From NCBI GenBank assembly GCA_938002965.1, contig CALKZY010000005.1, forward strand, positions 1 to 64,000: a stretch of 64,000 nt of DNA. Reading direction: 5' to 3'. This document shows positions 1 through 64,000 of this stretch, piece by piece. The translations under genes were made by a program, and so were the position numbers. Position 1 is the stretch's first letter. Each line of letters opens with the position of its first letter. The notes under the pieces were generated by a model. The model was not told where the DNA came from, searched no databases, and saw only the letters and a program-made list of their open reading frames with translations. Origin of the DNA: an uncultured Acidimicrobiales bacterium (GTDB lineage Bacteria > Actinomycetota > Acidimicrobiia > Acidimicrobiales > SZUA-35).

Positions 1-1
1 C

Positions 2-421
2 GCCTCCGAGGACTATCTGGCTCAACTGAACGAGCTTGATGCGGAGGTAGAGGAGCTGGTGGCGACCATTCCCGAGGAGCGACGGATCCTACTGACCAAC
101 CACGAGGTATTCGGCTACTTCGCCGACCGCTATGGCTTCGAGATCGTGGGCACCGTTCTGCCCGGCGGGACGACGGTGGAGAGCGCCAGCGCCGGTGAGA
201 TGGCCGACCTGGCCGAACTCATCGAAGCGGAGGGTGTGCCCGCCATCTTCGCCGACACGTCATCGTCATCCGACTTGGCTGACACTCTGGCTGCCGAGGT
301 GGGCGAGGTCGCCGTGGTCGAGCTGTACAGCGAGTCACTAGGTGACGCCGACTCCGATGGTGGCACCTACCTGGGCATGGTTCGGGCCAACGCCACTCGC
401 ATCGCTGATGCGTTGGGCTAG
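2..421 (+). CDS. znuA: Zinc/manganese ABC transporter substrate-binding protein, C-terminal part (5' end outside window)
   Basis: The frame is open from base 2 to the TAG at 419-421, giving the last 139 residues of a cluster A-I metal-binding lipoprotein. Visible features are the segment before a central loop (LLTNHEVFGYFADRYGF), where the His is a conserved metal ligand in ZnuA-like proteins, and the late IFADTSSS segment where the family has an acidic ligand. The protein would capture Zn2+ (or Mn2+) outside the membrane and pass it to the ZnuB permease. The start and signal peptide lie upstream of the window. Its 3' end faces the zur gene, 13 bases away, and the ATPase and permease genes follow, so the whole transporter is encoded here. 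Zinc rather than manganese is inferred from the adjacent Zur-like regulator. Confidence 0.9.
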   Translation, partial: ASEDYLAQLNELDAEVEELVATIPEERRILLTNHEVFGYFADRYGFEIVGTVLPGGTTVESASAGEMADLAELIEAEGVPAIFADTSSSSDLADTLAAEVGEVAVVELYSESLGDADSDGGTYLGMVRANATRIADALG

Positions 422-434
422 TGCGAATTCGACC

Positions 435-887
435 TTAGGCGCAGGACGAGCAGGTGCCGAGCAGATCCAAATGGTGGCGGTCGATGCTGAACGTGGCCGA
501 ACGCCCGGCCCGGTGAAGCTCGCGATCCAACGACTGCTCGAAGGTTTCCGGTAGCTCGAAATCGAGTACGTCGCCGCAACTGGTGCAGATCATGTGGTGG
601 TGGTGACGTCGAGTGACCCGCTCGGCCAGTTCGAAGCGGGCGTGGTCATCAGGGGTGACAACCCTGGCCGCCACCCCCGATTCCTCCAGTACCGCAAGGT
701 TTCGGTAGGCGCTCGACAGCGCCAAACCTTCACCGACCTCGACCAGTTGGGGGATGGTGACCGGTCCGTCGATCGTCAGCAGGGCCTCGACAATTCGTCG
801 CCGAGCTGAGCTGTACCGGTGGCCGTTGGCTTTGAGTGAATCGGCTGCCAGTTTGTGGGTGTCCGACTCCTGGTCGTCAGTGGGCAT
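435..887 (-). CDS. zur: Fur-family transcriptional regulator, probably zinc-responsive Zur
   Basis: The 150-residue protein has the Fur layout: a winged helix at about residues 20-85 and a C-terminal dimerisation/metal domain. Metal ligands are plain: a four-His run (95-98), C101xxC104, HH at 138-139, and C146xxC149 at the extreme C terminus. The two CxxC pairs form the structural zinc site of the family. With metal bound it should repress genes for metal uptake. Its ATG lies inside the 3' end of znuC (11-base overlap), so the two are co-transcribed and translationally coupled. The zinc assignment rests on neighbouring znu genes and the operator-like palindromes at 1642-1676. A ferric Fur or Mn regulator cannot be excluded from the sequence alone. 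Confidence 0.88.
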   Translation of the reverse strand: MPTDDQESDTHKLAADSLKANGHRYSSARRRIVEALLTIDGPVTIPQLVEVGEGLALSSAYRNLAVLEESGVAARVVTPDDHARFELAERVTRRHHHHMICTSCGDVLDFELPETFEQSLDRELHRAGRSATFSIDRHHLDLLGTCSSCA

Positions 888-1626
888 GTTGGTGCTCGTG
901 ATGAGGGTCGTCCAGGATCAGGGTGTCGCCGACCTTGGCGATCCGCCCGCCAAAGGCCTGACGTAGATTGTCTTCGGTGAGAACGTTGCCGGGGGGTCCG
1001 ATGGCGATGCAACGGGTAGCCAGCAGCATCACCAGGTCGCACTCCTCGGCCTCATCGAAACTGTGAGTGGTGATCATCACCGTGCGGCCGGCGTCGCTGG
1101 TCTGTTGCAGCGCTTCGGCGATCAGCGACCGCGACACGACGTCTAAGCCCGTCAACGGCTCATCCAGCAACAACACGTCGGCCTCTTGGGCTAAGCCCTG
1201 GGCCACGAAGGCGCGTTGTCGTTGCCCACCGGAGAGATGATGGGTTTGGCGGTTGACCAGCGAGCCCAGGTCCAGCTGGTTGAGAGCGACTTCGACGGCT
1301 CGACGATCGTCAGCACCGAATCGGCCAAGCAGGCCGATGTGAGGGTACCGAGCCATAGCCACGGTGTCGCCGACGGTAAGGGGAACGCTGCGATCGACCT
1401 CGGTCGACTGCAGGACAATGGAGATCGACTGTCCTCCGCGATCAATGCTGCCGGAGTCGGGGCGGATTAAGCCTGCGATCGCCTTTAGCAGGGTTGACTT
1501 TCCCGATCCGTTGGGCCCGATGATGGCCACGGACGTGCCTGCTGGGATGTCGGCGGTGACGGCGTCGAGCGCAGGTTCGTCGCTGTAGCGAACGCACAGA
1601 GAGTTGAGACGAAGCGGGCCGGACAC
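877..1626 (-). CDS. znuC: Zinc ABC transporter ATP-binding protein
   Basis: A 249-residue ABC ATPase with Walker A GPNGSGKST (37-45), signature LSGGQ (131-135), Walker B VLLLDEP (151-157) and an H-loop histidine near 188. It powers metal import with the ZnuB permease at the inner face of the membrane. The C terminus ends in a His-rich tail (HHEHQHAH), common in zinc-linked ATPases. GTG at 1626 was chosen because a TATCAT -10 box ends exactly six bases before it, the same geometry as other leaderless genes here. It is divergent from znuB across a short region with two palindromes and overlaps zur downstream. Confidence 0.92.
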   Translation of the reverse strand: MSGPLRLNSLCVRYSDEPALDAVTADIPAGTSVAIIGPNGSGKSTLLKAIAGLIRPDSGSIDRGGQSISIVLQSTEVDRSVPLTVGDTVAMARYPHIGLLGRFGADDRRAVEVALNQLDLGSLVNRQTHHLSGGQRQRAFVAQGLAQEADVLLLDEPLTGLDVVSRSLIAEALQQTSDAGRTVMITTHSFDEAEECDLVMLLATRCIAIGPPGNVLTEDNLRQAFGGRIAKVGDTLILDDPHHEHQHAH

Positions 1627-1632
1627 AATCTA

Positions 1633-1638
1633 ATGATA
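1633..1638 (-). promoter_or_regulatory. -10 box for leaderless znuC
   Basis: TATCAT read on the minus strand, then six bases, then the GTG of znuC at 1626. Matches the TANNNT rule seen repeatedly in this window. Confidence 0.6.
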
Positions 1639-1641
1639 GGC

Positions 1642-1676
1642 AATGATGGCGTCATTCCGATATCGAGAATCATTCT
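1642..1676. promoter_or_regulatory. Candidate Zur operator between znuC and znuB
   Basis: Two AT-rich palindromes lie between the two divergent -10 boxes: AATGA-tggcg-TCATT at 1642-1656 and the perfect AGAAT-c-ATTCT at 1666-1676. The second resembles Fur/Zur boxes built around AATCATT. Bound regulator would block both promoters. The role is inferred from position and family knowledge. Confidence 0.55.
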
Positions 1677-1696
1677 GATTATTGCCATCGCTCTAC

Positions 1697-1702
1697 TACA
1701 GT
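1697..1702 (+). promoter_or_regulatory. -10 box for leaderless znuB
   Basis: TACAGT followed by six bases and GTG at 1709. This decides the znuB start. Confidence 0.6.
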
Positions 1703-1708
1703 AGGGCT

Positions 1709-2551
1709 GTGATCGAAGCCTTCGAACCGGCCTTCATGCAGCGGGCACTGGTAGCCGGGTTGTTGGCGGTGGTTGCCACCTCGGTGGTTGGCACCTGGGT
1801 GGTTTTGCGAGGGCTGGCCTTCCTTGGCGACGCTCTGGCCCACGGGGTTATACCGGGCATCGCCGTTGCCGTGTTGTGGGGATTGAGCCCAATCGGCGGG
1901 GCGTTGGTGGCTGCCGCTGTCATGGCTGCCATGGTGACCCTGGTGTCCTCGCGAACCGCGGTTCGCGAGGACACCGGCATAGGTCTGTTGTTCGTCGGCA
2001 TGTTGTCGTTGGGCATTGTGATCATCTCGAAAGCCCGGTCATTCGCCACGGAAGTGACGGCGCTGCTGTTCGGCGACGTGCTTGCCGTTACCCGCTCCGA
2101 TATTTCTAGTCAGCTGATTGCCACCGGCATCGTGCTGGTGCTCGGACTGATTCTTTACCGTCCCTTCCTGGCCCTAACGTTCAACTCGCTCAAAGCTCAG
2201 AGTCTTGGCATGCGGCCTCGCCTGGCTCATCTGGCCATGATGGTTCTGTTGGCTCTCAGCATTGTGGCCAGCTTCCGTGCAGTGGGGACGCTGTTGGTGT
2301 TCGGCCTCCTGGTCGGCCCCCCGGCAACGGCCTCGTTAATTACCAGCCGTATCCCGTTGATGATGGTGACGTCGGTGTTGTTCGGCTCCACCGCTGTGGT
2401 GGCCGGATTGTTGGTTAGCTTTTACGCCGACACGGCCGGGGGAGCGACGATGGCCGGCATGAGCGTGGCTCAGTTCTTCCTGGTTCTGGCGGTAACCGAG
2501 ATTGTCGCTGCGCTGCGTTCACCCGACCGATTGCCGGCTGCTTCCAGTTGA
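1709..2551 (+). CDS. znuB: Zinc ABC transporter permease
   Basis: About 280 residues with roughly eight hydrophobic segments, typical of ABC-3 family permeases. Recognisable family stretches are the early VVLRGLAFLGDALAHGV segment and RAVGTLLVFGLLVGPPATA near the C terminus. It forms the channel for metal import with ZnuC. GTG 1709 was chosen over the upstream in-frame TTG at 1682 because a TACAGT box ends six bases before it and the protein then begins with a short cytoplasmic segment before the first helix. The gene is divergent from znuC, and its last 33 bases overlap the convergent DMT transporter gene. Confidence 0.9.
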   Translation: MIEAFEPAFMQRALVAGLLAVVATSVVGTWVVLRGLAFLGDALAHGVIPGIAVAVLWGLSPIGGALVAAAVMAAMVTLVSSRTAVREDTGIGLLFVGMLSLGIVIISKARSFATEVTALLFGDVLAVTRSDISSQLIATGIVLVLGLILYRPFLALTFNSLKAQSLGMRPRLAHLAMMVLLALSIVASFRAVGTLLVFGLLVGPPATASLITSRIPLMMVTSVLFGSTAVVAGLLVSFYADTAGGATMAGMSVAQFFLVLAVTEIVAALRSPDRLPAASS

Positions 2552-3406
2552 CATCCTCGGCCGTTCGGAGCCGACTACCCACAAACCGGCGGCGGTCACG
2601 ATGGCGGCACCCAGCAGGGTCAACTGATCTGGGACGTCGTTGAAGATCACCACTTGAAGAATGATGGAGAAGACGAGCGCGGTGTACCGAAACGGAGCAC
2701 TGTAACTCAAGTCGCCGATCCTCACCGTGACGATCGAGCCGATGTAGCCGACAGACAAGAATGCAGCGGCGGCGGCCAACAGCGCCAGCTGGGTGCCGGT
2801 CACGCCGGCCCAACCTTGAACGACCGAAACCACCAGACCCATCACCGTGATTGTTATCGCCGTGCCTAAGGCCACCACCATCGACGGGATGTCGTCGTTC
2901 AGTTCTCGGGTGACGATCTCTCGAACCACCACCAACACCACGCCGACCAGCCCTAGCAGGAACCATGGGCTGAACGAATCGGACCACGGCTGAATCACCA
3001 GTAGAACCCCGACGAATCCAACGCCGACGGCGGTCACCCGAATTGCGCTCACCGGTTCGCGAAGCAACCTGGCAGCAATGAATGTCACCGCCACGGGTAC
3101 TACCTGAAGTACCGCGCTCAGGCTGGCCAACGGAAGTTGGGTCAATGCCGTGAGATAGGCGGCGGTGGCCACGGCCTCAAGGGCGACTCTGGCCAGCACC
3201 CGCCCGTCAACGATCCGGTGAATGCGGTCGGCCTCACCGCGGACGGTTACCAAGGCCAGAACCAGCACGGTGATGATCAGCCCACGGATGAAGATCGCCT
3301 GGAAGAGGGGGAGTTCCTCGGCCACCAGCTTGATGAAAGCATCGTTGACGACGTAGCCGGCCATGGCCAGCGTCATCCACCCCGCTCCTCGTAGGTTGTC
3401 AGACAC
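2519..3406 (-). CDS. EamA/DMT-superfamily membrane transporter
   Basis: A 295-residue protein of about ten membrane helices arranged as two EamA repeats, the layout of drug/metabolite exporters. Family-like stretches include the first helix ending VVNDAFIKLVAE and the mid-protein VTRELNDDIPSM boundary between repeats. Substrate cannot be told from sequence. GTG 3406 has a TAGCGT -10 box six bases upstream, indicating a leaderless transcript. The 3' end overlaps convergent znuB by 33 bases, which is unusual and means the two transcripts are antisense at their ends. There is no clear link to zinc uptake. The neighbour upstream is a guanine deaminase, so a purine-related export role is possible but unproven. 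Confidence 0.82.
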   Translation of the reverse strand: MSDNLRGAGWMTLAMAGYVVNDAFIKLVAEELPLFQAIFIRGLIITVLVLALVTVRGEADRIHRIVDGRVLARVALEAVATAAYLTALTQLPLASLSAVLQVVPVAVTFIAARLLREPVSAIRVTAVGVGFVGVLLVIQPWSDSFSPWFLLGLVGVVLVVVREIVTRELNDDIPSMVVALGTAITITVMGLVVSVVQGWAGVTGTQLALLAAAAAFLSVGYIGSIVTVRIGDLSYSAPFRYTALVFSIILQVVIFNDVPDQLTLLGAAIVTAAGLWVVGSERPRMSTGSSRQSVG

Positions 3407-3412
3407 CCGGAT

Positions 3413-3418
3413 ACGCTA
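3413..3418 (-). promoter_or_regulatory. -10 box for leaderless DMT transporter gene
   Basis: TAGCGT on the minus strand ends six bases before GTG 3406. Confidence 0.5.
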
Positions 3419-3429
3419 CCGGGCGGCCC

Positions 3430-4803
3430 TCACGGCACCAGTATCCGACGGCCGTCCACCCAAACCGCTGACACGTCGGCTGGCCGAGCTCGGCGGACCA
3501 GTTGTTCGAACATTCGTGACCAGTCGACGGTCCCGGTTTGATCGCCGTGGGCGTCGACCCCCACCGAGCGCAGATCAACGGCAACAGCATCGAAACGGTT
3601 TCCTTCGGCCAACAGGCCCACCGGTAGATCCAACATTCGGGCGCCCCCCATTGTGGCCATCCAGAACGCACTGACGATGTCGATGCGCTGAATGCTTGAA
3701 GTGGCGGATCGCTCGAGTAAACGAGATGATCCTACGGCATGACCGCACTGCGCCAACAGGCTGGGCTCGGGGCCACCGGCGATGTCGGTACCCAACCCGA
3801 CGGGGATCCCGGCACCGAGTGCTAGGCGGGCGGCGAAGACCCGTTCCGAGAAGTAGATGTTGGACAGCGGGCAGTGGGAGACACCAGCCCCCGAGGCGGC
3901 AATGGTGGCCCGGTCATCGTCGGTGAGGTGAGTGGCATGAGCCAACACGGTTCTTGGCCGCAGTAGACCGAACCGCTCCAGGGCATGAGTATCGGTGCAA
4001 CCGTGACGTTCGAGGACATAGTCGTGCTCCCACTGATTTTCCGAGCAGTGGGTTTGCACCGCAACGCCGGTTTCGTCGGCCAGCCGACCGAGGCTGGTGA
4101 GTAGTTCGTCGGTGCAGGCCGGAATGAAGCGCGGGGTGATGATCGGCTCCACCAAGCCGTTGTTGCCGGAGACCGACCGGACGGCGTCGATGGACCTGGC
4201 GCTGGCTTCTAGTGCTTCGGTGGCGTTGGCGTCGCGGTACCACTGCGGTGTTCCCTCCGGATGGTCCATGGCCACCCGCCCGACGAAGGCACGCTGACCG
4301 TGTTGCACGCAGGCCTCAGCCAGCGCTGTGGTGGCTGCGGAGTGAACCGAGGTGTAGTAGACAGCGGTAGTGGTGCCGTGTGACAACAGACGGGGGACCA
4401 TGTCGGCCCACGTTCGTCGGGCGAAGTTGATGTCGGCGTAGCGAGCCTCCAGCGGGAAGGTGTAGGCGAACAGCCATTCATCTAACGGCAGGTCCAATCC
4501 GGTGCCCAGCTGCGGCCACTGGGAGGCGTGAATGTGGGTGTCGACTAGTCCGGGTATGAGTACCACGCCGTCCGGCAGCGTTTCGACTGTGTCATTGGCG
4601 GCTTCCGCTGTGTCATTAGCGGCTTCCGCCGTGTCGTTGGCGGCTTCCGCCGTGTCATTGGCGAGAGTCTCGCGGGTGGCGCCATCCGCCCGAGCCGGGA
4701 TTATGTCGGTTATGACACCAGCGTCGACGGTGACGACGTGATCCTCCAAAACCTGGAGCGAGTTGGCGTCCGGCGTTTGCAGGATGGTGCCCCGGATCTG
4801 CAT
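3430..4803 (-). CDS. guaD: Guanine deaminase (amidohydrolase superfamily)
   Basis: A 457-residue cytoplasmic amidohydrolase. It carries the metal motif HxH (H90, H92 in LVDTHIHASQ), the HCSENQ motif with the conserved His and Glu, a further metal His in VLAHATHL, and the GTDIAGG aspartate. This set fits guanine deaminase, which converts guanine to xanthine and ammonia. Length is near the family norm once a repeat insertion is set aside. Residues 49-76 are three perfect copies of the seven-residue unit NDTAEAA plus a degenerate fourth, placed between the N-terminal sandwich and the catalytic barrel. ATG 4803 has TAGAGT exactly six bases upstream. The TetR gene just upstream is transcribed the same way but ends 29 bases earlier, so the deaminase has its own promoter and may also be read from the regulator. 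Confidence 0.88.
   Translation of the reverse strand: MQIRGTILQTPDANSLQVLEDHVVTVDAGVITDIIPARADGATRETLANDTAEAANDTAEAANDTAEAANDTVETLPDGVVLIPGLVDTHIHASQWPQLGTGLDLPLDEWLFAYTFPLEARYADINFARRTWADMVPRLLSHGTTTAVYYTSVHSAATTALAEACVQHGQRAFVGRVAMDHPEGTPQWYRDANATEALEASARSIDAVRSVSGNNGLVEPIITPRFIPACTDELLTSLGRLADETGVAVQTHCSENQWEHDYVLERHGCTDTHALERFGLLRPRTVLAHATHLTDDDRATIAASGAGVSHCPLSNIYFSERVFAARLALGAGIPVGLGTDIAGGPEPSLLAQCGHAVGSSRLLERSATSSIQRIDIVSAFWMATMGGARMLDLPVGLLAEGNRFDAVAVDLRSVGVDAHGDQTGTVDWSRMFEQLVRRARPADVSAVWVDGRRILVP
4589..4663. repeat. 21-bp in-frame tandem repeat inside guanine deaminase gene
   Basis: Copies at 4589-4609, 4610-4630 and 4631-4651, with a degenerate partial copy to about 4663. The copies differ by one or two bases, and each encodes the same seven residues (NDTAEAA) on the minus strand. 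Short in-frame units like this change copy number easily by slippage. Confidence 0.85.
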
Positions 4804-4809
4804 GAGAGA

Positions 4810-4815
4810 ACTCTA
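4810..4815 (-). promoter_or_regulatory. -10 box for leaderless guanine deaminase gene
   Basis: TAGAGT on the minus strand ends six bases before ATG 4803. Confidence 0.6.
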
Positions 4816-4832
4816 GAGCCGAGGCCGCACGT

Positions 4833-5396
4833 CTAGTCGACCCGCTGGGGCATCAGCCCGTGAAGGAGGGCATCGAGAATCAAGTCGACTTGAGTCGACG
4901 GCTGCCCTGCCGTCCCGACGGCCGACTGTAGGGCCAAAAATCCGTGCAACGCGCTTCGCAGCGACATCGCTGCACTTGATGCTTGCCCGTCGGAAAGACC
5001 GAGACTTCGGAAGACCAACCCCAGTACGTCGAGAAGGCCGGCGCAGGCTTCGTCGAGCCCGGCATCGTCGGCTGACGGGGGAGCGAAGGTAGCAGCATAT
5101 TGGCCCGGGTATTGTCGAGCGAATCCGTGATAGGCGTTGGCGACGGCGATAACGGCGTCCCGCCCGGCCACCCCAATGGCGGCGTTGCGAACGGCAGCTG
5201 TGAGATTATCGGTGGCCGCCACCGCCACGACGTAATGAAGGTGGCCAGCACCGTCCACGTGGGTGTAGAGCGCTGAGGGCCGAACCTCTAATGCCTCGGC
5301 CACCTTCGACAGCGTCAACGATTCGAGTCCTCCGGTGTCAACCAGTTCGATAGCGGCGGCGATCACGCTGTCGAGGTCGATCCGAGTGCGAGGCAT
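4833..5396 (-). CDS. TetR-family transcriptional regulator
   Basis: A 187-residue repressor. The N-terminal helix-turn-helix is clear (about residues 8-55: IAAAIELVDTGGLESLTLSKVAE then VRPSALYTHV). The C-terminal ligand domain has the hydrophobic helices of the TetR_C/WHG type, with the late ALRSALHGFLALQ stretch. It lies 29 bases upstream of the guanine deaminase gene on the same strand, so it may control purine salvage or its own operon. A TACCCT box lies eight bases before the ATG, which would give an almost leaderless transcript. The ligand is unknown. Confidence 0.85.
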   Translation of the reverse strand: MPRTRIDLDSVIAAAIELVDTGGLESLTLSKVAEALEVRPSALYTHVDGAGHLHYVVAVAATDNLTAAVRNAAIGVAGRDAVIAVANAYHGFARQYPGQYAATFAPPSADDAGLDEACAGLLDVLGLVFRSLGLSDGQASSAAMSLRSALHGFLALQSAVGTAGQPSTQVDLILDALLHGLMPQRVD

Positions 5397-5543
5397 GGAA
5401 GACCAGGGTAGAGCAGAGTCGGGATGTATTCAGGGTTGGGCAACAAATTTTGATCTTGCTGAAATAGTTTCACTAAAACGTGTGTTGTATCAGTTGACCC
5501 GTTAGCGACTGACCCGATGACAGATCTGGAGGAGCCACGCCAT

Positions 5544-6020
5544 ATGCCTACTCACACCGACCCCTTTAACATGCCGTTTGCCGGATTCGAGACCTTCCTG
5601 GAGGCTCTTGGTAGCCCCCGTCTTGGATCGGGAGGCGCTCCCCTCGACGTCTATCGCCGAGGCGAGGATGTCTGGATTCACGTCGACCTCCCCGGTGTGG
5701 CCGCTGACAGCATCGACATCGACGTGGAGCGCAACGTTCTGACCGTCACCGCAGAACGCAAGTGGATGCCGGTTGAAGACGACCAGGTTTACCGATCCGA
5801 GCGTAAGCAGGGCACGTTTCGCCGCCAGCTGCAGCTCGGACAAGGCCTCGACACCGAAGCAATCGAGGCCGACTATCACGACGGTGTTCTAACGCTGCGG
5901 GTCCCCGTGGCGGAGCGGGCCAAGCCCCGCAAGATCACCGTAAATACTTCCACAGTGCCCACAGTCTCGGAACCCACCCCCGAGGCCGCCACTGCGGAAG
6001 AGGCTGTCGCCGTCGAGTAA
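5544..6020 (+). CDS. Small heat shock protein, Hsp20/alpha-crystallin family
   Basis: A 158-residue ATP-independent chaperone that holds unfolding proteins in the cytoplasm. An alpha-crystallin domain spans about residues 35-135. It opens with a P-DVYRRGEDVWIHVDLPGV strand pair and contains the conserved late strand GVLTLRVPVAE. A short Glu/Ala/Thr-rich tail follows. ATG 5544 is preferred over an in-frame ATG at 5517 because a GGAGGA ribosome site sits eight to thirteen bases before it and the nine extra residues do not resemble the family. The 147-base upstream gap is unusually AT-rich around 5445-5490 and probably holds the promoter, but I could not fix a single -35/-10 pair. Confidence 0.9.
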   Translation: MPTHTDPFNMPFAGFETFLEALGSPRLGSGGAPLDVYRRGEDVWIHVDLPGVAADSIDIDVERNVLTVTAERKWMPVEDDQVYRSERKQGTFRRQLQLGQGLDTEAIEADYHDGVLTLRVPVAERAKPRKITVNTSTVPTVSEPTPEAATAEEAVAVE

Positions 6021-6117
6021 CCGGCGTTCCCCCTCCAAGTAGGAGATTGCCGGCACCCCCCCTATCGGCGGGTTCCAACGGCAGCCATCACACCATCGAG
6101 TCGGGCCGTTCCCCCTC

Positions 6118-6132
6118 CGAGCCTTCGGGCTC
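6118..6132. terminator. GC-rich hairpin with UUCG loop, possible terminator downstream of hsp20
   Basis: GAGCC-TTCG-GGCTC at 6119-6132 forms a five-pair stem closed by the very stable UUCG tetraloop. It sits in the 188-base convergent gap between hsp20 and the carbinolamine dehydratase gene. No T-tract follows, so intrinsic termination is only a possibility. Nothing else is recognisable in 6021-6208. Confidence 0.35.
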
Positions 6133-6208
6133 CACGGCCCGGCTCGGTCGCGCCCGGCCGATGGTCGACCCGAACCAGATCCAGGGGCACAACAGCAGTC
6201 TGGCAGGC

Positions 6209-6520
6209 TTAGCTCGCTGCGGAGGAAGCCAAGGCGTTCATCTTGGATGCCAGGTCAAAATCCTGTGCCGTCAAGCCGCCAGCATCGTGGGTGGTGAGTC
6301 GAACGGTGACCCGGTTGTAGACGTTTGACCACTCCGGATGATGGTTCATCTTTTCAGCCACAATGGCAGCCGACGTCATGAATCCGAACGCCACCACAAA
6401 GCTGTCGAAGGTGAACGTTCGCGTAATGGCCGTGTCCCCGGGCGGGTCCTCCAGCGTCCAGCCGGGGGTTTCGGCCAGGCGGCTCTGTTGTTCGTCGGCT
6501 GAAAGTAGTTCTGCGGCCAT
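6209..6520 (-). CDS. 4a-hydroxytetrahydrobiopterin dehydratase (pterin-4-alpha-carbinolamine dehydratase)
   Basis: A 103-residue protein matching the compact PCD fold. The catalytic signature is complete: [14 protein letters not shown] followed by [13 protein letters not shown], giving the His-His-Pro pair, the aromatic, the second His and the Asp in the expected spacing. The enzyme dehydrates 4a-hydroxy-tetrahydropterin and recycles pterin cofactor. ATG 6520 is chosen because TACTGT ends seven bases before it. A much longer open frame continues upstream but is antisense to the neighbouring lipoprotein gene and has no family resemblance. No aromatic amino acid hydroxylase is seen nearby, so its partner pterin pathway lies elsewhere. 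Confidence 0.93.
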
Positions 6521-6527
6521 GGGTTTG

Positions 6528-6533
6528 ACAGTA
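6528..6533 (-). promoter_or_regulatory. -10 box for leaderless carbinolamine dehydratase gene
   Basis: TACTGT on the minus strand, seven bases before ATG 6520. Confidence 0.5.
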
Positions 6534-6604
6534 GCGGAACCGCCTGGAGTGCAGTAGCTGTACTCTGGCAGTAGTTCGGCGGATGGGAAGTCAAACAGAC
6601 TGTG

Positions 6605-7762
6605 ATGAAACCAGACGGTTTCAGAAACCTCGGGGTTCGGTTGGCCAGAGTGACTGTGAATCTGGCATTGGTTGTCGCGCTCGCTGGTTGCGCTGACTTC
6701 GCTGTCCCCAACCTGACTCCGGCCGAAGTGTCCGAATCGACTGCGCCTACAGAACTCCAGTCTTCGGTGGCCGAGAGCTTGCCCTCGTCGACGGTTGTTG
6801 TCCAGCTGGAAGGCTCGGACGATTCGGCCGCGGCCGAAACGGATGCCCAACAGCAGGCGGCTGAGAGCCCGCCATCCACCGTTGCCGCCTCGGGCCCGGC
6901 GCCAGAAACAACAGAAGAGTGGCGCCAAGCCTTGGCTGCTTCTGGGCTCGAGCTGCCCGGTGGCGGGGTTGAGGTATTCCCCGGTCGGCGGTTGGTGGCC
7001 AACTATGGCAGCCCAGCCACCAGGCTGCTGGGCGTGCTGGGCGAGCGGTCCTTCGACGGCAACGCTGCTGACTTGTTGAGTCTGGCCGAGCAATATGAGG
7101 TGGCGGTTCCCGTCGGCTCGGAGCCCGCGCCGGTGTTGCCGTCGCTGGAGATAATTGTCAGCGTGGCCACCGCAGAAGCCGGGGGCGATGGCGACTACTC
7201 GAAGTACCTGGCCAAATACAGGGTTCGTCGCTGGGTTGATGCCGCAGCGGAAGCCGGTGTGTTTGTCATCTTGGACCTTCAACCCGGCCGGACCGACTTT
7301 GTCACTCAGGCCAAGTGGTTCGAAGAGTTTTTACGCCAACCGCATGTTGGCCTCGCCCTTGACCCAGAGTGGCGCATCGGTCCGGACGAGGTGCACTTGC
7401 GTCGTATCGGATCGGTAGAGGCCGCCGAAGTGAACGCCGTCGTGGACTACTTGGTTGACTTGGTCCACCAGGAGGTCTTGCCACAGAAGATTTTGGTGCT
7501 GCATCAGTTCAAACGTTCGATGCTGCCTGATCGAGAGTTGATTCGCACACCGCCGGAGTTGGCGGTGGTGGTTCACGTCGACGGTCAAGGGCCGCTGGGC
7601 TCCAAGTATGGAACGTGGGATGACATGCTCGGTCAGCCCACCGGCGCCGAGCAGACGCTGTGGTGGGGCTGGAAGAACTTCTATGACGAGGACACGCCGG
7701 TGGCCACCCCGGACCAGGTCAATCAGGTGACTCCGTTGCCGGTACTCGTCACCTATCAGTAG
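6605..7762 (+). CDS. Predicted extracellular lipoprotein of unknown function, barrel-like C-terminal domain
   Basis: A 385-residue protein with a lipoprotein signal (hydrophobic run then lipobox LAGC near residue 28). A Thr/Ser/Ala-rich linker runs to about residue 95. The C-terminal ~250 residues contain alternating strand/helix stretches such as [14 protein letters not shown] and [11 protein letters not shown], which resemble TIM-barrel glycosidase-like folds. No catalytic motif is certain. It should be anchored to the outer face of the membrane. A GTG at 6602 directly precedes the ATG and could also be the start. It is divergent from the carbinolamine dehydratase gene. TACTCT near 6560 could be its -10 box. 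I do not recognise a named family. Confidence 0.6.
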
Positions 7763-7790
7763 ACGAGCTAACCCGGTGACCACGGACAGC

Positions 7791-7796
7791 TAGAGT
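7791..7796 (+). promoter_or_regulatory. -10 box for leaderless cobU
   Basis: TAGAGT ends six bases before GTG 7803. Confidence 0.6.
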
Positions 7797-7802
7797 TGAG
7801 CT

Positions 7803-8339
7803 GTGTTGACGCGTCATCTGGTGTTGGGTGGGGCCCGCAGCGGCAAGAGCCGGTTCGCCGAGCGCCTTGTGTCCGAACTAGCGGACGCTGTTGGGCGAGA
7901 ACAAGTGTATTTGGCCACCGGTCAGGCTGGCGACGGCGAAATGGCCGAACGGATCGAACACCATCAGCAGCAGCGATCCGGCGTCGCTTGGACCCTGGTC
8001 GAGGAACCGCTTCACGTTGCTGAGGTGCTGCGAACTGCCACGGCCAACCAAGCTATCCTTATCGACTGCCTCACCTTATGGCTCGCCAACGTTCAGGGCG
8101 CCGGCCTGCAATCCGAGTGGTCGGACACCCGAGCGGCCTTTGTGTCGGCGGTGTCGGAGAGCGCTGCTGATGTTGTCATGGTCAGTAACGAGGTCGGCCT
8201 AGGCGTTGTCCCCCTCGGCTCTGAAACCAGGTGGTTCGTTGATGAAGTCGGTCGGCTGCATCAGGCGTTGGCCTCGGTCTGCACTCACGTGACGCTTGTG
8301 GCCGCCGGTCTCCCCTTGGTTCTGAAGGACTCGTCGTGA
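7803..8339 (+). CDS. cobU: Adenosylcobinamide kinase/adenosylcobinamide-phosphate guanylyltransferase
   Basis: A 178-residue enzyme that phosphorylates adenosylcobinamide and then transfers GMP to it, the activation step before the cobalamin lower ligand is attached. The P-loop GGARSGKS lies at residues 8-15. The family stretch ILIDCLTLWLANV is present, as is the VSNEVGLGVVP motif. Length is normal. GTG 7803 follows a TAGAGT box by six bases. The next gene starts inside its stop codon (GTGA overlap at 8336), although that protein has no obvious cobalamin role. cobT and cobS lie 3.3 kb downstream, so the late cobalamin genes are split by unrelated genes. Confidence 0.93.
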   Translation: MLTRHLVLGGARSGKSRFAERLVSELADAVGREQVYLATGQAGDGEMAERIEHHQQQRSGVAWTLVEEPLHVAEVLRTATANQAILIDCLTLWLANVQGAGLQSEWSDTRAAFVSAVSESAADVVMVSNEVGLGVVPLGSETRWFVDEVGRLHQALASVCTHVTLVAAGLPLVLKDSS

Positions 8340-9775
8340 CGGCCTCTGAGGCGGACGGGGTTCGAACCGACCGACCTCGATCAACGGCGGACTCGAGGCC
8401 GGCCTACATCATGTTGGCCGTGATAGCAGTAGTCGCCGTCGGGGTCGCGGCCGCCTGGTGGTTGTCGGTTCGTCCGCGGCTGACCGCGCTGGAAGAGGCC
8501 TTCGAGAATCAGCCTCCGGGACCGGTCTTCGAACCGGCGGAGTTTCTGGTCGGCGCGGCATGGGGCAACGAGGAGTGCCCCCAGTTGTCGACCCAGATCT
8601 TTGCCGTGGACGTATCCGACGGTTCCCTTGCATGGGAGCAGACGGTGCCCAGCCCGTCCTCGGGCTTCTTCGGAGAGTGGTATGTACTCGCCAGCGACGG
8701 CGACGATGCTGTGCTGGTGCAGATAGACGGCCAGGTAGGCGAGGTGCCGCCCAGCGTTAGAGCCATCGACATCGCGACCGGTCAGCTCGCTTGGCAGCAC
8801 TTCTTGGAGATGGGGCAAGTGTTCCGGTCGGCACAGAGCGAGAGCGAGTTGGTTATGGAAGGAACTGCTGCCACCGAACTCGATGATGTGGTTACCGTGG
8901 CAGTTGATGCTGGTGGTCAGGTCGCCGATGCCTCACTTGTGCAGTTTGATCGCAATCGACCGTTTGATCCGGCAATACAGCTAGGAGCCGGTTATCACCT
9001 GACGTCCAACGTGGCCGATGTCTTGACCGACGGCCAGGTGGTTGCCCAGGTATACGGCGGTGGGCCCGATGGCAGTCGAATTGACATTCGAACCGTGGCC
9101 GACGGAGCGACGATCACCGGTGATCGCATACCATTCGGCGACGGTTTCGATGACCTTGGATCCAGCTCGTCACCGGGTGATCCGATCCAAGCCAGTGATG
9201 ATCTCATCTTGGTGGTCATAGGATCGCCCGTCGGGCCCAATACCCGGCTGGCCGTCTTCGACGGTTCAGACGGCACGCTCAAGTGGTCGATTGAAGACAC
9301 TCGGGCCGGTGCGGTGGCCGGCGACGACATTCTCTACGACAAGCGGAATGACGAGCCGGTTGATGCCGTCAGCACCCGCGACCTCTATCTGGTGGATGGA
9401 GACGACCCGGATGAGGTCGTGTGGTCAACCGAGCTAACTGTCAACGAGATCGGGGGCAACGGCTTTCTCGGCATGGCCGGTGACGACTTGGTATTCGCCG
9501 TTGAGTCGACTGACGTGCCGCTTGAGTTTTTAGTCATCAGCGATGAGGGTGATGTGCCCGATCTACTCGATGCGGCCGAGGGTTACGGTGCGGGATGGGG
9601 CTCTCGCCATCATGTCGACGACGAGATCTTTGTCGCCGGCTTCGACGGTCGCTTTTGGGTGCAGCCCGCTGACGGCGAAATCATCGAAGTCGAGACCGAG
9701 GAGCCCGTCAGCTGGGTGCGCAGAGTCGACGATCGCGTGCTCGTTGTCGCCTCACATCAGCAGTTTTGCCGCTAG
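8336..9775 (+). CDS. Membrane-anchored PQQ-like beta-propeller protein
   Basis: A 479-residue protein with one N-terminal membrane helix (about residues 25-45, LAVIAVVAVGVAAAWWL) and a long extracytoplasmic domain. Several blade-like repeats of the PQQ/quinoprotein type are visible: FAVDVSDGSLAWEQTV, RAIDIATGQLAWQHF and AVFDGSDGTLKWSIED. These are the AxDxxTGxxxW signatures of BamB-like propellers. No catalytic PQQ-binding residues can be identified, so a structural or ligand-binding role is as likely as an enzyme. GTG 8336 overlaps the cobU stop, so translation is coupled. A single Cys pair (CPQL near residue 80 and the final FCR) could form a disulfide. Confidence 0.72.
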   Translation: MTASEADGVRTDRPRSTADSRPAYIMLAVIAVVAVGVAAAWWLSVRPRLTALEEAFENQPPGPVFEPAEFLVGAAWGNEECPQLSTQIFAVDVSDGSLAWEQTVPSPSSGFFGEWYVLASDGDDAVLVQIDGQVGEVPPSVRAIDIATGQLAWQHFLEMGQVFRSAQSESELVMEGTAATELDDVVTVAVDAGGQVADASLVQFDRNRPFDPAIQLGAGYHLTSNVADVLTDGQVVAQVYGGGPDGSRIDIRTVADGATITGDRIPFGDGFDDLGSSSSPGDPIQASDDLILVVIGSPVGPNTRLAVFDGSDGTLKWSIEDTRAGAVAGDDILYDKRNDEPVDAVSTRDLYLVDGDDPDEVVWSTELTVNEIGGNGFLGMAGDDLVFAVESTDVPLEFLVISDEGDVPDLLDAAEGYGAGWGSRHHVDDEIFVAGFDGRFWVQPADGEIIEVETEEPVSWVRRVDDRVLVVASHQQFCR

Positions 9776-9935
9776 AGGCCGTACCGTTTTGACACGCGTT
9801 TTCGCCCTCCTTTAAGCGGACCTGTCACAATGGAATACCAGAGGTAATTACAGCATTACAACCACTTGAGTACGCGCCACCCGGCGCTGTTGTACTGCTG
9901 AAAGCAGCGGTTGCTGCTAAGAAAGGACTCCGACC

Positions 9936-10850
9936 ATGCGTCCCTCCGTCAGGTTGGGCAAGGTTTCGGGGATCGACATCGGTCTCCACTGGACTATCGG
10001 GTTGATCGCATTCTTGCTGGTCACCACCCTCACCGGCAGCGTGCTGCCGGCCTCCGCTCCTGGATATGCCCAGGCGGGGTATCTGTTGGCTGCTGCGGCC
10101 ACGGCCGTCATGTTCCTGGGCTCGATTGTGGCTCACGAGCTCGGTCACTCGATTGTGGCCCAACGCAACGACATCAACGTTCTCGGTATCACCCTGTTCG
10201 GTCTCGGTGGTGTGGCTGCTCTCGAACGCAATCCCGACGACGCCGGAGCCGCCGCCCGAATCGCCATTGCCGGACCGCTGGTCAGCGTTGCCGTCGGCGC
10301 AGGCTCGTTGGCGCTGTCGTATGCGTTGGGAACGCTCGGCGCTCCGGCGCTGGTCACGGCTTCGCTCACCTGGTTGGGTTTCATCAACCTTGCTCTTGCC
10401 GTATTTAACATGATCCCCGCTCTGCCTCTTGACGGTGGCCGGGTACTGCAGGCTGCCCTTTGGAAGCGGGGCGGCCAACGGCTACCGGCCACCGTCACAG
10501 CCGCTCGGTGGGGCGGGCGGATCGGTTGGGTCATCGTGGCCCTAGGGCTGATTCAGTTCGCTACGACCGGAAGCGGCTTGTGGACTGCCTTCATCGGCTG
10601 GTTCGTGGCCTCCACCGCCAAAGCGGAAGGGACCCGAGCCCGGTTGGAACTGTGGCAGGAGAAGCTGCACGCTCAGATGGCCGGTCAGCCCGGTAGCGGC
10701 GATGCAAACCCTCTGTCGGTATTGTTCGGGAACCGGGGACCGCTGCGAGCACGCCGCCCTGGATCCGATGACATGTCGTCACCGACATCGCCGCCTCCAG
10801 CGCCGGGCACGGTAATTGACGTGGACAGTCGGCCGATCAGCGACGATTAA
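9936..10850 (+). CDS. Site-2 protease family (M50) intramembrane metalloprotease
   Basis: A 304-residue polytopic protein. The zinc motif HExxH is present as AHELGHS (near residues 68-74). The third-ligand motif appears as ALPLDGGRV (near 166-174), the LDG motif of S2P proteases. Helices surround both. The C-terminal ~60 residues are cytosolic, Pro/Ser-rich and disordered. Such proteases cut transmembrane anchors, often of anti-sigma factors. The ATG follows an AAAGGA ribosome site by nine bases, so unlike its neighbours this mRNA has a leader. No anti-sigma gene is adjacent. Its last 14 bases overlap the end of convergent nnrE. Confidence 0.9.
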   Translation: MRPSVRLGKVSGIDIGLHWTIGLIAFLLVTTLTGSVLPASAPGYAQAGYLLAAAATAVMFLGSIVAHELGHSIVAQRNDINVLGITLFGLGGVAALERNPDDAGAAARIAIAGPLVSVAVGAGSLALSYALGTLGAPALVTASLTWLGFINLALAVFNMIPALPLDGGRVLQAALWKRGGQRLPATVTAARWGGRIGWVIVALGLIQFATTGSGLWTAFIGWFVASTAKAEGTRARLELWQEKLHAQMAGQPGSGDANPLSVLFGNRGPLRARRPGSDDMSSPTSPPPAPGTVIDVDSRPISDD

Positions 10851-11607
10851 CTTGCAGAATAGGCCCTCGGGCAAAACCAGGATGCTCTGCGGCTCCAAGC
10901 TGCGGATAGACAGTTGGCGGAACCGAGATGTCGGCCATGAACAACCGCCCGACCAGTGAGCTGGATCGAAGGCCAACTTTGGGGGCCGCCAGCGTGACTG
11001 TGGCATCGGCGTTGACAGCGACGCCGGGGACTGAGCCGTCGGTGACGTTCAGGCCAGACGGAGTGTCGAGGGCCAGGACTGGCATCTTGGTGGCATTCAT
11101 CCAGGCGATCATCGATTCGGCCTTGCCGGTGGGAGCGCCCCGCAGGCTGTAGCCGATGACGGCATCGATCACCACCGTCTGATTGCTGTTGCCCTGCCTG
11201 CCCGAGTTGTCGAATCCGTCGGGCTTGGTGGCATCGGTCCGACAGCTCACGTCCATGCGCCGGAGGATGTCCAGTTGCCGCCCCGGCACCGAATCCTCGG
11301 CCGGCTCCCTGGTCAGCTGAACTTCGACCGACTGTGACCCGAGCCAGTTGGCCAAATTGCGGGCAGCTACCAGTCCACCGCCCCCGTTGCCGCCAGTGCC
11401 GGCCATGACTAGTACGGCGGACGGCTGGTACACATCGACGGCGACTCGGGCAAGATGGCGCCCGGCATTTTCCATCATTTGGATGAGACCGATGTTCAGA
11501 TCGTCGATCATGATGCGGTCGACTTCGATCATCTGCCGTTCGGACAACCACGGCACCTGGTCGGCATTCACCGCCTGGAAGCCACCGAGCCGTCTATGGT
11601 GAGCCAC
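10837..11607 (-). CDS. nnrE: NAD(P)H-hydrate epimerase
   Basis: A 256-residue YjeF N-terminal-type protein that epimerises damaged NAD(P)H hydrates for repair. Motifs seen are MIEVDRIMIDDLNIGLIQMMENAGR near the N terminus (the conserved Asp and Asn-Ala-Gly), AGTGGNGGGG for nucleotide binding, VIDAVIGYSLRG with the catalytic Asp, and ALDTPSGLNVTDG. The ADP-dependent dehydratase domain often fused to it is absent, so NnrD must be encoded elsewhere. GTG 11607 has TACAGT six bases upstream. It is divergent from cobT, with 32 bases between the two starts. Confidence 0.9.
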   Translation of the reverse strand: MAHHRRLGGFQAVNADQVPWLSERQMIEVDRIMIDDLNIGLIQMMENAGRHLARVAVDVYQPSAVLVMAGTGGNGGGGLVAARNLANWLGSQSVEVQLTREPAEDSVPGRQLDILRRMDVSCRTDATKPDGFDNSGRQGNSNQTVVIDAVIGYSLRGAPTGKAESMIAWMNATKMPVLALDTPSGLNVTDGSVPGVAVNADATVTLAAPKVGLRSSSLVGRLFMADISVPPTVYPQLGAAEHPGFARGPILQVNRR

Positions 11608-11613
11608 CTTTCT

Positions 11614-11619
11614 ACTGTA
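11614..11619 (-). promoter_or_regulatory. -10 box for leaderless nnrE
   Basis: TACAGT on the minus strand ends six bases before GTG 11607. Confidence 0.6.
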
Positions 11620-11639
11620 GCGATAGGGTTACGCGTCAC

Positions 11640-12737
11640 ATGAGCGACCAAACCTGGTATCGGGACCTCGCCCGACCGATCGATCATGCCGCCAGAACCG
11701 CCGCCGAGGCGCGCAATCAGCAGCTGACCAAACCGGCAGGGTCGCTCGGCCGCCTGGAGTCGATCGCTATAGACTTCGCCGGTTGGCAGGGCACCGATCG
11801 CCCGACAATCCCCAAGCCAGTCATTCGAGTTTTCGCCGGAGACCATGGTGTATGTCGACGCAATGTCTCGGCCTACCCCCAAGAAGTAACGGCCCAGATG
11901 GTTGCCAACTTTCTGGCCGGCGGTGCCGCTATCTCGGTCTTGGCCGAACAGACGGGCGCCGACCTTGGCGTGGTCAACATGGGAATGGTGCAGCCCCAGT
12001 CCGGACCTCCGATTTACGCCGGTCTCGTTAGCGATGGCAAAGGGTCCACCGGGGCGCGGTACACCGACCTCCAATTGATGCCCGGAACCGATGACTTCGT
12101 CGACGGCCCGGCCATGCCCCCGATGGTTTGTCAGGCGGCGATGGCCGCCGGCCGGGATCAGGTCTCCGCCGTCGCTGACGATGGGCCGTCGATCTTCATT
12201 GGTGGTGAGATGGGTATCGGCAACACAACCGCAGCTTCAGCCCTCTGTTCGTTGCTCCTTGATCTTCCACCCTCGGACACTGTTGGACCGGGTACTGGTG
12301 TGACCGGTGAGGCGTTGGCGGCCAAGCGGAAAATCGTGCAGGAGGCACTTGAACACCACCGGGATGACGTTCTCGACGCTGTCGATGCACTGGCACGACT
12401 CGGTGGCCTGGAGATCGCCGGTCTGGTTGGTGCCTATATCGCCTGCGCTCAGCAGGGCATCCCGGTGCTGGTTGATGGATTCATCACCTCAGCGGCGGCC
12501 ATTGCCGCTACCACCATCAATCCCAGTGTTTCCCTTTGGCTGTGCTTCAGCCACCGATCGGCCGAGCCAGCTCACGTGACCGTGCTACGTCATCTCAACG
12601 CCGATCCTCTGGTCGACTTTGGCATGCGGTTGGGTGAAGGAAGCGGGGCGGCTCTGGTTATTCCCCTCATGCAGTCGGCAGTCGCTTTGCATTCCGGGAT
12701 GGCCACGTTCGGTGAAGCAGGTGTCAGCGAGCAGTGA
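11640..12737 (+). CDS. cobT: Nicotinate-nucleotide--dimethylbenzimidazole phosphoribosyltransferase
   Basis: A 365-residue enzyme that makes alpha-ribazole phosphate from dimethylbenzimidazole and nicotinate mononucleotide for the lower ligand of cobalamin. Family motifs are the N-terminal KPAGSLGRLE, the FAGDHGVCRRNVSAYP stretch, GEMGIGNTTAASAL, GPGTGV, and the late GMRLGEGSGAAL before the catalytic region. Length is typical. The stop codon overlaps the GTG of cobS (GTGA), so the two are coupled. Upstream, a TAGGGT sits ten bases before the ATG, suggesting a leader of only a few bases. Confidence 0.94.
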   Translation: MSDQTWYRDLARPIDHAARTAAEARNQQLTKPAGSLGRLESIAIDFAGWQGTDRPTIPKPVIRVFAGDHGVCRRNVSAYPQEVTAQMVANFLAGGAAISVLAEQTGADLGVVNMGMVQPQSGPPIYAGLVSDGKGSTGARYTDLQLMPGTDDFVDGPAMPPMVCQAAMAAGRDQVSAVADDGPSIFIGGEMGIGNTTAASALCSLLLDLPPSDTVGPGTGVTGEALAAKRKIVQEALEHHRDDVLDAVDALARLGGLEIAGLVGAYIACAQQGIPVLVDGFITSAAAIAATTINPSVSLWLCFSHRSAEPAHVTVLRHLNADPLVDFGMRLGEGSGAALVIPLMQSAVALHSGMATFGEAGVSEQ

Positions 12738-13558
12738 CCGAGCCGTTGGAAGGTTCTGCTCCCGGTCGGCAGTGGGACTTCTTTTGGGCCGCCGTCATGT
12801 TCTACACCCGACTGCCGGTCCCTTCGGGGGCACGCCATTCCGATGAGATCCTGAACCGATCCCGGCAGTACTTTCCTGCCATCGGTGTGCTGGTAGGCGG
12901 CATCGCTGCTCTGGTGTTGGCCGGCGCCGAAGCGCTGTTCACCGTTGGCATTGCCGTTGTTCCATCGATGGCCGCTTCAGTGCTGGTGACGGGGGCGTTT
13001 CACGAAGACGGGCTGGCCGACTCCTTTGACGGGTTCGGGGCCAGTCGTGATCCGCAACGAATACTGCAGATCATGAAGGACTCGCGGGTCGGAAGCTTCG
13101 GCCTGGTCGGCATGGTGTTGGTGTTGTTGGCCAAGTACGCCTCGCTGGTGACCCTTACCGGTTTCTCGGTGTCGACGGCGGCGATAATCGTTGTCAACGC
13201 CCATACGCTCAGCCGGCTGGCCGCCTCGACCGTGGCCGACCTTCTGCCCTACGCCAGGACGTTGGATCGCGAAACATCGGCCGATGGTTCCAGCAAGATC
13301 AAACCGATCGCCGACCACCCCTTGACCGGCGGTCAACGTTTGGCCGGGGTGGCGTGGGCTGTGCCGGGCTTAGTGGTTCTGGCCGTCATCGACTCCTTCA
13401 CCGCATTTGCCATGGTGGCGGCCATGGTCGTGGTCGTGCTGGCTGCAGTCAGATACCTTCGGGCCAGGCTCGGCGGCTACACCGGAGATTGTCTCGGTGC
13501 CACCCAGCAACTGGCGGAGCTGAGTGGCTGTATGGTCGCTGCCGCAGTGCTGGTTTAG
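12734..13558 (+). CDS. cobS: Adenosylcobinamide-GDP ribazoletransferase (cobalamin synthase)
   Basis: A 274-residue integral membrane enzyme that joins adenosylcobinamide-GDP to alpha-ribazole (phosphate), completing cobalamin. The signature AFHEDGLADSFDGFG supplies the metal-binding acidic residues. RDPQRILQIMKDSRVGSFG follows, as in the family, then several membrane helices and the C-terminal YTGDCLGATQQLAEL stretch. It is translationally coupled to cobT. The alpha-ribazole phosphatase CobC is not seen nearby. With cobU and cobT this gives nucleotide-loop assembly but no corrin ring genes, which would fit either salvage or a pathway encoded elsewhere. Confidence 0.94.
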   Translation: MTEPLEGSAPGRQWDFFWAAVMFYTRLPVPSGARHSDEILNRSRQYFPAIGVLVGGIAALVLAGAEALFTVGIAVVPSMAASVLVTGAFHEDGLADSFDGFGASRDPQRILQIMKDSRVGSFGLVGMVLVLLAKYASLVTLTGFSVSTAAIIVVNAHTLSRLAASTVADLLPYARTLDRETSADGSSKIKPIADHPLTGGQRLAGVAWAVPGLVVLAVIDSFTAFAMVAAMVVVVLAAVRYLRARLGGYTGDCLGATQQLAELSGCMVAAAVLV

Positions 13559-13591
13559 GTAGCCCTCGCTGAGGCGGGGAATGGTCGAACG

Positions 13592-14158
13592 GTGAGTCGG
13601 GTTGAACCTTCCATGCGATCAACCCGTCGACGAAGTTGGACCAGGATGGCCGCTGCGTTGGTCTTGGGTGCGACGTTGACCGCCGCCGCATGCGGGGCGG
13701 GCGATGTAGCGGTGGAAGAGGCAGTAGCGGATGAGTCCGCCACCGCCGCCGAGTCCTCTGGCTCGGGCCTGTCCGGGCAGTTCGACACCGTCGATGGTTC
13801 CTCGATCAACCTGGCCGATTTCGACGGTCAGGATGTGGTGCTGTGGTTCTGGGCCCCGTGGTGACCGTTTTGACGTGCGGAAGCCCCTACGGTCGTAGAG
13901 GTACAGCAGCAATTTGGTGATCAGGTCCAGATCATTGGTATTCCCGGTCTCAGTAGCGACGTGCAAGGCATGGCCGCCTTTGTCGATGACACCGGTACCG
14001 GCGTCATCGCCCATATTCCTGATCCTGACGGTGTCCTCTGGGACCGCTTTGGCGTGACCCAGCAGCGAACTTACGTTTTCTTGAACGATGACGGCACCAG
14101 CCGGATTGGTACTTACGGGAATCTTCCCGGTGACGTGGAAGAGCTGATAGCGGGCTGA
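13592..14158 (+). CDS. Thioredoxin-fold lipoprotein with two in-frame TGA codons, predicted selenoprotein (U-P-F-U)
   Basis: Read through TGA, this is 188 residues. It has an N-terminal lipoprotein signal (lipobox cysteine C34), a short Ala/Ser linker and a TlpA/DsbE-like thioredoxin domain. The frame stops at TGA 13862-13864 directly after LWFWAPW, where homologous proteins have the first Cys of CxxC. A second TGA at 13871-13873 falls on the second Cys, giving W-U91-P-F-U94-RAEAP. Downstream the frame is open to TGA 14156-14158 and contains typical strands (VQIIGIPG, RTYVFLNDDG). Both TGA codons can only be redox residues, so selenocysteine is inferred. ATG 13613 is an alternative start. A hairpin at 13884-13901 could serve as the insertion element for both codons. 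It would act outside the membrane as a thiol/selenol oxidoreductase. A pseudogene is unlikely because the frame is intact on both sides. Confidence 0.85.
13884..13901 (+). promoter_or_regulatory. Candidate bacterial SECIS hairpin for the double-TGA gene
   Basis: CCCCTAC-GGTC-GTAGAGG pairs with one mismatch around a four-base loop starting GG. The loop starts 26 bases after the first TGA and 17 after the second, both inside the spacing usual for bacterial SECIS elements. A second possible pairing, GACCGT (13863-13868) with ACGGTC (13889-13894), would enclose both TGA codons. Which fold forms is not known. Confidence 0.5.
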
Positions 14159-14159
14159 T

Positions 14160-15239
14160 TCAGCCGATTCGATTGAGCACGTCGTCGATGGGAGCCTGCC
14201 AGGCCTGATAGGTCCGGTGCGGACGAAACCCCATGGCCACATTGATGTCCAACATGTGGGCGTTCGACTGGGCGTTGTAGGTTTCCAGAACAGACAGCTC
14301 GGGCACGTTGCCTCGGGTGTGTTGGTAGTTGGCGGCCTTCAGCCATTTGCCGAGACGATGGCCGCGGTGGGACTCCAAAACAGTGGTGTCGCTTTGATGG
14401 CCGATTTGTGGTCGCTCTCGATGCACGAAGATCTCCGACAGCCCGGCGGCGTCGCCGTCGGGACCGATGGCCACAGTCCGCAACAGCGAGAATCCGGCAC
14501 CGATAAACATCTCATCGGCCTCACGCTGGGCCTCGGCGTCACGGGTGGGGTAGTTGAAGTCAAGGTCGTCCATGGGGGCGTCGGCCATGCCTTTCATGGC
14601 GGTGGACCACAGGCTGGTCATGTCATCGGGTACGTGACCGATCCACGATGCCAACCGGTAGCCGGGAGCGGCCGACGCGGCACTGTCGACCCACGATGCC
14701 ATCAGGCCTTCGTCGATGTCGGCTACGGCGACCCGGGAGCACCGCTCCTCTTGGCGTTGGGTCATGTCGTATTTCTGGCACATGGTCGTGCTGGCGTCAC
14801 GCGAGATCTCGATACACGGCCAGGCCATGATCGATTGCTGGCCCATCTCCTTAAGCGGTGGAACGACGGCTTCGACCAACGCAGTGGCTACGCCGTAGCG
14901 CCTGGCTTCGGGAAGAACCATGGCTTCGATGTTGGCCACCTGTAACTCGTCGTCGGGGTCTGACTCGGTGTTGGCGTTGACCACACCGGCCGGTTCTCCG
15001 TTGAGGGTGGCGACGAAAGCCAGCTGTTGACGATCGGGCGGAGTATGAAAATACCAGGCCGACATCTCTTCGGGCCCGATCTGCGGGTCACCAGGGTTTC
15101 GGATGGCGTCGTCAGCCCGGATTGCGGCCAAGGCGATGGCAAAGGCCTCCTCATCGCCGGGGGTTACCTGGATTATGTCAATCTTGGACTCGGTCGTATG
15201 GCTAGCCACGCCACCAGTCCAGCCGCTGCCAGCGGCCAT
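14160..15239 (-). CDS. GNAT-family N-acetyltransferase with two GNAT-like halves
   Basis: A 359-residue protein. The first half (about 20-150) has the acetyl-CoA motif region VANIEAMVLPEARRYGVATALVEA. The second half has the matching TTVLESHRGHRLGKWLKAAN and YNAQSNAHMLDINVAMGF stretches, typical of GNAT tandem proteins in Actinobacteria. It probably transfers an acetyl group to a small molecule or protein. The acceptor is unknown. The start at 15239 could instead be a GTG about 12 codons further in (GVASH...). Its stop lies one base from that of the convergent selenoprotein gene, with no terminator between. Confidence 0.85.
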   Translation of the reverse strand: MAAGSGWTGGVASHTTESKIDIIQVTPGDEEAFAIALAAIRADDAIRNPGDPQIGPEEMSAWYFHTPPDRQQLAFVATLNGEPAGVVNANTESDPDDELQVANIEAMVLPEARRYGVATALVEAVVPPLKEMGQQSIMAWPCIEISRDASTTMCQKYDMTQRQEERCSRVAVADIDEGLMASWVDSAASAAPGYRLASWIGHVPDDMTSLWSTAMKGMADAPMDDLDFNYPTRDAEAQREADEMFIGAGFSLLRTVAIGPDGDAAGLSEIFVHRERPQIGHQSDTTVLESHRGHRLGKWLKAANYQHTRGNVPELSVLETYNAQSNAHMLDINVAMGFRPHRTYQAWQAPIDDVLNRIG

Positions 15240-15455
15240 GTCGAGTCATTTGATGGCTGCGTCGGGTTCGAACCGGCTGTCGACGTTGACCAATCATTGG
15301 CTCTTTCCAGGATTGACGATTACCCGAACTGGTCTAGGTTGCCGTGCATGGGGAAGCAGATACGGACTTGGCAGCTGACAATAGGTTCAGCCACGAACGG
15401 GTGACCTACCTTCCGGGCGAGCGTGACGGTGACGCCGACCTTGGACGGTTTACGA
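15240..15455. other. Intergenic region without a convincing gene
   Basis: 216 bases between the acetyltransferase start and the oxidoreductase stop. A short plus-strand frame ending at TAG 15466-15468 (residues HGEADTDLAADNRFSHERVT onward) looks slightly protein-like but has no strong start. A T-loop-like GGTTCGAACC at about 15268 lacks the rest of a tRNA. Confidence 0.4.
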
Positions 15456-16451
15456 CTACTTCGTAGCCCCATAGTCGACGGCAACTGTTCGTCCGGCGTC
15501 AACAGCAGCAACGATGGCCTCGACCACGGTTTGGGCGGCTACACCGTCGGCGGCGGAGGGCCCTGTTGGGGGTGTGCCGGCCAGTACTGAATCCACCCAT
15601 GCCCGGTCTTGTAGCCGGTAGGCCTCGGCGAAGCGGGCGAACCAGTCGGCTCCGGTTTCGACGCGACGCTGACCGTCAGTGTGCACCTCGGCCCGAAGTT
15701 GGCGCCCGGTCATAGCCCGACCGTCGGCCGCTGTCACCTCGACCGTCACCTCGTAGGCATAGGCGGCGTTGTCGAACTCAAGGGTGGCGTGAGCGCCGTT
15801 GGTGAGACGACAAAGAACCATGATGTGGCGGATCTTGCCGGCCGGACTCCCCAAAGGTTGACGGGTCACGTTGGCCGACACTTCGGCTACTTCGGCGCCG
15901 GTCAGGTACCGGACGCTATGAATGTCATGCACCACTGATTGGCCGACGATGACCTCGATCGGACGGTTCGGTGCTGGGGCGTTGCGGTGGGTGCAGTGCA
16001 GGTGATGGATGGCCCCGAGTGGCTCCAGGGCTGCAGCCAACTGCAGGTGAGCAGGATCGTACTCCCGCATGAAACCCAGCTGAATGAAGCGTCTGCCTTT
16101 GGCTGCTTCGGCTTGGGCTACCCGTTTGGCATCGGTCGCCGATGTGGCCAACGGCTTCTCGCACAGGACCGGCTTGTCCCGCTCGAGACAGGCCAACGTG
16201 AGCTCGGCGTGGGTCTCGTCGGGCGAGGCGATGATGACGGCATCGATGTTGTTGTCGGCGATAATCGTTGAAGGGTCGGTCTCGGCTGTTGTGGCAAGCT
16301 CAGTGGCCAGGTGGCTGAGGTTCGAAGCGAACGGATCGGCCAGGGCGGCAACAGTGGCGTCCGCCATGGCATTGATGGTTCGAGCGTGAAAGGTTCCCAT
16401 CCCGCCTACGCCGATGACGCCAACCCGGACAGGCCTTGACAGTGCGCTCAT
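15456..16451 (-). CDS. Gfo/Idh/MocA-family oxidoreductase (inositol-dehydrogenase-like)
   Basis: A 331-residue NAD(P)-dependent dehydrogenase. The Rossmann motif GVIGVGGMGTFHAR lies at residues 11-24. IIASPDETHAE follows, then the catalytic-lysine motif CEKPLATS (EKP). The C-terminal domain has the conserved VHDIHSVRYLTG segment, where the HDxH-type residues act in sugar or inositol oxidation. The closest functional match by motif is myo-inositol 2-dehydrogenase, but the substrate is not certain. The ATG at 16451 overlaps the stop of the upstream LLM gene (ATGA), so they form an operon. An open frame continuing upstream lies antisense to nothing useful and was excluded. Confidence 0.85.
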   Translation of the reverse strand: MSALSRPVRVGVIGVGGMGTFHARTINAMADATVAALADPFASNLSHLATELATTAETDPSTIIADNNIDAVIIASPDETHAELTLACLERDKPVLCEKPLATSATDAKRVAQAEAAKGRRFIQLGFMREYDPAHLQLAAALEPLGAIHHLHCTHRNAPAPNRPIEVIVGQSVVHDIHSVRYLTGAEVAEVSANVTRQPLGSPAGKIRHIMVLCRLTNGAHATLEFDNAAYAYEVTVEVTAADGRAMTGRQLRAEVHTDGQRRVETGADWFARFAEAYRLQDRAWVDSVLAGTPPTGPSAADGVAAQTVVEAIVAAVDAGRTVAVDYGATK

Positions 16452-17536
16452 CGCGATGCCGCCGAGGTGGTTGGGCCATCGGTCTGCCGGAGCTGATCGA
16501 CGATGGCAGTCAGTTTCTCGGCGTCGGCTGGGTTGTTGACCGGGATGGAGAATTCGATCCGGTCCACTCTGGAGTCGTAGCGTTTGACCAGCTTGTCCCC
16601 AATTTCGTTGTAGGTGCCGACGGTGGCCACGGTGTGCAGCATCTCGTCGTGCACCAGCGTTGGTAGCTCCTCCCAACGGCCCGACCGGCTGTACTCTGAG
16701 GCCTCGCGGGCGACATCTCCCCACCCGTGCAGCTCGAAGGTACGGCGATATGAGGGGGTCGACAGGTAGAAGCCGACACGGGCTCGCACGGTCTCAGCCA
16801 CCGATTCCAGTTTGGCCTCATCGGGTGCGGTGCCGATCAGGGGTTTCATGCAAACCTCGACGTCGTCCACTGCTCGGTTGGTGCGAGCGGCACCGCGCGC
16901 CAGGTTGGGTAGCACTTCGGCATCAATGAACTCCGGGGTGCACACTGGGTGCAGGCGCACGCCGTTCGCTACCTCTCCGGCCACGGCACACATGTTGGGG
17001 CCAATGGCGGCAACGTGAATTGGAATGTCAGGGTGGTCGATTGGCCCGGGGTTGAACAACGGCACCATCAGGTTGAGGTTGTAGTGATCGCTCTCAAACT
17101 CAAGCGGCTCGCCGGTCTGCCAGCAACGCCATACTGCTCGCATGGCGTTCACATAGTCCCGCATCCACGGAGCTGGGGCCGACCAGTCGAATCCGAATCG
17201 CCGGGTCACATGAGCTCGAACCTGGGTCCCGAGGCCCAGCACGAACCGTCCGCCGGAGAGCTTTTGCAGCGACCAGGCCGACATGGCGGTGACTGTGGGG
17301 GAGCGGGGGAAGGCCATCGCCACCGATGTTCCCAGTTGTAGGCGCGAGGTGGTTGTGGCCCCCAACGTCAACAGCTGGAACGGGTCGTCCTTGGTTTCCT
17401 CCACCAGTACGGCGTCCAAGCCGACGTCTTCGGCCAACGCTGCCAGCGTCGGAAACTGCCGAATGTCAAGTGGGGTCTCAGGCTCCCGCATTCCGGGGTC
17501 AAGCTTTCCAAGCGGAAGTAGTGATTCAACGAGCAC
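16448..17536 (-). CDS. LLM-class F420-dependent oxidoreductase
   Basis: About 362 residues of a luciferase-like (beta/alpha)8 protein. Features are the N-terminal LLPLGKLDPG start typical of the MSMEG_2256-type subfamily, GTSVAMAFPRSP, SAWSLQKLSGGRFVLGLGTQVR, and IPIHVAAIGPNMCAVAGEVANGV. These proteins use coenzyme F420 as hydride carrier on unknown substrates. GTG 17536 gives the family N terminus. An in-frame start at 17629 would add 31 residues without family resemblance. The gene is coupled to the following MocA-type oxidoreductase. It is divergent from the tautomerase gene at 17654. Confidence 0.86.
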   Translation of the reverse strand: MLVESLLPLGKLDPGMREPETPLDIRQFPTLAALAEDVGLDAVLVEETKDDPFQLLTLGATTTSRLQLGTSVAMAFPRSPTVTAMSAWSLQKLSGGRFVLGLGTQVRAHVTRRFGFDWSAPAPWMRDYVNAMRAVWRCWQTGEPLEFESDHYNLNLMVPLFNPGPIDHPDIPIHVAAIGPNMCAVAGEVANGVRLHPVCTPEFIDAEVLPNLARGAARTNRAVDDVEVCMKPLIGTAPDEAKLESVAETVRARVGFYLSTPSYRRTFELHGWGDVAREASEYSRSGRWEELPTLVHDEMLHTVATVGTYNEIGDKLVKRYDSRVDRIEFSIPVNNPADAEKLTAIVDQLRQTDGPTTSAASR

Positions 17537-17653
17537 CCCCTGATTGAACCCGGTCGCCGTCGTCGCTGGCAATTCGCAATGGGTATGAACGCCGACAAAC
17601 CGTGAAACAATGGGTTGGTTCTGCTGCACTGGCCAACCGAAGGAAGCTGCTCG

Positions 17654-18034
17654 ATGCCATTTACTCAGATCTCCCTAAAGAAGGGCACCACGGCGGACTT
17701 CCGCGCCACGATGATGGAGAGCATCTACCTCGCGATGCGTGAGTCGATCGGCATCCCAGAAGACGACCGCTTCGCCACGATCGTCGAGCTCGAGGAGGGC
17801 AACTTCACTAGCAGTGGCAACTACGCGGGAGTCGAACGGACCGACAACGTAGTTTTCATTCAGATCACTTTGAACGCCGGCCGAACGGTCGACGCGAAGA
17901 AAGCACTGTACGCAGCGATAGCCAAGCAGCTAGAGCAAGACCTTGCCGTGCGACCTGAGGATGTCGTGGTGAGTCTGATCGAGGTGTCGCCCGAGGATTG
18001 GTCGTTGGGCAACGGTCTCGCCCAGTACGCCTAG
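17654..18034 (+). CDS. Tautomerase-family protein
   Basis: A 126-residue protein beginning MPFTQI, so mature Pro-1 is available as the catalytic base of the 4-oxalocrotonate tautomerase superfamily. It is longer than the 62-residue prototype and appears to be a fused-length member of the Tautomerase_3/MSAD-like type, with the late RPEDVVVSLIEVSPEDWS segment common to this group. The ATG is preceded by GAAGGAAG as ribosome site. Substrate unknown. It is divergent from the LLM gene, and a shared regulatory region of about 115 bases lies between them. Confidence 0.85.
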   Translation: MPFTQISLKKGTTADFRATMMESIYLAMRESIGIPEDDRFATIVELEEGNFTSSGNYAGVERTDNVVFIQITLNAGRTVDAKKALYAAIAKQLEQDLAVRPEDVVVSLIEVSPEDWSLGNGLAQYA

Positions 18035-18098
18035 GTCAGGCGACCATCAAGCGTTCGACCTCGGCAACCCGGCCCAGGGGTTGAACCCAACCGGCCGC

Positions 18099-18104
18099 TA
18101 CCCT
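18099..18104 (+). promoter_or_regulatory. -10 box for leaderless MFS gene
   Basis: TACCCT ends six bases before GTG 18111 and decides that start. Confidence 0.55.
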
Positions 18105-18110
18105 TGCCGG

Positions 18111-19298
18111 GTGCTGGGTACCAATCGGATAGCGGCTGCTGACCCCAATGTGAGTAACGCCGCCTTGGCCCTGCTCACAGCGGTCAAAGCCATCAACAAC
18201 TGGATGTTCCGTTGGGTGCCGTTTTTTCTGCCTGTACTCCAGCGGGCATTTGGCGCCTCAACCGGGCAGATGACTGCCGTCATGGGTATCGGCCAGATGG
18301 CCGGCTTGACCAGTCTCGCCACCGGACGTCAGTTGGACAACGGTCGGGAACGCCCGGCGATGCTGTTCGGTTTGACAGTGGCCATCTGCGGTTCGCTGTT
18401 GGCCACGGTTGGCAACGTGGCGGCCTTCGGCATCGGCTATTTCGCCATGCTTATGGGCATCGCCTGGGTCACTGTTGCCGGCCACACATACCTGGCAAGA
18501 AGAGTCCGCTACGAGCGTCGGGCCCGAGTAATCGGCATCTTCGAGATGTCGTGGGCCTCCGCCCTGCTAGTCGGAGTCCCGGCAGCTGCGCTGCTGATCT
18601 CGTTGTTCGGCTGGAGGGGTCCGTTTGTGGCCTTCGCAGCGATAGCCACTGTTATCGGACTCATGTTGGCGGTGGCACCGGACGAAGCTGAAGTCTTGGA
18701 AGATGCAGTGGCCGGAACCGGGCGTGTACCGTTCACTCCGCTGGCCTGGCTATCGTTGGGTGCATCGGCCTCGATTGCGTTGTGCGGATTGACGACGGTG
18801 GTGATCATAGGGACCTGGTTGGATGAGGTGTTGTCGGTGTCGACCGCCGGTATTGGCGTGGTGGCCGTCGCCTTCGGTGCGGCTGAGCTGATGGCCTCAG
18901 GGGGTTCGGCCGCGGTCGCCGATCGACTCGGCCCTCGCCGTTCGACCCGGGCCGCCATGGTCATTGTTCTAGTCGGCCTTGGAGTGATTACGCAGGCCGG
19001 ATCGTCGCTGCCAATTGCTGCTCTCGGATTGGTGCTGTTCTTTCTCGGTTTCGAGTTTTCCATCGTCACCTCGTTTGCCATTGTCAGCGAGTCGCTGCCA
19101 GCGGCTCGCGGTCGAATTCTGGCCGCCAATGTGGCGGTGGGAACCGTCGGTCGTGGTGCCGGCGTGATGGCAAGTGGCTCGCTGTACGGGCTGTTTGGCA
19201 TCACTGGGCCCGTGGCGTTGTCGGCTGTGGCTGCGGTATGTGCCATCACGTTTCTGACGCTGGTGGATCGCCACCACCAGACACTCCCTTTGGCATAG
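18111..19298 (+). CDS. MFS transporter
   Basis: About 395 residues with twelve hydrophobic segments. The loop 2-3 motif LATGRQLDNGRERPAM matches the MFS GxxxDRxGRR position in degenerate form. Its counterpart after helix 8 is AVADRLGPRRSTR. Such proteins export or import small solutes with protons. GTG 18111 was preferred over 18081 because of the TACCCT box six bases upstream and because the extra residues are not hydrophobic or conserved in style. Substrate not predictable. Confidence 0.83.
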   Translation: MLGTNRIAAADPNVSNAALALLTAVKAINNWMFRWVPFFLPVLQRAFGASTGQMTAVMGIGQMAGLTSLATGRQLDNGRERPAMLFGLTVAICGSLLATVGNVAAFGIGYFAMLMGIAWVTVAGHTYLARRVRYERRARVIGIFEMSWASALLVGVPAAALLISLFGWRGPFVAFAAIATVIGLMLAVAPDEAEVLEDAVAGTGRVPFTPLAWLSLGASASIALCGLTTVVIIGTWLDEVLSVSTAGIGVVAVAFGAAELMASGGSAAVADRLGPRRSTRAAMVIVLVGLGVITQAGSSLPIAALGLVLFFLGFEFSIVTSFAIVSESLPAARGRILAANVAVGTVGRGAGVMASGSLYGLFGITGPVALSAVAAVCAITFLTLVDRHHQTLPLA

Positions 19299-19406
19299 CC
19301 AGGGGTTTAGCTTCGTCAACATGCACATTTCAGCACGGGCGATTACTGTCGTTAGCTGAAGTCCGATGCCGCAAGTCGGGCGACCCACCGCCATGGAGGA
19401 AAACCC

Positions 19407-21854
19407 TTGAGTCACGCACCAAGGAACTACGTGAGTCGGCTTCTTGCCGTCTTCGCGCTGGTTTCAACCGCCCTTGTCGCCCTAGGCACTGCGCCATCCA
19501 GCGCCGCCACTGGAGACGACGTTCTTATCAACGAAGTACTGGCCAGCACCACGGGAAGCGATGTCGAGTACATCGAACTGTTTGGAACGCCGGGGTTCTC
19601 GCTTGACGGTTTGAGCCTTATCGGGGTCGAAGCCGACGATCAATCATCTCGAGGCAACATCGACTTCCGATTCGACTTTGGACTGTTCGACGTCATCGGC
19701 TCGAACGGTTTCCACCTTGTCGGCAACGAGTTGGTGTTCGGTGCCTACGCCGTCCAGCCCGACACGGCTATTGACACAAACAGCCTTGAGAACTCGTCGT
19801 CCACCTACGCCCTTGTGCCCACCACGGCTCTGCCCGGTGACGGAAGCCTGCCCGCTGATGGTGACGTGCTCGACTCGGTTCACTTGACCGACGACGACCT
19901 CGACCCATCATTCTTTGGTGCCCCTTCGGTCGGTCCGGACGGGTCGTTCTTCCCGGCCGGCGCCGGCCGCCTGGCCAATGGTGTCGATACCGACACCGCA
20001 GCTGATTGGGCTATCGGTGACTTCTTCATCGGATCGGACAACACCCCAACTGCCGGCGGTGAGGTTGCTGAGCCCACCGCCGCCACCATCATGGAGATTC
20101 AAGGTGGCGCCCATCTTTCGCCTTTAAATGGCGCGTTGGTGGCGACCACCGGTGTCGTGACCGCGGTCGCCTTCAATGGCTTCTACCTGCAGGATCCAGT
20201 CGGTGACGGCGACGACAACACGTCCGACGCCGTCTTCGTGTTCGCCGGTTCGGATTCTCCCGACGCTGGCGATTCTGTGTCCGTCACCGGTGTCGTGTCG
20301 GAGTTCATCCCCGGTGGGGCCGGAACTGGAAATCTGTCGATCACTCAGCTGTCAGTCATCGACCTTGAGGTCTTGGGCGCAGGCTCACTGCCCAGCCCGG
20401 TCGAAATCGGCAAAGGCGGGCGCCAAGCCAGCCCAACCACGGTGATCAGCAACTCTGAGTTGCCGACCAATCTGCAAACCGATCCCGCTGTCTTCAACCC
20501 CGAGACCGATACCATCGACTTCTGGGAGTCACTTGAGGGCATGCTGGTCGAAGTTGATCGTCCAGTCACCGTTTCGGCTACTCGGACGTTCAATGCTTTC
20601 TCCAGCGAGTTCTTCACCTTGGCCAGCTGGGGACAAGGTGCAGTCGCTCCCAACAACGCCCGCACCAATCGTGGTGGCATCGAGCTGCAAGCCGATCTAC
20701 AGAACACCGGTGATCAGAACCCCGAGCGGATCCAGATCCAGTTCGACGGAACCCTTTACCCGGCCGAGGCTCCGGCTTTGAACATCGACACCCGACTTGA
20801 CGACGTGCTTGGCGTGGTCGGCTACAGCTTCGGTAACTTCGAGGTCAACGCCATCGAAGAGATACGAGTGGTCAACGACAGCAAGCTCAAGACGGAGACC
20901 ACACCGTTCAAGCCGTTGAACGATCAGCTCACGCTGGCCAGCTACAACGTGTTGAACCTGTCGGGTGACGGAAGCGACGTCGGTCAGATGGCTACCGTCG
21001 GTGCACACATCGCCGCCAACCTGGCCGGCCCTGACATCGTTGCGCTCCAGGAAATCCAGGACGACAGCGGCGAGAACAACGACGGAACGACCTCCTCCGC
21101 CCAAACGTTGACCGCGTTGATCGCCGCCATCGAGGCTGCCGGTGGACCGACCTACGTGGGCGTGGACGTGACCCCCGCCGACAACACCCAGGGTGGTGTT
21201 CCCGGTGGCAACATCCGCAATGCGTTCCTCTACAATCCCGAGCGGGTGTCGCTGGTCGAACTGCAGGACCTCAACTCCACAGTCTTGGCCGACACCTACG
21301 GGGTGAGCGACCCGACCGCCTTCGACGGCAGTCGCATCCCGCTACTGGGCGTCTTCGACTTCCCGGCTGATGGAAGCGGCGAACAGATCACGGTCATCAA
21401 CAACCACTTCAGCTCCCGCTTCGGATCCACACCGATCTTCGGTGGACCACAGCCTTTTGTGCAGGCCGGAGAGGATGAACGTGAAGCTCAGGCCACAGCA
21501 CTCAACGAGGTGACCGACGTGTTGTTGGCCGCAGACGGTGATGCCAACATCGCCGTGGTCGGGGATCTCAACACCTTCCAGTGGACCGATGAACTCTTAG
21601 AAGACCTGCCCGGATCAGAGCCGGTGCTGACCAACTTGGCCTTCACCTCGCTCAACGGCAACGACTCAGACGACCTGTACTCGTTCGTGTTCGATGGCAA
21701 CTCGCAATTGCTCGACCACATGTTTGTCAGCGATTCGCTGCTTGACGGTTCGACCAGATTCGACGTCGTTCACGTCAACGTCGACTTCGCCCGGGTTAGC
21801 GACGACTTCGGGTCCGACCACGAGCCGCTACTGGCTCGCTTCCGCCTCAACTAG
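19407..21854 (+). CDS. Secreted endonuclease/exonuclease/phosphatase-family nuclease (ExeM/NucH-like)
   Basis: An 815-residue exported protein. Residues 1-34 are a Sec signal ending PSSAATG. Next comes a lamin-tail-like domain (VLINEVLASTTGSDVEYIELFG). A middle OB-type nucleic-acid-binding region follows (GVVTAVAFNGFYLQDPVGDGDD). The C-terminal EEP domain (about 510-815) has LASYNVLNL, DIVALQEIQD with the catalytic Glu, NNHFSSRFGS, VVGDLNTFQW with Asp/Asn, and SDHEPLLARF with Asp-His. This layout is that of extracellular DNases used for eDNA or phosphate scavenging. TTG 19407 follows a GGAGGAAAA ribosome site. No cell-wall anchor is seen, so it should be released. Confidence 0.88.
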   Translation: MSHAPRNYVSRLLAVFALVSTALVALGTAPSSAATGDDVLINEVLASTTGSDVEYIELFGTPGFSLDGLSLIGVEADDQSSRGNIDFRFDFGLFDVIGSNGFHLVGNELVFGAYAVQPDTAIDTNSLENSSSTYALVPTTALPGDGSLPADGDVLDSVHLTDDDLDPSFFGAPSVGPDGSFFPAGAGRLANGVDTDTAADWAIGDFFIGSDNTPTAGGEVAEPTAATIMEIQGGAHLSPLNGALVATTGVVTAVAFNGFYLQDPVGDGDDNTSDAVFVFAGSDSPDAGDSVSVTGVVSEFIPGGAGTGNLSITQLSVIDLEVLGAGSLPSPVEIGKGGRQASPTTVISNSELPTNLQTDPAVFNPETDTIDFWESLEGMLVEVDRPVTVSATRTFNAFSSEFFTLASWGQGAVAPNNARTNRGGIELQADLQNTGDQNPERIQIQFDGTLYPAEAPALNIDTRLDDVLGVVGYSFGNFEVNAIEEIRVVNDSKLKTETTPFKPLNDQLTLASYNVLNLSGDGSDVGQMATVGAHIAANLAGPDIVALQEIQDDSGENNDGTTSSAQTLTALIAAIEAAGGPTYVGVDVTPADNTQGGVPGGNIRNAFLYNPERVSLVELQDLNSTVLADTYGVSDPTAFDGSRIPLLGVFDFPADGSGEQITVINNHFSSRFGSTPIFGGPQPFVQAGEDEREAQATALNEVTDVLLAADGDANIAVVGDLNTFQWTDELLEDLPGSEPVLTNLAFTSLNGNDSDDLYSFVFDGNSQLLDHMFVSDSLLDGSTRFDVVHVNVDFARVSDDFGSDHEPLLARFRLN

Positions 21855-21874
21855 CCGGTGAACGGCTACTAAGA

Positions 21875-24019
21875 CTAGTTGACTGATGTAGAGGGCATCG
21901 CTCGGCCGGTTTCCCACGCGACGAAGTCGTTGTAGGGCATCGGTCGGGCGATGTGGAAACCCTGGGCCGTCGGGCAGCCGAGTTCGGCCAGCAGGTTCAA
22001 GGTCTCAGCGTCCTCAATACCTTCAGCCACCACGTGCATGCCCAGCTCTGCGGCCAAGTTCAGTGTTGACTCGACAATGGCCCGGTTTCGTTCCGACTGG
22101 CTGATCCCATAGATCAAGGCACGATCGAGCTTGATTTCGGAAACCGGCAGGCGGCCGAGGTAGGCCAACGACGAGAAGCCTGTGCCGAAATCATCGACAC
22201 TCAACCGAAGGCCGGCCGAGCTCAGGTCCAGAAGGGTTTGGTCGACCACCGGGTCCTCGTCGATCAATGCTTCTTCAGTCAGTTCTACAACCAAGTTACG
22301 AGCCGTCAGACCGGCCAACTCAAGCTCTTTCAACACCGAAGCGGCGAAGCCCGGCTCGCGCAGGTTTCGACCGTCGACGTTGACAGCCACCGCCCAATCG
22401 TGACCGGAACGCACTGACGATGCGACGTCGGCCAGTGCCGCTTCCAGTACTACCCGGGTCAAGGTCGTGATGTGGCCACCAAGCACCACTAGGTCAAGAA
22501 AGTCGGCTGGCGGGATCAGCCCCTCATCGGGGTGAAGCCAACGAACCAACGCTTCGCTGCCGGTGACGGCCCCCGTTTGCAGATCAACCTTTGGTTGATG
22601 GTGGACGAAGATCTCGCCGTTGACTAGAGCCGTCGGCAGCCGTTTGGCGAAACCGATCCGACGTTTGCTGGTTCGTTCCAGCGACTCGTCGTAGTCGACA
22701 AGTCGAGTGGTGCCTTGTTTGGCGTGGCCGAGGGCCACGTCGGCTCGGCGCCGAACTTCGTCAGCATCGAGACCGTCTTCGAAACTGGCGGAACCAATGC
22801 TGGTTCCAACCGAAACGACGATGCCGCCGAGGGTGAGAGGTTCGCCGGTGCAGGCCATCAAGCTCTTGGCCACAGCCTCGGTGCTGGCCTTGTCGCCGGC
22901 GACGAGAGCGGCGAACTCATCGCCGCCGAGGCGAGCCAGCTGCTCGACGCCGTCAACCCTGGCGAAACGTTCGGCCACTACTCGAAGTACCTCGTCGCCG
23001 ATCGAGTGGCCAACCGAGTCGTTGACCCGTTTGAACCCGTCAAGGTCGAGCAGCAACAAGTGGCCGCCGCCTCGCTCCGCCCATTTGTTGGCTTCTTCAA
23101 CGTGAGCGGAGCGGTTTGGCCGCTCGGTCAGTTGATCAACTCGGGCCATGCGTTCTGTAAGCGCATCGGTGCTTCGCTTCTCGGTGATGTCTGAGACTCC
23201 GCTTCGAATCATTGCGCCGGCGGCTACTCCGGCTTCAACCGTTTCGCGGATCCATAGCCAACCATTCTGACCGTTGGTGATGCGGTACTCGAAGACAGCA
23301 CCGGGCTGCACCTCGGAGGAACGCTGATCGTCAGGGTGGATCAAGTCGTCGAGTCGGTCTCCTGGTTTAACATTGCCGATCGGCGCACCGAGAACGCTGA
23401 GAACCTTGCCGTCGGAATCCAAATCCCAGGCGGTGGCTCCTGCCACCCTCAGCGATGTCCCAACCTGGCGTTCCTGCCACTCCACATGAGAGGTAACGGT
23501 GGAAACAGCAGTTCCGGCCAAGATGGGCAGCATCAGCACCCAGATCCACGAGTCAAGAAGATCACCGGAAGCGAACTCCACGCCGTTGACGGCCACGACC
23601 GCCGCGCACAAGAGATGAAAGATGGTCGACTTCTTATGAGCCGATGCAGCCACGAGCGCCAGGTTCATCACGACCAGACTCATGACTGGCAACCAGAGGA
23701 TCGGCAGCACAAGAGTGGTCAGTGCGACAGTGCCGGAAATAAAGTTCTGCACCAGAGTCGGTCGAGGCAGCTCGTCTCGTTGGAGGTGTTTGATCCAGAT
23801 GTACTGAAGAATGAGTACCCCCAGACCCCAGGACAACGCCAACTGGATCGCCCGCCCCTCCCTGGACGCCAAATAGAACAGCAGCGGTGCGACCAGGGGA
23901 AGCGGAAGTAACTGCGAGATGAAGGTGGCAAGCGGATCGCCGCCTTTTACTGCGCCTGGAAACCCGCCCAGTTCGTCCCAGTGCGCAGTTGCATGGGAAC
24001 TTCGATTGCGCCATGACAT
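21875..24019 (-). CDS. Membrane GGDEF-EAL protein (diguanylate cyclase/phosphodiesterase)
   Basis: A 714-residue signalling protein. Residues about 35-175 hold six membrane helices. About 190-285 is a PAS-like domain ending DITEKRST. GGDEF lies at 365-369 in RLGGDEFAALV with DLDGFKRVNDSVGH before it. The EAL domain begins near 460 with SEALVRWLHP (EAL 489-491) and contains DDFGTGFSSLAYL. Both active-site signatures look intact, so synthesis and breakdown of cyclic di-GMP are both possible, with one domain perhaps regulatory. An allosteric I-site RxxD is not obvious before GGDEF. The sensory input would come through the membrane and PAS parts. Confidence 0.93.
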   Translation of the reverse strand: MSWRNRSSHATAHWDELGGFPGAVKGGDPLATFISQLLPLPLVAPLLFYLASREGRAIQLALSWGLGVLILQYIWIKHLQRDELPRPTLVQNFISGTVALTTLVLPILWLPVMSLVVMNLALVAASAHKKSTIFHLLCAAVVAVNGVEFASGDLLDSWIWVLMLPILAGTAVSTVTSHVEWQERQVGTSLRVAGATAWDLDSDGKVLSVLGAPIGNVKPGDRLDDLIHPDDQRSSEVQPGAVFEYRITNGQNGWLWIRETVEAGVAAGAMIRSGVSDITEKRSTDALTERMARVDQLTERPNRSAHVEEANKWAERGGGHLLLLDLDGFKRVNDSVGHSIGDEVLRVVAERFARVDGVEQLARLGGDEFAALVAGDKASTEAVAKSLMACTGEPLTLGGIVVSVGTSIGSASFEDGLDADEVRRRADVALGHAKQGTTRLVDYDESLERTSKRRIGFAKRLPTALVNGEIFVHHQPKVDLQTGAVTGSEALVRWLHPDEGLIPPADFLDLVVLGGHITTLTRVVLEAALADVASSVRSGHDWAVAVNVDGRNLREPGFAASVLKELELAGLTARNLVVELTEEALIDEDPVVDQTLLDLSSAGLRLSVDDFGTGFSSLAYLGRLPVSEIKLDRALIYGISQSERNRAIVESTLNLAAELGMHVVAEGIEDAETLNLLAELGCPTAQGFHIARPMPYNDFVAWETGRAMPSTSVN

Positions 24020-24124
24020 AACAACTGAATCGGCACCACTGGGTTGGACCTAAGCATCAAGGTTGACTTGGTATGGAACCTGGGGGCGTTCGATGTAGGT
24101 CAGGTGACTCAGCCCGGGGAGCGC

Positions 24125-25291
24125 TCACATCAAGTCGCAACGTTGTTGTATGACAGTGTTGGCGGCTAGACGGGAACGGTGATCGGCATCGAGGACGGCG
24201 TCTAGGCTGTCCGCCTTGCCGCCATCATGTTGCTGCAACACCGCATCGTTTACCTCAGCGATAGCCGGCCAGCTAAGCAGTCCGTCCAGGAATGCCTGCA
24301 CCGACACCTCGTTGGTTGCGCTGAGCCAGGCTGGAGCAGTACCGCCTTGCCTGCCCGCTTCGTAGGCCAAGTCCAGGCAACGAAAGGCGCCCCGATCCGG
24401 CGGCTCGAACGTCAACGACAGCGCTTCGTCCCATCGCATCTCGCCGAACGGAAGATCAAAACGGTCCGGAAACGAGAGGGCATAGGCGATGCACAGGCGC
24501 ATGTCCGGCTGTGACAGCTGGGCGATGGTGGACCCATCGGTGTAGGCCACCATCGAATGCACGATCGACTGGGGATGAACGACCACCTCGATCCGGTCGT
24601 AGTCAACGCCGTACAATTCGTGGGCCTCGATGACCTCCAGGCCCTTGTTCATCAAGGTCGAGGAGTCGATGGTGATCTTCGGACCCATTGACCAGGTCGG
24701 ATGAGCCAACGCTGCATCGACGGTGACGGTCTTGAGCTCGCTGGCGGTCCGGCCGCGGAACGGCCCGCCCGAAGCGGTCAATACCAAGCGGTCGACGCCT
24801 TGCTCGTTCTCCGTGGCTCGCAGGCACTGATGGAGCGCGCAGTGTTCGGAATCGACTGGCAAGAGCTCAGCGCCCGGTGTTCGCCGGGCCTCCTGAACTA
24901 GCGGCCCGGCAGCGATCAACGACTCCTTGTTGGCCAGGCCAAGTCGCCGACCGTTCTCCAATGCTGAAAGGGTTACGGCCAACCCGGCGAAACCCATTAC
25001 TCCGTTGATCACCACATCGGCGGAAGCGGACGCTTCAGCCAGGCCTTCTTGGCCGGAAAGCACCGGTGTGGCCGGACCCACGGCATCGGCGGCTTCAAGT
25101 CGTCGTTCGGGGTCGGCCACGACGACGACATCCGGTTGAAACTCGGCTACCTGCTTGGCCAGCAGCGAGATGTTGGATCCGGCCGCCAGAGCCTGAACCG
25201 AAAATCGGCCCTCGGAACGGCGGACAATGTCGAGCGTTTGAGTTCCGATCGACCCTGTAGATCCCATAACCGAAACCGTGGTTGTCGTCAC
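24125..25291 (-). CDS. dxr: 1-deoxy-D-xylulose 5-phosphate reductoisomerase
   Basis: A 388-residue enzyme of the MEP isoprenoid pathway, converting DXP to MEP with NADPH. Motifs are the NADPH loop GSTGSIGTQTLDIV (about 10-23), LANKESLIAAG, PVDSEHCALHQCL with the metal-binding Asp-x-Glu, LTASGGPFRGR flexible loop, and GPKITIDSSTLMNKGLEVIEAH. GTG 25291 is chosen because TAGGCT lies seven bases upstream. A longer in-frame start at 25363 adds residues that do not fit the family N terminus. Its starts lie back to back with the DUF1707 gene, so the two promoters share about 100 bases. Confidence 0.96.
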   Translation of the reverse strand: MTTTTVSVMGSTGSIGTQTLDIVRRSEGRFSVQALAAGSNISLLAKQVAEFQPDVVVVADPERRLEAADAVGPATPVLSGQEGLAEASASADVVINGVMGFAGLAVTLSALENGRRLGLANKESLIAAGPLVQEARRTPGAELLPVDSEHCALHQCLRATENEQGVDRLVLTASGGPFRGRTASELKTVTVDAALAHPTWSMGPKITIDSSTLMNKGLEVIEAHELYGVDYDRIEVVVHPQSIVHSMVAYTDGSTIAQLSQPDMRLCIAYALSFPDRFDLPFGEMRWDEALSLTFEPPDRGAFRCLDLAYEAGRQGGTAPAWLSATNEVSVQAFLDGLLSWPAIAEVNDAVLQQHDGGKADSLDAVLDADHRSRLAANTVIQQRCDLM

Positions 25292-25298
25292 GGCGAAC

Positions 25299-25304
25299 AG
25301 CCTA
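25299..25304 (-). promoter_or_regulatory. -10 box for leaderless dxr
   Basis: TAGGCT on the minus strand, seven bases before GTG 25291. Confidence 0.5.
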
Positions 25305-25381
25305 ACCAACGTCGCCTGTAGCTCCCCGGCCCGGGGGATGCTGCGTCCGGATCCGACGGGCACCGTAGGTAGGAGATGGGC

Positions 25382-25387
25382 TACCGT
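25382..25387 (+). promoter_or_regulatory. -10 box for leaderless DUF1707 gene
   Basis: TACCGT ends six bases before ATG 25394. Confidence 0.55.
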
Positions 25388-25393
25388 AACGCC

Positions 25394-26040
25394 ATGGAAA
25401 GCGATGATCTGCCCGTCCCGGAGCCGTCGGAATCGTCAGAGCGAGCACTCCGGGCGATACGAGTCTCCGACGCTGAGCGCGACGCAGTCATCGAACGTCT
25501 ACGCCACGCAGTAGCGGAAGGACGCATCGAGATGGGCGAGTTCGAAGAGCGAAGCGCCCTGGTGTACAACGCTCGCTTCGAACATGACCTTGAGACGGTA
25601 GTGAACGATCTTCCGGTTGCCGCTGCAACGACCCCGGCGACGCGGCCTGCGGTGGATCGTCGTTGGATGCTGGCGGGGATGAGCGGTCGTGAGTGGAGGG
25701 GATCGTGGCGCCCAGCGAAACAAAACATGGTGATAACCGTGATGGGCGGACAGGAGATCGACCTCACGGCGGTGGAGGCCACCGATATCGAGATCTTGGC
25801 ATTCACCGTGATGGGCGGGCTGGAGATTACCGTCCCCAGGGGGGGCTCTCGTCGACGACGGCGGCTTCTTCTTCATGGGAGCGAGCACGACGGCGGTTGA
25901 CCCACCAGACGGGGCGCCCACCATGCGAATCAAGATCCGCAGCTACGGACTAATGGGAGCATCCGAAGTCTTCCACCCCAAGAAGAGAAAGAACAAGAAC
26001 AAGAACTTCGGTCAAAGAGATCGACCTGAGCTGACCTGAA
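25394..26040 (+). pseudogene. DUF1707-domain protein with C-terminal cell-wall-active-type domain, frameshifted in a G run
   Basis: The first part (25394 to about 25850) encodes a DUF1707 domain (RVSDAERDAVIERLRHAVAEGRIEMGEF) and the start of a LiaF/DUF1707-associated domain (MVITVMGGQEIDLT, FTVMGGLEITVP). The frame then goes off course at a run of seven G (25849-25855) and ends early at 25900. In the neighbouring frame the family-like continuation resumes at once (ALVDDGGFFFMGAST then MRIKIRSYGLMGASEVFHP) and ends at TGA 26038-26040. Removing one G restores a single protein of about 214 residues. This is a sequencing or assembly error, phase variation or true decay. DUF1707 proteins are common actinobacterial proteins of unclear role. 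ATG 25394 has TACCGT six bases upstream. Confidence 0.75.
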
Positions 26041-27648
26041 TCAGCTTGCACGGCGCAAGACTCGGCCAGGGCGTGCCCCAGTGGGACTGCCGTCGCTCAC
26101 CACCGCAATACCGTTTACCAATACATGAGCAATGCCGTCGGGATGTTGGTTTGGTTCGGCGAAGGTCCCACGGTCGATGATGACGTCAGGGTCGAATACC
26201 ACGATGTCGGCGGCCAGCCCGGGCCGAAGGTAGCCACGGTCGGTCAACCCAAAGATGTCGGCTGACCGCCCTGTCATCCGAGCTACCGCTTCCCCCAACG
26301 GCAGCAGCCCGAGTTCACGGGAGTAGTGGCCGAGAACCCGAGCGAACGTGTTGTACAGCCGAGGATGGGGTTTGCCTTCGATGGTAGGTAGACCATCGGA
26401 ACCGATGATGGTGCTGGGGTGGCGCATTACGGTTTGGACGTCGTCTTCGCTCATCATGTGGAGAATGACGGTGCTGGTCGGGGCTCCCGCCAGCACTCGC
26501 CTAGCCGCCTCAGCTGCTGTTGTGTCGAAGCCAGCCGCCAGCTCGCCCATCGATCGACCTTCCCACTCCGGATGCCCTTCTGCGCTGGCCACCACCAGAG
26601 ACGATCCGGTCAGCGTGGCTCCGTCGGTTTCGACTGGTGGCCCCTCGGGCTGACCTCCGCAGGCGTCCTCTAGCCCGTCATCAACGATGCTGTAGTTATC
26701 GAGCACCGAGCCCAACATGGTGCTGCCTGCGGTGTACGGGTACTGGTCAGCGTGGACGGTCATCCCGTCGGCCTGGGCCTGTTCGATGAGAGCCAGGGTT
26801 TCAGCCACCTTGCCCCAGTTGGCTGAACCGGCGGCTTTGTGATGCGAGATTTGGACGGCTACACCGGCCCTGCGGCCAATCTCGATCGCTTCGGCCACCG
26901 CTTCCACCAACCGGTCACCCTCGTCGCGAATGTGCGATGCGTACAGTGCCCCGGTTCCGGCCATGACGGCGGCCAGAGCGGCCAGTTCGTCGGTAGTGGC
27001 GTTCTTGCCCGGCTGATAGACCAGGCCGGATGACAGTCCGAGCGCTCCGGCGTTGAGCGCCTGGGTTAAGATTTTGGCCATCGCTGCGGATTCACTGGCC
27101 GTTGGGCGACGCTCGGGCTCGGACGCCGCGTCGCCCATCACCCCGGCTCGGATTGAACCGTGCCCGGCCAGCACCCCGATGTTCACGCCTGGAGGATTGG
27201 CCTCCAGGTGACTGACATAACCGGCGAAGCCGTCGAACTCGGGAATGTCGTGACCGGGATGCATCGACGAGGCGAACGTCAGCCGTGGGTCTCTGGGGGC
27301 GGCTGAGAATCCGCAGTTGCCGACGATGCAGGTGGTCACTCCGCCCCGGTTCTTGAATGCCATGGCAGGGTGGGTCATGGCGGCGAAGTCATCGTGGGTG
27401 TGGGCGTCGATGAAGCCGGGCGTCGCCGCCAACCCGGTGCCGTCGATGATCTGTTTGGCCAGCGGCACCGCGTGAGCCGAATCGGCAGCGTGAGCCGAAT
27501 TGGCCGCGTGAGTCGAATTGGAAAGCGTGACGGCACCAATAACACCGTCTTCAATAATGATGTCGCCGAGGAATCCATCGCCCCCCGCCCCGTCATAAAT
27601 GGTGACGTTGGTGATAGCCACGGACTGAGGGGGCGCTGTCTTCGACAC
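26041..27648 (-). CDS. N-acyl-D-amino-acid deacylase (D-aminoacylase), amidohydrolase superfamily
   Basis: A 535-residue zinc amidohydrolase that removes acyl groups from N-acyl-D-amino acids. Seen are the HxH motif in TPGFIDAHTHDD, the conserved NCGFSAAP cysteine segment, SSGLVYQPGKNAT, ASHIRDEGDRLVEAVAEAIEIGRRAG with metal His, VQISHHKAAGSANWGK with the second His pair, and VHADQYPYTAGST. A late IGSDGLPTIEGKPHPRLYNTFARVLG carries the catalytic Asp. Three copies of a six-residue unit (N/D-S-A/T-H-A-A) lie just before the catalytic barrel. GTG 27648 has TACGAT six bases upstream. The gene directly abuts the frameshifted DUF1707 gene, tail to tail. Confidence 0.88.
   Translation of the reverse strand: MSKTAPPQSVAITNVTIYDGAGGDGFLGDIIIEDGVIGAVTLSNSTHAANSAHAADSAHAVPLAKQIIDGTGLAATPGFIDAHTHDDFAAMTHPAMAFKNRGGVTTCIVGNCGFSAAPRDPRLTFASSMHPGHDIPEFDGFAGYVSHLEANPPGVNIGVLAGHGSIRAGVMGDAASEPERRPTASESAAMAKILTQALNAGALGLSSGLVYQPGKNATTDELAALAAVMAGTGALYASHIRDEGDRLVEAVAEAIEIGRRAGVAVQISHHKAAGSANWGKVAETLALIEQAQADGMTVHADQYPYTAGSTMLGSVLDNYSIVDDGLEDACGGQPEGPPVETDGATLTGSSLVVASAEGHPEWEGRSMGELAAGFDTTAAEAARRVLAGAPTSTVILHMMSEDDVQTVMRHPSTIIGSDGLPTIEGKPHPRLYNTFARVLGHYSRELGLLPLGEAVARMTGRSADIFGLTDRGYLRPGLAADIVVFDPDVIIDRGTFAEPNQHPDGIAHVLVNGIAVVSDGSPTGARPGRVLRRAS
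27470..27523. repeat. 18-bp in-frame tandem repeat inside D-aminoacylase gene
   Basis: Three copies at 27470-27487, 27488-27505 and 27506-27523, differing by a few bases, each coding for six residues on the minus strand. It lies in the same structural place as the repeat in the guanine deaminase gene. Confidence 0.8.
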
Positions 27649-27654
27649 AGCCGC

Positions 27655-27660
27655 ATCGTA
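27655..27660 (-). promoter_or_regulatory. -10 box for leaderless D-aminoacylase gene
   Basis: TACGAT on the minus strand ends six bases before GTG 27648. Confidence 0.6.
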
Positions 27661-27730
27661 GCCCACCGGGTCGTTTCCAGGTAAGGGCCGGGGCTAGGTG
27701 CTTGACCGGTGCCCGTGGGATACTGCCGAC

Positions 27731-28300
27731 ATGATGGTCGACTTCGTCAGACTCTGCGCCCGTGCTTTGTCCGATGCCGCCCATGATGACGGGACCCGAC
27801 GTGGGGCGGAGGCCCTGACGTCTTCCATGGTTGGCGCGACACACACCCCGGACCGGTACGAGTCGGGATGGTTGCCTGCCTTGGACACGGTGGACATGGT
27901 GGGCGGATCGGAGTTGGCCGACGAGTTCGTTCGGATCGCCCCGCTGTTGCCCTGGCATCAGGCTTCGCAGGCCGGAACCGACACGGCCCTGATCGCTGTC
28001 AGTCCGCTTGACCTGGTGGTCGATGTCGGGTCACTGCGGCTGGGTCTCATGTACTTGGCGCCTGGGGCGCGTACGGCGCTTCACCATCATCCACCTCAGG
28101 AGGCCTACCTGCTCTTGTCAGGCCAGTCGGAGTGGCGGTACGGCGGGAGCAGCGAGTTCCGCTCGCTGGACAGTCCGGCCGCCATCTATAACCATCCCGA
28201 CGATCTTCACGCTGCTGTTGCCGGCGACACACCGTTGGTTTCTATGTTCGTGCTCTGGGACTCACCTCAGAGCGGGTGTGTGTTCCCGGACGAAAGGTAG
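27731..28300 (+). CDS. Cupin protein resembling dimethylsulfoniopropionate lyase
   Basis: A 189-residue protein. The C-terminal half is a single cupin with metal-type residues in LAPGARTALHHHPPQEAYLLLSG: a His run, then Glu and Tyr at the spacing of DddQ/DddL-type DMSP lyases, then a late His in NHPDDLHAAV. The helical N-terminal half (ALSDAAHDDGTRRGAEAL) also fits that family. DMSP lyase would cut DMSP to dimethyl sulfide and acrylate. The assignment rests on motif spacing and could be another DUF-type cupin. ATG 27731 or 27734 are both possible. GATACT ends six bases before 27731. The 3' end overlaps the convergent fusion gene by 39 bases. Confidence 0.6.
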   Translation: MMVDFVRLCARALSDAAHDDGTRRGAEALTSSMVGATHTPDRYESGWLPALDTVDMVGGSELADEFVRIAPLLPWHQASQAGTDTALIAVSPLDLVVDVGSLRLGLMYLAPGARTALHHHPPQEAYLLLSGQSEWRYGGSSEFRSLDSPAAIYNHPDDLHAAVAGDTPLVSMFVLWDSPQSGCVFPDER

Positions 28301-29857
28301 AAGCAGGTCCAAAATCGGCTGAAGCGTCGGAGCGAACTCAAGCGTCGAGTTCTTGAGCAGGGTGGTCGCGGCCCTTGAATGCGGTATCGGGTGGAGGTAG
28401 TCGGCCTCTTGGCCGTGGTGGAGGATGAGTGTCGCCGGCACGGTTAGTGCGGCCAGTTGGTCATCGGTCATTCCGAGAGTGGTCTTCTGGGCGTACGACT
28501 GGAGATGTTCTCCCGCTCGTTTCATCGCTGCCAGAAACTCAGAAACGTCCTGTTGCATCAGGTGCTCACGGCCCTTCGCCCCATTGCGGTCGATGTATGC
28601 ACTCCAAAGCGGAGTCTTCGCCACCTCCTCCATGGAGGTGAGGTTGTCGTCCTCCACATACTTCATGTAGTACTCCCCTGGGAGTTGCGATGCCGCCATT
28701 GGGCCACCGGTCAGCGGAGCTATCACGAATGCCGCGATGTCATCGGGGTAGCGCTCGGCCAAGACCATGTTCGATCTCGCTCCCGACGACATCCCGTAGA
28801 ATGCCGCGGGCCCTACGCCCAGGCGGTCGATGAGTACGTGGAGGTCCTCGGCTTCCTCGATTGAGAGCGGTTCAGTACCGAAGTTGATCGAGGAGCGACC
28901 CATGTTTCGGCGATCCCAGATGATTACCTTGAGGTCTGGGGCTGCCGCCGCCACATTCCGGGCGAAGCCACCAAATCCGTCGATCTCGCCCATTCCTCCC
29001 GGTGTCACGATCAGGGGTATGTCGGCGTTCGGGTTGTAGATCTCGGCATAGAGCGTCACGTCTCGCTCCGGGCGGAGGTCAATGGTCAGCTTGTCGCATT
29101 CGAGTTCATCGACGCCTGGTTCTGGAAGTGCGTTGAAGTACACGGCGTAGTAGGTGTTGTTCGACGCGCCTTTGAAGAGGGTCACGTCTTCCTCAACCTC
29201 TTCCTTGAGGTTGTTGTTGGCCTGGTTGGTCACGTTTTGTCCAGTCTGTTCATGGTCAAGAGATTTCGTCCAGGGAAGGCCGTCGAGCATGTAGCCGACG
29301 ATGGAGTCGAGTTCGGCCCGGCTGGGTCGGGCTCGGGAGATGGCTGAGATCGCAGCGAACTGGCCAAAGAGGTAGTGGACAACGGGTGCGGGCTCGGCAG
29401 ACGGCTCGAGTTCGCCGCTGCCGAGTGCTGACTCGACTCGGCTGAGTATCGATGACGCGAGTTGATTCTGAAGGGCGTTCAGCTTGGCGGCGATAGGGCC
29501 AGTGGTGAAATCACCTGAGGATCCACTGTCACCCATGAAGCAGCCATCGGGGAGTTCGCCCGAGAGGGTGCGCTCGGCGAAGAGGACAAAGACAGCTTCG
29601 AGTGCGTCGCGCAGCGTTTCCGCCTGGGCGAGGTAGCGCTCGGCCGGCTCGATGTGCTCGTGGTGATAGGCCTCGAGGGCGGCGATGAAGATGGCTTCTT
29701 TTTCACCCAGCGTCCGGCACAACGTCGGTTTGGTGACGCCGAGTTCGGTCGCCACCTGTTCGAGCGTTGCCCCGTGATATCCGTGGCGCCAGAACATGCG
29801 CAGGATCGTTGGCATGGCATCGGCCTGGTTAAGAGATTTCGGTCGTCCTGCCGGCAC
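28262..29857 (-). CDS. Natural fusion of a TetR-type repressor and an alpha/beta hydrolase
   Basis: A 531-residue single frame. Residues 1-60 are a clear TetR helix-turn-helix (ATLEQVATELGVTKPTLCRTLGEKEAIF), and about 60-200 are the usual helical ligand domain (LSGELPDGCFMGDSGSSG). After an Asn/Gln/Glu-rich linker (about 205-230), residues ~235-531 form an alpha/beta hydrolase. It has IVTPGGMGEIDGFGGF, VIIWDRRNMGRS, the nucleophile elbow FYGMSSGARS, and a late DYLHPIPHSRA that may supply the acid and His. GTG 29857 follows a GGAGGA ribosome site. A perfect 22-base palindrome lies 64 bases upstream. The fusion suggests that the hydrolase domain destroys or senses the repressor's own ligand. 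No break in frame is visible. Confidence 0.8.
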   Translation of the reverse strand: MPAGRPKSLNQADAMPTILRMFWRHGYHGATLEQVATELGVTKPTLCRTLGEKEAIFIAALEAYHHEHIEPAERYLAQAETLRDALEAVFVLFAERTLSGELPDGCFMGDSGSSGDFTTGPIAAKLNALQNQLASSILSRVESALGSGELEPSAEPAPVVHYLFGQFAAISAISRARPSRAELDSIVGYMLDGLPWTKSLDHEQTGQNVTNQANNNLKEEVEEDVTLFKGASNNTYYAVYFNALPEPGVDELECDKLTIDLRPERDVTLYAEIYNPNADIPLIVTPGGMGEIDGFGGFARNVAAAAPDLKVIIWDRRNMGRSSINFGTEPLSIEEAEDLHVLIDRLGVGPAAFYGMSSGARSNMVLAERYPDDIAAFVIAPLTGGPMAASQLPGEYYMKYVEDDNLTSMEEVAKTPLWSAYIDRNGAKGREHLMQQDVSEFLAAMKRAGEHLQSYAQKTTLGMTDDQLAALTVPATLILHHGQEADYLHPIPHSRAATTLLKNSTLEFAPTLQPILDLLLPFVREHTPALR

Positions 29858-29920
29858 GTGACATTCCTCCGATCGAAGGTCGTAAAGCTTGGAATTCTGT
29901 GGGTAGCAAAGACTTTACTC

Positions 29921-29942
29921 TTTCGTACTGAAGGGTACGAAA
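29921..29942. promoter_or_regulatory. TetR-type operator, perfect 8-base inverted repeat
   Basis: TTTCGTAC-tgaagg-GTACGAAA lies upstream of the TetR-hydrolase fusion gene. A possible minus-strand -10 box (TAAAGT, about 29911-29916) sits next to it, so binding would block this promoter. Size and symmetry match TetR operators. The cognate protein is inferred from adjacency. Confidence 0.7.
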
Positions 29943-29966
29943 TCAAGAGCCGAATGCCTGGCAACA

Positions 29967-30170
29967 TACTGGAAGCAGCGTTTCGCCGCCGCCACCGAGA
30001 TCATCGACCGGGCAGTTCGCAGGGGTGAGTGCTCGGCCCCCGAGGATGCGGCGTTGCTGGTGGAGTTGACGGTGGCTCCCATCCACTTCCGGGCTGGCCA
30101 AACCGGTGGGCCGATCGATGAAGCGTTCCTGAACCACCTGGTCGACCGCCTGATGGCCTCGCTCGACTAG
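29967..30170 (+). pseudogene. TetR-family C-terminal remnant
   Basis: The frame from 29967 to TAG 30168-30170 reads YWKQRFAAATEIIDRAVRRGE, then LLVELTVAPIHFRAG and DEAFLNHLVDRLMASLD. This matches the last ~65 residues of TetR_C-type repressors, but no helix-turn-helix precedes it and no start codon is in a sensible place. It begins just after the palindrome at 29921-29942. It looks like the tail of an older regulator whose front was lost, perhaps when the fusion gene and its control region were inserted or rearranged. Its last four bases overlap the NUDIX stop on the other strand. Confidence 0.6.
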
Positions 30171-30568
30171 CGGCCGCTGAGGGCGATGGCGTCCTTGTAC
30201 AACTGTGGGAGGTTGGCGAGGTCATCGATCTCGTCGTCAGCGAAGAGTCTGACAGCTACGTGCTCATGTGAAGCAACCGGGTCGACCGACGAGAGCGCTT
30301 GGCAAGCGTAGGCCGTGATGAGGACCTGCCGTCCCGGCACTGGTTCAAGGACCTCTGTCAGCAGGGGAGTCTCGTCGACCACCACCGCCACGCCGGTTTC
30401 CTCCATGAGTTCACGAGCACACGCATCCCTCGGCTGTTCACTTGGTTCGAGTCGGCCGCCCGGAAGTTCCCACTCATCACGGTCGTTCAAACACAGGAGA
30501 ACTCGACCGTCGATGCGAACAACGCCTTTCACCGAAACCGGGAGGTGATGCCCGTCGTGTTCACTCAC
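30167..30568 (-). CDS. NUDIX hydrolase
   Basis: A 133-residue protein. The full Nudix box GX5EX7REUXEEXGU is present, from GGRLEPSEQPRDAC through ARELMEETGVAV. It hydrolyses a nucleoside diphosphate linked to some moiety X, with Mg2+. Substrate unknown. GTG 30568 overlaps the TGA of the upstream nitronate monooxygenase gene (GTGA), so the two are coupled. A longer open frame upstream is only the antisense-like shadow of that neighbour. Confidence 0.88.
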   Translation of the reverse strand: MSEHDGHHLPVSVKGVVRIDGRVLLCLNDRDEWELPGGRLEPSEQPRDACARELMEETGVAVVVDETPLLTEVLEPVPGRQVLITAYACQALSSVDPVASHEHVAVRLFADDEIDDLANLPQLYKDAIALSGR

Positions 30569-31659
30569 CGGTTGGTCCCCAAGCTCCCGACCGCAGATTC
30601 GGCTTCGGTAATGAGCCCAGCCATTACCTCGCCGACCGGTCGGATCCGGTCGGCGTAGCCAATTCCCTGTCCGGCCCCCGAATGCAGCAACGGCTCCACT
30701 CCGTGTTCGATGATTGCTCCCAGCAGATCGCCGACCAGCACATCCTGGTATGGCATGCGCAACGGCTCGGGGGCGTTGTCGGCCGACCACTCGTCGCTCC
30801 AGGCCGATCGAATCTGGCGGAACGTTTTGCCGCTTTCCGAGCGGGTGATCACGGTGTCGGCTGAGGTGGCGGCCAGCAGTTTGTCGACCAGGGCCGGTTG
30901 CATGTGTCCGGCGTGTTCGGTGGTGGTCAACCAGATTGTGCCGGTCCATACGCCCTGAGCACCCATGGCCAGTGCGGCGGCGACATGACGGCCGGTGGCC
31001 ACTCCGCCTGCGGCCAAAACCGGGATGTCGCCACAGGCATCCACGATCTGTGGCACCAGAGTGAAGGTTCCGATGGTGCCGGTGTGGGCACCGGCTTCGG
31101 CCCCCTGGGCCACGATGATGTCAACCCCCGACCGAACCGAGCGCTCCACGTGGCGGGGGCTGCCGATCAAGGCGGCGGTGACCTTGCCTCTCTCTTGGGC
31201 CCGTTCGACCGCTGGTCGTGGGGCGCCGATACCGCAGGCAAACAGGTCGACGTCGCTGGCCATCACCGCCTCCAGCTGTTCGTGCTCGATCTCCTTCGAC
31301 CGGATGAAACGGGTGCGCATCCCGGGCCCGCTCGGTTCCGGCACGTCATACTTGCTAACCAACCCGTCGACGAAGGCCCGATGCTCGTCAGGAATGTGAG
31401 CTTCAATAGCCTCACGGCTGTTGTGTTCGGGCATACCGTCCGGCAGTACCAGATCAACCCCGAACGGTCGGTCACCCACCAGGGAGCGGATCTGGTCCAA
31501 CTCGGCCGAGATCTCGTGGGGAAATCGTCGGGTGGCACCGTACACGCCGATGCCGCCGGCATTGGTAATGGCGGCCACGGTTGTGATGTCGTGAGCGAAT
31601 CCGAACACGGGATGTTCGATGTTCAGTCGTCGGCACAAGTCGGTTGTGAGCGCTCCCAT
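30565..31659 (-). CDS. Nitronate monooxygenase (NPD-type flavoprotein)
   Basis: A 364-residue TIM-barrel flavoenzyme. Typical stretches are LNIEHPVFGFAHD at the start, AITNAGGIGVYGAT, VAQGAEAGAHTGTIGTF with the FMN-binding loop and the conserved His, VLAAGGVATGRHVAAALAMGAQGVWTGT for phosphate binding, and RSEWSDEW-like segments at the end. It oxidises propionate-3-nitronate or similar nitro compounds, protecting against these toxins. ATG 31659 was chosen over an upstream in-frame start because CAGGAT ends six bases before it and the protein then begins at the family N terminus (MGALTTDLCRRL). Confidence 0.87.
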   Translation of the reverse strand: MGALTTDLCRRLNIEHPVFGFAHDITTVAAITNAGGIGVYGATRRFPHEISAELDQIRSLVGDRPFGVDLVLPDGMPEHNSREAIEAHIPDEHRAFVDGLVSKYDVPEPSGPGMRTRFIRSKEIEHEQLEAVMASDVDLFACGIGAPRPAVERAQERGKVTAALIGSPRHVERSVRSGVDIIVAQGAEAGAHTGTIGTFTLVPQIVDACGDIPVLAAGGVATGRHVAAALAMGAQGVWTGTIWLTTTEHAGHMQPALVDKLLAATSADTVITRSESGKTFRQIRSAWSDEWSADNAPEPLRMPYQDVLVGDLLGAIIEHGVEPLLHSGAGQGIGYADRIRPVGEVMAGLITEAESAVGSLGTNR

Positions 31660-31783
31660 CGGTCCATCCTGCCAGACCGTCGGGTACACGGCGAAGTTGT
31701 GCCGTGCCAGGAATCACTAATCCGAATTGTTAATCGGTTTCGCATCTTTGGCCGATTGGTAGGGTCGAAAGAGTGGTGAAACC

Positions 31784-33157
31784 TTGACAGCCGAAAGGCA
31801 CGGCGACCAAGACTCCAATGTCGACAGGGAAAGCGGTCCGCAGGTTCTTAGGCGACGGCTGAACGGGCTTCGCAACCTTGGTGGTCCCGGTGGCACCGGC
31901 CCGGCGGCCATGGTCCCGACCAGTCTTCGCCACGGGATGCGGGCCCTCAAACACCGCAACTTCCGAATGTTCTTCGTCGGAGCCTTGGTCTCCAATTCCG
32001 GTACCTGGCTGCAGAACCTCGCCATTCCGTTTGTGCTGTTCGAGCTGACAGGTCGGTCGTTCTGGGTTGGCTTGGCCGGCTTCGCCCAGTTCTTCCCAGC
32101 TTTTCTACTTGGTCCACTGGGCGGCAACCTGGCCGACCAGTATGACCGACGCAAAGTTCTGCTGTTCTCGCAGGCCTCGCTGGCTCTAGTTTCTCTTCTG
32201 TTGTGGGTCACATGGACCCTTGGTTTCCGCAGTCCGACGTTGGTCTTGTCGTTTGTGGTGCTGACCGGTGTTTTCTCCGGGTTGATGATCCCGGCCTGGC
32301 AGGCGTTTGTGGCCGGGTTGGTCCCCAAAGAGGACCTGCCGTCGGCTATCACTTTGAACTCGACTCAGTTCAACGCGTCTCGAGCTATCGGACCTGCCTT
32401 GGCCGGAATACTGTTGGCAACTGTTGGTGCCGGCCCGGCCTTCCTGCTCAATGCGCTGTCGTTCCTTGCCGTCATCGCCATGATCTGGGTGATCCGCCCG
32501 GCGCCCACCGAACGCTCCGGTCAGGCTCCGGACGGCATTATTGACGGGTTCCGCTCCGCCGTCGGCTACATCCGTCAGCGTCGAGGAATCATGATCGGCA
32601 TTCTGTCGGCCATTTTGGTCGCCTTCTTCGGCAACCCGATTGTGCAGTTCACGGTGGTGTTTGCCGAGCAGGTCTATCAGGCTGGTCCTCGAGTGTTCGG
32701 GTTGTTGGCGGCCGCGGTTGGCGTTGGCGCTGTGATGATCGCTCCGCTGCTATCAACCTGGGATGGCCGGTTCGAGCGTTCGTCTATGGTCCGCTGGGGT
32801 CTGCCCTTTTACGCCTTGGCCGTGATTGCTTTCGGGGCGGCGCCGTCATGGCCACTCGGTCTGGTGGCGTTACTGTGTCTTGGCGCCAGCTTCCTGGTAG
32901 TGGTGGCCACGACCAACACCGCCGTTCAGGTGATCGTGGCCGACGAGATGCGGGGTCGTGTCATGTCGACTCGAATCATGGGGTTCACTCTGGCGTTCCC
33001 CGTAGGGTCTCTAATTCAGGGAGTGTTGGCCGACGCCATCGGCCCGCAGGCCACCGTCGTCGGGGCAGGGGCCATCTTGCTTGTGATTGCCCTCGGCCTT
33101 GCCTCTCAGCCCGAGCTGCTGGCCAATCTGGACAGGGACGACGACACCCCTCACTAG
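31784..33157 (+). CDS. MFS transporter, MFS_3/enterobactin-exporter-like group
   Basis: About 457 residues with twelve membrane segments beginning near residue 60 (FRMFFVGALVSNSGTWLQNLAIPF). This opening, plus GNLADQYDRRKVLLFSQ and the ITLNSTQFNASRAIGPALAG stretch, is characteristic of the MFS_3 (TMS/EntS-type) group. The TTG at 31784 gives a long Arg-rich N-terminal tail. Initiation at ATG 31911 (MVPTSLRHGMRALKHRNF) is also possible. A TAGGGT lies 18 bases before the TTG. Substrate unknown. It is divergent from the nitronate monooxygenase gene. Confidence 0.82.
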   Translation: MTAERHGDQDSNVDRESGPQVLRRRLNGLRNLGGPGGTGPAAMVPTSLRHGMRALKHRNFRMFFVGALVSNSGTWLQNLAIPFVLFELTGRSFWVGLAGFAQFFPAFLLGPLGGNLADQYDRRKVLLFSQASLALVSLLLWVTWTLGFRSPTLVLSFVVLTGVFSGLMIPAWQAFVAGLVPKEDLPSAITLNSTQFNASRAIGPALAGILLATVGAGPAFLLNALSFLAVIAMIWVIRPAPTERSGQAPDGIIDGFRSAVGYIRQRRGIMIGILSAILVAFFGNPIVQFTVVFAEQVYQAGPRVFGLLAAAVGVGAVMIAPLLSTWDGRFERSSMVRWGLPFYALAVIAFGAAPSWPLGLVALLCLGASFLVVVATTNTAVQVIVADEMRGRVMSTRIMGFTLAFPVGSLIQGVLADAIGPQATVVGAGAILLVIALGLASQPELLANLDRDDDTPH

Positions 33158-33196
33158 ACGGCAACTAGTGTTGGTTCAACCCAACTAGGAGTTGTC

Positions 33197-33454
33197 ATGG
33201 CCGGAGGCGCAGGACATGGTGCCAATCGAGACTACTCGAAGGCGTTCAGTGACAATCCGGACGTGGCCAAGGACATCGACTTCGACAAACAAGTCAAGAA
33301 GCCTAAGCAGATCGTGCCGGGTGAACAGATCATCGAAGGTGTAACCCATGATTCGATCAAGGACTACATGGAAGCTCGCCAGGCCGCTGAGTCATCGCCG
33401 GAGCCGAAGCTCGGCCTGATGTCGCAGGCGCGGAAGATCCTGCGCCGATCCTGA
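33197..33454 (+). CDS. Small hydrophilic protein of unknown function
   Basis: 85 residues, highly charged, without signal or membrane segment. It starts MAGGAGHGANRDYSKAF and ends in a basic KLGLMSQARKILRRS tail. A clean AGGAG ribosome site lies eight to twelve bases before the ATG, and the coding pattern is GC-rich at third positions, so it is probably real. I do not recognise a family. The short gap before it holds an imperfect inverted repeat GTTGG-ttcaa-CCCAAC at about 33170-33185. It follows the MFS gene by 39 bases in the same direction and may be co-transcribed. Confidence 0.65.
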   Translation: MAGGAGHGANRDYSKAFSDNPDVAKDIDFDKQVKKPKQIVPGEQIIEGVTHDSIKDYMEARQAAESSPEPKLGLMSQARKILRRS

Positions 33455-33463
33455 CCGAGTGTT

Positions 33464-33952
33464 CTACGCGGTGGGGACGCCAGCCCAACGTTCCAACTCA
33501 GCGGCCAGGTCCAAGCGTTCGGTTGTTACCGAGTTGGCGAAGTCTCCCCACTCCTCGTGAGGGAGCATCCACATGACTTCGAATTCGTTGCCATCGGGGT
33601 CTTTTGCGTAGATGCTCTTGGTCGCTCCGTGGCTTGACTCCCCGACGTAGGCCCCAAGGTCAATGAGGGTTTGTCGTGCGCCGGCCAGATCGTCGACAGT
33701 GTCTACCTGCCAGGCCAGGTGATAGAGGCCGATGCTGGCGTCGGGTGTCTTGCGGATCTCAGCGCCCAAGCCGAACAGCCCCAGGTCGTGATGGTTGGCG
33801 CTTTGCGTCAATCGGAGGAAAGCAGCTTGTGCCTGAGGTAGTTGTGTGATGACGCGCATGTCCAGAGCCGACGTCCAGAATTTGACCGAACGGTTTATGT
33901 CGGACACGAAGAGGACAGCGTGATTTAGGCGTCGAGCAGGGATGGCGGTCAT
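33464..33952 (-). CDS. VOC-family (glyoxalase/bleomycin resistance-like) protein
   Basis: A 162-residue protein of two beta-alpha-beta-beta-beta repeats. The metal-type His is in LNHAVLFVSDINRSVKFW, the mid-protein IGLYHLAWQVDTVDDL supplies the next one, and KSIYAKDPDGNEFEVMW gives the Glu and family motif. This pattern fits ring-cleaving dioxygenase or lactoylglutathione-lyase-like members. The reaction is not predictable. The ATG follows a GAGG stretch. It runs convergent to the small hydrophilic gene and divergent from the FMN-type protein at 34143. Confidence 0.85.
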   Translation of the reverse strand: MTAIPARRLNHAVLFVSDINRSVKFWTSALDMRVITQLPQAQAAFLRLTQSANHHDLGLFGLGAEIRKTPDASIGLYHLAWQVDTVDDLAGARQTLIDLGAYVGESSHGATKSIYAKDPDGNEFEVMWMLPHEEWGDFANSVTTERLDLAAELERWAGVPTA

Positions 33953-34142
33953 AACAGGGACCTCGCGGTAGATGGGAGATAGATCAACGAATGTCCACCA
34001 TATGATTGAGTAATCAACAGCCGCCGTTGGCAGTCATCTGAGCGACCTAGATGCCGAGGTTTTGGGCCGCCTGGACGGCAAAGAGGTGGCCGAACTCGAC
34101 CGGGACTATGGACAAGCTTCGGTAGGCGGGATAGGAGCAGGT

Positions 34143-34574
34143 ATGCGTGAAATGACCGAGGCGGAGTGGAAAGCCTTCGTGAATGCCGGAACGCGAACCG
34201 GCAAGCTGGCACTGGTTCTACCCAGCGGCCGGCCAACCGTGACGCCGGTTTGGTTCACCTACGATGACGACGATGTCATCAGGATGAACACATGGGGCAC
34301 GTCGGCCAAGGTCAAGGCCTTGGCGCTGGAACCCAGAGCATCTCTCCTGGTCGACCTGGAGGAACCGCCCTATGCCTTTGTCCGTATAGATGTTGAGGCC
34401 CGCATTATTGATGACGATCTGCAGCTGTGTCGCCAGGTAGCGACCAAGGTCGGCGGACGTTACATGGGGGCCAGCCGGGCTGAAGAGTTCGGCGAGCGCA
34501 ATTCGGTCGAGGGCGAGGTCGTCGTCGAGTTGCACCCGACGCGAGTCGTGGCTCTCGATGACGTCAGCGGCTAG
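34143..34574 (+). CDS. PPOX-class F420/FMN-dependent split-barrel protein
   Basis: A 143-residue split-barrel flavoprotein. The family signatures are GKLALVLPSGRPTVTPVWFTYDDDDVIRMNT, SAKVKALALEPRASLLVDLEEPPYAFVRIDVEA and the late VVVELHPTRVVALDD. Actinobacterial members bind F420 or FMN and reduce small molecules. The ATG at 34143 is preceded by AGGAG at about eight bases. An upstream in-frame TTG would add 27 residues lacking similarity. The 190-base gap before it (33953-34142) contains no gene I can support. Confidence 0.87.
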   Translation: MREMTEAEWKAFVNAGTRTGKLALVLPSGRPTVTPVWFTYDDDDVIRMNTWGTSAKVKALALEPRASLLVDLEEPPYAFVRIDVEARIIDDDLQLCRQVATKVGGRYMGASRAEEFGERNSVEGEVVVELHPTRVVALDDVSG

Positions 34575-34606
34575 ACCAGCCGCCTAGATCCACCCACCAG
34601 GCGGTA

Positions 34607-35779
34607 TCACAGTAGCTGCGGCTCAAAGGTGGCAGCGTCCAGAATTGGATCGTCCCAGCCGTCGTCGGAGAACAGGGTTGACGCCAGGCGGCCGAGTTCA
34701 TCACAGGACTTGGCCGACGAACCGTTGCCGCCGAGGGCCACTGCGATCCGGTCATCGACCCAACCGATGTATGGGTGCTTGTGAGTGGTGCGGGTAATGA
34801 CACACGGCACGATCTCCAACTGATCGAAGCGGGCATCGGGCAGAAGGCTGCGAGTGGTCTCTATCAGCGCGTCGGCCTCAACCGGGTCGCCCGAACCGGC
34901 GAACCAGGCGGCTATCTCGTCGGCATTGTCTGCCTCGGGAGCGTGCTCGATCTCGCAACCCACCTTGAACAGCACCCGACCGTCAGGATAGCGAACCGGC
35001 GGATTCCAATACAGGTCGTTGATATGGGGATGTTCGACCGGCTCGATGATCAGCGACGGCATTTCCGGAGCTGGGCCAAGGTCTATCCTTACCGTCGTCC
35101 TCAACTGACGGCGCACCTGCAGGTCGATCCCGGCCAGGTCGGCTGCATAAGCTCCGGTAGCCAACAGGACTCGGCTGGCGGCGACCGAACCGAACGCTCC
35201 GCTGATGCCGACCCCGCTTGAGTCGTCGGCTCGAGTGGTCGGCTGCACCGCATCAGCCGCTGCGGTGATCACGGTGGCGCCAGCCATCTCCGCCAGCACC
35301 AACTGTGCTTTCGCCAGGTTGCGGGGATTAATCACGCCAGCCGGGGCTGCCTCGAAGGCGCACTGCATATCGGCTGTCGCTGGAGTTTTGATTCCCGTGT
35401 TGTCGTACAGCCACTCGGGCGTCACCATGAGCGCGCTACCACCCCGCCCCTTTGAGTTCTGGACCGCTGCTTCGATACCTAGCCCGAGCCAGGCCAGGCC
35501 TCGTGGATCGTGGAACTCGATGCCCGACCGTTGGGCAATATCGTCGTAGCGTCCGATGGAGCGGACCGCCAGTTCGGCCCACACCGGATCAGCTGAGATG
35601 ATCCGGGTGATGCGACCGGAATCGTAGTGGCTGGCAAACGGCCCGGCGCCGGCTACCCAGTTGTCGGGCTCGGGGGCGGCGATCACCACGGTGGAGACAC
35701 CGGCCTCGGCCAAGTGGCGGGCGGCCGAGCTGCCCATCAGCCCACCACCCACGACCGCAACTTCGAACCCAGTCATCAT
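34607..35779 (-). CDS. FAD-dependent oxidoreductase, sarcosine-oxidase-like (DAO family)
   Basis: A 390-residue flavoprotein. The dinucleotide motif VAVVGGGLMGSSAARHLAEAG lies at residues 5-25. A DAO-type substrate domain follows (INPRNLAKAQLVLAEMAGATV), then VLLATGAYAADLAG, and the C-terminal CVITRTTHKHPYIGWVDDRIAVALGGNGSSAK, close to the sarcosine oxidase FAD-end motif. It probably oxidises an N-methyl or primary amine of a small amino acid. The cofactor-linking Cys of monomeric sarcosine oxidase is not certain. ATG 35779, 35776 or GTG 35785 are all possible. A 31-codon frame ends just upstream. Confidence 0.82.
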   Translation of the reverse strand: MMTGFEVAVVGGGLMGSSAARHLAEAGVSTVVIAAPEPDNWVAGAGPFASHYDSGRITRIISADPVWAELAVRSIGRYDDIAQRSGIEFHDPRGLAWLGLGIEAAVQNSKGRGGSALMVTPEWLYDNTGIKTPATADMQCAFEAAPAGVINPRNLAKAQLVLAEMAGATVITAAADAVQPTTRADDSSGVGISGAFGSVAASRVLLATGAYAADLAGIDLQVRRQLRTTVRIDLGPAPEMPSLIIEPVEHPHINDLYWNPPVRYPDGRVLFKVGCEIEHAPEADNADEIAAWFAGSGDPVEADALIETTRSLLPDARFDQLEIVPCVITRTTHKHPYIGWVDDRIAVALGGNGSSAKSCDELGRLASTLFSDDGWDDPILDAATFEPQLL

Positions 35780-35790
35780 GTTCACGTGCC

Positions 35791-35886
35791 TCAGTCCAGT
35801 AGGGTGTCGGCCAGTGGCTCGACCCGTTGGTCGTACAAACGGTGCGCATAGGGTGCCACTGAGTCGGCGTCGACCCACATCCGCAT
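35791..35886 (-). CDS. Possible 31-residue leader or small protein before the FAD oxidoreductase gene
   Basis: The frame MRMWVDADSVAPYAHRLYDQ continues RVEPLADTLLD and stops at 35791, five bases before the GTG at 35785. It has an ATG with CAGCAT six bases upstream, like other starts in this window, and amino-acid use that looks protein-like. It might be a leader peptide coupled to the oxidoreductase, the remainder of a longer lost gene, or chance. Confidence 0.35.
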   Translation of the reverse strand: MRMWVDADSVAPYAHRLYDQRVEPLADTLLD

Positions 35887-35946
35887 GACGAGATGCTGAC
35901 CATGGCCGCAATGGTGGCCGATCGGGCCGAGAGAGACAAATCCGGT

Positions 35947-36648
35947 TCAGGCCAGCAGGCCAGCAACGATGGCGGCCTGACCCAGGTGGTACATGGCGTG
36001 AACCAGCCATCGCGTTGCCGGCCCCGGTTGAACGAAACGATCCTCGGCCAGCAGACGATCCGACCCGGAGAACAGCACAGAGCCAAGGGCGGTCAGCGGC
36101 CGACCGGAAGCGACGGCCAGTCCGACCATGACCACGATGGCCATGGCGTACGCCACTACCGGGACCGTCAACCTGGGGTGGTGAAGACGCAGCGCAGAGA
36201 ACAAGGAAGGCAGGCGGGCCGAGAGCAGAAGTGCCGAGACGATTCCGACCGCCGCTACGGTCCAGCCGCTAGCCGCATTGTTGGAACTAGCGAGTGTCAA
36301 AGCCAAGGCCCCGATGTAGGCGAGATGCCCGATGAGAAACGCCACCAACCCGGACTTGAATCGATCCACGGCTCGCAACAGGAAGATGTCGCCAAGCAGT
36401 CCGAAGGCCAGGCCGGCCATCAGGAACGGTTTTACCCTCGACGGGTCCAACGCAGCCGTGCCTGCAGCCGCTAAAAGTATGATCAGTGTGAGCGGCTTGA
36501 AGACCTGTTCGACCTTTGGACGGTTCGACACCACCGCCAACCAATCGATCACCGCCGAGACCACAAAGGCCGCCCACAACATGAGGGGAGGGTACCGGTT
36601 GCCTCTACGGCCGGTTGAAGGTCGCCCGAAAATGAGTTCAGTCGACAC
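35947..36648 (-). CDS. YhhN/TMEM86-family membrane protein (lysoplasmalogenase-like)
   Basis: A 233-residue protein with about eight membrane helices. The family motif is visible in KPLTLIILLAAAG, FLMAGLAFGLLGDIFLLR (GDxxL), and the late GSVLFSGSDRLLAEDRF and HAMYHLGQAAIVAGL. Members cleave lysoplasmalogen or act as related membrane hydrolases, using the conserved acidic residues within the helices. In a bacterium lacking plasmalogens the substrate is open. GTG 36648 is the longest start. Its GTG is not preceded by an obvious ribosome site. Confidence 0.85.
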   Translation of the reverse strand: MSTELIFGRPSTGRRGNRYPPLMLWAAFVVSAVIDWLAVVSNRPKVEQVFKPLTLIILLAAAGTAALDPSRVKPFLMAGLAFGLLGDIFLLRAVDRFKSGLVAFLIGHLAYIGALALTLASSNNAASGWTVAAVGIVSALLLSARLPSLFSALRLHHPRLTVPVVAYAMAIVVMVGLAVASGRPLTALGSVLFSGSDRLLAEDRFVQPGPATRWLVHAMYHLGQAAIVAGLLA

Positions 36649-36745
36649 AGGTGGCTGAACGCGGTTCGACCCGGATCATCTCAACTTGACCCGGGCCGAA
36701 CTCCCCCTTAACTCAGAGGCTGTCGCAGCGGTACCTCAATGGGTG

Positions 36746-36886
36746 CTAGCTGATTGTGCCTCCGGAGACGGTGTTGACGGCAATGATGACAAACACGATG
36801 CAGGCGATCGAGAAGATGATCATCGCTCGCTCAAAACCCTTGTCGTGGGTTTGATTCTTGGGGAATTCGATCTGCTTTCCTGCCAT
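36746..36886 (-). CDS. 46-residue single-helix membrane protein in the ammonium transporter operon
   Basis: Frame from ATG 36886 to TAG 36746. The N-terminal half is polar (MAGKQIEFPKNQTHDKGFE) and residues ~21-40 form one helix (AMIIFSIACIVFVIIAVNTV). The ATG lies one base after the TGA of the 70-residue protein before it, so translation is coupled. It is too short to be found by many gene callers. Function unknown. Its position suggests a partner or regulator of the Amt transporter. Confidence 0.7.
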   Translation of the reverse strand: MAGKQIEFPKNQTHDKGFERAMIIFSIACIVFVIIAVNTVSGGTIS

Positions 36887-36887
36887 T

Positions 36888-37100
36888 TCAGATACCCCAC
36901 TTCTCGTCGAGTTCGATGGAACAATGGGCTAGGTGTTGTGACTCGTTGCGGGTCAGCCAAACCATCCAGAGGACTGCCAGGATGATGCCCAAGATGGCCA
37001 GCACCACCGACATGTCCGATTGAGCCCAAGTGAAGTACCCGGTGGTGCCGTCAGCGTCGGCTATTGCTTCTTCCCATGATTCATACGGAAACGTGTCCAT
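36888..37100 (-). CDS. 70-residue single-helix membrane protein following amt
   Basis: The ATG at 37100 overlaps the last 20 bases of the amt gene. The protein has an acidic N terminus (MDTFPYESWEEAIADADG), one helix at about 30-48 (VVLAILGIILAVLWMVWL) and a charged tail. Together with the 46-residue protein it forms a three-gene transcription unit with amt. I recognise no family. PII (GlnK), the usual Amt neighbour, is absent, so these could take a regulatory place, but this is only inference from position. Confidence 0.72.
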   Translation of the reverse strand: MDTFPYESWEEAIADADGTTGYFTWAQSDMSVVLAILGIILAVLWMVWLTRNESQHLAHCSIELDEKWGI

Positions 37101-38550
37101 CGCCGGCCTCCTCCTTTGTGAGATCGATTTCTTGTCCGCTTGATGTCGCCATGATGTCGGCCATTGCCTGGCGCAGGATGGCTTCGGCTTCGACGTCGGT
37201 GCCGTCGGCTTCGACGATTACTTCGCCTCGGACTCCGTGCTCGGGGAAGAAGTCTTCGCCGTACTCGGCGATGTCCAGCCCTTCGAGTTCAACAGCCGGC
37301 GGTACTCGCAAGATGTTGAGCTTCTTCAGGATGTAGGAAGCTCCGTAGCCGCTGAGGAAGGCCAGCGGGAACAGGGCGGCTACGCCGACCACCTGGCCGA
37401 GCAGGTTGGTTTCGACGCCGCCGGGCCCGGTGGGGTAACCCGAGGCGAAGATGCCAACCAGGATCGGGCCCATGAAGCCGGTGAAACCGTGAACGGCCAC
37501 CGCTCCGACAGCATCGTCCAGTCGCATCTTCTGTTCCAGATAGGTGCCGACGTAGTAGGCGAATCCCGCCATCAGGAAAGCAAGGATGAACACCAGGTTG
37601 GGGGAGTAGATATCCGCTCCAGACGAAACCGCCACCACACCGGCAAGACCGCCGGAGATGGTCCAGAACGGATCACGTTTGGAGAAGAAGTACCCGCCAG
37701 CGAAACCACCGGCGAAGCCCATGGTGATGGTCAATGTGATGGCACCGAGCGTGGCCGGGCTGAAGTAGATGTTGGCCCAGCCGGGAACTGAGTCGGCCGT
37801 AATGGCCAGACAGGCGGCGTAGAAGGCGTAGAACCCGGTAAAGATCAGCATCAGTCCCTGCAAGGTCATGTGCAGGTTGTGGGGCTTGAACGACCGGGCG
37901 TTTCCATTGCGGTCGTATCTACCAATGCGTGGACCGAGGTTGAACAGCACACCGAGGGTGAAGATGCCGGCTATACCGTGTACAACGCCCGAGGCGGCGA
38001 AGTCGTGGTAGCCGAAGTGCACCGTCAGCCAGCCGCCGTAGCTCCAACCCCACGCAGCGGCGATCACCCAGATGATGCCGCCCATCAGGGCGGTCAACCA
38101 CAAGTAGGCCGATGTTCGCACCCGCTCGATGATTGAACCAGACATGATCGAACCGGTTGTCCAGGAGAACAACACGAACGCGGCCCAGAAGACGGCCGAA
38201 ATGTTGTCACCCAGGTTGGGCCCGGCCGAGCCGGTCCACGGGAGTCCGTATCCGTCGCCGCAGAAGTAGAGGCCGCTGCCTGCATGGCTGCCGTCGGCGG
38301 TGGTTGTGGGTAGTAGGCCTTCTTGCATGCAGAAGTAGACCCACCAACCGAGGTAGTAGAAGACTGGCGTGACTACTGCGATCGTCAAGATGTTCTTGAT
38401 CGCTGTGGCCATGACGTTTTTTCGGCGGCTGACTCCGGCTTCATAGGTCATGAAACCGACGTGCAGCAGCCACATCAGGGCCACGGTGAAGAAGTAGTAC
38501 GCCTCAGTGAATACGGTCGATGTTAGATCGACCGTTTCTTGGGCTAACAC
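37081..38550 (-). CDS. amt: Ammonium transporter
   Basis: A 489-residue Amt/Mep/Rh protein with eleven helices. Visible are GFMTYEAGVSRRKNVMATAIKN, the pore-entry WSYGGWLTVHFGYHDFAASGVVH with the conserved His of the pore twin-His site, and the later DAVGAVAVHGFTGFMGP with the second His. It moves ammonium into the cell. It is longer than the usual ~400-450 residues because of an acidic cytoplasmic tail of about 65 residues (EDFFPEHGVRGEVIVEADGT). GTG 38550 is preferred because GGGAG lies eight bases before it. Two small membrane-protein genes follow in the same operon. Confidence 0.93.
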   Translation of the reverse strand: MLAQETVDLTSTVFTEAYYFFTVALMWLLHVGFMTYEAGVSRRKNVMATAIKNILTIAVVTPVFYYLGWWVYFCMQEGLLPTTTADGSHAGSGLYFCGDGYGLPWTGSAGPNLGDNISAVFWAAFVLFSWTTGSIMSGSIIERVRTSAYLWLTALMGGIIWVIAAAWGWSYGGWLTVHFGYHDFAASGVVHGIAGIFTLGVLFNLGPRIGRYDRNGNARSFKPHNLHMTLQGLMLIFTGFYAFYAACLAITADSVPGWANIYFSPATLGAITLTITMGFAGGFAGGYFFSKRDPFWTISGGLAGVVAVSSGADIYSPNLVFILAFLMAGFAYYVGTYLEQKMRLDDAVGAVAVHGFTGFMGPILVGIFASGYPTGPGGVETNLLGQVVGVAALFPLAFLSGYGASYILKKLNILRVPPAVELEGLDIAEYGEDFFPEHGVRGEVIVEADGTDVEAEAILRQAMADIMATSSGQEIDLTKEEAGDGHVSV

Positions 38551-38704
38551 AAGTAGCTCCCCCTTACTAAATAAAATTGGGCTGGTGTGCTGCTTACGCC
38601 CCCCGGCCAAGCAGCGACAAGAACCTATCACAGTGAAGAAGTTTTCATCAAAGTGAAGATCGTCGAAAGAATGTCAGTCCAAATTGATGGGGTTGTGTCC
38701 GCCC

Positions 38705-38965
38705 CTAAACGGTGGGTCTTGGATGACTTCCTCCGTCTGAAGGCCCGGCCATGACGTCGCTCATCGCCCGGAACATTGCCCCAGCGAAAGCTGCGGCGTA
38801 GCCGCCGGCCCGACGAAGCAGAACCGCTACAAGCATTGCCACACCAAGGCCGGCGTTGCGGCCGCCCCAGGCAATCCCCATCTTGTTGGCGCTTTCAACG
38901 AAGTCGGGAATGGTCGTCGGGTCAAGCAAAGCCCGTATCCCGATAACCGTGCCGCCGATTCCCAT
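38705..38965 (-). CDS. Small membrane protein of unknown function
   Basis: 86 residues with two or three hydrophobic segments (MGIGGTVIGIRALLDPTTI, then NAGLGVAMLVAVLLRRAGGYAAAFAGAM). It ends in a short polar tail. The frame is open further upstream (protein-like residues to about 39080) but no ATG, GTG or TTG occurs there, so the ATG at 38965 was kept. It may belong to the DUF4267/DUF4383-like group of small membrane proteins, but I cannot name it with confidence. It lies upstream of amt on the same strand with 154 bases between. Confidence 0.55.
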   Translation of the reverse strand: MGIGGTVIGIRALLDPTTIPDFVESANKMGIAWGGRNAGLGVAMLVAVLLRRAGGYAAAFAGAMFRAMSDVMAGPSDGGSHPRPTV

Positions 38966-39320
38966 AAGAATGCCAAAGATCGTAGTCGGAAGCGGTACGG
39001 CGAGTTCCGTCAGGAAGAGCTGCTGGTCACTGAGAGTTGAGACGTCGACGTCACCGAAACCGGTCGAGCCCCGACTGGCAATACATGAGTGTCAATTTTC
39101 CTGATCCGGATGGACCCATAACCGCGGTGAACTGACCGCGCCGAAATCCGATTGTTGCTCGTTGCTGTCCCTCGGTGCCGATTCGGGCAATCGATCAAGG
39201 CCACGGGCGCCGAGGAAACGCGACTGATCGCGCGTGAACGTTAGCGGTCGGATGTGCCCTTGAACTCAGATTGTCGTAACGGCACCAAAGGCTGTCTAGA
39301 ACTGACCGCTCAGGTGGGTT
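38966..39320. other. 355-base region without a supported gene
   Basis: Only low-quality open frames occur here. The part nearest 38966 may code for the missing N terminus of the small membrane protein. A 16-codon plus-strand frame at about 39083-39133 is too short to support. No promoter or hairpin stood out. Confidence 0.5.
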
Positions 39321-39767
39321 CTAGCCGTCGTCCGACTCGTCGATGGCGTCGATATCGTCGACCGATACCCGCAGAACCTCACCGGTTTGAGCGTCGATTT
39401 CGACGGTGTTCAAACGCTCGAATTCCTGCTGGTCGTCAGGGTCGGAAATGGACATTGAGACCCCCCACACCGGGGTTAACCGGAATCCTTGTCGAACCAG
39501 CCGGGCGTCCGCACTTTCGGGTTCGAACTGGGCGTACTCGAGTGCGATGTTGATCGCCTGCTGGCGCGTGATGTTCACGTCGCTGCTGGTGTTGAACACC
39601 CCGGTGAGAGCGAGGACTATGAAGAACGCGAAGGTGACCAGGAAGATTATCGCTCTGCGGTTGATAGATCGGATTCGGCCTACCAACGAGGTTGGTTGCT
39701 CCGCTTCCGACGGTTTGGAGTCGTCGACCGGTCCTACACCGTCTGCGCTTGATTGCGCTTCAGCCAA
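39321..39767 (-). CDS. Membrane-anchored PepSY-like protein
   Basis: About 148 residues: a polar cytoplasmic N terminus, one helix at about 40-60 (RAIIFLVTFAFFIVLALTGV) and an outside domain of ~85 residues. That domain starts TRQQAINIALEYAQF and ends ERLNTVEIDAQTGEVLRVSVDD, which resembles the PepSY repeat found in peptidase propeptides. Its role would be to bind or inhibit an extracytoplasmic enzyme. TTG 39767 was chosen, because the longer frame upstream is antisense-like and overlaps the preceding small gene completely. Even so it overlaps that gene's end by 34 bases, which suggests coupling. Confidence 0.6.
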   Translation of the reverse strand: MAEAQSSADGVGPVDDSKPSEAEQPTSLVGRIRSINRRAIIFLVTFAFFIVLALTGVFNTSSDVNITRQQAINIALEYAQFEPESADARLVRQGFRLTPVWGVSMSISDPDDQQEFERLNTVEIDAQTGEVLRVSVDDIDAIDESDDG

Positions 39768-39979
39768 AACGACCAGCCTCTCATGATTAGGTAGCCGACC
39801 ACGTGGGTCATGGCAACGAAAGACAACCACCACACGGTGTGGCGCCAATCCAGTTTGAGTTCTCGGGATTCGGTGAAGGTCAGGCCAAGCGCCAAGAGGA
39901 GAAGCAGCCAAAGCATGCCGACATCTTCTCGCCCGAACAACATCATCAGTCCCACGCTGGCGAAGGTTACTCCGGTCAA
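39734..39979 (-). CDS. Small membrane protein of unknown function
   Basis: 81 residues with two or three helices (MTGVTFASVGLMMLFG, MLWLLLLLALGLTFT, TVWWLSFVAMTHVVGYLIM). It has a central charged loop (ESRELKLDWRH) and a basic end. It starts at a TTG. GAGCAT lies six bases before it, at the position of the -10 boxes of other genes here. Its end overlaps the start of the PepSY-like gene. No family recognised. Confidence 0.55.
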   Translation of the reverse strand: MTGVTFASVGLMMLFGREDVGMLWLLLLLALGLTFTESRELKLDWRHTVWWLSFVAMTHVVGYLIMRGWSFWLKRNQAQTV

Positions 39980-40165
39980 AGGTGAATGCTCAACTTTGTG
40001 GACGTGGCGCCGTGCTTGATTGACAACGTCACCGGCGATAGCCGGTCAGTGGCCGTTGGGCGAACGCTCCCTCGGGTTAGTTCATTCAGCTACAATGTGT
40101 AGCGCAAAGAGGTCAACGGCGCTACCGTTATGCCCGGTCGAGTATCAACAAGAGTGGAGACTCAA

Positions 40166-40693
40166 ATGAAGAGACTAATCAGTTTGGTGGTGGCGGCCGC
40201 AGCGCTGCTGGCCGCCTGCGGTGGTGGCGGTGTCGTGCCCGAAGGGGCCGATGTGACCCTAAGGAATACTCTGGAGGAGGACGGTCCCGAGATTGCGTTC
40301 CCGGCCTTGTTCGAACTTCCCGATGAGGCATTCGACGAGAACGGAACGGTGTCATTTAGCGCGTCAGAGTTCCCGGCGGCACTTGCTCAGCCTGGCACCC
40401 CAATGGGCGATATCAGCGGGCTGTACGACATCAACGTCAATGCCGACAGCATCACCTTTGCCCTGCTCCCGACGGCTGACGACCCGTTCTGGGTCAACGT
40501 GTTCGGTGTCTTCCCAGCCGGGAAGTTCGACCGGTACTACCTCACGTTCTCCGAGCCCCACGGCATCAGCGGATCAAGCAGCAGCAACGAGTCGGTTTCG
40601 CTTCGAGTCGATTCTGACACTGTTGTCGTAGTTGAAATCAGCGAAGGCTACGACATGAGCCCTGGGATGGAATTCACCATCGATCTTGACTAG
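40166..40693 (+). CDS. Secreted lipoprotein of unknown function
   Basis: 175 residues. The start ATG 40166 gives a model lipoprotein signal: MKRLISLVVAAAALLAAC with the lipid-modified Cys at 18. The mature part is acidic, rich in beta-strand-like stretches (FPALFELPDEAFDENGTVSF, NADSITFALLPTADDPFWV), and probably a beta-sandwich. An ATG at 40130 would add 12 residues before the signal and is less likely. GGAG lies nine bases before the chosen ATG. A TACAAT hexamer at 40091-40096 may be the -10 box. The gene ends in front of a strong terminator. Confidence 0.7.
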   Translation: MKRLISLVVAAAALLAACGGGGVVPEGADVTLRNTLEEDGPEIAFPALFELPDEAFDENGTVSFSASEFPAALAQPGTPMGDISGLYDINVNADSITFALLPTADDPFWVNVFGVFPAGKFDRYYLTFSEPHGISGSSSSNESVSLRVDSDTVVVVEISEGYDMSPGMEFTIDLD

Positions 40694-40711
40694 AAGGCTA
40701 CGGGTAATGAG

Positions 40712-40740
40712 AACTGCCCGGGCTTGAAGCCCGGGCAGTT
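40712..40740. terminator. Strong bidirectional terminator hairpin
   Basis: AACTGCCCGGGCT and AGCCCGGGCAGTT form a 13-pair perfect stem around a three-base loop, followed by T residues on the plus strand and preceded by A residues for the other. It lies between the ends of the lipoprotein gene and the convergent tmm gene and should stop both transcripts. Confidence 0.85.
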
Positions 40741-40770
40741 TAGGTATTGACCCGGCCCAAGGGGCCCGGG

Positions 40771-42108
40771 CTATTTCTCAGTCAGGAAGTCCTCAAGCGA
40801 GTCGTCCATGGCCTCCAGCCACGGGGTGTGGTGGGCAGGAGCCGCGGTGCCGGTAAAGGGCGATGCGTGCCCGTTGTCGCGATACGACATGATGTCGGCC
40901 TTCTTGTGGCCCTTCCAGGTCTTGAACATCTGATCGATCATGTCGGTGTCGATGTCGGGGTGGTCGGTGGCCTCCACCAGAGCCTTGGTGTAGGCGCCTT
41001 GGAAGTCGATCAGGCCGTAGTCATCGGTGACTTCGCCTTCAAGAGCCACGAATTCGGCGATCCACTTGGCTTGCTCTTCGGCTGAAGGCAGGTGGATACG
41101 GCCCATGATGACATCTCGGGCATACCAAGCTTGAGCGTCGAACATGTTGAACGTGTACCACTGATCCTGCATGCCCAGGTAGAACACGTTGTTGTTCGGC
41201 TGGAACACCATGCCCTGATACAACATGTCACAGGCCAGCACGTTGGCGGTCTTCAGCTGAAGCTCGGGTGCCATGAACGGGAAGTGGTGCAGGTAGCCGG
41301 TACAGGAGATGATGGCGTCGATAGTGGTTGAGGTGCCGTCGGTGAAGTGCAACGTTTTACCTTCAACCCTGTCGATTCCAGGCTTCTCCTGGCAGCCTTC
41401 GGGCCAGTCGAATCCCATGGGACCGTGACGCACCGAGAAGGTGACCGACTTGGCCCCGTACTTCCAGCACTGCGAGCCGACATCCTCGGCCGAATAGCTG
41501 CCGCCGATGATCAGCACGTCCTTGTCGGCGAACTCCACCGCATCGCGGAAGTCATGGGCGTGCAGGATGCGGCCGGGGAACGACTCGTATCCCGGATACT
41601 GAGGCATGTTTGGGGTTGAGAAGTGTCCGGTTGCCACCACGACGTGGTCGAACTCCGACGAGGACCGCTCCCCCGACTCGTAATTGTCGACGGTGATGGT
41701 GAAGCTGCCGGTCGACGTGGGCACGATGCTTTGGACACTGGTATTGAACTGGATGTAGTCCCGTAGTCCGAACTTGTCAGCTCGGCCGGCGATGTAGTCG
41801 TACAACACAGCCCGGGGCGGGAACGAGCCAATCGGCCGACCAAAGTGTTCGTCAAAGGTGTAGTCGGCAAACTCGAGGCACTCTTTTGGACCGTTCGACC
41901 ACAAGTATCGGTACATCGAACCGTGAACCGGTTCACCGTGTTCATCAACACCAGTCCGCCATGTGTAGTTCCACAGGCCGCCCAAGTCCGACTGCTTTTC
42001 GTAGCACACGACCTCCGGTATCTCTGCACCTTTGCCCTTGGCCGTGGCAAAGGCTTGTAGCTGCGAAAGCCCGCAAGGCCCTGCTCCGATGACGGCTACT
42101 CGTGTCAT
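40771..42108 (-). CDS. tmm: Trimethylamine monooxygenase
   Basis: A 445-residue flavin monooxygenase that oxidises trimethylamine to trimethylamine N-oxide with NADPH and O2. Motifs are the FAD motif VIGAGPCGLS (6-15), the characteristic Tmm stretch GGLWNYTWRTGVDEHGEPVH and SMYRYLWSNGPKECLEFADY, the FMO region VVATGHFSTPNMPQYPGY, the NADPH motif DVLIIGGSYSAEDVGSQ and CTGYLHHFPF. These match bacterial Tmm very closely in my memory of the family, more than generic FMOs. The ATG follows AAGGGGA. The tdm-type gene lies 1.1 kb upstream on the same strand. Confidence 0.93.
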   Translation of the reverse strand: MTRVAVIGAGPCGLSQLQAFATAKGKGAEIPEVVCYEKQSDLGGLWNYTWRTGVDEHGEPVHGSMYRYLWSNGPKECLEFADYTFDEHFGRPIGSFPPRAVLYDYIAGRADKFGLRDYIQFNTSVQSIVPTSTGSFTITVDNYESGERSSSEFDHVVVATGHFSTPNMPQYPGYESFPGRILHAHDFRDAVEFADKDVLIIGGSYSAEDVGSQCWKYGAKSVTFSVRHGPMGFDWPEGCQEKPGIDRVEGKTLHFTDGTSTTIDAIISCTGYLHHFPFMAPELQLKTANVLACDMLYQGMVFQPNNNVFYLGMQDQWYTFNMFDAQAWYARDVIMGRIHLPSAEEQAKWIAEFVALEGEVTDDYGLIDFQGAYTKALVEATDHPDIDTDMIDQMFKTWKGHKKADIMSYRDNGHASPFTGTAAPAHHTPWLEAMDDSLEDFLTEK

Positions 42109-42279
42109 ATGCGTCCCCTTTTTGAAACCGTTACTGAGGTGCGCTCCGGCCAGCGCTCTCTCTGTGTATGAATGCTTCAACACAGTAGTGGTGGCCTGGG
42201 CGGTGACTCAAAAGGACAGACTCTTGCTGGTCTGACCTAGGCCTCTTCACCGTGGTCTCTACCAGGATCTAACTGGACG

Positions 42280-43182
42280 GTGCACTCAAGTCCAGCCGTT
42301 GTCGGCCGATGCGTGCCCCGTATGGACAGCAAGATGGGTATGGATAGCGACATAGCCGATCACCTGCCCGCGCCCGGCTGGTATGAAGATCCATGGAACG
42401 CCTGCCGCCCCCGCTGGTGGGACGGGACGCAATGGACCGAGAACGGGCGACCGATGGTCGACGCCGCTGAGGAACCCACGTTCTCAAAATCCGTGCTGGC
42501 CGCTTACCGCAATGTTTCCATCGGCCGGGGTAGTGATGGTGGCGCCTCTCGCCCCTGGTGGCAGATGAGACGCTTCGTGGCTCCCGGCGGCGCTGTCGTG
42601 GGGTTGGCCGCCGTCACAGCGCTCTTCATGCTCGTCTCGTCAGACGGCCCGCCGGACCGATTGGCCAACCGAGATCCGGGAACCGTTCAGGTCTCCGTTT
42701 CCCTAGAACCGGAGAGGTCAACGACGACCGAGAGCTCGCCGGTCAGTACCTCGACAACAGCTCCTTCGACCTCCACGACCTCGGCGCCTGCTAGTTCAAC
42801 GTCGACGACGGCTCAGGCTTCCACCGTGCCGGCGCCAACCACTACGGCGGCCGTTCAGAAAACGACGGCTACGGCCCCGAAGTCGACAGCACCTAAGGCG
42901 AAGAGGTCGATCACGACCTCCAAGGTTGCAAGTACCAAGGTATCCACCACCAAGCCGGCTAAGGCCGGGTCGAGCAGCACGACAACGACCATGGCGGGTT
43001 CCACGAAGGCGACTCCCGCTCCGTCAACCGATTCAACGCCCACCACCGAATCCGCCGAGAAACCGGCCACGAGCGCCTCGACCGCTACGACGGTTAAGAC
43101 GGCAACGACTAGGGCACCGGCCAAGGCCACCACTACGACGGCGGCGCAGGGGGCACAGACGGAAGAACCCGCCGCGCCCTAA
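42280..43182 (+). CDS. DUF2510-domain membrane protein with a long Thr/Ser/Ala/Lys tail
   Basis: 300 residues from a GTG. A DUF2510 motif lies at about 30-58 (PAPGWYEDPWNACRPRWWDG then QWTENGRP). A single membrane helix lies at 103-120, and a low-complexity tail of ~150 residues made of Thr, Ser, Ala, Pro and Lys reaches the C terminus with no folded domain. The tail would lie outside the cell and might be glycosylated. The start is uncertain: ATG codons at 42322, 42334 and 42340 are in frame and each keeps the DUF2510 motif. It sits between tmm and tdm but points the other way, so no role in that pathway is implied. Confidence 0.65.
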   Translation: MHSSPAVVGRCVPRMDSKMGMDSDIADHLPAPGWYEDPWNACRPRWWDGTQWTENGRPMVDAAEEPTFSKSVLAAYRNVSIGRGSDGGASRPWWQMRRFVAPGGAVVGLAAVTALFMLVSSDGPPDRLANRDPGTVQVSVSLEPERSTTTESSPVSTSTTAPSTSTTSAPASSTSTTAQASTVPAPTTTAAVQKTTATAPKSTAPKAKRSITTSKVASTKVSTTKPAKAGSSSTTTTMAGSTKATPAPSTDSTPTTESAEKPATSASTATTVKTATTRAPAKATTTTAAQGAQTEEPAAP

Positions 43183-43202
43183 TGACGCACTAGCCGCTGA
43201 TC

Positions 43203-45548
43203 TCAGCCCCGAACTCTCGTTTTGTCAGGATCGTAGAACGGGAAGCGGACAACCTCAGCCGGAATGCGCTTTTGGTGGCCGTCGAGCTTGCCGACTTCTA
43301 CTTCGCTTCCCAGCTCACTGTGTTGCACCATTATTCGGCACAGGGCGATGTTCTTGCTCAGCGTTGGTGAGATTGTCCCGCTAGTGACTTCCCCAACCTG
43401 CTGTCGACCGATGAACACACCATCGCCGTTGGCCGCTGGTTCGCCACCGTTCAATTCCAGCCCCACCAAAGTCCGGTGTGGATTGGCTTTGCGGGAGACC
43501 AGGGCGTCGCGGCCGATGAAGTTATCGGGTTTCGATTTGAGGGGCACGGTGAATCCGATGCCGGCCTCGTAGGGGTCGGTCTGGTCGCAGAACTCGTAAC
43601 CGGCGAAAATGAGTCCGGCCTCAATGCGCAAGATGTCCAGGGCGTCCAGACCCATTGGTTTGATGCCGTGGCCTGCACCTGCCTCGAATACGGCGTCCCA
43701 CACCTCCGATGCTGCGGTTGGGTGGCAGAACACCTCGAAGCCAAGTTCGCCGGTGTAGCCGGTTCGAGATACAACAATTGGGATTCCCTGGGGACCGCCG
43801 ATCCGTCCGATGGTGAACCGGAACCAGCCGAGTTCTTCGATGGTGGGTTGGGGCGGCGGCGTCCAAACCACCTCTGTCAGGGTGGCTCGGCTAAGTGGCC
43901 CCTGGACCTGAATGTTGTGCAGCTCGTCAGTGCTGTTGCGGACCCAGGCTCGCAGGCCCCGCTCGGCCGCCTGCTGTCGAAGCCACAGCCCCGAGGCGTC
44001 GCTGCCACCAATCCAGCGGAAGTTCTCCCGGGCCAAGCGGAAGATGGTGCCGTCGTCGATCATGCCGCCGGTGTCGTAGCACATGGCGGTGTAGGACACT
44101 TGCCCGTCGGAGAGCTTGCGGACATTGCGGGTCAGGCAGGTCTGAACCAGTTCTTCGGCGTCGGGGCCGGTCACCTCATATTTGCGGAGCGGTGAGAGGT
44201 CGATGACAGCCACTGCTTCCCGGCAAGCCCAGTATTCGTCGACGGCGCCGGAGTTGGTGAACGAGTTGGCCAGCCAGAAACCCTGGTACTCGCTGAAGTT
44301 GCGGGTTAAGGCCGACGAGCGGGGATGGAACCCGGTCTCTCGGGTCAGTTCGGGATCGGCATCGGCGGACATGCGAAAGGCCATCGCTTTCTTGAACGTT
44401 TGTTTCTCGGGGTAGACCCGCACGGCAATATCGGTCGGGTCCCAGCCGTTGGCGGCATCGATGTCACACGGGCACGCGGTGGATACGCATACCAAGTCGG
44501 TAAGCGCCCGCAGGAGCACATAGTCGCCGGGGCGGGACCACGGCTCGTCCAGGTAGATCTGGTTGTTGTCATCGATGTTGGTGTTGTAGAAGAAGTTGAC
44601 TGCCTCCCATCCGGCACGGGGGGCCACGCCGTAGGGGCTGAGCTCGGCGTTCATGTTGTCGGTGCAGTTGACGTGACCGGGATAACCCATGTCGTCGTAG
44701 TACTTGCCGGCACAAGCCAGGTTGAAGGTGTCGTGGCGGCCAACGGTGTCCTGAACTACTTCGACCAGGGCGTTCATGGAGCCGTCGTAGAACTTGGAGT
44801 ACAAGCCCGGTCCCGGGTAGCTGGCTCCCATCAGGCTGCGAGTGACCGTGGCATCCAGGCATCGTTCCAGCGATGCGCCCTGTAATGCTCTGGCATCGAA
44901 TGCCTGGAAGTCAGAGCACTCCCGGCCTTCGATGTCGATGATTTGGATGTATTGTCCGGCTTTGACCTCGTAGGCCAGAGCGGTTCGCCGCTCTACAAAC
45001 AGATCCTGTGCCATGTCACCCAGCGGTAGCGGCAGCAGAGGAGACTCTTCGGCAGTCGGTTTGGTCGCCCGAGTCACGAACGCTAGTAGGGCGGTGGCGG
45101 GGTCTGGCTGGTGGGGGTCCATGGCCAGGCCGGGGGCGGTTACCACCACAACGGCCCGATCTGAGGCGGTGAAAGTTGCCGACTCTCCGGCCGGACTGGT
45201 GGAGTCGAATACGTCGGTCTTGATGGCGTCGGTCAGGTCGATTCCGACGATTTCCAATCCTTTTCGAACCCGTCGGGCATCGGTGATGTTGTGGCCGAGG
45301 ATTGCCTGAGTGCCGGTGGCCGGGCCGTCTGCTGGTTGAGCGAGTAGTGCGGGGGCTGGGCGGCCCGTGGCGTCGAACACCACCAGTTCGCAGACTTGGC
45401 GGCCCTCGACATTTCGGACTTCCAGGGTGTCGTCCGGCTCCAGGGCTATCACGGTGGCAGCCCGTCCGTTCACCCGGTAGCGCTCCACCCCAATCCCAAG
45501 TGTGGGGATGCCGGGCACCAGCAGCCGTGGTTCTCCAGCGATTGTCAT
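43203..45548 (-). CDS. tdm: Trimethylamine N-oxide demethylase type fusion protein (DUF1989 + GCV_T aminomethyltransferase)
   Basis: A 781-residue protein. The first ~370 residues hold DUF1989-type sequence in two parts, with a cysteine cluster CVSTACPC (354-361) and C279/C295 that could bind metal. Residues ~400-775 are a GCV_T/DmdA-like tetrahydrofolate domain (TGPDAEELVQTCLTRNVRKL, VSRTGYTGELGFEVFC, DILRIEAGLIFAGYEF). This two-part layout and length are those described for TMAO demethylase, which splits TMAO into dimethylamine and formaldehyde, captured on tetrahydrofolate. With tmm next door the chain TMA to TMAO to DMA is complete. A related urea-carboxylase-associated role is the main alternative. 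ATG follows GGAGG. Confidence 0.82.
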   Translation of the reverse strand: MTIAGEPRLLVPGIPTLGIGVERYRVNGRAATVIALEPDDTLEVRNVEGRQVCELVVFDATGRPAPALLAQPADGPATGTQAILGHNITDARRVRKGLEIVGIDLTDAIKTDVFDSTSPAGESATFTASDRAVVVVTAPGLAMDPHQPDPATALLAFVTRATKPTAEESPLLPLPLGDMAQDLFVERRTALAYEVKAGQYIQIIDIEGRECSDFQAFDARALQGASLERCLDATVTRSLMGASYPGPGLYSKFYDGSMNALVEVVQDTVGRHDTFNLACAGKYYDDMGYPGHVNCTDNMNAELSPYGVAPRAGWEAVNFFYNTNIDDNNQIYLDEPWSRPGDYVLLRALTDLVCVSTACPCDIDAANGWDPTDIAVRVYPEKQTFKKAMAFRMSADADPELTRETGFHPRSSALTRNFSEYQGFWLANSFTNSGAVDEYWACREAVAVIDLSPLRKYEVTGPDAEELVQTCLTRNVRKLSDGQVSYTAMCYDTGGMIDDGTIFRLARENFRWIGGSDASGLWLRQQAAERGLRAWVRNSTDELHNIQVQGPLSRATLTEVVWTPPPQPTIEELGWFRFTIGRIGGPQGIPIVVSRTGYTGELGFEVFCHPTAASEVWDAVFEAGAGHGIKPMGLDALDILRIEAGLIFAGYEFCDQTDPYEAGIGFTVPLKSKPDNFIGRDALVSRKANPHRTLVGLELNGGEPAANGDGVFIGRQQVGEVTSGTISPTLSKNIALCRIMVQHSELGSEVEVGKLDGHQKRIPAEVVRFPFYDPDKTRVRG

Positions 45549-45683
45549 CTAGCGCCTCCGCCTGCCCGTGTGGTTGTTGTTGACTATCCGCTCCGATTGT
45601 CGCGCCGATCATTGGAATGCGGTAATCGAGGTAGTGATGCCCTCCGCCAGAGGAAAGTAAAACCCGGCCTTCCGCCCGTAGTT

Positions 45684-45698
45684 AAGGTTTCTCCAAGA
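45684..45698 (+). repeat. 15-base motif shared by the two selenolipoprotein genes (copy 1)
   Basis: AAGGTTTCTCCAAGA, 32 bases before the ATG at 45730. The identical 15 bases lie at 47665-47679 before the paralogous gene. It may be a regulator or sigma-factor site, or only a remnant of the duplication. Confidence 0.6.
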
Positions 45699-45729
45699 GT
45701 CCGTTGGTTGTGGTTTGAAGTAGATCCTG

Positions 45730-46851
45730 ATGACTAACGCTTGGGCGGTGGACGCAGATGTGGCGAAGACGACCTCCCGGCTGGTGATGGCCGAGCAGCG
45801 TCGCAAGCTCGGCCTCGTGGCCGTGGCCGTGGCCGTGCTGTCGTTCGTGGCGGCCGGGTGCTCGTCTGATGAAGCCGATGTCGTAGCTCAAGAACTGACA
45901 GCCACAGAAGTTACCGAAGAAGCTACGGGCGACGAACAAGTCCCTGAGGCGTCGGCTGACCTTGACGGCGAGCCAGCTCCAGTGGACCTAGCCCCGGTCG
46001 AACCAGGAGGCAGCCCTCCGCAGAGTGTCTTGGTAGTGCTGTCCGATGGTGTCGCCGTCGCTGACGATGCTGACGATGCTGACACGGCTAGCACCGACGC
46101 GGACACGACGTCAGCAACCACAGTTGATACGCCGACAACAGCGGCCGCCGATTCCAGCGATGATCCAACATCGACGACGGCGGCGTCAACCCAGCAGGTT
46201 TCGACCACGGCAAAGGCGGGGACAACCGAGCAAGCGCCGACGACCCGGCCTCCAACATCAGCCCAGCCGACGACGGCTGCACCGACGACAGTCCGGCCGA
46301 CAACAGCTGTGCCGACGACAGCCCGGCCAGCAACCACCAAGCAGACAACTACTACAAGGCCCCCGACAACGGCAGCGCCGACAACGAGACCGCCGGCCAC
46401 GACTGCGAGTACGACGACCACGACCCAACGACCGCCCAGCATCGTGTTCCCCGACGATGAAGTGGTGATGGCCTCATCTGGAGCACAGACCACGTTCTCA
46501 GCGCAGGTGGCGGGATCAACTCCGGTTGTTGTCTGGTTCTGGTTACCCGGTTGAGGCATCTGCGTCTATGATGCGCCCCAAGTCGAGCAGTTCGCTCGAC
46601 AGAACGCCAGCAAGGCCAAAGTAGTCAGCATCGGGTTTCAGTCCGACCTTGAGGCATCCCGCAAGTGGGCTCAAGATCACGGTCAGAACAACGTCATCGG
46701 GATGGTCGACGACGACAATGGCGTTGTCAACCATTACGGCAGTGTTCGCTTGTTCCCTGGCTGGATATTGCTCGACAGCTCGGGCAATCTCGTGACCAGC
46801 GGCAGCAGGTTCGACGGCAGCGTACAAAGCGCTTTGGACGGACTGAACTAG
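45730..46851 (+). CDS. Thioredoxin-fold lipoprotein with in-frame TGA, predicted selenoprotein (U-G-I-C), copy 1
   Basis: Read through TGA 46552-46554 this is 373 residues. It has a lipoprotein signal (lipobox Cys C44), then acidic sequence with SVLVVLSDG, then a long Thr/Ala/Pro-rich linker to about 230. A thioredoxin-like domain follows, in which VVVWFWLPG is followed by U275-G-I-C278-VYDAP. The frame then runs open to TAG 46849-46851 with typical strands (KAKVVSIGF, LFPGWILLDSSGNL). TGA stands at the first Cys of CxxC, so selenocysteine is inferred. A start at ATG 45787 would shorten the pre-signal part. The protein is the paralogue of that at 47732 (similar order, same linker type, same TGA position). 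It should act outside the membrane as a thiol-disulfide or peroxide-linked oxidoreductase. Confidence 0.88.
46582..46600 (+). promoter_or_regulatory. SECIS-like hairpin, copy 1
   Basis: GTCGAGC-agttc-GCTCGAC is a perfect seven-pair stem with a five-base loop, 27 bases after TGA 46554 (loop begins 34 bases after it). The loop's first two bases include a G, as bacterial SECIS elements need. The paralogue has the same stem with the third pair C-G changed to T-A. Confidence 0.65.
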
Positions 46852-46868
46852 CAGCCCGTCAGAGTCGG

Positions 46869-47513
46869 TTACGTACTTTCGGGGTAAACCTTGATCGAGA
46901 GAAACCGAACCGGTGTGGACAAGATGGCCACCGGGCCGTGGGCCACTTCACCGTGGATTTGCATGGTGTCACCGGCATCCAACTTGTAGCTGGCTGAGCC
47001 GTACCCGTATTCCATCGAGCCTTCGAGCACGTGGAGAAACTCAACACCTTGGTGCTGATAGAGCGGGAAGTGCTCATCGTCGGCGGTCACCGTTGTCAGC
47101 ATGGCTTCGATCGACCGGGTAGGTCCTCGTAGCGAGCCCAGATCCTGGTAGATCCTGTTCGGGCTGCTGCCTTCGTGAAGGATTTCTTGGCCCGCGCCTG
47201 ATTTGGTGATAACCAAGTCATGTTCTTCGTCCAGCCCGCGAAACAAAGCGGTGAGCGGAACGCCTGCCGCCCGAGCAAGGTTGACCAGGGTGTTGAGACT
47301 GGGGGCGGTCTGGGCGTGTTCGATCTTGGACAACATGCCGAGCGAGATATTCGCTTCCTCGGCGAAGCGAGCCATTGTCATGGCCCGGGCCAGACGAAGT
47401 TGTCGCACCCGACTGCCAACGGCGCGACAGACCTCGTCGGACAACGCGTGGCTATCATGCTCGTCGCGTTCGATAGCACTACGTTGGCCGTTGGAACCGG
47501 TTGATTTCGTCAT
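46869..47513 (-). CDS. XRE-family regulator with C-terminal cupin sensor
   Basis: 214 residues. The helix-turn-helix is at about 32-85 (VGSRVRQLRLARAMTMARFAEEANIS then MLSKIEHAQ). The cupin domain at ~120-205 has QHQGVEFLHVLEGSMEYGYG and LDAGDTMQIHGEVAHGPV. This arrangement belongs to regulators that sense small ligands (PuuR/SutR-like). It sits between the two selenolipoprotein paralogues on the opposite strand. It could control either or both, but nothing in the sequence proves it. Confidence 0.88.
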   Translation of the reverse strand: MTKSTGSNGQRSAIERDEHDSHALSDEVCRAVGSRVRQLRLARAMTMARFAEEANISLGMLSKIEHAQTAPSLNTLVNLARAAGVPLTALFRGLDEEHDLVITKSGAGQEILHEGSSPNRIYQDLGSLRGPTRSIEAMLTTVTADDEHFPLYQHQGVEFLHVLEGSMEYGYGSASYKLDAGDTMQIHGEVAHGPVAILSTPVRFLSIKVYPEST

Positions 47514-47664
47514 GGGTTGAAAGCGATCAAAGTCGTAGTTACGAGCCTACTAAACATTGCTAGCTCTTAGTAAGTGGCTTCTAGCCAGGTGTAGTTAGCT
47601 GGTCGTCGAGCTTGTCGATGGGTAGATCTAATGACTCATCTCTTTCCCACCGCGCCGGTCTTTA

Positions 47665-47679
47665 AAGGTTTCTCCAAGA
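47665..47679 (+). repeat. 15-base motif shared by the two selenolipoprotein genes (copy 2)
   Basis: Identical to 45684-45698. It starts 67 bases before ATG 47732. Confidence 0.6.
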
Positions 47680-47731
47680 TTCCCGAATGGCTCTGGCTAC
47701 TGGCCGTAGCGGCGAGTAGCGTTTGTGGGCG

Positions 47732-48661
47732 ATGACACAAGGGCGGACAAGAATACTGAGTGGCACGGGCTTCGCCGCTTTGATGATTCTCTTCGCCGCC
47801 TGTTCCGGTAGCGGCGATGTTGTCGCTAACGATTTCTCCGAGCAACTGTCGGCCGATGCCCAGGTGGCAGCAGATGGGGTCGAAGCGGCGACGCAAGCCG
47901 ACACGATCGAACCTGAATCGCTGGCTCTGCCGGAACCGCAGGAGTCAACCCAGCAGAGCGTTTTAGTCGTATTGGCCGATGGTGACTCCAATGGTGCGGC
48001 GTTAAGCGAAGATTCAACTGCGGATCAGACTTCCACTACCACCAGCACAACCGCGGCAACGTCAAGCGAAACGACGGCCTCGTCGGTGGTATCAACCACG
48101 GTTCAGGCAACGGTCGCCACCACTGGGCAGACGGCGACAACGGCAGCCCCGACAACCGCAGCACCGGCGACAGCTGCCCCAACGACGGCGGCACCGACGA
48201 CAGCAGCCCCGACGACTACGACCAGTCCCCCGACCACGCAGCCGCCAGGCAACTCATCGTTCCCCGACGACAACGTCCTTATGGTGGCCTCGGGGGCCGA
48301 GGCTACGTTCTCTTCGCAAGTGGCGAATTCGGGCCCGGTAGTGATCTGGTTCTGGTTACCCGGTTGAGGTATTTGCGTGCGTGAAGCACCTTTCGTTGAG
48401 CAGTTGGCTCAACAAAATAGTGGGAAAGCCAAAGTAGTCAGCATCGGATTCAGGGCCGATCTTGCCGTCTCCCAGAAGTGGGCCTCCGACTACGGCCTCA
48501 ACACCCCGGTGGGCATGGTTGACGACGACAACGGTGTAGCCTTCCACTACGACTTGTACCGGTTCCCCGGTTGGTTGCTTCTCGATAGCTCAGGCAATCT
48601 GGCCGCTCAGGGCACCCGTTTCGACCAGAGCGTACAAGCCGCAATCGACGCTCTCGGCTAG
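47732..48661 (+). CDS. Thioredoxin-fold lipoprotein with in-frame TGA, predicted selenoprotein (U-G-I-C), copy 2
   Basis: 309 residues when TGA 48365-48367 is read through. The lipoprotein signal ends ALMILFAAC (C24). An acidic part containing SVLVVLADG is followed by a Thr/Ala/Pro linker with PTTAA repeats. The thioredoxin domain then reads VVIWFWLPG, U212-G-I-C215, VREAPFVEQLAQ, and ends in LLLDSSGNL and DALG. The frame downstream of TGA is open to TAG 48659-48661, and its residues match copy 1 closely, which would not persist in a dead gene. Start: ATG 47732 was chosen. A TTG at 47723 lies in frame. TAGCGT at 47717-47722 may be the -10 box. Confidence 0.88.
48395..48413 (+). promoter_or_regulatory. 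SECIS-like hairpin, copy 2
   Basis: GTTGAGC-agttg-GCTCAAC is a perfect seven-pair stem, 27 bases after TGA 48367, as in copy 1. The pair-three change (C-G to T-A) keeps pairing and costs an Arg to Gln change in the protein, which favours selection on RNA. A nearer stem (GTGC-gtgaa-GCAC, about 48379-48391) is an alternative. Confidence 0.65.
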
Positions 48662-48721
48662 TGACGCAACACGACGGTCAAACGATCGTTTCGGCCACGT
48701 ACAACTTCCACTTCGCCTCCG

Positions 48722-48727
48722 TAGAGT
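48722..48727 (+). promoter_or_regulatory. -10 box for leaderless nucleoside-hydrolase-like gene
   Basis: TAGAGT ends six bases before GTG 48734. Confidence 0.6.
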
Positions 48728-48733
48728 GAGTCG

Positions 48734-50002
48734 GTGAGGTTCGCCCCCGTCCGCCGGTGGAAGAGTGCCGCAGTGCCTCTGAAGGGCCTTATGGCCTTTG
48801 TTCTGCTTGGCTTTCTCCTTGCGGCGTGCGGCACCGGTGGCGATCCGGTTCTTGTTCAACAGTCGCCGACCTCAGCGTCATCGTCGACAACAACAACAAC
48901 AACGACCATTGAAACCATCGCGGTGGTGGAGACCACACTGCCGTCATTGGACGTTGGCGGTTTCGCTCCCGTCAGTACCGTTCCAGTCGACACCCGGCCG
49001 ATCGTCATCTACGACACCGACATGGGTCCTGACGTGGACGATGTATTGGCGTTGGCCATACTGCACAACTATGCCGGCCAGGGCCTTATCGAGATCGGAG
49101 CGATTACCGTCTCGCGAAACTCCGTACCGGGCGCTCGCTACGCCGACGTTGTCAACACGTTCTACGGCCGCCCGGACATTCCGATTGGTATCCACAAGTC
49201 GTCCTATGTGAAGTTCGACGATTCAACACTCTTCACCGCCAAAGCCGACAGCTGGTCACACGAGTTGGATACGGCCGGTCTGGAAGACGGCTTCAAGGTT
49301 CAGCGTCGCGTCATTGCCGATGCGTTGGAGGCCGAACGAGACGTCATCGTCGTACAAACCGGCTTTTCTGGAAACCTGGCTGACCTGTTAAAGAGCGAAG
49401 CTGACGACATCTCCGATCTCAACGGCATCGATCTAGTGGCTGAAGCGGTGTCGGTGCTGTCGATCATGGCAGGTTCAATCGAGCGAAACATGGTCGAATT
49501 CAACGTCGAGCGCGACATCGGCAGCGCCCGCTATTTGTTCTGGAAGTGGCCGACCAAGCTGGTCTTGTCGCCGTTTGAGCTCGGCGATCAGCTGCACTAC
49601 CCGTACTCCTCCATCACCAGCGACTACAACTGGGTTGACCGGCACCCGGTTCGAGAGGCGTACGAGTACAAGAACCTCACCTGGCATCGGCAGGTCCCGC
49701 CGTACTACGACATGAAATCGTGGGACCTAACGTCGGTCATGTGGGCTGTCGAGCAAGACTCCCCTCGCTTCAAGATCTCTGAAGCCGGGTTGGTGACCGT
49801 GGGTGAAGACGGCAGGACCGCGTTCCGCCCCGGCGAGGGCAACGGACAGCGGCAGGACTACGTCTTGGACCGGTCGAACGAGTACAGCGAACAGGAACGC
49901 CAGGCAATCATCGATGAGATGGTCGATCTTGTCAGCTTCCAGCCGCAGCCGGACTTGGAACGAGATCCTGCTCCGGATCCCGCTGATCAGGATTCAGAAT
50001 AA
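48734..50002 (+). CDS. Nucleoside-hydrolase-like lipoprotein
   Basis: 422 residues. A lipoprotein signal ends LLGFLLAAC (C32), then a Ser/Thr linker. The catalytic-type domain opens with IYDTDMGPDVDDVLALAILHN, the DxDxxxDD calcium site of inosine-uridine-preferring nucleoside hydrolases. A later segment has VVQTGFSGNLADLL and MAGSIERNMVEFNVERD, at the place where the family has its NxxxE/D pocket. It ends in an acidic Pro/Asp tail. It would hydrolyse a nucleoside or another N-glycoside outside the membrane, which is unusual for the family. Substrate residues are only partly conserved. Its last 71 bases overlap the convergent MFS gene. Confidence 0.82.
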   Translation: MRFAPVRRWKSAAVPLKGLMAFVLLGFLLAACGTGGDPVLVQQSPTSASSSTTTTTTTIETIAVVETTLPSLDVGGFAPVSTVPVDTRPIVIYDTDMGPDVDDVLALAILHNYAGQGLIEIGAITVSRNSVPGARYADVVNTFYGRPDIPIGIHKSSYVKFDDSTLFTAKADSWSHELDTAGLEDGFKVQRRVIADALEAERDVIVVQTGFSGNLADLLKSEADDISDLNGIDLVAEAVSVLSIMAGSIERNMVEFNVERDIGSARYLFWKWPTKLVLSPFELGDQLHYPYSSITSDYNWVDRHPVREAYEYKNLTWHRQVPPYYDMKSWDLTSVMWAVEQDSPRFKISEAGLVTVGEDGRTAFRPGEGNGQRQDYVLDRSNEYSEQERQAIIDEMVDLVSFQPQPDLERDPAPDPADQDSE

Positions 50003-51227
50003 GCAGGGCCCCGAAGCCGGCGGCGATGGCTATGGCGCCTGCGGTTGTGAAGGCCCAGCTGTAGCTGCCCACTGAATCACGAACCAGACCAGCGCCCCAA
50101 GCGGCCACCGCTGCCCCCAGTTGGTGGGCGCCGAATACCCATGCGTAGATGATGCCGGCATTGTGCCGGCCAAACAGTTTGGCCCCGAGCATGATGGTTG
50201 GCGGAACAGTTGCGATGTAGTCCAAGCCGAACAGCACGGCGAACCCGGCCATCGAGATGTTGTCGTGAATGAACGGCAACACCATAAGCGAGAGTCCGCG
50301 GAAGCCGTAGTAAATGAGTAGAAGCCGGCGCGGGTCGTAGCGGTCGGTCAACCAACCTGACGTAATGGTTCCGATGAAGTTGAACACTCCCATGACGGCC
50401 AGCCAGTTGGCTGCGGTCACTTCGTTAAACCCGTGATCTGATGCGTGGGCGATGAAGTGCTGGCCCACCAGTCCATTGCTGGTTCCGCCGCACACCATGA
50501 AAGTAGCCGCCAGGAGCCAGAACTCCGGGCGGCGGACAGCCCGGCGGATGATGTCGGTATCAGGAGGGACTAGTGCTTCGGGGCGTCCCCCCAGTGGCGC
50601 CAGCCCGACGTCCGATGGAGCGTTTTTGAACACGATGATGACCAACGGAACGAGGGTCGCGGTGATAGCTGCGCCCCAAACAAGCGCACTTCGCCAACCG
50701 ACCTGTGTGGCCGTCCAGGTGTAGAACGGCACGAAGATCAGCAGTCCTGCGCTGACAGAGGCACCGAAAATCCCCGTGACCAGACCTCGGTGTTGCACGA
50801 ACCAGGTGTTGGCCACCGCCGCCCCGAGGAAGGAAGCCACCAGCCCTGCGGCCAAGCCGGCCACCAGCCCAAACCAAATACTCAACGTCCAGAGGCTGTC
50901 GATTCGACTCGACATCAGCAACGAAACGGTAGTCAACGCCACCGATGCGAGAGTGAGGTTCTTCATGCCGAGGCGGGGCGCCAGCGTCCCGGCAATCGGG
51001 CCGCCGAAACCGTAGGCGACGAGACCTAGGGCGGCGGCCAACGACAGGTCAGATGTCGACCAGCCTGTATCTCGTTCCATGTCAACCAGCAGCGCGCCCG
51101 GTGCCGATCGGGACCCGGCGGTGATCATCACCACTAGGCCGGTTACAGCCACCACCGCCCAGCCGTAGAAGAGGCCCGAGGTCTTGGTGGAGCCACGACG
51201 TTCGTCGGTCTGGTTAGGCCGCAACAA
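49932..51227 (-). CDS. MFS transporter (monocarboxylate/oxalate-formate antiporter-like)
   Basis: 431 residues with twelve helices beginning GLFYGWAVVAVTGLVVMITAG, the opening typical of oxalate/formate or monocarboxylate transporters of bacteria. Other signs are RDTGWSTSDLSLAAALGLVAYGFGGPIAG and TSGWLTDRYDPRRLLLI. TTG 51227 starts it. Whether it carries carboxylates, including acrylate, is not known. The TetR gene at 51393 is divergent with 165 bases between. That gap is AT-rich (about 51265-51310) and contains the small palindrome ATGT-a-ACAT, a possible operator. Confidence 0.82.
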   Translation of the reverse strand: MLRPNQTDERRGSTKTSGLFYGWAVVAVTGLVVMITAGSRSAPGALLVDMERDTGWSTSDLSLAAALGLVAYGFGGPIAGTLAPRLGMKNLTLASVALTTVSLLMSSRIDSLWTLSIWFGLVAGLAAGLVASFLGAAVANTWFVQHRGLVTGIFGASVSAGLLIFVPFYTWTATQVGWRSALVWGAAITATLVPLVIIVFKNAPSDVGLAPLGGRPEALVPPDTDIIRRAVRRPEFWLLAATFMVCGGTSNGLVGQHFIAHASDHGFNEVTAANWLAVMGVFNFIGTITSGWLTDRYDPRRLLLIYYGFRGLSLMVLPFIHDNISMAGFAVLFGLDYIATVPPTIMLGAKLFGRHNAGIIYAWVFGAHQLGAAVAAWGAGLVRDSVGSYSWAFTTAGAIAIAAGFGALLILNPDQRDPEQDLVPSPAAAGS

Positions 51228-51392
51228 AGGTCCGCATCACTCTTTCGACAAGCATGGGCAAATCAACTTGGATATTAAACCTAGGCAATATGTAACATTA
51301 CCATTAAGAGCCTGAGTTGAAGTCGCCTACATGCCGCCCAAAACTCGCTGCGAGGCTCCCCAAACCCACCAGCAAACCTGAAGTACCAAACT

Positions 51393-51971
51393 ATGTCCAA
51401 GTCACGACATCCGTCGGCCGGTAAGTCGCGTCAGGAGCACAGCTCCGAGGTGACCACCCAGCTCCTTGATGCAGCCGAAGCACTGTACGCCGAAGAAGGC
51501 GTTTCCGCGCTTACGAATCGGCGTATTGCGTCCAGGGCAGGAACAACCATCCAGCCGATTTACTCATTCTTCCGATCACACGACAACCTCGTCGACGCGA
51601 TGTTCGGCCGTTGCCTGGAGTCCCTGGCTGAGCTGGCCATGGACACCCACACTGGGGCAGTCTCCAGAGTCGGCGGGAGCCTTCCCGACACGTACCGGAG
51701 CTACTGCCTTGCCTATCCCGGCCGGTATCGGTTTGTTCGGTCCGGTGGAGCAGGGACTTCGAAGGTGGGCTTGGCCCGCCATCAGAGGGATCTATTGGCT
51801 AACGCCTTCGAGAAGCTGGTCGGACCCGGGTCGGAGGTTGACGGAATCACCGTCTTGGCTGCGGTCAACGGATTCATTCTGGCCGAGATTGAAGGAATGC
51901 TTCCGCCGGATGAACCCACAGACTCGCTCTTCCGCGGGCTTTTGAGCACGCTTAACCTCGCTATCGACTAG
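51393..51971 (+). CDS. TetR-family transcriptional regulator
   Basis: 192 residues. The N-terminal helix-turn-helix is at about 20-65 (LLDAAEALYAEEGVSALTNRRIASRAG then TIQPIYSFFRSHDNLVDAMF). The helical ligand domain has YRSYCLAYPGRYRFVRSGG and a final FRGLLSTLNLAID. It is divergent from the MFS gene, a common pair in which the TetR protein represses the transporter. ATG 51393 starts it. A TACCAA sits four bases before the ATG. The ligand is unknown. Confidence 0.85.
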   Translation: MSKSRHPSAGKSRQEHSSEVTTQLLDAAEALYAEEGVSALTNRRIASRAGTTIQPIYSFFRSHDNLVDAMFGRCLESLAELAMDTHTGAVSRVGGSLPDTYRSYCLAYPGRYRFVRSGGAGTSKVGLARHQRDLLANAFEKLVGPGSEVDGITVLAAVNGFILAEIEGMLPPDEPTDSLFRGLLSTLNLAID

Positions 51972-52079
51972 TTCGTTCGGCCTGCAAACCGAGCGGAATG
52001 TCGTTGGCGCTCGTAGGCACGATCGGTGCCGATTGGCAGCCAACTTTGTCGGTGAGTCGGGTTGAACCCGACGATGGCG

Positions 52080-52085
52080 TATTCT
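52080..52085 (+). promoter_or_regulatory. -10 box for leaderless gene at 52092
   Basis: TATTCT ends six bases before GTG 52092 and decides that start over an in-frame TTG-type start at 52062. Confidence 0.6.
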
Positions 52086-52091
52086 GTAGAT

Positions 52092-53189
52092 GTGACTCAA
52101 GGAGAAGGTTTTTGGGGAGACGGGTCGTTTGATGACGGTCCCGACCAGCGATCCCCGGAGTCGATTTTCTTTAACGACGATCCGCAGCAGCCCCCACCCC
52201 GTCAGGCTCCGCCTCAGCAGCCATGGCCCGACGGGCAAGTTCGGCGCCCCCAGCAGGTCGGCGGTGGCCTGCTACCTGATGAAACCTCGCAGTGGGTTCG
52301 AGAAGAACAGGACGGTGGTTACGGCCAAGGCGGGTTCGATCGAGGCGGCATCGGCGGTAGAGGCGGTCGCAGCGGAAGTGGCCGCGGCGGCGGTGACGGT
52401 CGAACCTTAATCTGGTTCCTGATCGCTGCGGTTGCCGTAGCCATCATCGGTGCGGGCTATGCCGGCTACACGGTCTTGAACAATTCCAGTGATGAACTGG
52501 ACGCCGCCACGACCACCACTATTGATCCGGCACTCACCACGACTAGCACCACCATCCCGACGACTACCACGACGGCGGCACCTCCACCCGGTCTGCAGGT
52601 CACGTTGTTGAACAACGGGTTTGTCTGCGACGGAACGGTTCAGAACCTAGGCACCCTCACCGGGGCCGACCCGAACGAAGAGATTCTGTTCACCTCGCCA
52701 CAGTCGTCGAACATCAGGCCTGGACAGGCCGACGAACTGGGCAATCTCAGTTTCCGTTGGGTGTGTGATGCCGGTCAGACCGGAACCAATTGGTTCATAA
52801 CGGTGACGGGCGCCGTCTCCGGGAAGAACGCCACCTTCAGCTTCCTCGGTGTGGCTACAGCCGAAGAGGCCGCTGCCGTCTCGCCCGAGCAGGCCGGCGA
52901 GATCAACGTGGATGACCTTGAGCCGCTACAGGTCACCGTCTCGGAGAACCCGTTCAACTGCGACGGTGAGCCACGGGACTTCGCCACCTTGACAGGCGCC
53001 CTGCCGTCAGCCCAAATCGATTTCGACTCGGCCCAGGCCACCGGGTTGCGACCTGGTACCGCCGATGCCGACGGCAATCTCACGATTCGCTGGCAGTGCC
53101 TGCCCGACCAGGCTGGCACCGTGTGGGAGATTTCGGCCACTGAGGCCAGCACCGAACGCACGGTCAGCTTCACCTTCATCGGCCGATAG
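52092..53189 (+). CDS. Membrane-anchored protein with two tandem extracellular domains
   Basis: About 365 residues from GTG 52092. The N-terminal ~100 residues are Gln/Pro/Gly-rich and cytoplasmic. One helix lies near 112-132 (LIWFLIAAVAVAIIGAGYAG). A Thr-rich linker follows. Two copies of a ~90-residue domain then appear, the first starting GLQVTLLNNGFVCDGTVQNLG and the second LQVTVSENPFNCDGEPRDFA. Each carries two Cys (VCDG/RWVCD and NCDG/RWQCL), which would form one disulfide. The repeats are clearly related by internal duplication. I recognise no family. It would display the domains on the cell surface. Confidence 0.65.
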   Translation: MTQGEGFWGDGSFDDGPDQRSPESIFFNDDPQQPPPRQAPPQQPWPDGQVRRPQQVGGGLLPDETSQWVREEQDGGYGQGGFDRGGIGGRGGRSGSGRGGGDGRTLIWFLIAAVAVAIIGAGYAGYTVLNNSSDELDAATTTTIDPALTTTSTTIPTTTTTAAPPPGLQVTLLNNGFVCDGTVQNLGTLTGADPNEEILFTSPQSSNIRPGQADELGNLSFRWVCDAGQTGTNWFITVTGAVSGKNATFSFLGVATAEEAAAVSPEQAGEINVDDLEPLQVTVSENPFNCDGEPRDFATLTGALPSAQIDFDSAQATGLRPGTADADGNLTIRWQCLPDQAGTVWEISATEASTERTVSFTFIGR

Positions 53190-53205
53190 CTCTAACCTCT
53201 GGTCC

Positions 53206-53224
53206 GACACCTTGTTCGGGTGTC
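53206..53224. terminator. Hairpin between the tandem-domain gene and the peroxiredoxin-like selenoprotein gene
   Basis: GACACC-ttgttcg-GGTGTC, six pairs, 15 bases before ATG 53239 and 17 after the preceding stop. It may end the upstream transcript or lie in the leader of the next gene. No T-tract follows. Confidence 0.35.
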
Positions 53225-53238
53225 TGGCATTCAGCTGG

Positions 53239-53916
53239 ATGTCTGACGAACAAGCCACGGAGACCTTGTTGATGATGAATCCCCTCGATCTGCGCCGGAC
53301 CTCGGGTGCGTTACTGCTGATGACCTACCGAGGGGATTGGTGACCGTACTGCTGCGCCCAGCTCGTGCGGCTGGCCACAAAGTACGACGACATCCACACT
53401 GCCGGCGCGGAGTTTGCCGCGGTCAGCGTTGACGACGAGATTCGCCAGGCGGGCATGTCCGCTCGCTGGCGTTTGACCCACACCAGGCTGGTATCGGACC
53501 CCGGTGGTGAGCAGCTGCTTCAACCTTTGGGACTGTTCGACCCCGAGGATCGTGGTGGGATTGCCCTGCCGGGCATGGTGATGTTCGACCCCGACGGCAA
53601 TGAGGTGTATCGCTACCAGGGTCGGGACTTCGCCGACCGGACCAACGACGATGACATCTTTGACGCACTGGGTGCACTTGGACTATCGGCCGTGAGCCCC
53701 GAGGCATGGAAGCCTGGGGTCGACGTTCCCGACGACCTGGCACGCTTCTTTCGCCCTTCGGATTTCGGTGCCTACTTTAGAGGCAATCGATTTGGCGCAA
53801 TTGCTATCGGGGGTCGAGCGGAAAAAGGCAGCGAAGCACGAGCGTTGGCTCGTGAGCACCGCCTGATGGCTGATGCCAGCCTCGAAGCCTGGGACGCCTG
53901 GCGAAAGACCCTGTAA
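53239..53916 (+). CDS. Peroxiredoxin/AhpC-TSA-like protein with in-frame TGA, predicted selenoprotein (U-P-Y-C)
   Basis: 225 residues when TGA 53341-53343 is read through. The start reads MSDEQATETLL. TGA follows LLMTYRGDW, so the motif is W-U35-P-Y-C38-CAQL, where relatives have YRGDWCPYC. After it the domain continues with the usual strands (EFAAVSVDDEIRQAGM, LVSDPGGEQLLQPLGLFDPE, VMFDPDGNEVYRYQGR). It ends with a C-terminal helical extension of ~80 residues (RFFRPSDFGAYFRG). The frame is open from TGA to TAA 53914-53916. Selenocysteine at the peroxidatic or attacking position is inferred. No signal peptide is present, so this one acts in the cytoplasm, unlike the other three. Confidence 0.85.
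53358..53374 (+). promoter_or_regulatory. Candidate SECIS-like hairpin in the peroxiredoxin-like gene
   Basis: CCAGC-tcgtgcg-GCTGG, five pairs, loop starting 19 bases after TGA 53343. The loop contains G but not in its first two bases, so this is a weaker match than those of the lipoprotein pair. Confidence 0.4.
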
Positions 53917-53966
53917 GGATCTAGCGACAGATTTGGGCATCGACCGTAGACGCCGGGCCCGACGTC

Positions 53967-54674
53967 TTATAGCAACGACAAGATCTCGTCGACGAACGAG
54001 TGAAGTTTGGCGCGCCACTCGGGCGACGAGTTACGAAGTCCTGCAGGAGCTTCGTCGGGCACGGCCAACCACCGGTTGAGCGCCTGAGCCCGAAGCAGGA
54101 TGGCTGCGTCCAGAAGACTGTCGTCTAGGTCGATGGCCGACTCGGCCCGGTAGGCCGGAACGAACCACGATCGAAACTGTGGGTAGATATCGGGTCGTTG
54201 TGCGCGCCACCCGTCAAAGAGGACCATGTAGAGCGTATTGCCGACGTCGAACACGACTGAACCCTGCCCACAGTCGTCAAAGTCGATGATCTTGAAACCA
54301 TGCGGTGTGGCGATGATGTTGGCGGGGGCGAAGTCCCCGTGGATGAGCTGCCCCCTCGCCAGTTGATCATCGTCGGTCAGCTTCAGGGCGGCGACACGTG
54401 GCAGTTCTACCTGCCCCAAATCGGCCATTGACCGATGCAGCCCGGCCAGGGTCGCGGCCATCAGCTCGACATGGCCTTGATCGCTAACATCGGGCTTCGT
54501 CCCGGCAATGTAGAGATAACAAACGACACACCAGCCATCGATGATCTGCATGGCATCGGGCGTCGTGCCAATCGGACCTACGACCGCAGGGTTGATGTCA
54601 GCCAGGAGGCGGGTGACGGCGAGCCGGCGGCGAAGAAGTCGGCCGTCATCGGATGCGGCGACCGTGAGTTTCAC
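53967..54674 (-). CDS. Aminoglycoside-phosphotransferase/choline-kinase-like protein, possibly missing its true N terminus
   Basis: 235 residues as called. The kinase-like signatures are intact: catalytic loop LIHGDFAPANII (HGDxxxxN) and metal site KIIDFDDCGQG (DFD). The family usually runs to ~300 residues. In the same frame upstream of GTG 54674, sequence that looks like the N lobe continues (VKVFLAVGASGSAIV, directly before KLTVAASD) to about 54790, but no ATG, GTG or TTG occurs there. Either the start is an unusual codon, or a frameshift or deletion removed the true start, or the protein is naturally short. It phosphorylates a small hydroxyl compound. Substrate unknown. Confidence 0.7.
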   Translation of the reverse strand: MKLTVAASDDGRLLRRRLAVTRLLADINPAVVGPIGTTPDAMQIIDGWCVVCYLYIAGTKPDVSDQGHVELMAATLAGLHRSMADLGQVELPRVAALKLTDDDQLARGQLIHGDFAPANIIATPHGFKIIDFDDCGQGSVVFDVGNTLYMVLFDGWRAQRPDIYPQFRSWFVPAYRAESAIDLDDSLLDAAILLRAQALNRWLAVPDEAPAGLRNSSPEWRAKLHSFVDEILSLL

Positions 54675-54792
54675 GATCGCCGAGCCGGATGCGCCGACGG
54701 CCAGAAAGACCTTGACTGGTGCCCGCCGTGAAGTTCCCTCTCTGGGGTAAGCCCCAACTCTGCCCAGAGATGCGCCGGTATCTGCTCGGGTA

Positions 54793-55368
54793 TCAAGGAA
54801 GGGTGTAGGTCATCGTTTCGCCGCCCCAACCACTGAGCTGGTCCCGACCTTCAACCAAGACCTCGGTCACCCCGCCCGGTATCTCGATTCCCGATTCGCT
54901 ACGGGTAAAGGGCTGCTCGTTTGCGTGGTCGTGAGTCAGGATGCGTTCGCCGTAGACAGCACCGTCGAGGCCAACCACCCTCCAGGCGTCGGCATACCGC
55001 TCGGGCGAATCGTAGGGGGAACTCAAGGTCACGTTGAACTGCCACGTTCCGTCGGTCGCCTGTTGTGCGTCCACGCCAACCACATCGGGGAACAGATCGT
55101 CGGTGGCCTCATCGACTGGGCTGTCGGGGTCGGGCCCGGTAGTCGACGCCTGGGTAGTCGATGTCTGGGTAGTCGGTGCCTCACTAGTCGACGTCTCGAT
55201 GATTTGAGCGGTGCTCGACGTGGAATCGCCCGATGACGCTTCATCCGCCGAGTTATCCGAGCTAGCACACGACAGGGCTGCAAGGCCCAAAACGGCCGTC
55301 AAACCGGCGTATCGGTGAACTGAACGCCGTCGGCCAGGCCGATTCCGGTGATCTCTTCGCTTGGCCAC
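54793..55368 (-). CDS. Secreted lipoprotein of unknown function
   Basis: About 191 residues from GTG 55368. A basic stretch (KRRDHRNRPGRRR) is followed by a hydrophobic run ending in the lipobox GLAALSC, then a Ser/Thr linker with repeats of TTQ/STT. The mature domain of ~100 residues (DGTWQFNVTLSSPYDSPERYADAWRV onward) is strand-rich and ends GGETMTYTLP. No family is recognised. It should sit on the outer face of the membrane. In-frame starts further upstream exist but add unlike sequence. Confidence 0.65.
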   Translation of the reverse strand: MAKRRDHRNRPGRRRSVHRYAGLTAVLGLAALSCASSDNSADEASSGDSTSSTAQIIETSTSEAPTTQTSTTQASTTGPDPDSPVDEATDDLFPDVVGVDAQQATDGTWQFNVTLSSPYDSPERYADAWRVVGLDGAVYGERILTHDHANEQPFTRSESGIEIPGGVTEVLVEGRDQLSGWGGETMTYTLP

Positions 55369-55592
55369 CTGCGTAGCTGTCCATGCATATGGAGAGCGAA
55401 TGGTAAAGAAACGGGTAAATGGATCCACAACAGTCCCCTTCCAGCGCTGGTCGCGGACATCAACTTTACAACACGGTGCGGTCAGTGTTGGAGGAACCCA
55501 ACTGGCCTTCGCCACACCATAGGTCCACATTCCGCTGCGCCAGCTGGGTGTGGACTTGGTGTGTATGGGGCAACGCCCCGACCCCCGGTTGG

Positions 55593-56168
55593 TTAAAACG
55601 GGAACGTCGTGCCTTCCGCGGCGAACTCTGTCACCGGCTTGCGGTCACTGGGGTGTTCCTTAGCCTGTTGACTATCCGACAACTGGCTGGGATCGCCCCG
55701 GTGACCAAGCACGAAACCCGTCAATACCGAACCCGTCGCAGGGTCGAGACCGAGAAGTTCATGGGCGTCGTCCAACTCCACGCCGCCGAGTTGATGCACC
55801 GATAGCCCCAACATCGTGGCCTGCAAGGTGAGAGCCATCATGGCCGCGCCGACGTCGTAATCGCGGGTGGAGGCCATGCGCCCCTCAAGCTCTGTTTTGG
55901 CTATCACCAGACCGGCTACCGGAGCGGCTGACGCCCACTCTCGGTTGAACTCCATGAAGGTGTTAACGATCGCTTGCCGGTCGGCATCTTTTGTGGCGTA
56001 CACGATGTGCCACGGCTGATTGTTCATCCACGACGGCGTCCAACGGGCGGCCTCGAACACTGCGGCCAGATCGTCGGCATCGACCGGCTGGTCGCTGAAG
56101 GATCGAGGAGACCATCGCTCCATGAAAACCGGATTCATTCTTGCCGCATCGCTCTGTCGTATCGTCAC
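55593..56168 (-). CDS. Nitroreductase-family flavoprotein
   Basis: About 191 residues. Family motifs are FMERWSPRSFSDQPVD (the Arg-Ser FMN-phosphate site), ARWTPSWMNNQPWHIVYA and a late LGLDPATGSVLTGFVLGHRGD. It is a small FMN-dependent NAD(P)H oxidoreductase. The substrate is not known. The second GTG (56168) was preferred because TAGAAT ends seven bases before it. The first GTG at 56174 would give two extra residues. It points the same way as the UMF1-type transporter gene upstream. Confidence 0.87.
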   Translation of the reverse strand: MTIRQSDAARMNPVFMERWSPRSFSDQPVDADDLAAVFEAARWTPSWMNNQPWHIVYATKDADRQAIVNTFMEFNREWASAAPVAGLVIAKTELEGRMASTRDYDVGAAMMALTLQATMLGLSVHQLGGVELDDAHELLGLDPATGSVLTGFVLGHRGDPSQLSDSQQAKEHPSDRKPVTEFAAEGTTFPF

Positions 56169-56175
56169 GACCACG

Positions 56176-56181
56176 ATTCTA
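56176..56181 (-). promoter_or_regulatory. -10 box for leaderless nitroreductase gene
   Basis: TAGAAT on the minus strand, seven bases before GTG 56168. Confidence 0.5.
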
Positions 56182-56199
56182 GCTGCGGGCTGGTCGCCC

Positions 56200-57537
56200 C
56201 TAGATGGTCAACAGCGTGGGGTCCTGCCCAGCGTCCACCATGCCCTTGCGGACATCAACCGTGAACAGTAACGCAGTGCCGACTACGAAGAAGACAATCA
56301 GCGAGATGATGGCCTGACGCTGCGAAGCGGTCACTTCGTTGACGATGCCGAAGAGCAGCGGACCCACCCAGGTCGTGCCCCGTGAGGCGATCTCATAGAA
56401 GCCGAAGAACTCGGCCTCTGAATCCGACGGGATCATCTGAGAGAACAACGAACGGGCGATCGACTGTGAACCACCGAGGATGAAAGCCAGAACTACGCCC
56501 ATCGCCCACAGCTTCGGTATGGAGTCCAAGTCGGCGTAAGCGTAGATCACCAGCATCGACCACGCGACCAGGCTGACGATCAGCGAGCGTTTCGCCCCGA
56601 ATCGTTCGGCAGCACGACCGAAACCAATGGCCCCCGGGGTGGCCACAAACTGAATCATCAGCACAAGCAGAAGAAGAGTTTCCGGCTCGGCCCCCAACTC
56701 GTCGGCGGCGAACACGGTGGAGATCGCAATGACAGTCTGGATTCCGTCGTTGAAAATCAGGTACGACATCAGATACCGGAACGTCACCGGGTAGTCCCGC
56801 CTCAAACGGCGAGCAGTGGCCAGCGTTCCCGACACCCCCAGCGACAGCCAACCTTGGCCGTCGGGGCGGGGGCTTGACGCCGGTCGATCTTTGAGCCGCC
56901 GTTGGGTGAAGGCCCATACGAAGAACGCCACCCACAGTCCGGTGCCGCCAAGCGACAACCGAACGGCCAATCCGGTGTCGTCCATCAACGCGATCATGGC
57001 AAAATTCAAGGCCAAGTACACGCCGCCTCCGACGTAACCCAAGGCATAGCCCCCGGCGCTGACCCGGTCCCGCTGTTCCGGAGGTGCTATCTCCGGCAGG
57101 TAGGAGTTGTACACCACCCCGGCGGCGGCGAAGCCGACGGCGGCAACAATGAAGAGCGCCCCACCCAAAATGATGGTCGAGCTGGTGATCACAAACAATG
57201 CGGAAGTGGCCGCGCTGGCGGCGTAGGCCAGGGCCAATAGCAGCTTGCGTTTCTGGTCCGTGTGATCGGCGGCGGCCCCGATCAGTGGCAGTATGACCAC
57301 CTGACAGATGGCAGCTGCGGCCACCGTGAACGAAAAGAACGACGCCCCCTCCAACTGCAGGCCGAAGATGGCCACGCCACCGGCGTCGTCGGCAAGTTCC
57401 TGAAGATACGGTCCGAGAAGGGCGGTAACCACGGTGGTGGTGAATGCAGACCAGGCCCAGTCGTACATTTGCCAGCCAAGAATCTCCCTCTTGTCTGGGG
57501 TCACCTCTTCGACATTCACTGCGACTGGTCCGCTCAT
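56200..57537 (-). CDS. MFS transporter, UMF1 (Atg22-like) family
   Basis: 445 residues with twelve helices. The N-terminal REILGWQMYDWAWSAFTTTV is the clear sign of the UMF1/vacuole effluxer Atg22-like group, as is NSYLPEIAPPEQRDRVSAGGYALGY. In yeast the relative exports amino acids from the vacuole. The bacterial substrate is unknown. ATG 57537 starts it, and TACCAT lies nine bases before the ATG. It is divergent from the coiled-coil gene at 57632, with 94 bases between. Confidence 0.88.
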   Translation of the reverse strand: MSGPVAVNVEEVTPDKREILGWQMYDWAWSAFTTTVVTALLGPYLQELADDAGGVAIFGLQLEGASFFSFTVAAAAICQVVILPLIGAAADHTDQKRKLLLALAYAASAATSALFVITSSTIILGGALFIVAAVGFAAAGVVYNSYLPEIAPPEQRDRVSAGGYALGYVGGGVYLALNFAMIALMDDTGLAVRLSLGGTGLWVAFFVWAFTQRRLKDRPASSPRPDGQGWLSLGVSGTLATARRLRRDYPVTFRYLMSYLIFNDGIQTVIAISTVFAADELGAEPETLLLLVLMIQFVATPGAIGFGRAAERFGAKRSLIVSLVAWSMLVIYAYADLDSIPKLWAMGVVLAFILGGSQSIARSLFSQMIPSDSEAEFFGFYEIASRGTTWVGPLLFGIVNEVTASQRQAIISLIVFFVVGTALLFTVDVRKGMVDAGQDPTLLTI

Positions 57538-57619
57538 GATGGAGCCATGGTACTCAGTTCGCTTCTGGGTAGATCCACGATGAGGTGCCCCATGCTCGAC
57601 ATCTCCCGGCCATTATCGG

Positions 57620-57625
57620 TATCGT
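57620..57625 (+). promoter_or_regulatory. -10 box for leaderless coiled-coil gene
   Basis: TATCGT ends six bases before ATG 57632. Confidence 0.6.
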
Positions 57626-57631
57626 GCTTCT

Positions 57632-58633
57632 ATGGTGGTTCCCCTGATCATTGCCGGCGTTCTTGCAGCGGCATTCCTGGCGCTGTGGGTGACGACACAG
57701 CAAAAACTGGGAGGGGTACGAGACGAGCTGTCCGGGGCCGAGACCCAATTGTCGGCGGCCAAGTCCGAAGTGGCGTCGATGAACGACGAACTCGACTCGA
57801 CCAAGGGCGAAGTGAAGAACCTCCAGGCAAAGACCGAAGGTTTGGAGAGCGAACTGACCGGAACCTCCGCCCGGCTCGACGACGCCAATGACACCTTGCG
57901 CAAGCGCACCGAGTTGGCCGACGCCCAGGCGCTACAAATCGATGCCTTGAGCGGTGAGCGGGACGATCTCCGGGAGGAGATGCGCCAAGCGGAAGAGAAG
58001 ATTGCGTCGATGGCCGCTCGTCCAGGTGTGGTTGTCGGCGACATGGCCGGGGCAGCAGCCGTCGCTGGAACCGGGACCGAAAGCCAATTCGAAACCGAGT
58101 TCGAGACGCTGTGGAACTTGGAGCTGGCCCGAACAGAGCGGCTCTGGCGTAATAGCGTCGCCATCGATCCCACCAGTGATCACAGCCCCCTTGACGAGGC
58201 CGATAACCCGCTCCGACAGGCCATAGAGATAGAGGCGGCCGCTCTACGCGAAGATGTCGGTGCCCTCATCGACGTTGACTGGCAGGCTGAAGCCGTTGAC
58301 TCATCTGCCCGTCGGCTGGTTGTGCTGCGCTTGGCTCAAGAGATGTTGGCCTCAGCGGCCCGGGCCCCCGGCGCGACCAAGTTGCTGATCAGCAACAGCG
58401 CCGCAGAGGCCGTCTCTGACGCGGATACAGAGTCGAAGACCGACGACCTGGAGCCTCGCCGCTCGGAAATTCGCTTGGAATTCGTTTCGGTCGAGTCCGA
58501 CGGTGATGTGATTAACCTCATCCCGCCTGCGGTGACCGGTCCAGCATTCGAAGGAATACTCGACATTCGACAAGACGGAACCTCGGCCGTGGTGGTGACG
58601 GCAGGCGACACCGTCGTCGACACAGCAGGGTAA
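57632..58633 (+). CDS. Membrane-anchored coiled-coil protein of unknown function
   Basis: 333 residues. An N-terminal helix (MVVPLIIAGVLAAAFLALWV) anchors it. Residues about 25-130 are a long coiled coil with heptads of Leu/Ala/Glu (DELSGAETQLSAAKSEVASM and following). The rest is acidic with mixed helices, including NLELARTERLWRNSVAI. It has no recognisable catalytic motif. The layout is like that of cell-envelope or division scaffold proteins. It is leaderless. argJ begins 38 bases after its stop and may be co-transcribed, although nothing links the functions. Confidence 0.7.
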   Translation: MVVPLIIAGVLAAAFLALWVTTQQKLGGVRDELSGAETQLSAAKSEVASMNDELDSTKGEVKNLQAKTEGLESELTGTSARLDDANDTLRKRTELADAQALQIDALSGERDDLREEMRQAEEKIASMAARPGVVVGDMAGAAAVAGTGTESQFETEFETLWNLELARTERLWRNSVAIDPTSDHSPLDEADNPLRQAIEIEAAALREDVGALIDVDWQAEAVDSSARRLVVLRLAQEMLASAARAPGATKLLISNSAAEAVSDADTESKTDDLEPRRSEIRLEFVSVESDGDVINLIPPAVTGPAFEGILDIRQDGTSAVVVTAGDTVVDTAG

Positions 58634-58670
58634 ACGGCAGGATAAGACGAATGTTGAAAGCGGTCCGGCC

Positions 58671-59876
58671 GTGAGCTCTACAAGCCCTCTGGCTCCCGAT
58701 TCTTTTCCACTGCTGCCAGTAGTCGACGGTGTTCGACTGGGTTCGGTGGCAGCCGGATTGAGGTACCACGGTCGACCGGACGTGCTGGTGGTCGAGCTGG
58801 CCCCTGGAACCACGGTGGCAGGCGTGTTCACGTCCTCGTTGTGTCCGTCCGCCCCGGTTGACTGGTGCCGCCAGATCCTCCCTGGCGGCCAGGCCACGGC
58901 CCTGGTCTGCAACGCTGGCAACGCCAATGCCTTTACCGGCCAGGCCGGTGAACAGACGGTCTCCGCCACCGTCGAAACAGTGGCGACAGCCCTGGCCTGC
59001 TCGCCCGAGCAGGTCTTCGTGGCGTCCACCGGTGTTATCGGCGAACCGCTAGACGATGAACAGCTGGTCTCAGCGGTCAACAACGCCACTTCGGTTCTCG
59101 GTCAACCGGACACGGTGCGTTGGCAAGACGCTGCTCAAGCGATCTGCACAACCGACACCTTCCCCAAAGGGGCATCGTCACAGACAGGGTCGGCCACGGT
59201 GGTCGGCATCGCCAAAGGCAGCGGCATGATAGCCCCCGACATGGCAACGATGCTGTCGTTCGTCTTCACCGACGCCGCGCTGCCCTCGGCTGACGCCCAA
59301 GCCGCACTGTCGAGCGCAGTCAACGCCAGCTTCAACCGAGTGACCGTCGATTCCGACACCTCCACCAGCGACACCGTCTTGTTGTTCTGCACTGGGACCG
59401 CCGGGGTGCCCGACGACATGGAGCGGTTTCAGCAGTCACTAAATGAGGTCTGTTTGGACCTGGCACACCAGATCGTTCGTGACGGTGAAGGGGCAACCAA
59501 ATTCGTCACAGTGACCGTCACTGGAGCCGCCGACGACGCTGCCGCCGAACGGATCGCCAGAGCCATCGCCGACTCGCCGTTAGTCAAGACGGCCGTAGCG
59601 GCCGAAGACGCAAATTGGGGCCGCATCGTGATGGCCGTAGGCAAAGCCGGACAGGCCGCCGACCGCGATTCTCTAGCTATCTGGATCGGACCCGAGCAGG
59701 CCGCGACCCAAGGTCGGTTGGCTCCCGGCTACAGCGAAGAACGCGCCGCCGAGCACCTCCGTTTGCCTGAGGTGACGTTGGCGGCCGACGTCGGTGTGGG
59801 ATCCGGCAAAGCCACCGTCTGGACCTGTGACTTGACCCACGGGTACATCGATATCAACGCCGGCTACCGCAGCTGA
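58671..59876 (+). CDS. argJ: Bifunctional glutamate N-acetyltransferase/amino-acid acetyltransferase
   Basis: 401 residues of the arginine pathway enzyme that moves acetyl from N-acetylornithine to glutamate, and can also use acetyl-CoA. The self-cleavage site is visible in KGSGMIAPDMATMLSF (nucleophile Thr of ATML), which splits the chain into alpha and beta parts. Other family stretches are GNANAFTGQAGEQ, VASTGVIGEPL, AEDANWGRIVMAVGKAG and the C-terminal TCDLTHGYIDINAGYRS. GTG 58671 starts it. argB/argC/argD are not adjacent, so arg genes are scattered. The gene ends 11 bases before the epimerase gene. Confidence 0.95.
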   Translation: MSSTSPLAPDSFPLLPVVDGVRLGSVAAGLRYHGRPDVLVVELAPGTTVAGVFTSSLCPSAPVDWCRQILPGGQATALVCNAGNANAFTGQAGEQTVSATVETVATALACSPEQVFVASTGVIGEPLDDEQLVSAVNNATSVLGQPDTVRWQDAAQAICTTDTFPKGASSQTGSATVVGIAKGSGMIAPDMATMLSFVFTDAALPSADAQAALSSAVNASFNRVTVDSDTSTSDTVLLFCTGTAGVPDDMERFQQSLNEVCLDLAHQIVRDGEGATKFVTVTVTGAADDAAAERIARAIADSPLVKTAVAAEDANWGRIVMAVGKAGQAADRDSLAIWIGPEQAATQGRLAPGYSEERAAEHLRLPEVTLAADVGVGSGKATVWTCDLTHGYIDINAGYRS

Positions 59877-59887
59877 GATTATCGACC

Positions 59888-60958
59888 ATGGTCGTGCCAT
59901 CGGTACCGCAGGCCGACCTTGGCGGCGTCAACGTTGTGTTGACCGGAGCAACCGGGTTCGTCGGGTCGTTCGTCCTCGCTCGGTTGGTGGCAGACGGTGC
60001 TCGGGTGTACGCGGTGGACGGTCCGGACCCAGGTTTGCGACCGCACCTGACTGAAGTGTTGACCCACCCCAACGTGACCCACGTCGAGACGCCGCAACGC
60101 TGGCCCTACCGAACCCAGAGCGGCCTTGGAGCCGAGGAACGGTTTGAGGAGCTGTTGCCGTTGCTAGACCAGGCTGATGTTGTCGTGCACTTCGCCTACC
60201 ACAAGCCGCGTCACGCCTCAGCCAGTCAACGTTTGTCCGGTGTGGAGGAACTGGCTGCCGAGTTTCAACTCAACGTCCTGCCCAGTCTGGATCTGCTGCA
60301 AAACCTCGGCTCGAACGTGGCCTCGTTTTGCTTCGCCAGTAGTGGGTTGGCCTACGGCCACGGGCACGACAGCCCCGTCAACGAAGACGTTCCCGCTCTC
60401 GGTGATACCGCCTACGGACTGGCCAAGCTGGCGGTGGAACAGGCGGTGACCTCATGGTCCGACGACTCGACGACAGCCAACGCCACATCTCTTCGAATCG
60501 TCACCGTCTTCGGTCCGGGGGAGACAGCCCCGCGAGCAGTACCGAACTTCGTTCGTCGAGGCTTGGCCGGTGAAGCACCGAAGATTGAGGTGGCCGACGA
60601 CCGGCGAGACTACATCTCTGCTTGGGACGTGGCGTCGGGTGTGTCCGCCGTTGTCTCCAATCATCTGATAGGCGACAGCAGCGCTGAGGGTGGATCGGCC
60701 TCGGCGGTTTGCGACCCGGTTCTCAACATCGCCACCGGCCGAACGTACTCCACCGGCGAAGTAGCCCAGCTGGTGCTCGACCATCTGGCCCTCGACATTC
60801 AACCGACCATCGGACCGGCTAATCGTCTACCGCTACAACACGAGATCGACTCGTCCCGCTTACAAGCCCAGACCGGTTGGCGCCCGACCATAGGCCTGGC
60901 CGAAGGTCTGGCTGAGGAAGTCGAGTGGTTCCGGGAGCGCCCGGAGTTGTGGAGCTGA
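59888..60958 (+). CDS. NAD-dependent epimerase/dehydratase (extended SDR)
   Basis: 356 residues. The Rossmann motif GATGFVGSFVLARL lies at about 19-32, a YGLAK catalytic pair (YxxxK) near 177-181, and a later YISAWDVASGV and LNIATGRTYSTGEVAQL stretch, as in extended SDRs acting on nucleotide sugars. The product sugar cannot be told. It follows argJ closely and precedes the glycosyltransferase, suggesting a carbohydrate theme. GATTAT ends five bases before the ATG. Confidence 0.85.
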   Translation: MVVPSVPQADLGGVNVVLTGATGFVGSFVLARLVADGARVYAVDGPDPGLRPHLTEVLTHPNVTHVETPQRWPYRTQSGLGAEERFEELLPLLDQADVVVHFAYHKPRHASASQRLSGVEELAAEFQLNVLPSLDLLQNLGSNVASFCFASSGLAYGHGHDSPVNEDVPALGDTAYGLAKLAVEQAVTSWSDDSTTANATSLRIVTVFGPGETAPRAVPNFVRRGLAGEAPKIEVADDRRDYISAWDVASGVSAVVSNHLIGDSSAEGGSASAVCDPVLNIATGRTYSTGEVAQLVLDHLALDIQPTIGPANRLPLQHEIDSSRLQAQTGWRPTIGLAEGLAEEVEWFRERPELWS

Positions 60959-61081
60959 TGTCCAACAGTCGGCACGATGCGATGCTGGTCGGGTGCCACC
61001 CCAGCGGGTAGAGCGATTTATGTCCGGAGTATGAAACCTGACTTCGATCATGGTTTTTTGCTTGTCGTAGTGCTTGAGTTA

Positions 61082-61110
61082 TTAAGTCCCCGCCGCCGCC
61101 TCCGACTTAA
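61082..61110. repeat. Inverted repeat just upstream of glgA
   Basis: TTAAGTC (61082-61088) and GACTTAA (61104-61110) are a perfect seven-base inverted repeat with 15 bases between, ending five bases before ATG 61116. It may be an operator or fold into a leader hairpin. Confidence 0.5.
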
Positions 61111-61115
61111 GGCTC

Positions 61116-62627
61116 ATGACAGTTCTGCCGCCGCGTTCCGACATTGACCTTCGACCGCCCTCAGATGTCATTCGAGTTCTCTTCGCCACTGCTGAATATG
61201 CACCATTGGTAAAGGTTGGTGGGCTGGGCGAAGCGTCAAGCGGCTTGGTTAACGGACTTCGAGCATCAGGGGTGGAGGTGGATGTCGTCATGCCCGACTA
61301 CGGCACCATCGAGTTGGTCGACCCCACCGAGCTACCAGTGCTCGGGCTTCCAGACTGGGCGCCTCGAATGGTAGCCCGCCGAGGTTGGGTGCCCGGCGTT
61401 GGCGAGTTGACGTTGCTCCGCTTCCCGGGCTCATGTCGACCCAGCCCCTACAACAATCCCACTACAGGCGAGGCGTGGCCCGACACCACCGAGATGTTCT
61501 TCACCTTCAGCGCCGGCGTGGCCGCTCTGGCTGACGACGGCGTTCACACATCGGCCGAGGTTAGCGACAGCGGCCCTGTGGGCCCCTACGACGTCGCCCA
61601 CTGCAACGACTGGCACACCGGTGCCGCCTTGGCCATGTTGCCCGAAGACGTCGGTTCGATACTCACCATTCACAACTTGGCCTACCAAGGGCAGGCTGAA
61701 CCGTGGTGGGAGTCCCGCTTTGGTCACAAAGGCGCGACCTATCGCCAATACGGCCAGTTCAATCCGTTGGCCGGAGCGGTAACGCTGGCCGACCGCGTTG
61801 TCATGGTGTCGGAAGCATACGCTTCGGAGGTTGTTGTAGAGGCCGGTGGCTGCGGCTTGCATAACCGTCTCATGGAGCGTCGAAGCGATCTGAGCGGAAT
61901 CCGCAACGGAATTGACCTCGGCCTGTGGAACCCGGCTGATGACCCGTTGCTGCCGTTTGGCTTCGACCGCGACGATCTCAGCGGCAAAGAGCTGTGTCGC
62001 AAAGAACTTCTTCGGATGGCTGGTCTCGAGGCCGAACGTGGACCCGTGATCGGCATGGTGGCCCGCATGGTTCACCAAAAGGGCATCGATTTGGCCCTCG
62101 ACGTCGTACCGTTCCTCGACTCGATGCCAGCCCGTTTTGTCCTCACCGGTTCCGGTTCACCGTCACTGACGGCCATGGCCGACGAAGTGGCCAGAGACTA
62201 CCCCGACGTCTTCTCCTTCATCCCCGGCTATGACGAGGAGTTCGCCCACCTGGTGGTAGCCGGAAGCGACCTGTTCATGGTGCCCAGCCGATTCGAGCCG
62301 TGCGGGCTGACCCAAATGCAGGCCATGACCTGTGGCACCATCCCGGTAGTTACCAACGTCGGAGGCCTCCGGGACACCGTTCGTGATACCGACCAGAACC
62401 CTCGGTCGGGAACAGGGTTTGTCGCTCACGAGCCCACGTCGCTCGGTTTAATCGACGCCGTGCACCGTGCGTCGCGAGGCTGGAGCAACTCCCGCCGCCG
62501 AGGAGCCGTACAGCGTCGTGGTATGACCGCCGACTGGTCTTGGGCCAAGCCAGCAGGCCGGTACGTCGAGTTGTACCGCCAAATTGTCGGCCAACCCGAA
62601 CCAGCGGTCGAACTGCTGGCCGGCTGA
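61116..62627 (+). CDS. glgA: Glycogen/starch synthase-like glycosyltransferase (GT5)
   Basis: 503 residues. The GT5 start is clear: FATAEYAPLVKVGGLGEASSGL with the KxGGL ADP-glucose motif. CNDWHTGAALAML, TIHNLAYQGQ, GIRNGIDLGLWNPADD, MVARMVHQKGIDL and SRFEPCGLTQMQAMTCGTIPV complete the family set. It would elongate alpha-1,4-glucan from ADP- or UDP-glucose. The C-terminal part is shorter than in E. coli GlgA and has an Arg-rich run (SRRRGAVQRRGM), so an alternative glucosyl acceptor is possible. An inverted repeat lies in front. No other glycogen genes are in the window. Confidence 0.88.
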   Translation: MTVLPPRSDIDLRPPSDVIRVLFATAEYAPLVKVGGLGEASSGLVNGLRASGVEVDVVMPDYGTIELVDPTELPVLGLPDWAPRMVARRGWVPGVGELTLLRFPGSCRPSPYNNPTTGEAWPDTTEMFFTFSAGVAALADDGVHTSAEVSDSGPVGPYDVAHCNDWHTGAALAMLPEDVGSILTIHNLAYQGQAEPWWESRFGHKGATYRQYGQFNPLAGAVTLADRVVMVSEAYASEVVVEAGGCGLHNRLMERRSDLSGIRNGIDLGLWNPADDPLLPFGFDRDDLSGKELCRKELLRMAGLEAERGPVIGMVARMVHQKGIDLALDVVPFLDSMPARFVLTGSGSPSLTAMADEVARDYPDVFSFIPGYDEEFAHLVVAGSDLFMVPSRFEPCGLTQMQAMTCGTIPVVTNVGGLRDTVRDTDQNPRSGTGFVAHEPTSLGLIDAVHRASRGWSNSRRRGAVQRRGMTADWSWAKPAGRYVELYRQIVGQPEPAVELLAG

Positions 62628-62646
62628 GTTCCCGGTTGCGGCCGCC

Positions 62647-63588
62647 TCAGACCTGTTCGGTTGACGCTTCGACCTCAGCGATGAGGCTGTCGCCCTCGGC
62701 TCCGCAAACGTCGACCAGGGTGGGTTCGCCCTCAGCCAGAACTGCCTCTATCCGTTGGGCCAAACTGCCGGTGGTCAGCAGACTGTAAACCGAGTCGCCG
62801 GGACACTGAGTATCGGCATAGTCCCGATGCCCGGCCAAGGTGTCAACACCGACCCCGAACGTGGCGGTACCCCAGGCCAGCACCAGGGCGAGAGAGGCGA
62901 TCTGGGCGTCGTTCACCCCTGCCCGGTCATAGTCCCCTTCAAGACAGACCAGGAAGTGGCCGGAAGGATCGTAATTGGTGGCGGTGTCGCCCCGAAATTC
63001 CGGATCTCGACCCTGATAGATGTTGCCGGCTGGGTCGACCAGAAAGTGATAGGCGATATCGGGCCAACCCCGATTTGTCTGGTGGAAGCGCTGGTGCCCT
63101 CGGATGTTGCCCGGCCCGTCGGCCACTCGGGAAATCGAGCTGGCGGTGTGGTGAACGGTTAGCCGCTGGACGGTGTGAGCTTGTAGACCCGATGAGGCTT
63201 CGGCCGCGCCCCACGCCTGCCTGCAGATGACCGGAACATCGACCAGTGTCGCCGCCGGAGGCTGAGTGGTGGTGTCACCGGTGGTGGTCTCGCTGACGGA
63301 GGTGTCCGCCGGTTCCTCGACAGAGTCGGAACGGGCATCAGTCGTGGACTCGGTGGTGGGTTCGAATATCAGTTGACCATCATCAACCACCGAGGATTGG
63401 AGGCTCGACACAGTGGCGGTCCGCCCGGCGACGGTTTCGGCCGGACCGCCACTCTGTAGACGCAGCCAGCTGTAAACGGCGGCACCACCAGCGGCACCCA
63501 AGGCCACCAAACCGGCCAGAAATCTGCGCCTGCTGTGCTCGGGTGCTGGGTCAGAGACCGTCGAACGGTGGCGGCCCGAGTCACTCAC
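62647..63588 (-). CDS. Secreted peptidoglycan amidase (amidase_2/PGRP-type) with Tat signal
   Basis: 313 residues. A twin-arginine signal (HSRRRFLAGLVALGAAGGAA) is followed by a Thr/Ser-rich linker. The amidase_2 domain has RLTVHHTASSIS with the first zinc His, DIAYHFLVDPAGNIYQGR, and AGHRDYADTQCPGDS with the second His and zinc-site Cys. It cuts the amide between muramic acid and L-alanine in peptidoglycan. The Tat route implies export as a folded enzyme. GTG start at 63588. The end of the gene runs convergent to glgA with 19 bases between. Confidence 0.9.
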   Translation of the reverse strand: MSDSGRHRSTVSDPAPEHSRRRFLAGLVALGAAGGAAVYSWLRLQSGGPAETVAGRTATVSSLQSSVVDDGQLIFEPTTESTTDARSDSVEEPADTSVSETTTGDTTTQPPAATLVDVPVICRQAWGAAEASSGLQAHTVQRLTVHHTASSISRVADGPGNIRGHQRFHQTNRGWPDIAYHFLVDPAGNIYQGRDPEFRGDTATNYDPSGHFLVCLEGDYDRAGVNDAQIASLALVLAWGTATFGVGVDTLAGHRDYADTQCPGDSVYSLLTTGSLAQRIEAVLAEGEPTLVDVCGAEGDSLIAEVEASTEQV

Positions 63589-63741
63589 CGGTCCGCGTCC
63601 GACGACTTGGATACAGCGGATGTGGTGGTGAAGGTAAACGCCATTGCCACGTAAATCTAGCGCAGGAAAAATTTGGCGTACGAATCTAGCGGGCGCCCCG
63701 GACGCGACATCGGTCGGGTTCGGGGTCGCCTGGCTACACGA
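63589..63741. other. Intergenic region, no gene seen
   Basis: 153 bases upstream of the amidase and downstream of the DUF3048 gene. No promoter could be fixed with confidence. Confidence 0.4.
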
Positions 63742-64000
63742 CTAGTTGAGCTTTCGGAACGAAAAGGAACCGACTGGTGCCAGCTCGATCCAGGTTTGAC
63801 CGGGCCGCATCGTCACCGGATTGCCGTTGCCGTCGACATACTTGATCGGTTCGGTTGCGCTCGCTCGAGTCCATGTTCCGTCGACAACGGTTCCGTCGGT
63901 GAAGATCAAGGCCCGACCGGTACCGACCGTCTTGGCGTGAGGGGAGGCGAGGTCGGCGCTGGACTGCGTGTACTTGGTGGACATGACAATGACGTTCTCG
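63742..64000 (-). CDS. DUF3048 (YerB-like) protein, C-terminal end (rest outside window)
   Basis: The frame is open to the window edge and ends at TAG 63742. The visible residues NVIVMSTKYTQSS, VGTGRALIFTDGTVVDGTWTR, YVDGNGNPVTMRPGQTWIELAPVG match the C-terminal domain of DUF3048 lipoproteins, whose role is unknown. An internal ATG at 63984 is not the start, because the preceding residues ENVIV belong to the same strand. It lies upstream of the amidase gene on the same strand. Confidence 0.8.
   Translation of the reverse strand, partial: ENVIVMSTKYTQSSADLASPHAKTVGTGRALIFTDGTVVDGTWTRASATEPIKYVDGNGNPVTMRPGQTWIELAPVGSFSFRKLN

Follow-up and report, generated by a model that had tools for sequence, protein, structure and literature searches.

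A predicted thioredoxin-fold lipoprotein with two selenocysteines in one U-x-x-U motif in an uncultured Acidimicrobiales bacterium

The window analyzed in the present study is a stretch of 64,000 nucleotides (C5:1-64000) from a draft genome bin of 4.69 Mb, which is 91% complete with 6% contamination. On the plus strand, the frame at 13592-14155 reads ...VVLWFWAPW-U-PF-U-RAEAP..., with TGA codons at 13862-13864 (U91) and 13871-13873 (U94). This pair lies at the site of both Cys of the WFWAPWCPxC motif in relatives. The frame is otherwise open, and a third TGA at 14156-14158 is the ordinary stop; the gene (13592-14158) thus has three TGA codons, two for selenocysteine (Sec) and one for termination. 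The plain frame list stops the gene at the first TGA (13592-13864), and ordinary gene calling truncates such UxxU genes at the same point. The preliminary description had placed two in-frame TGA codons at both Cys of a CxxC motif, and the frame reading and 26 of 26 aligned genes bore out both this claim and its coordinates.

Translation may start at GTG 13592 or, alternatively, at ATG 13625. A signal-peptide-like stretch is followed by a lipobox-like AAAC-G (...LTAAAC-G), the Cys of which (Cys34, 13691-13693) remains Cys. A similar site was found with our own pattern in 23 of 26 UxxU genes, and one of the three misses (L244) starts at a contig edge. These observations agree with the lipoprotein nature that had been proposed for the protein. 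Among the neighbors in the window, as read from the frame list, are putative cobalamin genes upstream and a putative GNAT-like frame on the minus strand.

AlphaFold2 (87 sequences) modeled the protein with a thioredoxin fold; from residue 61 onwards, pLDDT averaged 93-98 per block. The nearest solved structures were DsbF (3ios) and MPT53 (1lu4) of M. tuberculosis, followed by ResA. DsbF matched with a Foldseek E-value of 6.7e-15 and a phmmer E-value of 1.3e-20 over residues 64-169, and the UGA positions aligned with Cys of the homologues. The best Pfam match was PF00578 (46.4 bits, cut-off 26), and the NCBIfam models for TlpA, ResA, and DsbE scored 46.2, 43.7, and 34.4 bits, below their cut-offs of 230, 170, and 123.15. 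By predicted fold and sequence similarity, the UxxU protein is a DsbF/TlpA-type extracytoplasmic thioredoxin-fold protein. The disulfide oxidoreductases DsbF and MPT53 resemble it in fold, sequence, and the WFW-x-PWCP-x-C motif. However, both sites are occupied by Cys in these two proteins, and the counterpart of Arg159 is Pro.

The preliminary description had pointed to selA, selB, selC, and selD as genes to look for, and all four are present in the same genome. selA (392.9 bits, cut-off 267.9) adjoins selB on C7, and selB scored 253.7 bits with its neighbors in frame (cut-off 242.25). selC (66.3 bits, cut-off 47), which ARAGORN called as SeC(tca), lies near a contig end. selD scored 364.9 bits (cut-off 125). 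The four components of a SelB/SECIS system all exceed their curated cut-offs. selD (G000:C17:47905-48840) itself carries one in-frame TGA at L018:1531, which probably encodes Sec. Since no GGTC occurs in the 60 nt after this TGA, the SECIS of selD must have another form.

In the window's family, selA was matched in 36 of 39 genomes, exceeding the cut-off in 34, and tRNA-Sec was found in 29 of 39 (E-values up to 1e-9). The 10 genomes in which tRNA-Sec was not found include G024 and G015, both of which have UxxU genes. Among the UxxU genomes of this family, selA exceeded the cut-off in 13 of 13, and tRNA-Sec was found in 11 of 13. Neither selA nor tRNA-Sec was found in the three genomes of genus g8; 17 matches to the UxxU protein were obtained in this genus, and the six listed contain no TGA.

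The 26 UxxU genes were aligned as local matches, and some are without part of the N-terminus. TGA occupies the two Sec columns in 26/26 and occurs nowhere else in the aligned stretches; UxxC paralogues have TGC or TGT in place of the second codon. Past the second TGA, mean pN was 0.30 against a pS of 0.64, and the corresponding values upstream of the first TGA were 0.36 and 0.69, with pS near saturation in both parts. After the second TGA, differences at the three codon positions were 0.33, 0.27, and 0.55, and gaps occurred in 7 of 96 columns. By these measures of the aligned genes, the frame past the second TGA is under selection.

In a draft genome, two stops within a frame might be read as a pseudogene or a sequencing error. 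However, the same two codons recur in 29 genes of 26 genomes, the downstream part is under selection, and the hairpin described below covaries. We consider this explanation to be practically nil in probability, and it was rejected on the grounds of the shared TGA pair, the downstream selection, and the Sec machinery. The preliminary description had named a lack of Sec machinery and stop codons at random positions as signs against its reading; the machinery is present, and TGA is restricted to the two columns. Equally improbable is the genome-wide reassignment of TGA to an ordinary amino acid, for which no supporting evidence was found. This was also rejected: TGA is the stop of the UxxU gene itself and is confined to the two Cys sites in the aligned genes, and the Sec machinery is present.

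A hairpin at 13883-13902 pairs 13883-13890 with 13895-13902 around the loop GGUC (13891-13894). Published limits for a bacterial SECIS are a loop of 3-9 nt with G in its first two places, an upper stem of 4-16 bp, and a minimum free energy (MFE) of at most -7.5 (accessible text of PMC13188914). The window hairpin has the loop GGUC, a stem of 4+3 bp around one C-A mismatch, and an MFE for 13882-13903 of -7.5, which is just at the limit. Its loop lies 26 nt past the first UGA and 17 nt past the second. Since both distances are within the published range of 16-37 nt from UGA to loop (accessible text of PMC13188914 and PMC10778597), one hairpin can serve both codons.

In 28 UxxU genes, RNAalifold predicted a hairpin at a distance of about 22 nt from the first TGA; none was found when all 45 UxxC genes were folded together. 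The covariation of the 8-pair stem was 0.276 in the UxxU genes alone (shuffled, 0.145) and 0.360 in 68 UxxU and UxxC genes (shuffled, 0.157), and in neither case was any of 500 shuffles as high. When the partners were slid by 1 to 3 columns, values did not exceed 0.165 and 0.120, respectively. CGGUC is invariant in the 68-gene set (A2), which comprises 68 of 73 genes because five distant UxxC genes without CGGUC were excluded. At least six of the seven inner pairs form in 28/28 UxxU, 29/45 UxxC, and 1/83 CxxC genes; as a control, GGTC occurs at the loop position in 9/83 CxxC relatives. Most UxxC paralogues have the hairpin at the same place as the UxxU genes; in the set of 45, five have no loop and nine form three or fewer of the seven pairs. 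Fourteen additional UxxC genes of a second family, f29, carry the hairpin with six or seven of seven pairs, and two distant UPTC genes of f29 do not.

In pair 27-36 (alignment columns), the third codon position of Pro pairs with that of Val/Ala, and the pair alternates between C-G and U-A, a switch that is not readily explained by the protein. Pair 28-35 alternates between A-U and G-C, tracking Thr-Val-Val after the motif in UxxU genes (13886-13898 in the window) versus Ala-Val-Ala in most UxxC genes. Because this switch goes with the residue change, the RNA structure seems to constrain the choice of amino acid. Changes on both sides of a pair were not clearly above shuffles (reached by 82 of 500 shuffles in A1 and by 316 of 500 in A2), nor were additional types of pair in A1 (reached by 498 of 500). 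The automatic fold of the 68 sequences had four inner pairs only. Taken as a whole, the 50-nt stretch is no more stably folded than shuffled sequences (z 0.04), and a different fold wins in L134. A SECIS model run on the source genome returned three strong matches, namely, the UxxU gene and two UxxC paralogues; none of eight weak matches passed a check of hairpin and frame.

Based on the frame, the Sec machinery, the conservation of both TGA codons in the group, and the covarying hairpin, we consider the gene to encode a genuine selenoprotein with two Sec in one U-x-x-U active site, predicted to be a lipoprotein at the outer surface of the cytoplasmic membrane (probability of approximately 0.88). 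SelB acting on the one hairpin would deliver Sec at both UGA codons in turn, as both lie in the published distance range. Two neighboring UGA codons are generally expected to lower the yield, and the hairpin, which lies 26 nt after the sole UGA of UxxC paralogues, may be tuned to the first codon. It is conceivable that only the first UGA is efficiently read as Sec and that translation mostly ends at the second or another tRNA reads it, giving a short or one-Sec product. However, both TGA codons are kept in 26/26 genes even though one base change restores Cys, and 17 nt is also within the 16-37 nt range (PMC13188914, PMC10778597, in their accessible parts). We regard a product with Sec at the first site only as unlikely. 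With the UxxC paralogues as natural controls, the question of whether one bacterial SECIS decodes two UGA codons may now be tested, as may the benefit of a second Sec that a single base change would undo.

The preliminary description had proposed a search for homologues, and relatives carrying Cys or Sec at each of the two sites were found. In total, 29 UxxU genes, including that of the window, were found in 26 genomes from three families of one order. A protein search of the window's family gave matches in 39 of 39 genomes, and 16 matches in 13 genomes hold exactly two TGA. Two of these appear to be second contig-edge pieces because the overlap is identical, which leaves 14 genes. Many weaker matches in the family hold one TGA, and none of all the matches listed, a list that does not extend to the weakest, holds TAA or TAG. 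Since many one-TGA TlpA/DsbF-like relatives occur per genome (G000-G038), the lineage seems to be rich in Sec-containing thioredoxin-fold proteins. Two UxxC selenoprotein paralogues of the same fold lie in the window's own genome (G000:C6:32057-32464, L157, and G000:C3:51535-52068, L154), and in each of them the same hairpin follows the UGA at a distance of 26 nt.

When 397 genomes of the order were searched by pattern, 67 gave some match, most of which were chance matches by their letters. This search pointed to f29 and to one gene in f70, and the proteins match. In the 19 genomes of f29, a protein search found 14 two-TGA matches in 12 genomes. The protein searches in f1 and f29 were unbiased towards TGA, whereas the pattern that found the f70 gene required it. 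In a class sample of 395 genomes (E-values up to 1e-30), two-TGA matches occurred in three genomes only, all of the window's family. This sample reveals little about the spread because its one matching f29 genome, G402, has one-TGA relatives only. The pattern also matched 34 of 396 genomes across the phylum, with the window alone looking real by its letters; no protein match to the UxxU protein was found in G730 from this search or in G433 and G443 from the order search. Among the 80 relatives kept out of 261 in a contig search, the top two were a UxxU and a UxxC protein from Acidimicrobiales bins, and the other 78 were CxxC.

In a careful tree of 87 proteins, in which Sec was entered as Cys so that the motif gives no signal, the 27 UxxU rows form one clade (98/89) beside UxxC groups. 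One change suffices in 99% of 200 bootstrap trees, from a bootstrap that had not settled. An earlier quick tree of 97 rows agrees on one UxxU clade (95), and neither tree shows a reversion to Cys within it. In contrast, a quick tree of 105 rows requires two changes and divides UxxU into two groups, with six UxxC rows inside the common clade of 27 UxxU rows. Seven partial matches were removed before the trees were built, and CxxC rows were thinned by random draw in each. The careful tree was also built without L161, L166, L167, L128, and L168, the UxxC rows of L242, L243, L269, L163, L164, and L165, and the UTTC rows of L158 and L160. One protein alignment took 87 of the 96 listed reference sequences. 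A single gain of UxxU is the best reading of these trees, but is not certain. The second Sec probably arose in a UxxC ancestor through a single base change from TGC or TGT to TGA, and the hairpin of this ancestor would already have reached the second codon.

The SECIS hairpin, the UxxC paralogues, and an Arg that replaces the cis-Pro of the thioredoxin fold go beyond the preliminary description. Arg159 (codon 14066-14068) aligns with the Pro of DsbF and MPT53 (QQRTY vs QQPAY in DsbF) and directly precedes model strand 160-164; the cis-Pro before the third strand is absent in the UxxU protein. At this position, 23 of 26 UxxU proteins have Arg, and the others have Ser, Gly, or Gln. Arg was not found among 46 UxxC proteins (Pro 38, Ser 8) or 85 CxxC proteins (Ser 58, Pro 19, Tyr 6, Ala 2). 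Arg at the cis-Pro position suggests selenolate stabilization and perhaps peroxide reduction. The cis-Pro may prevent metal binding to CxxC (accessible text of PMC2757866), and its replacement in UxxU proteins would be consistent with the two Sec forming a metal or selenium binding site rather than a redox catalyst. However, the residue in 23/26 is Arg, the positive charge of which is unfavorable for cations, and the fold is that of a thiol-disulfide oxidoreductase. We consider a binding site to be very unlikely and favor redox catalysis.

Peroxiredoxins share an Arg at the cis-Pro position with the UxxU proteins (accessible text of PMC2757866). DsbF and ResA are nearer to the UxxU protein in fold and sequence than peroxiredoxins are. 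The peroxiredoxin motif has Thr three residues before the peroxidatic residue. Peroxiredoxin selenoproteins have TxxU (accessible text of PMC2398784). In the window protein, A88 and U91 stand three residues before the two Sec, and neither is Thr; this absence, as judged from the sequence, argues against a full peroxiredoxin identity.

SelL, which Shchedrina reportedly described in 2007 as a diselenide UxxU family, shares U-x-x-U with the window protein and was likened to it by motif and descriptions. In the accessible parts of the sources, SelL is a Prx-like protein found mostly in aquatic organisms (PMC2398784) with two Sec and one SECIS (PMC3541580), and in archaea, several Sec are stated to share one SECIS (PMC3541580). 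Prx-like 2 of the GOS set is UxxU (PMC2398784), and Prx-like thiol:disulfide oxidoreductase selenoproteins of PF00578 are entered as UxxC and UxxU (PMC9312934, PMC13188914). The latter, compared by description, are like the window protein in carrying one Sec or two within the same motif; the accessible entries for the UxxU form do not mention a lineage, a lipoprotein nature, a shared hairpin, or an Arg. The UxxU motif itself is already known from SelL and Prx-like proteins. No earlier report of the present UxxU group was found in the accessible parts of the open-licence literature. The group provides 29 natural sequences, and the replacement of the cis-Pro by Arg is indicative of a specific change in chemistry.

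We speculate that the UxxU protein switches between diselenol and intramolecular diselenide states, with electrons from a putative membrane thiol relay. It may reduce oxidized extracytoplasmic substrates, with Arg159 holding the reactive selenolate. A broader and more doubtful proposal, which we offer tentatively, is that one bacterial SECIS programs two Sec nine bases apart and that the second Sec was gained together with the change from cis-Pro to Arg. A DsbF-like lipoprotein for disulfide exchange may have become a membrane-anchored peroxiredoxin-like selenol peroxidase, or a similar reductase, with a diselenide as the resolved state.

Gene neighbors were compared at 27 loci (frames of at least 100 aa), and no conserved partner was found among the 14 widest clusters listed. 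The clusters of 21, 18, and 11 loci have example frames that are antisense to the UxxU gene or represent its own first part, and the remaining 11 join four loci each. In G522 of f29, two UxxU genes lie in tandem on the minus strand (L242:3691-4071 and 4478-5017), and a distant relative with a UPTC motif lies nearby on the opposite strand.
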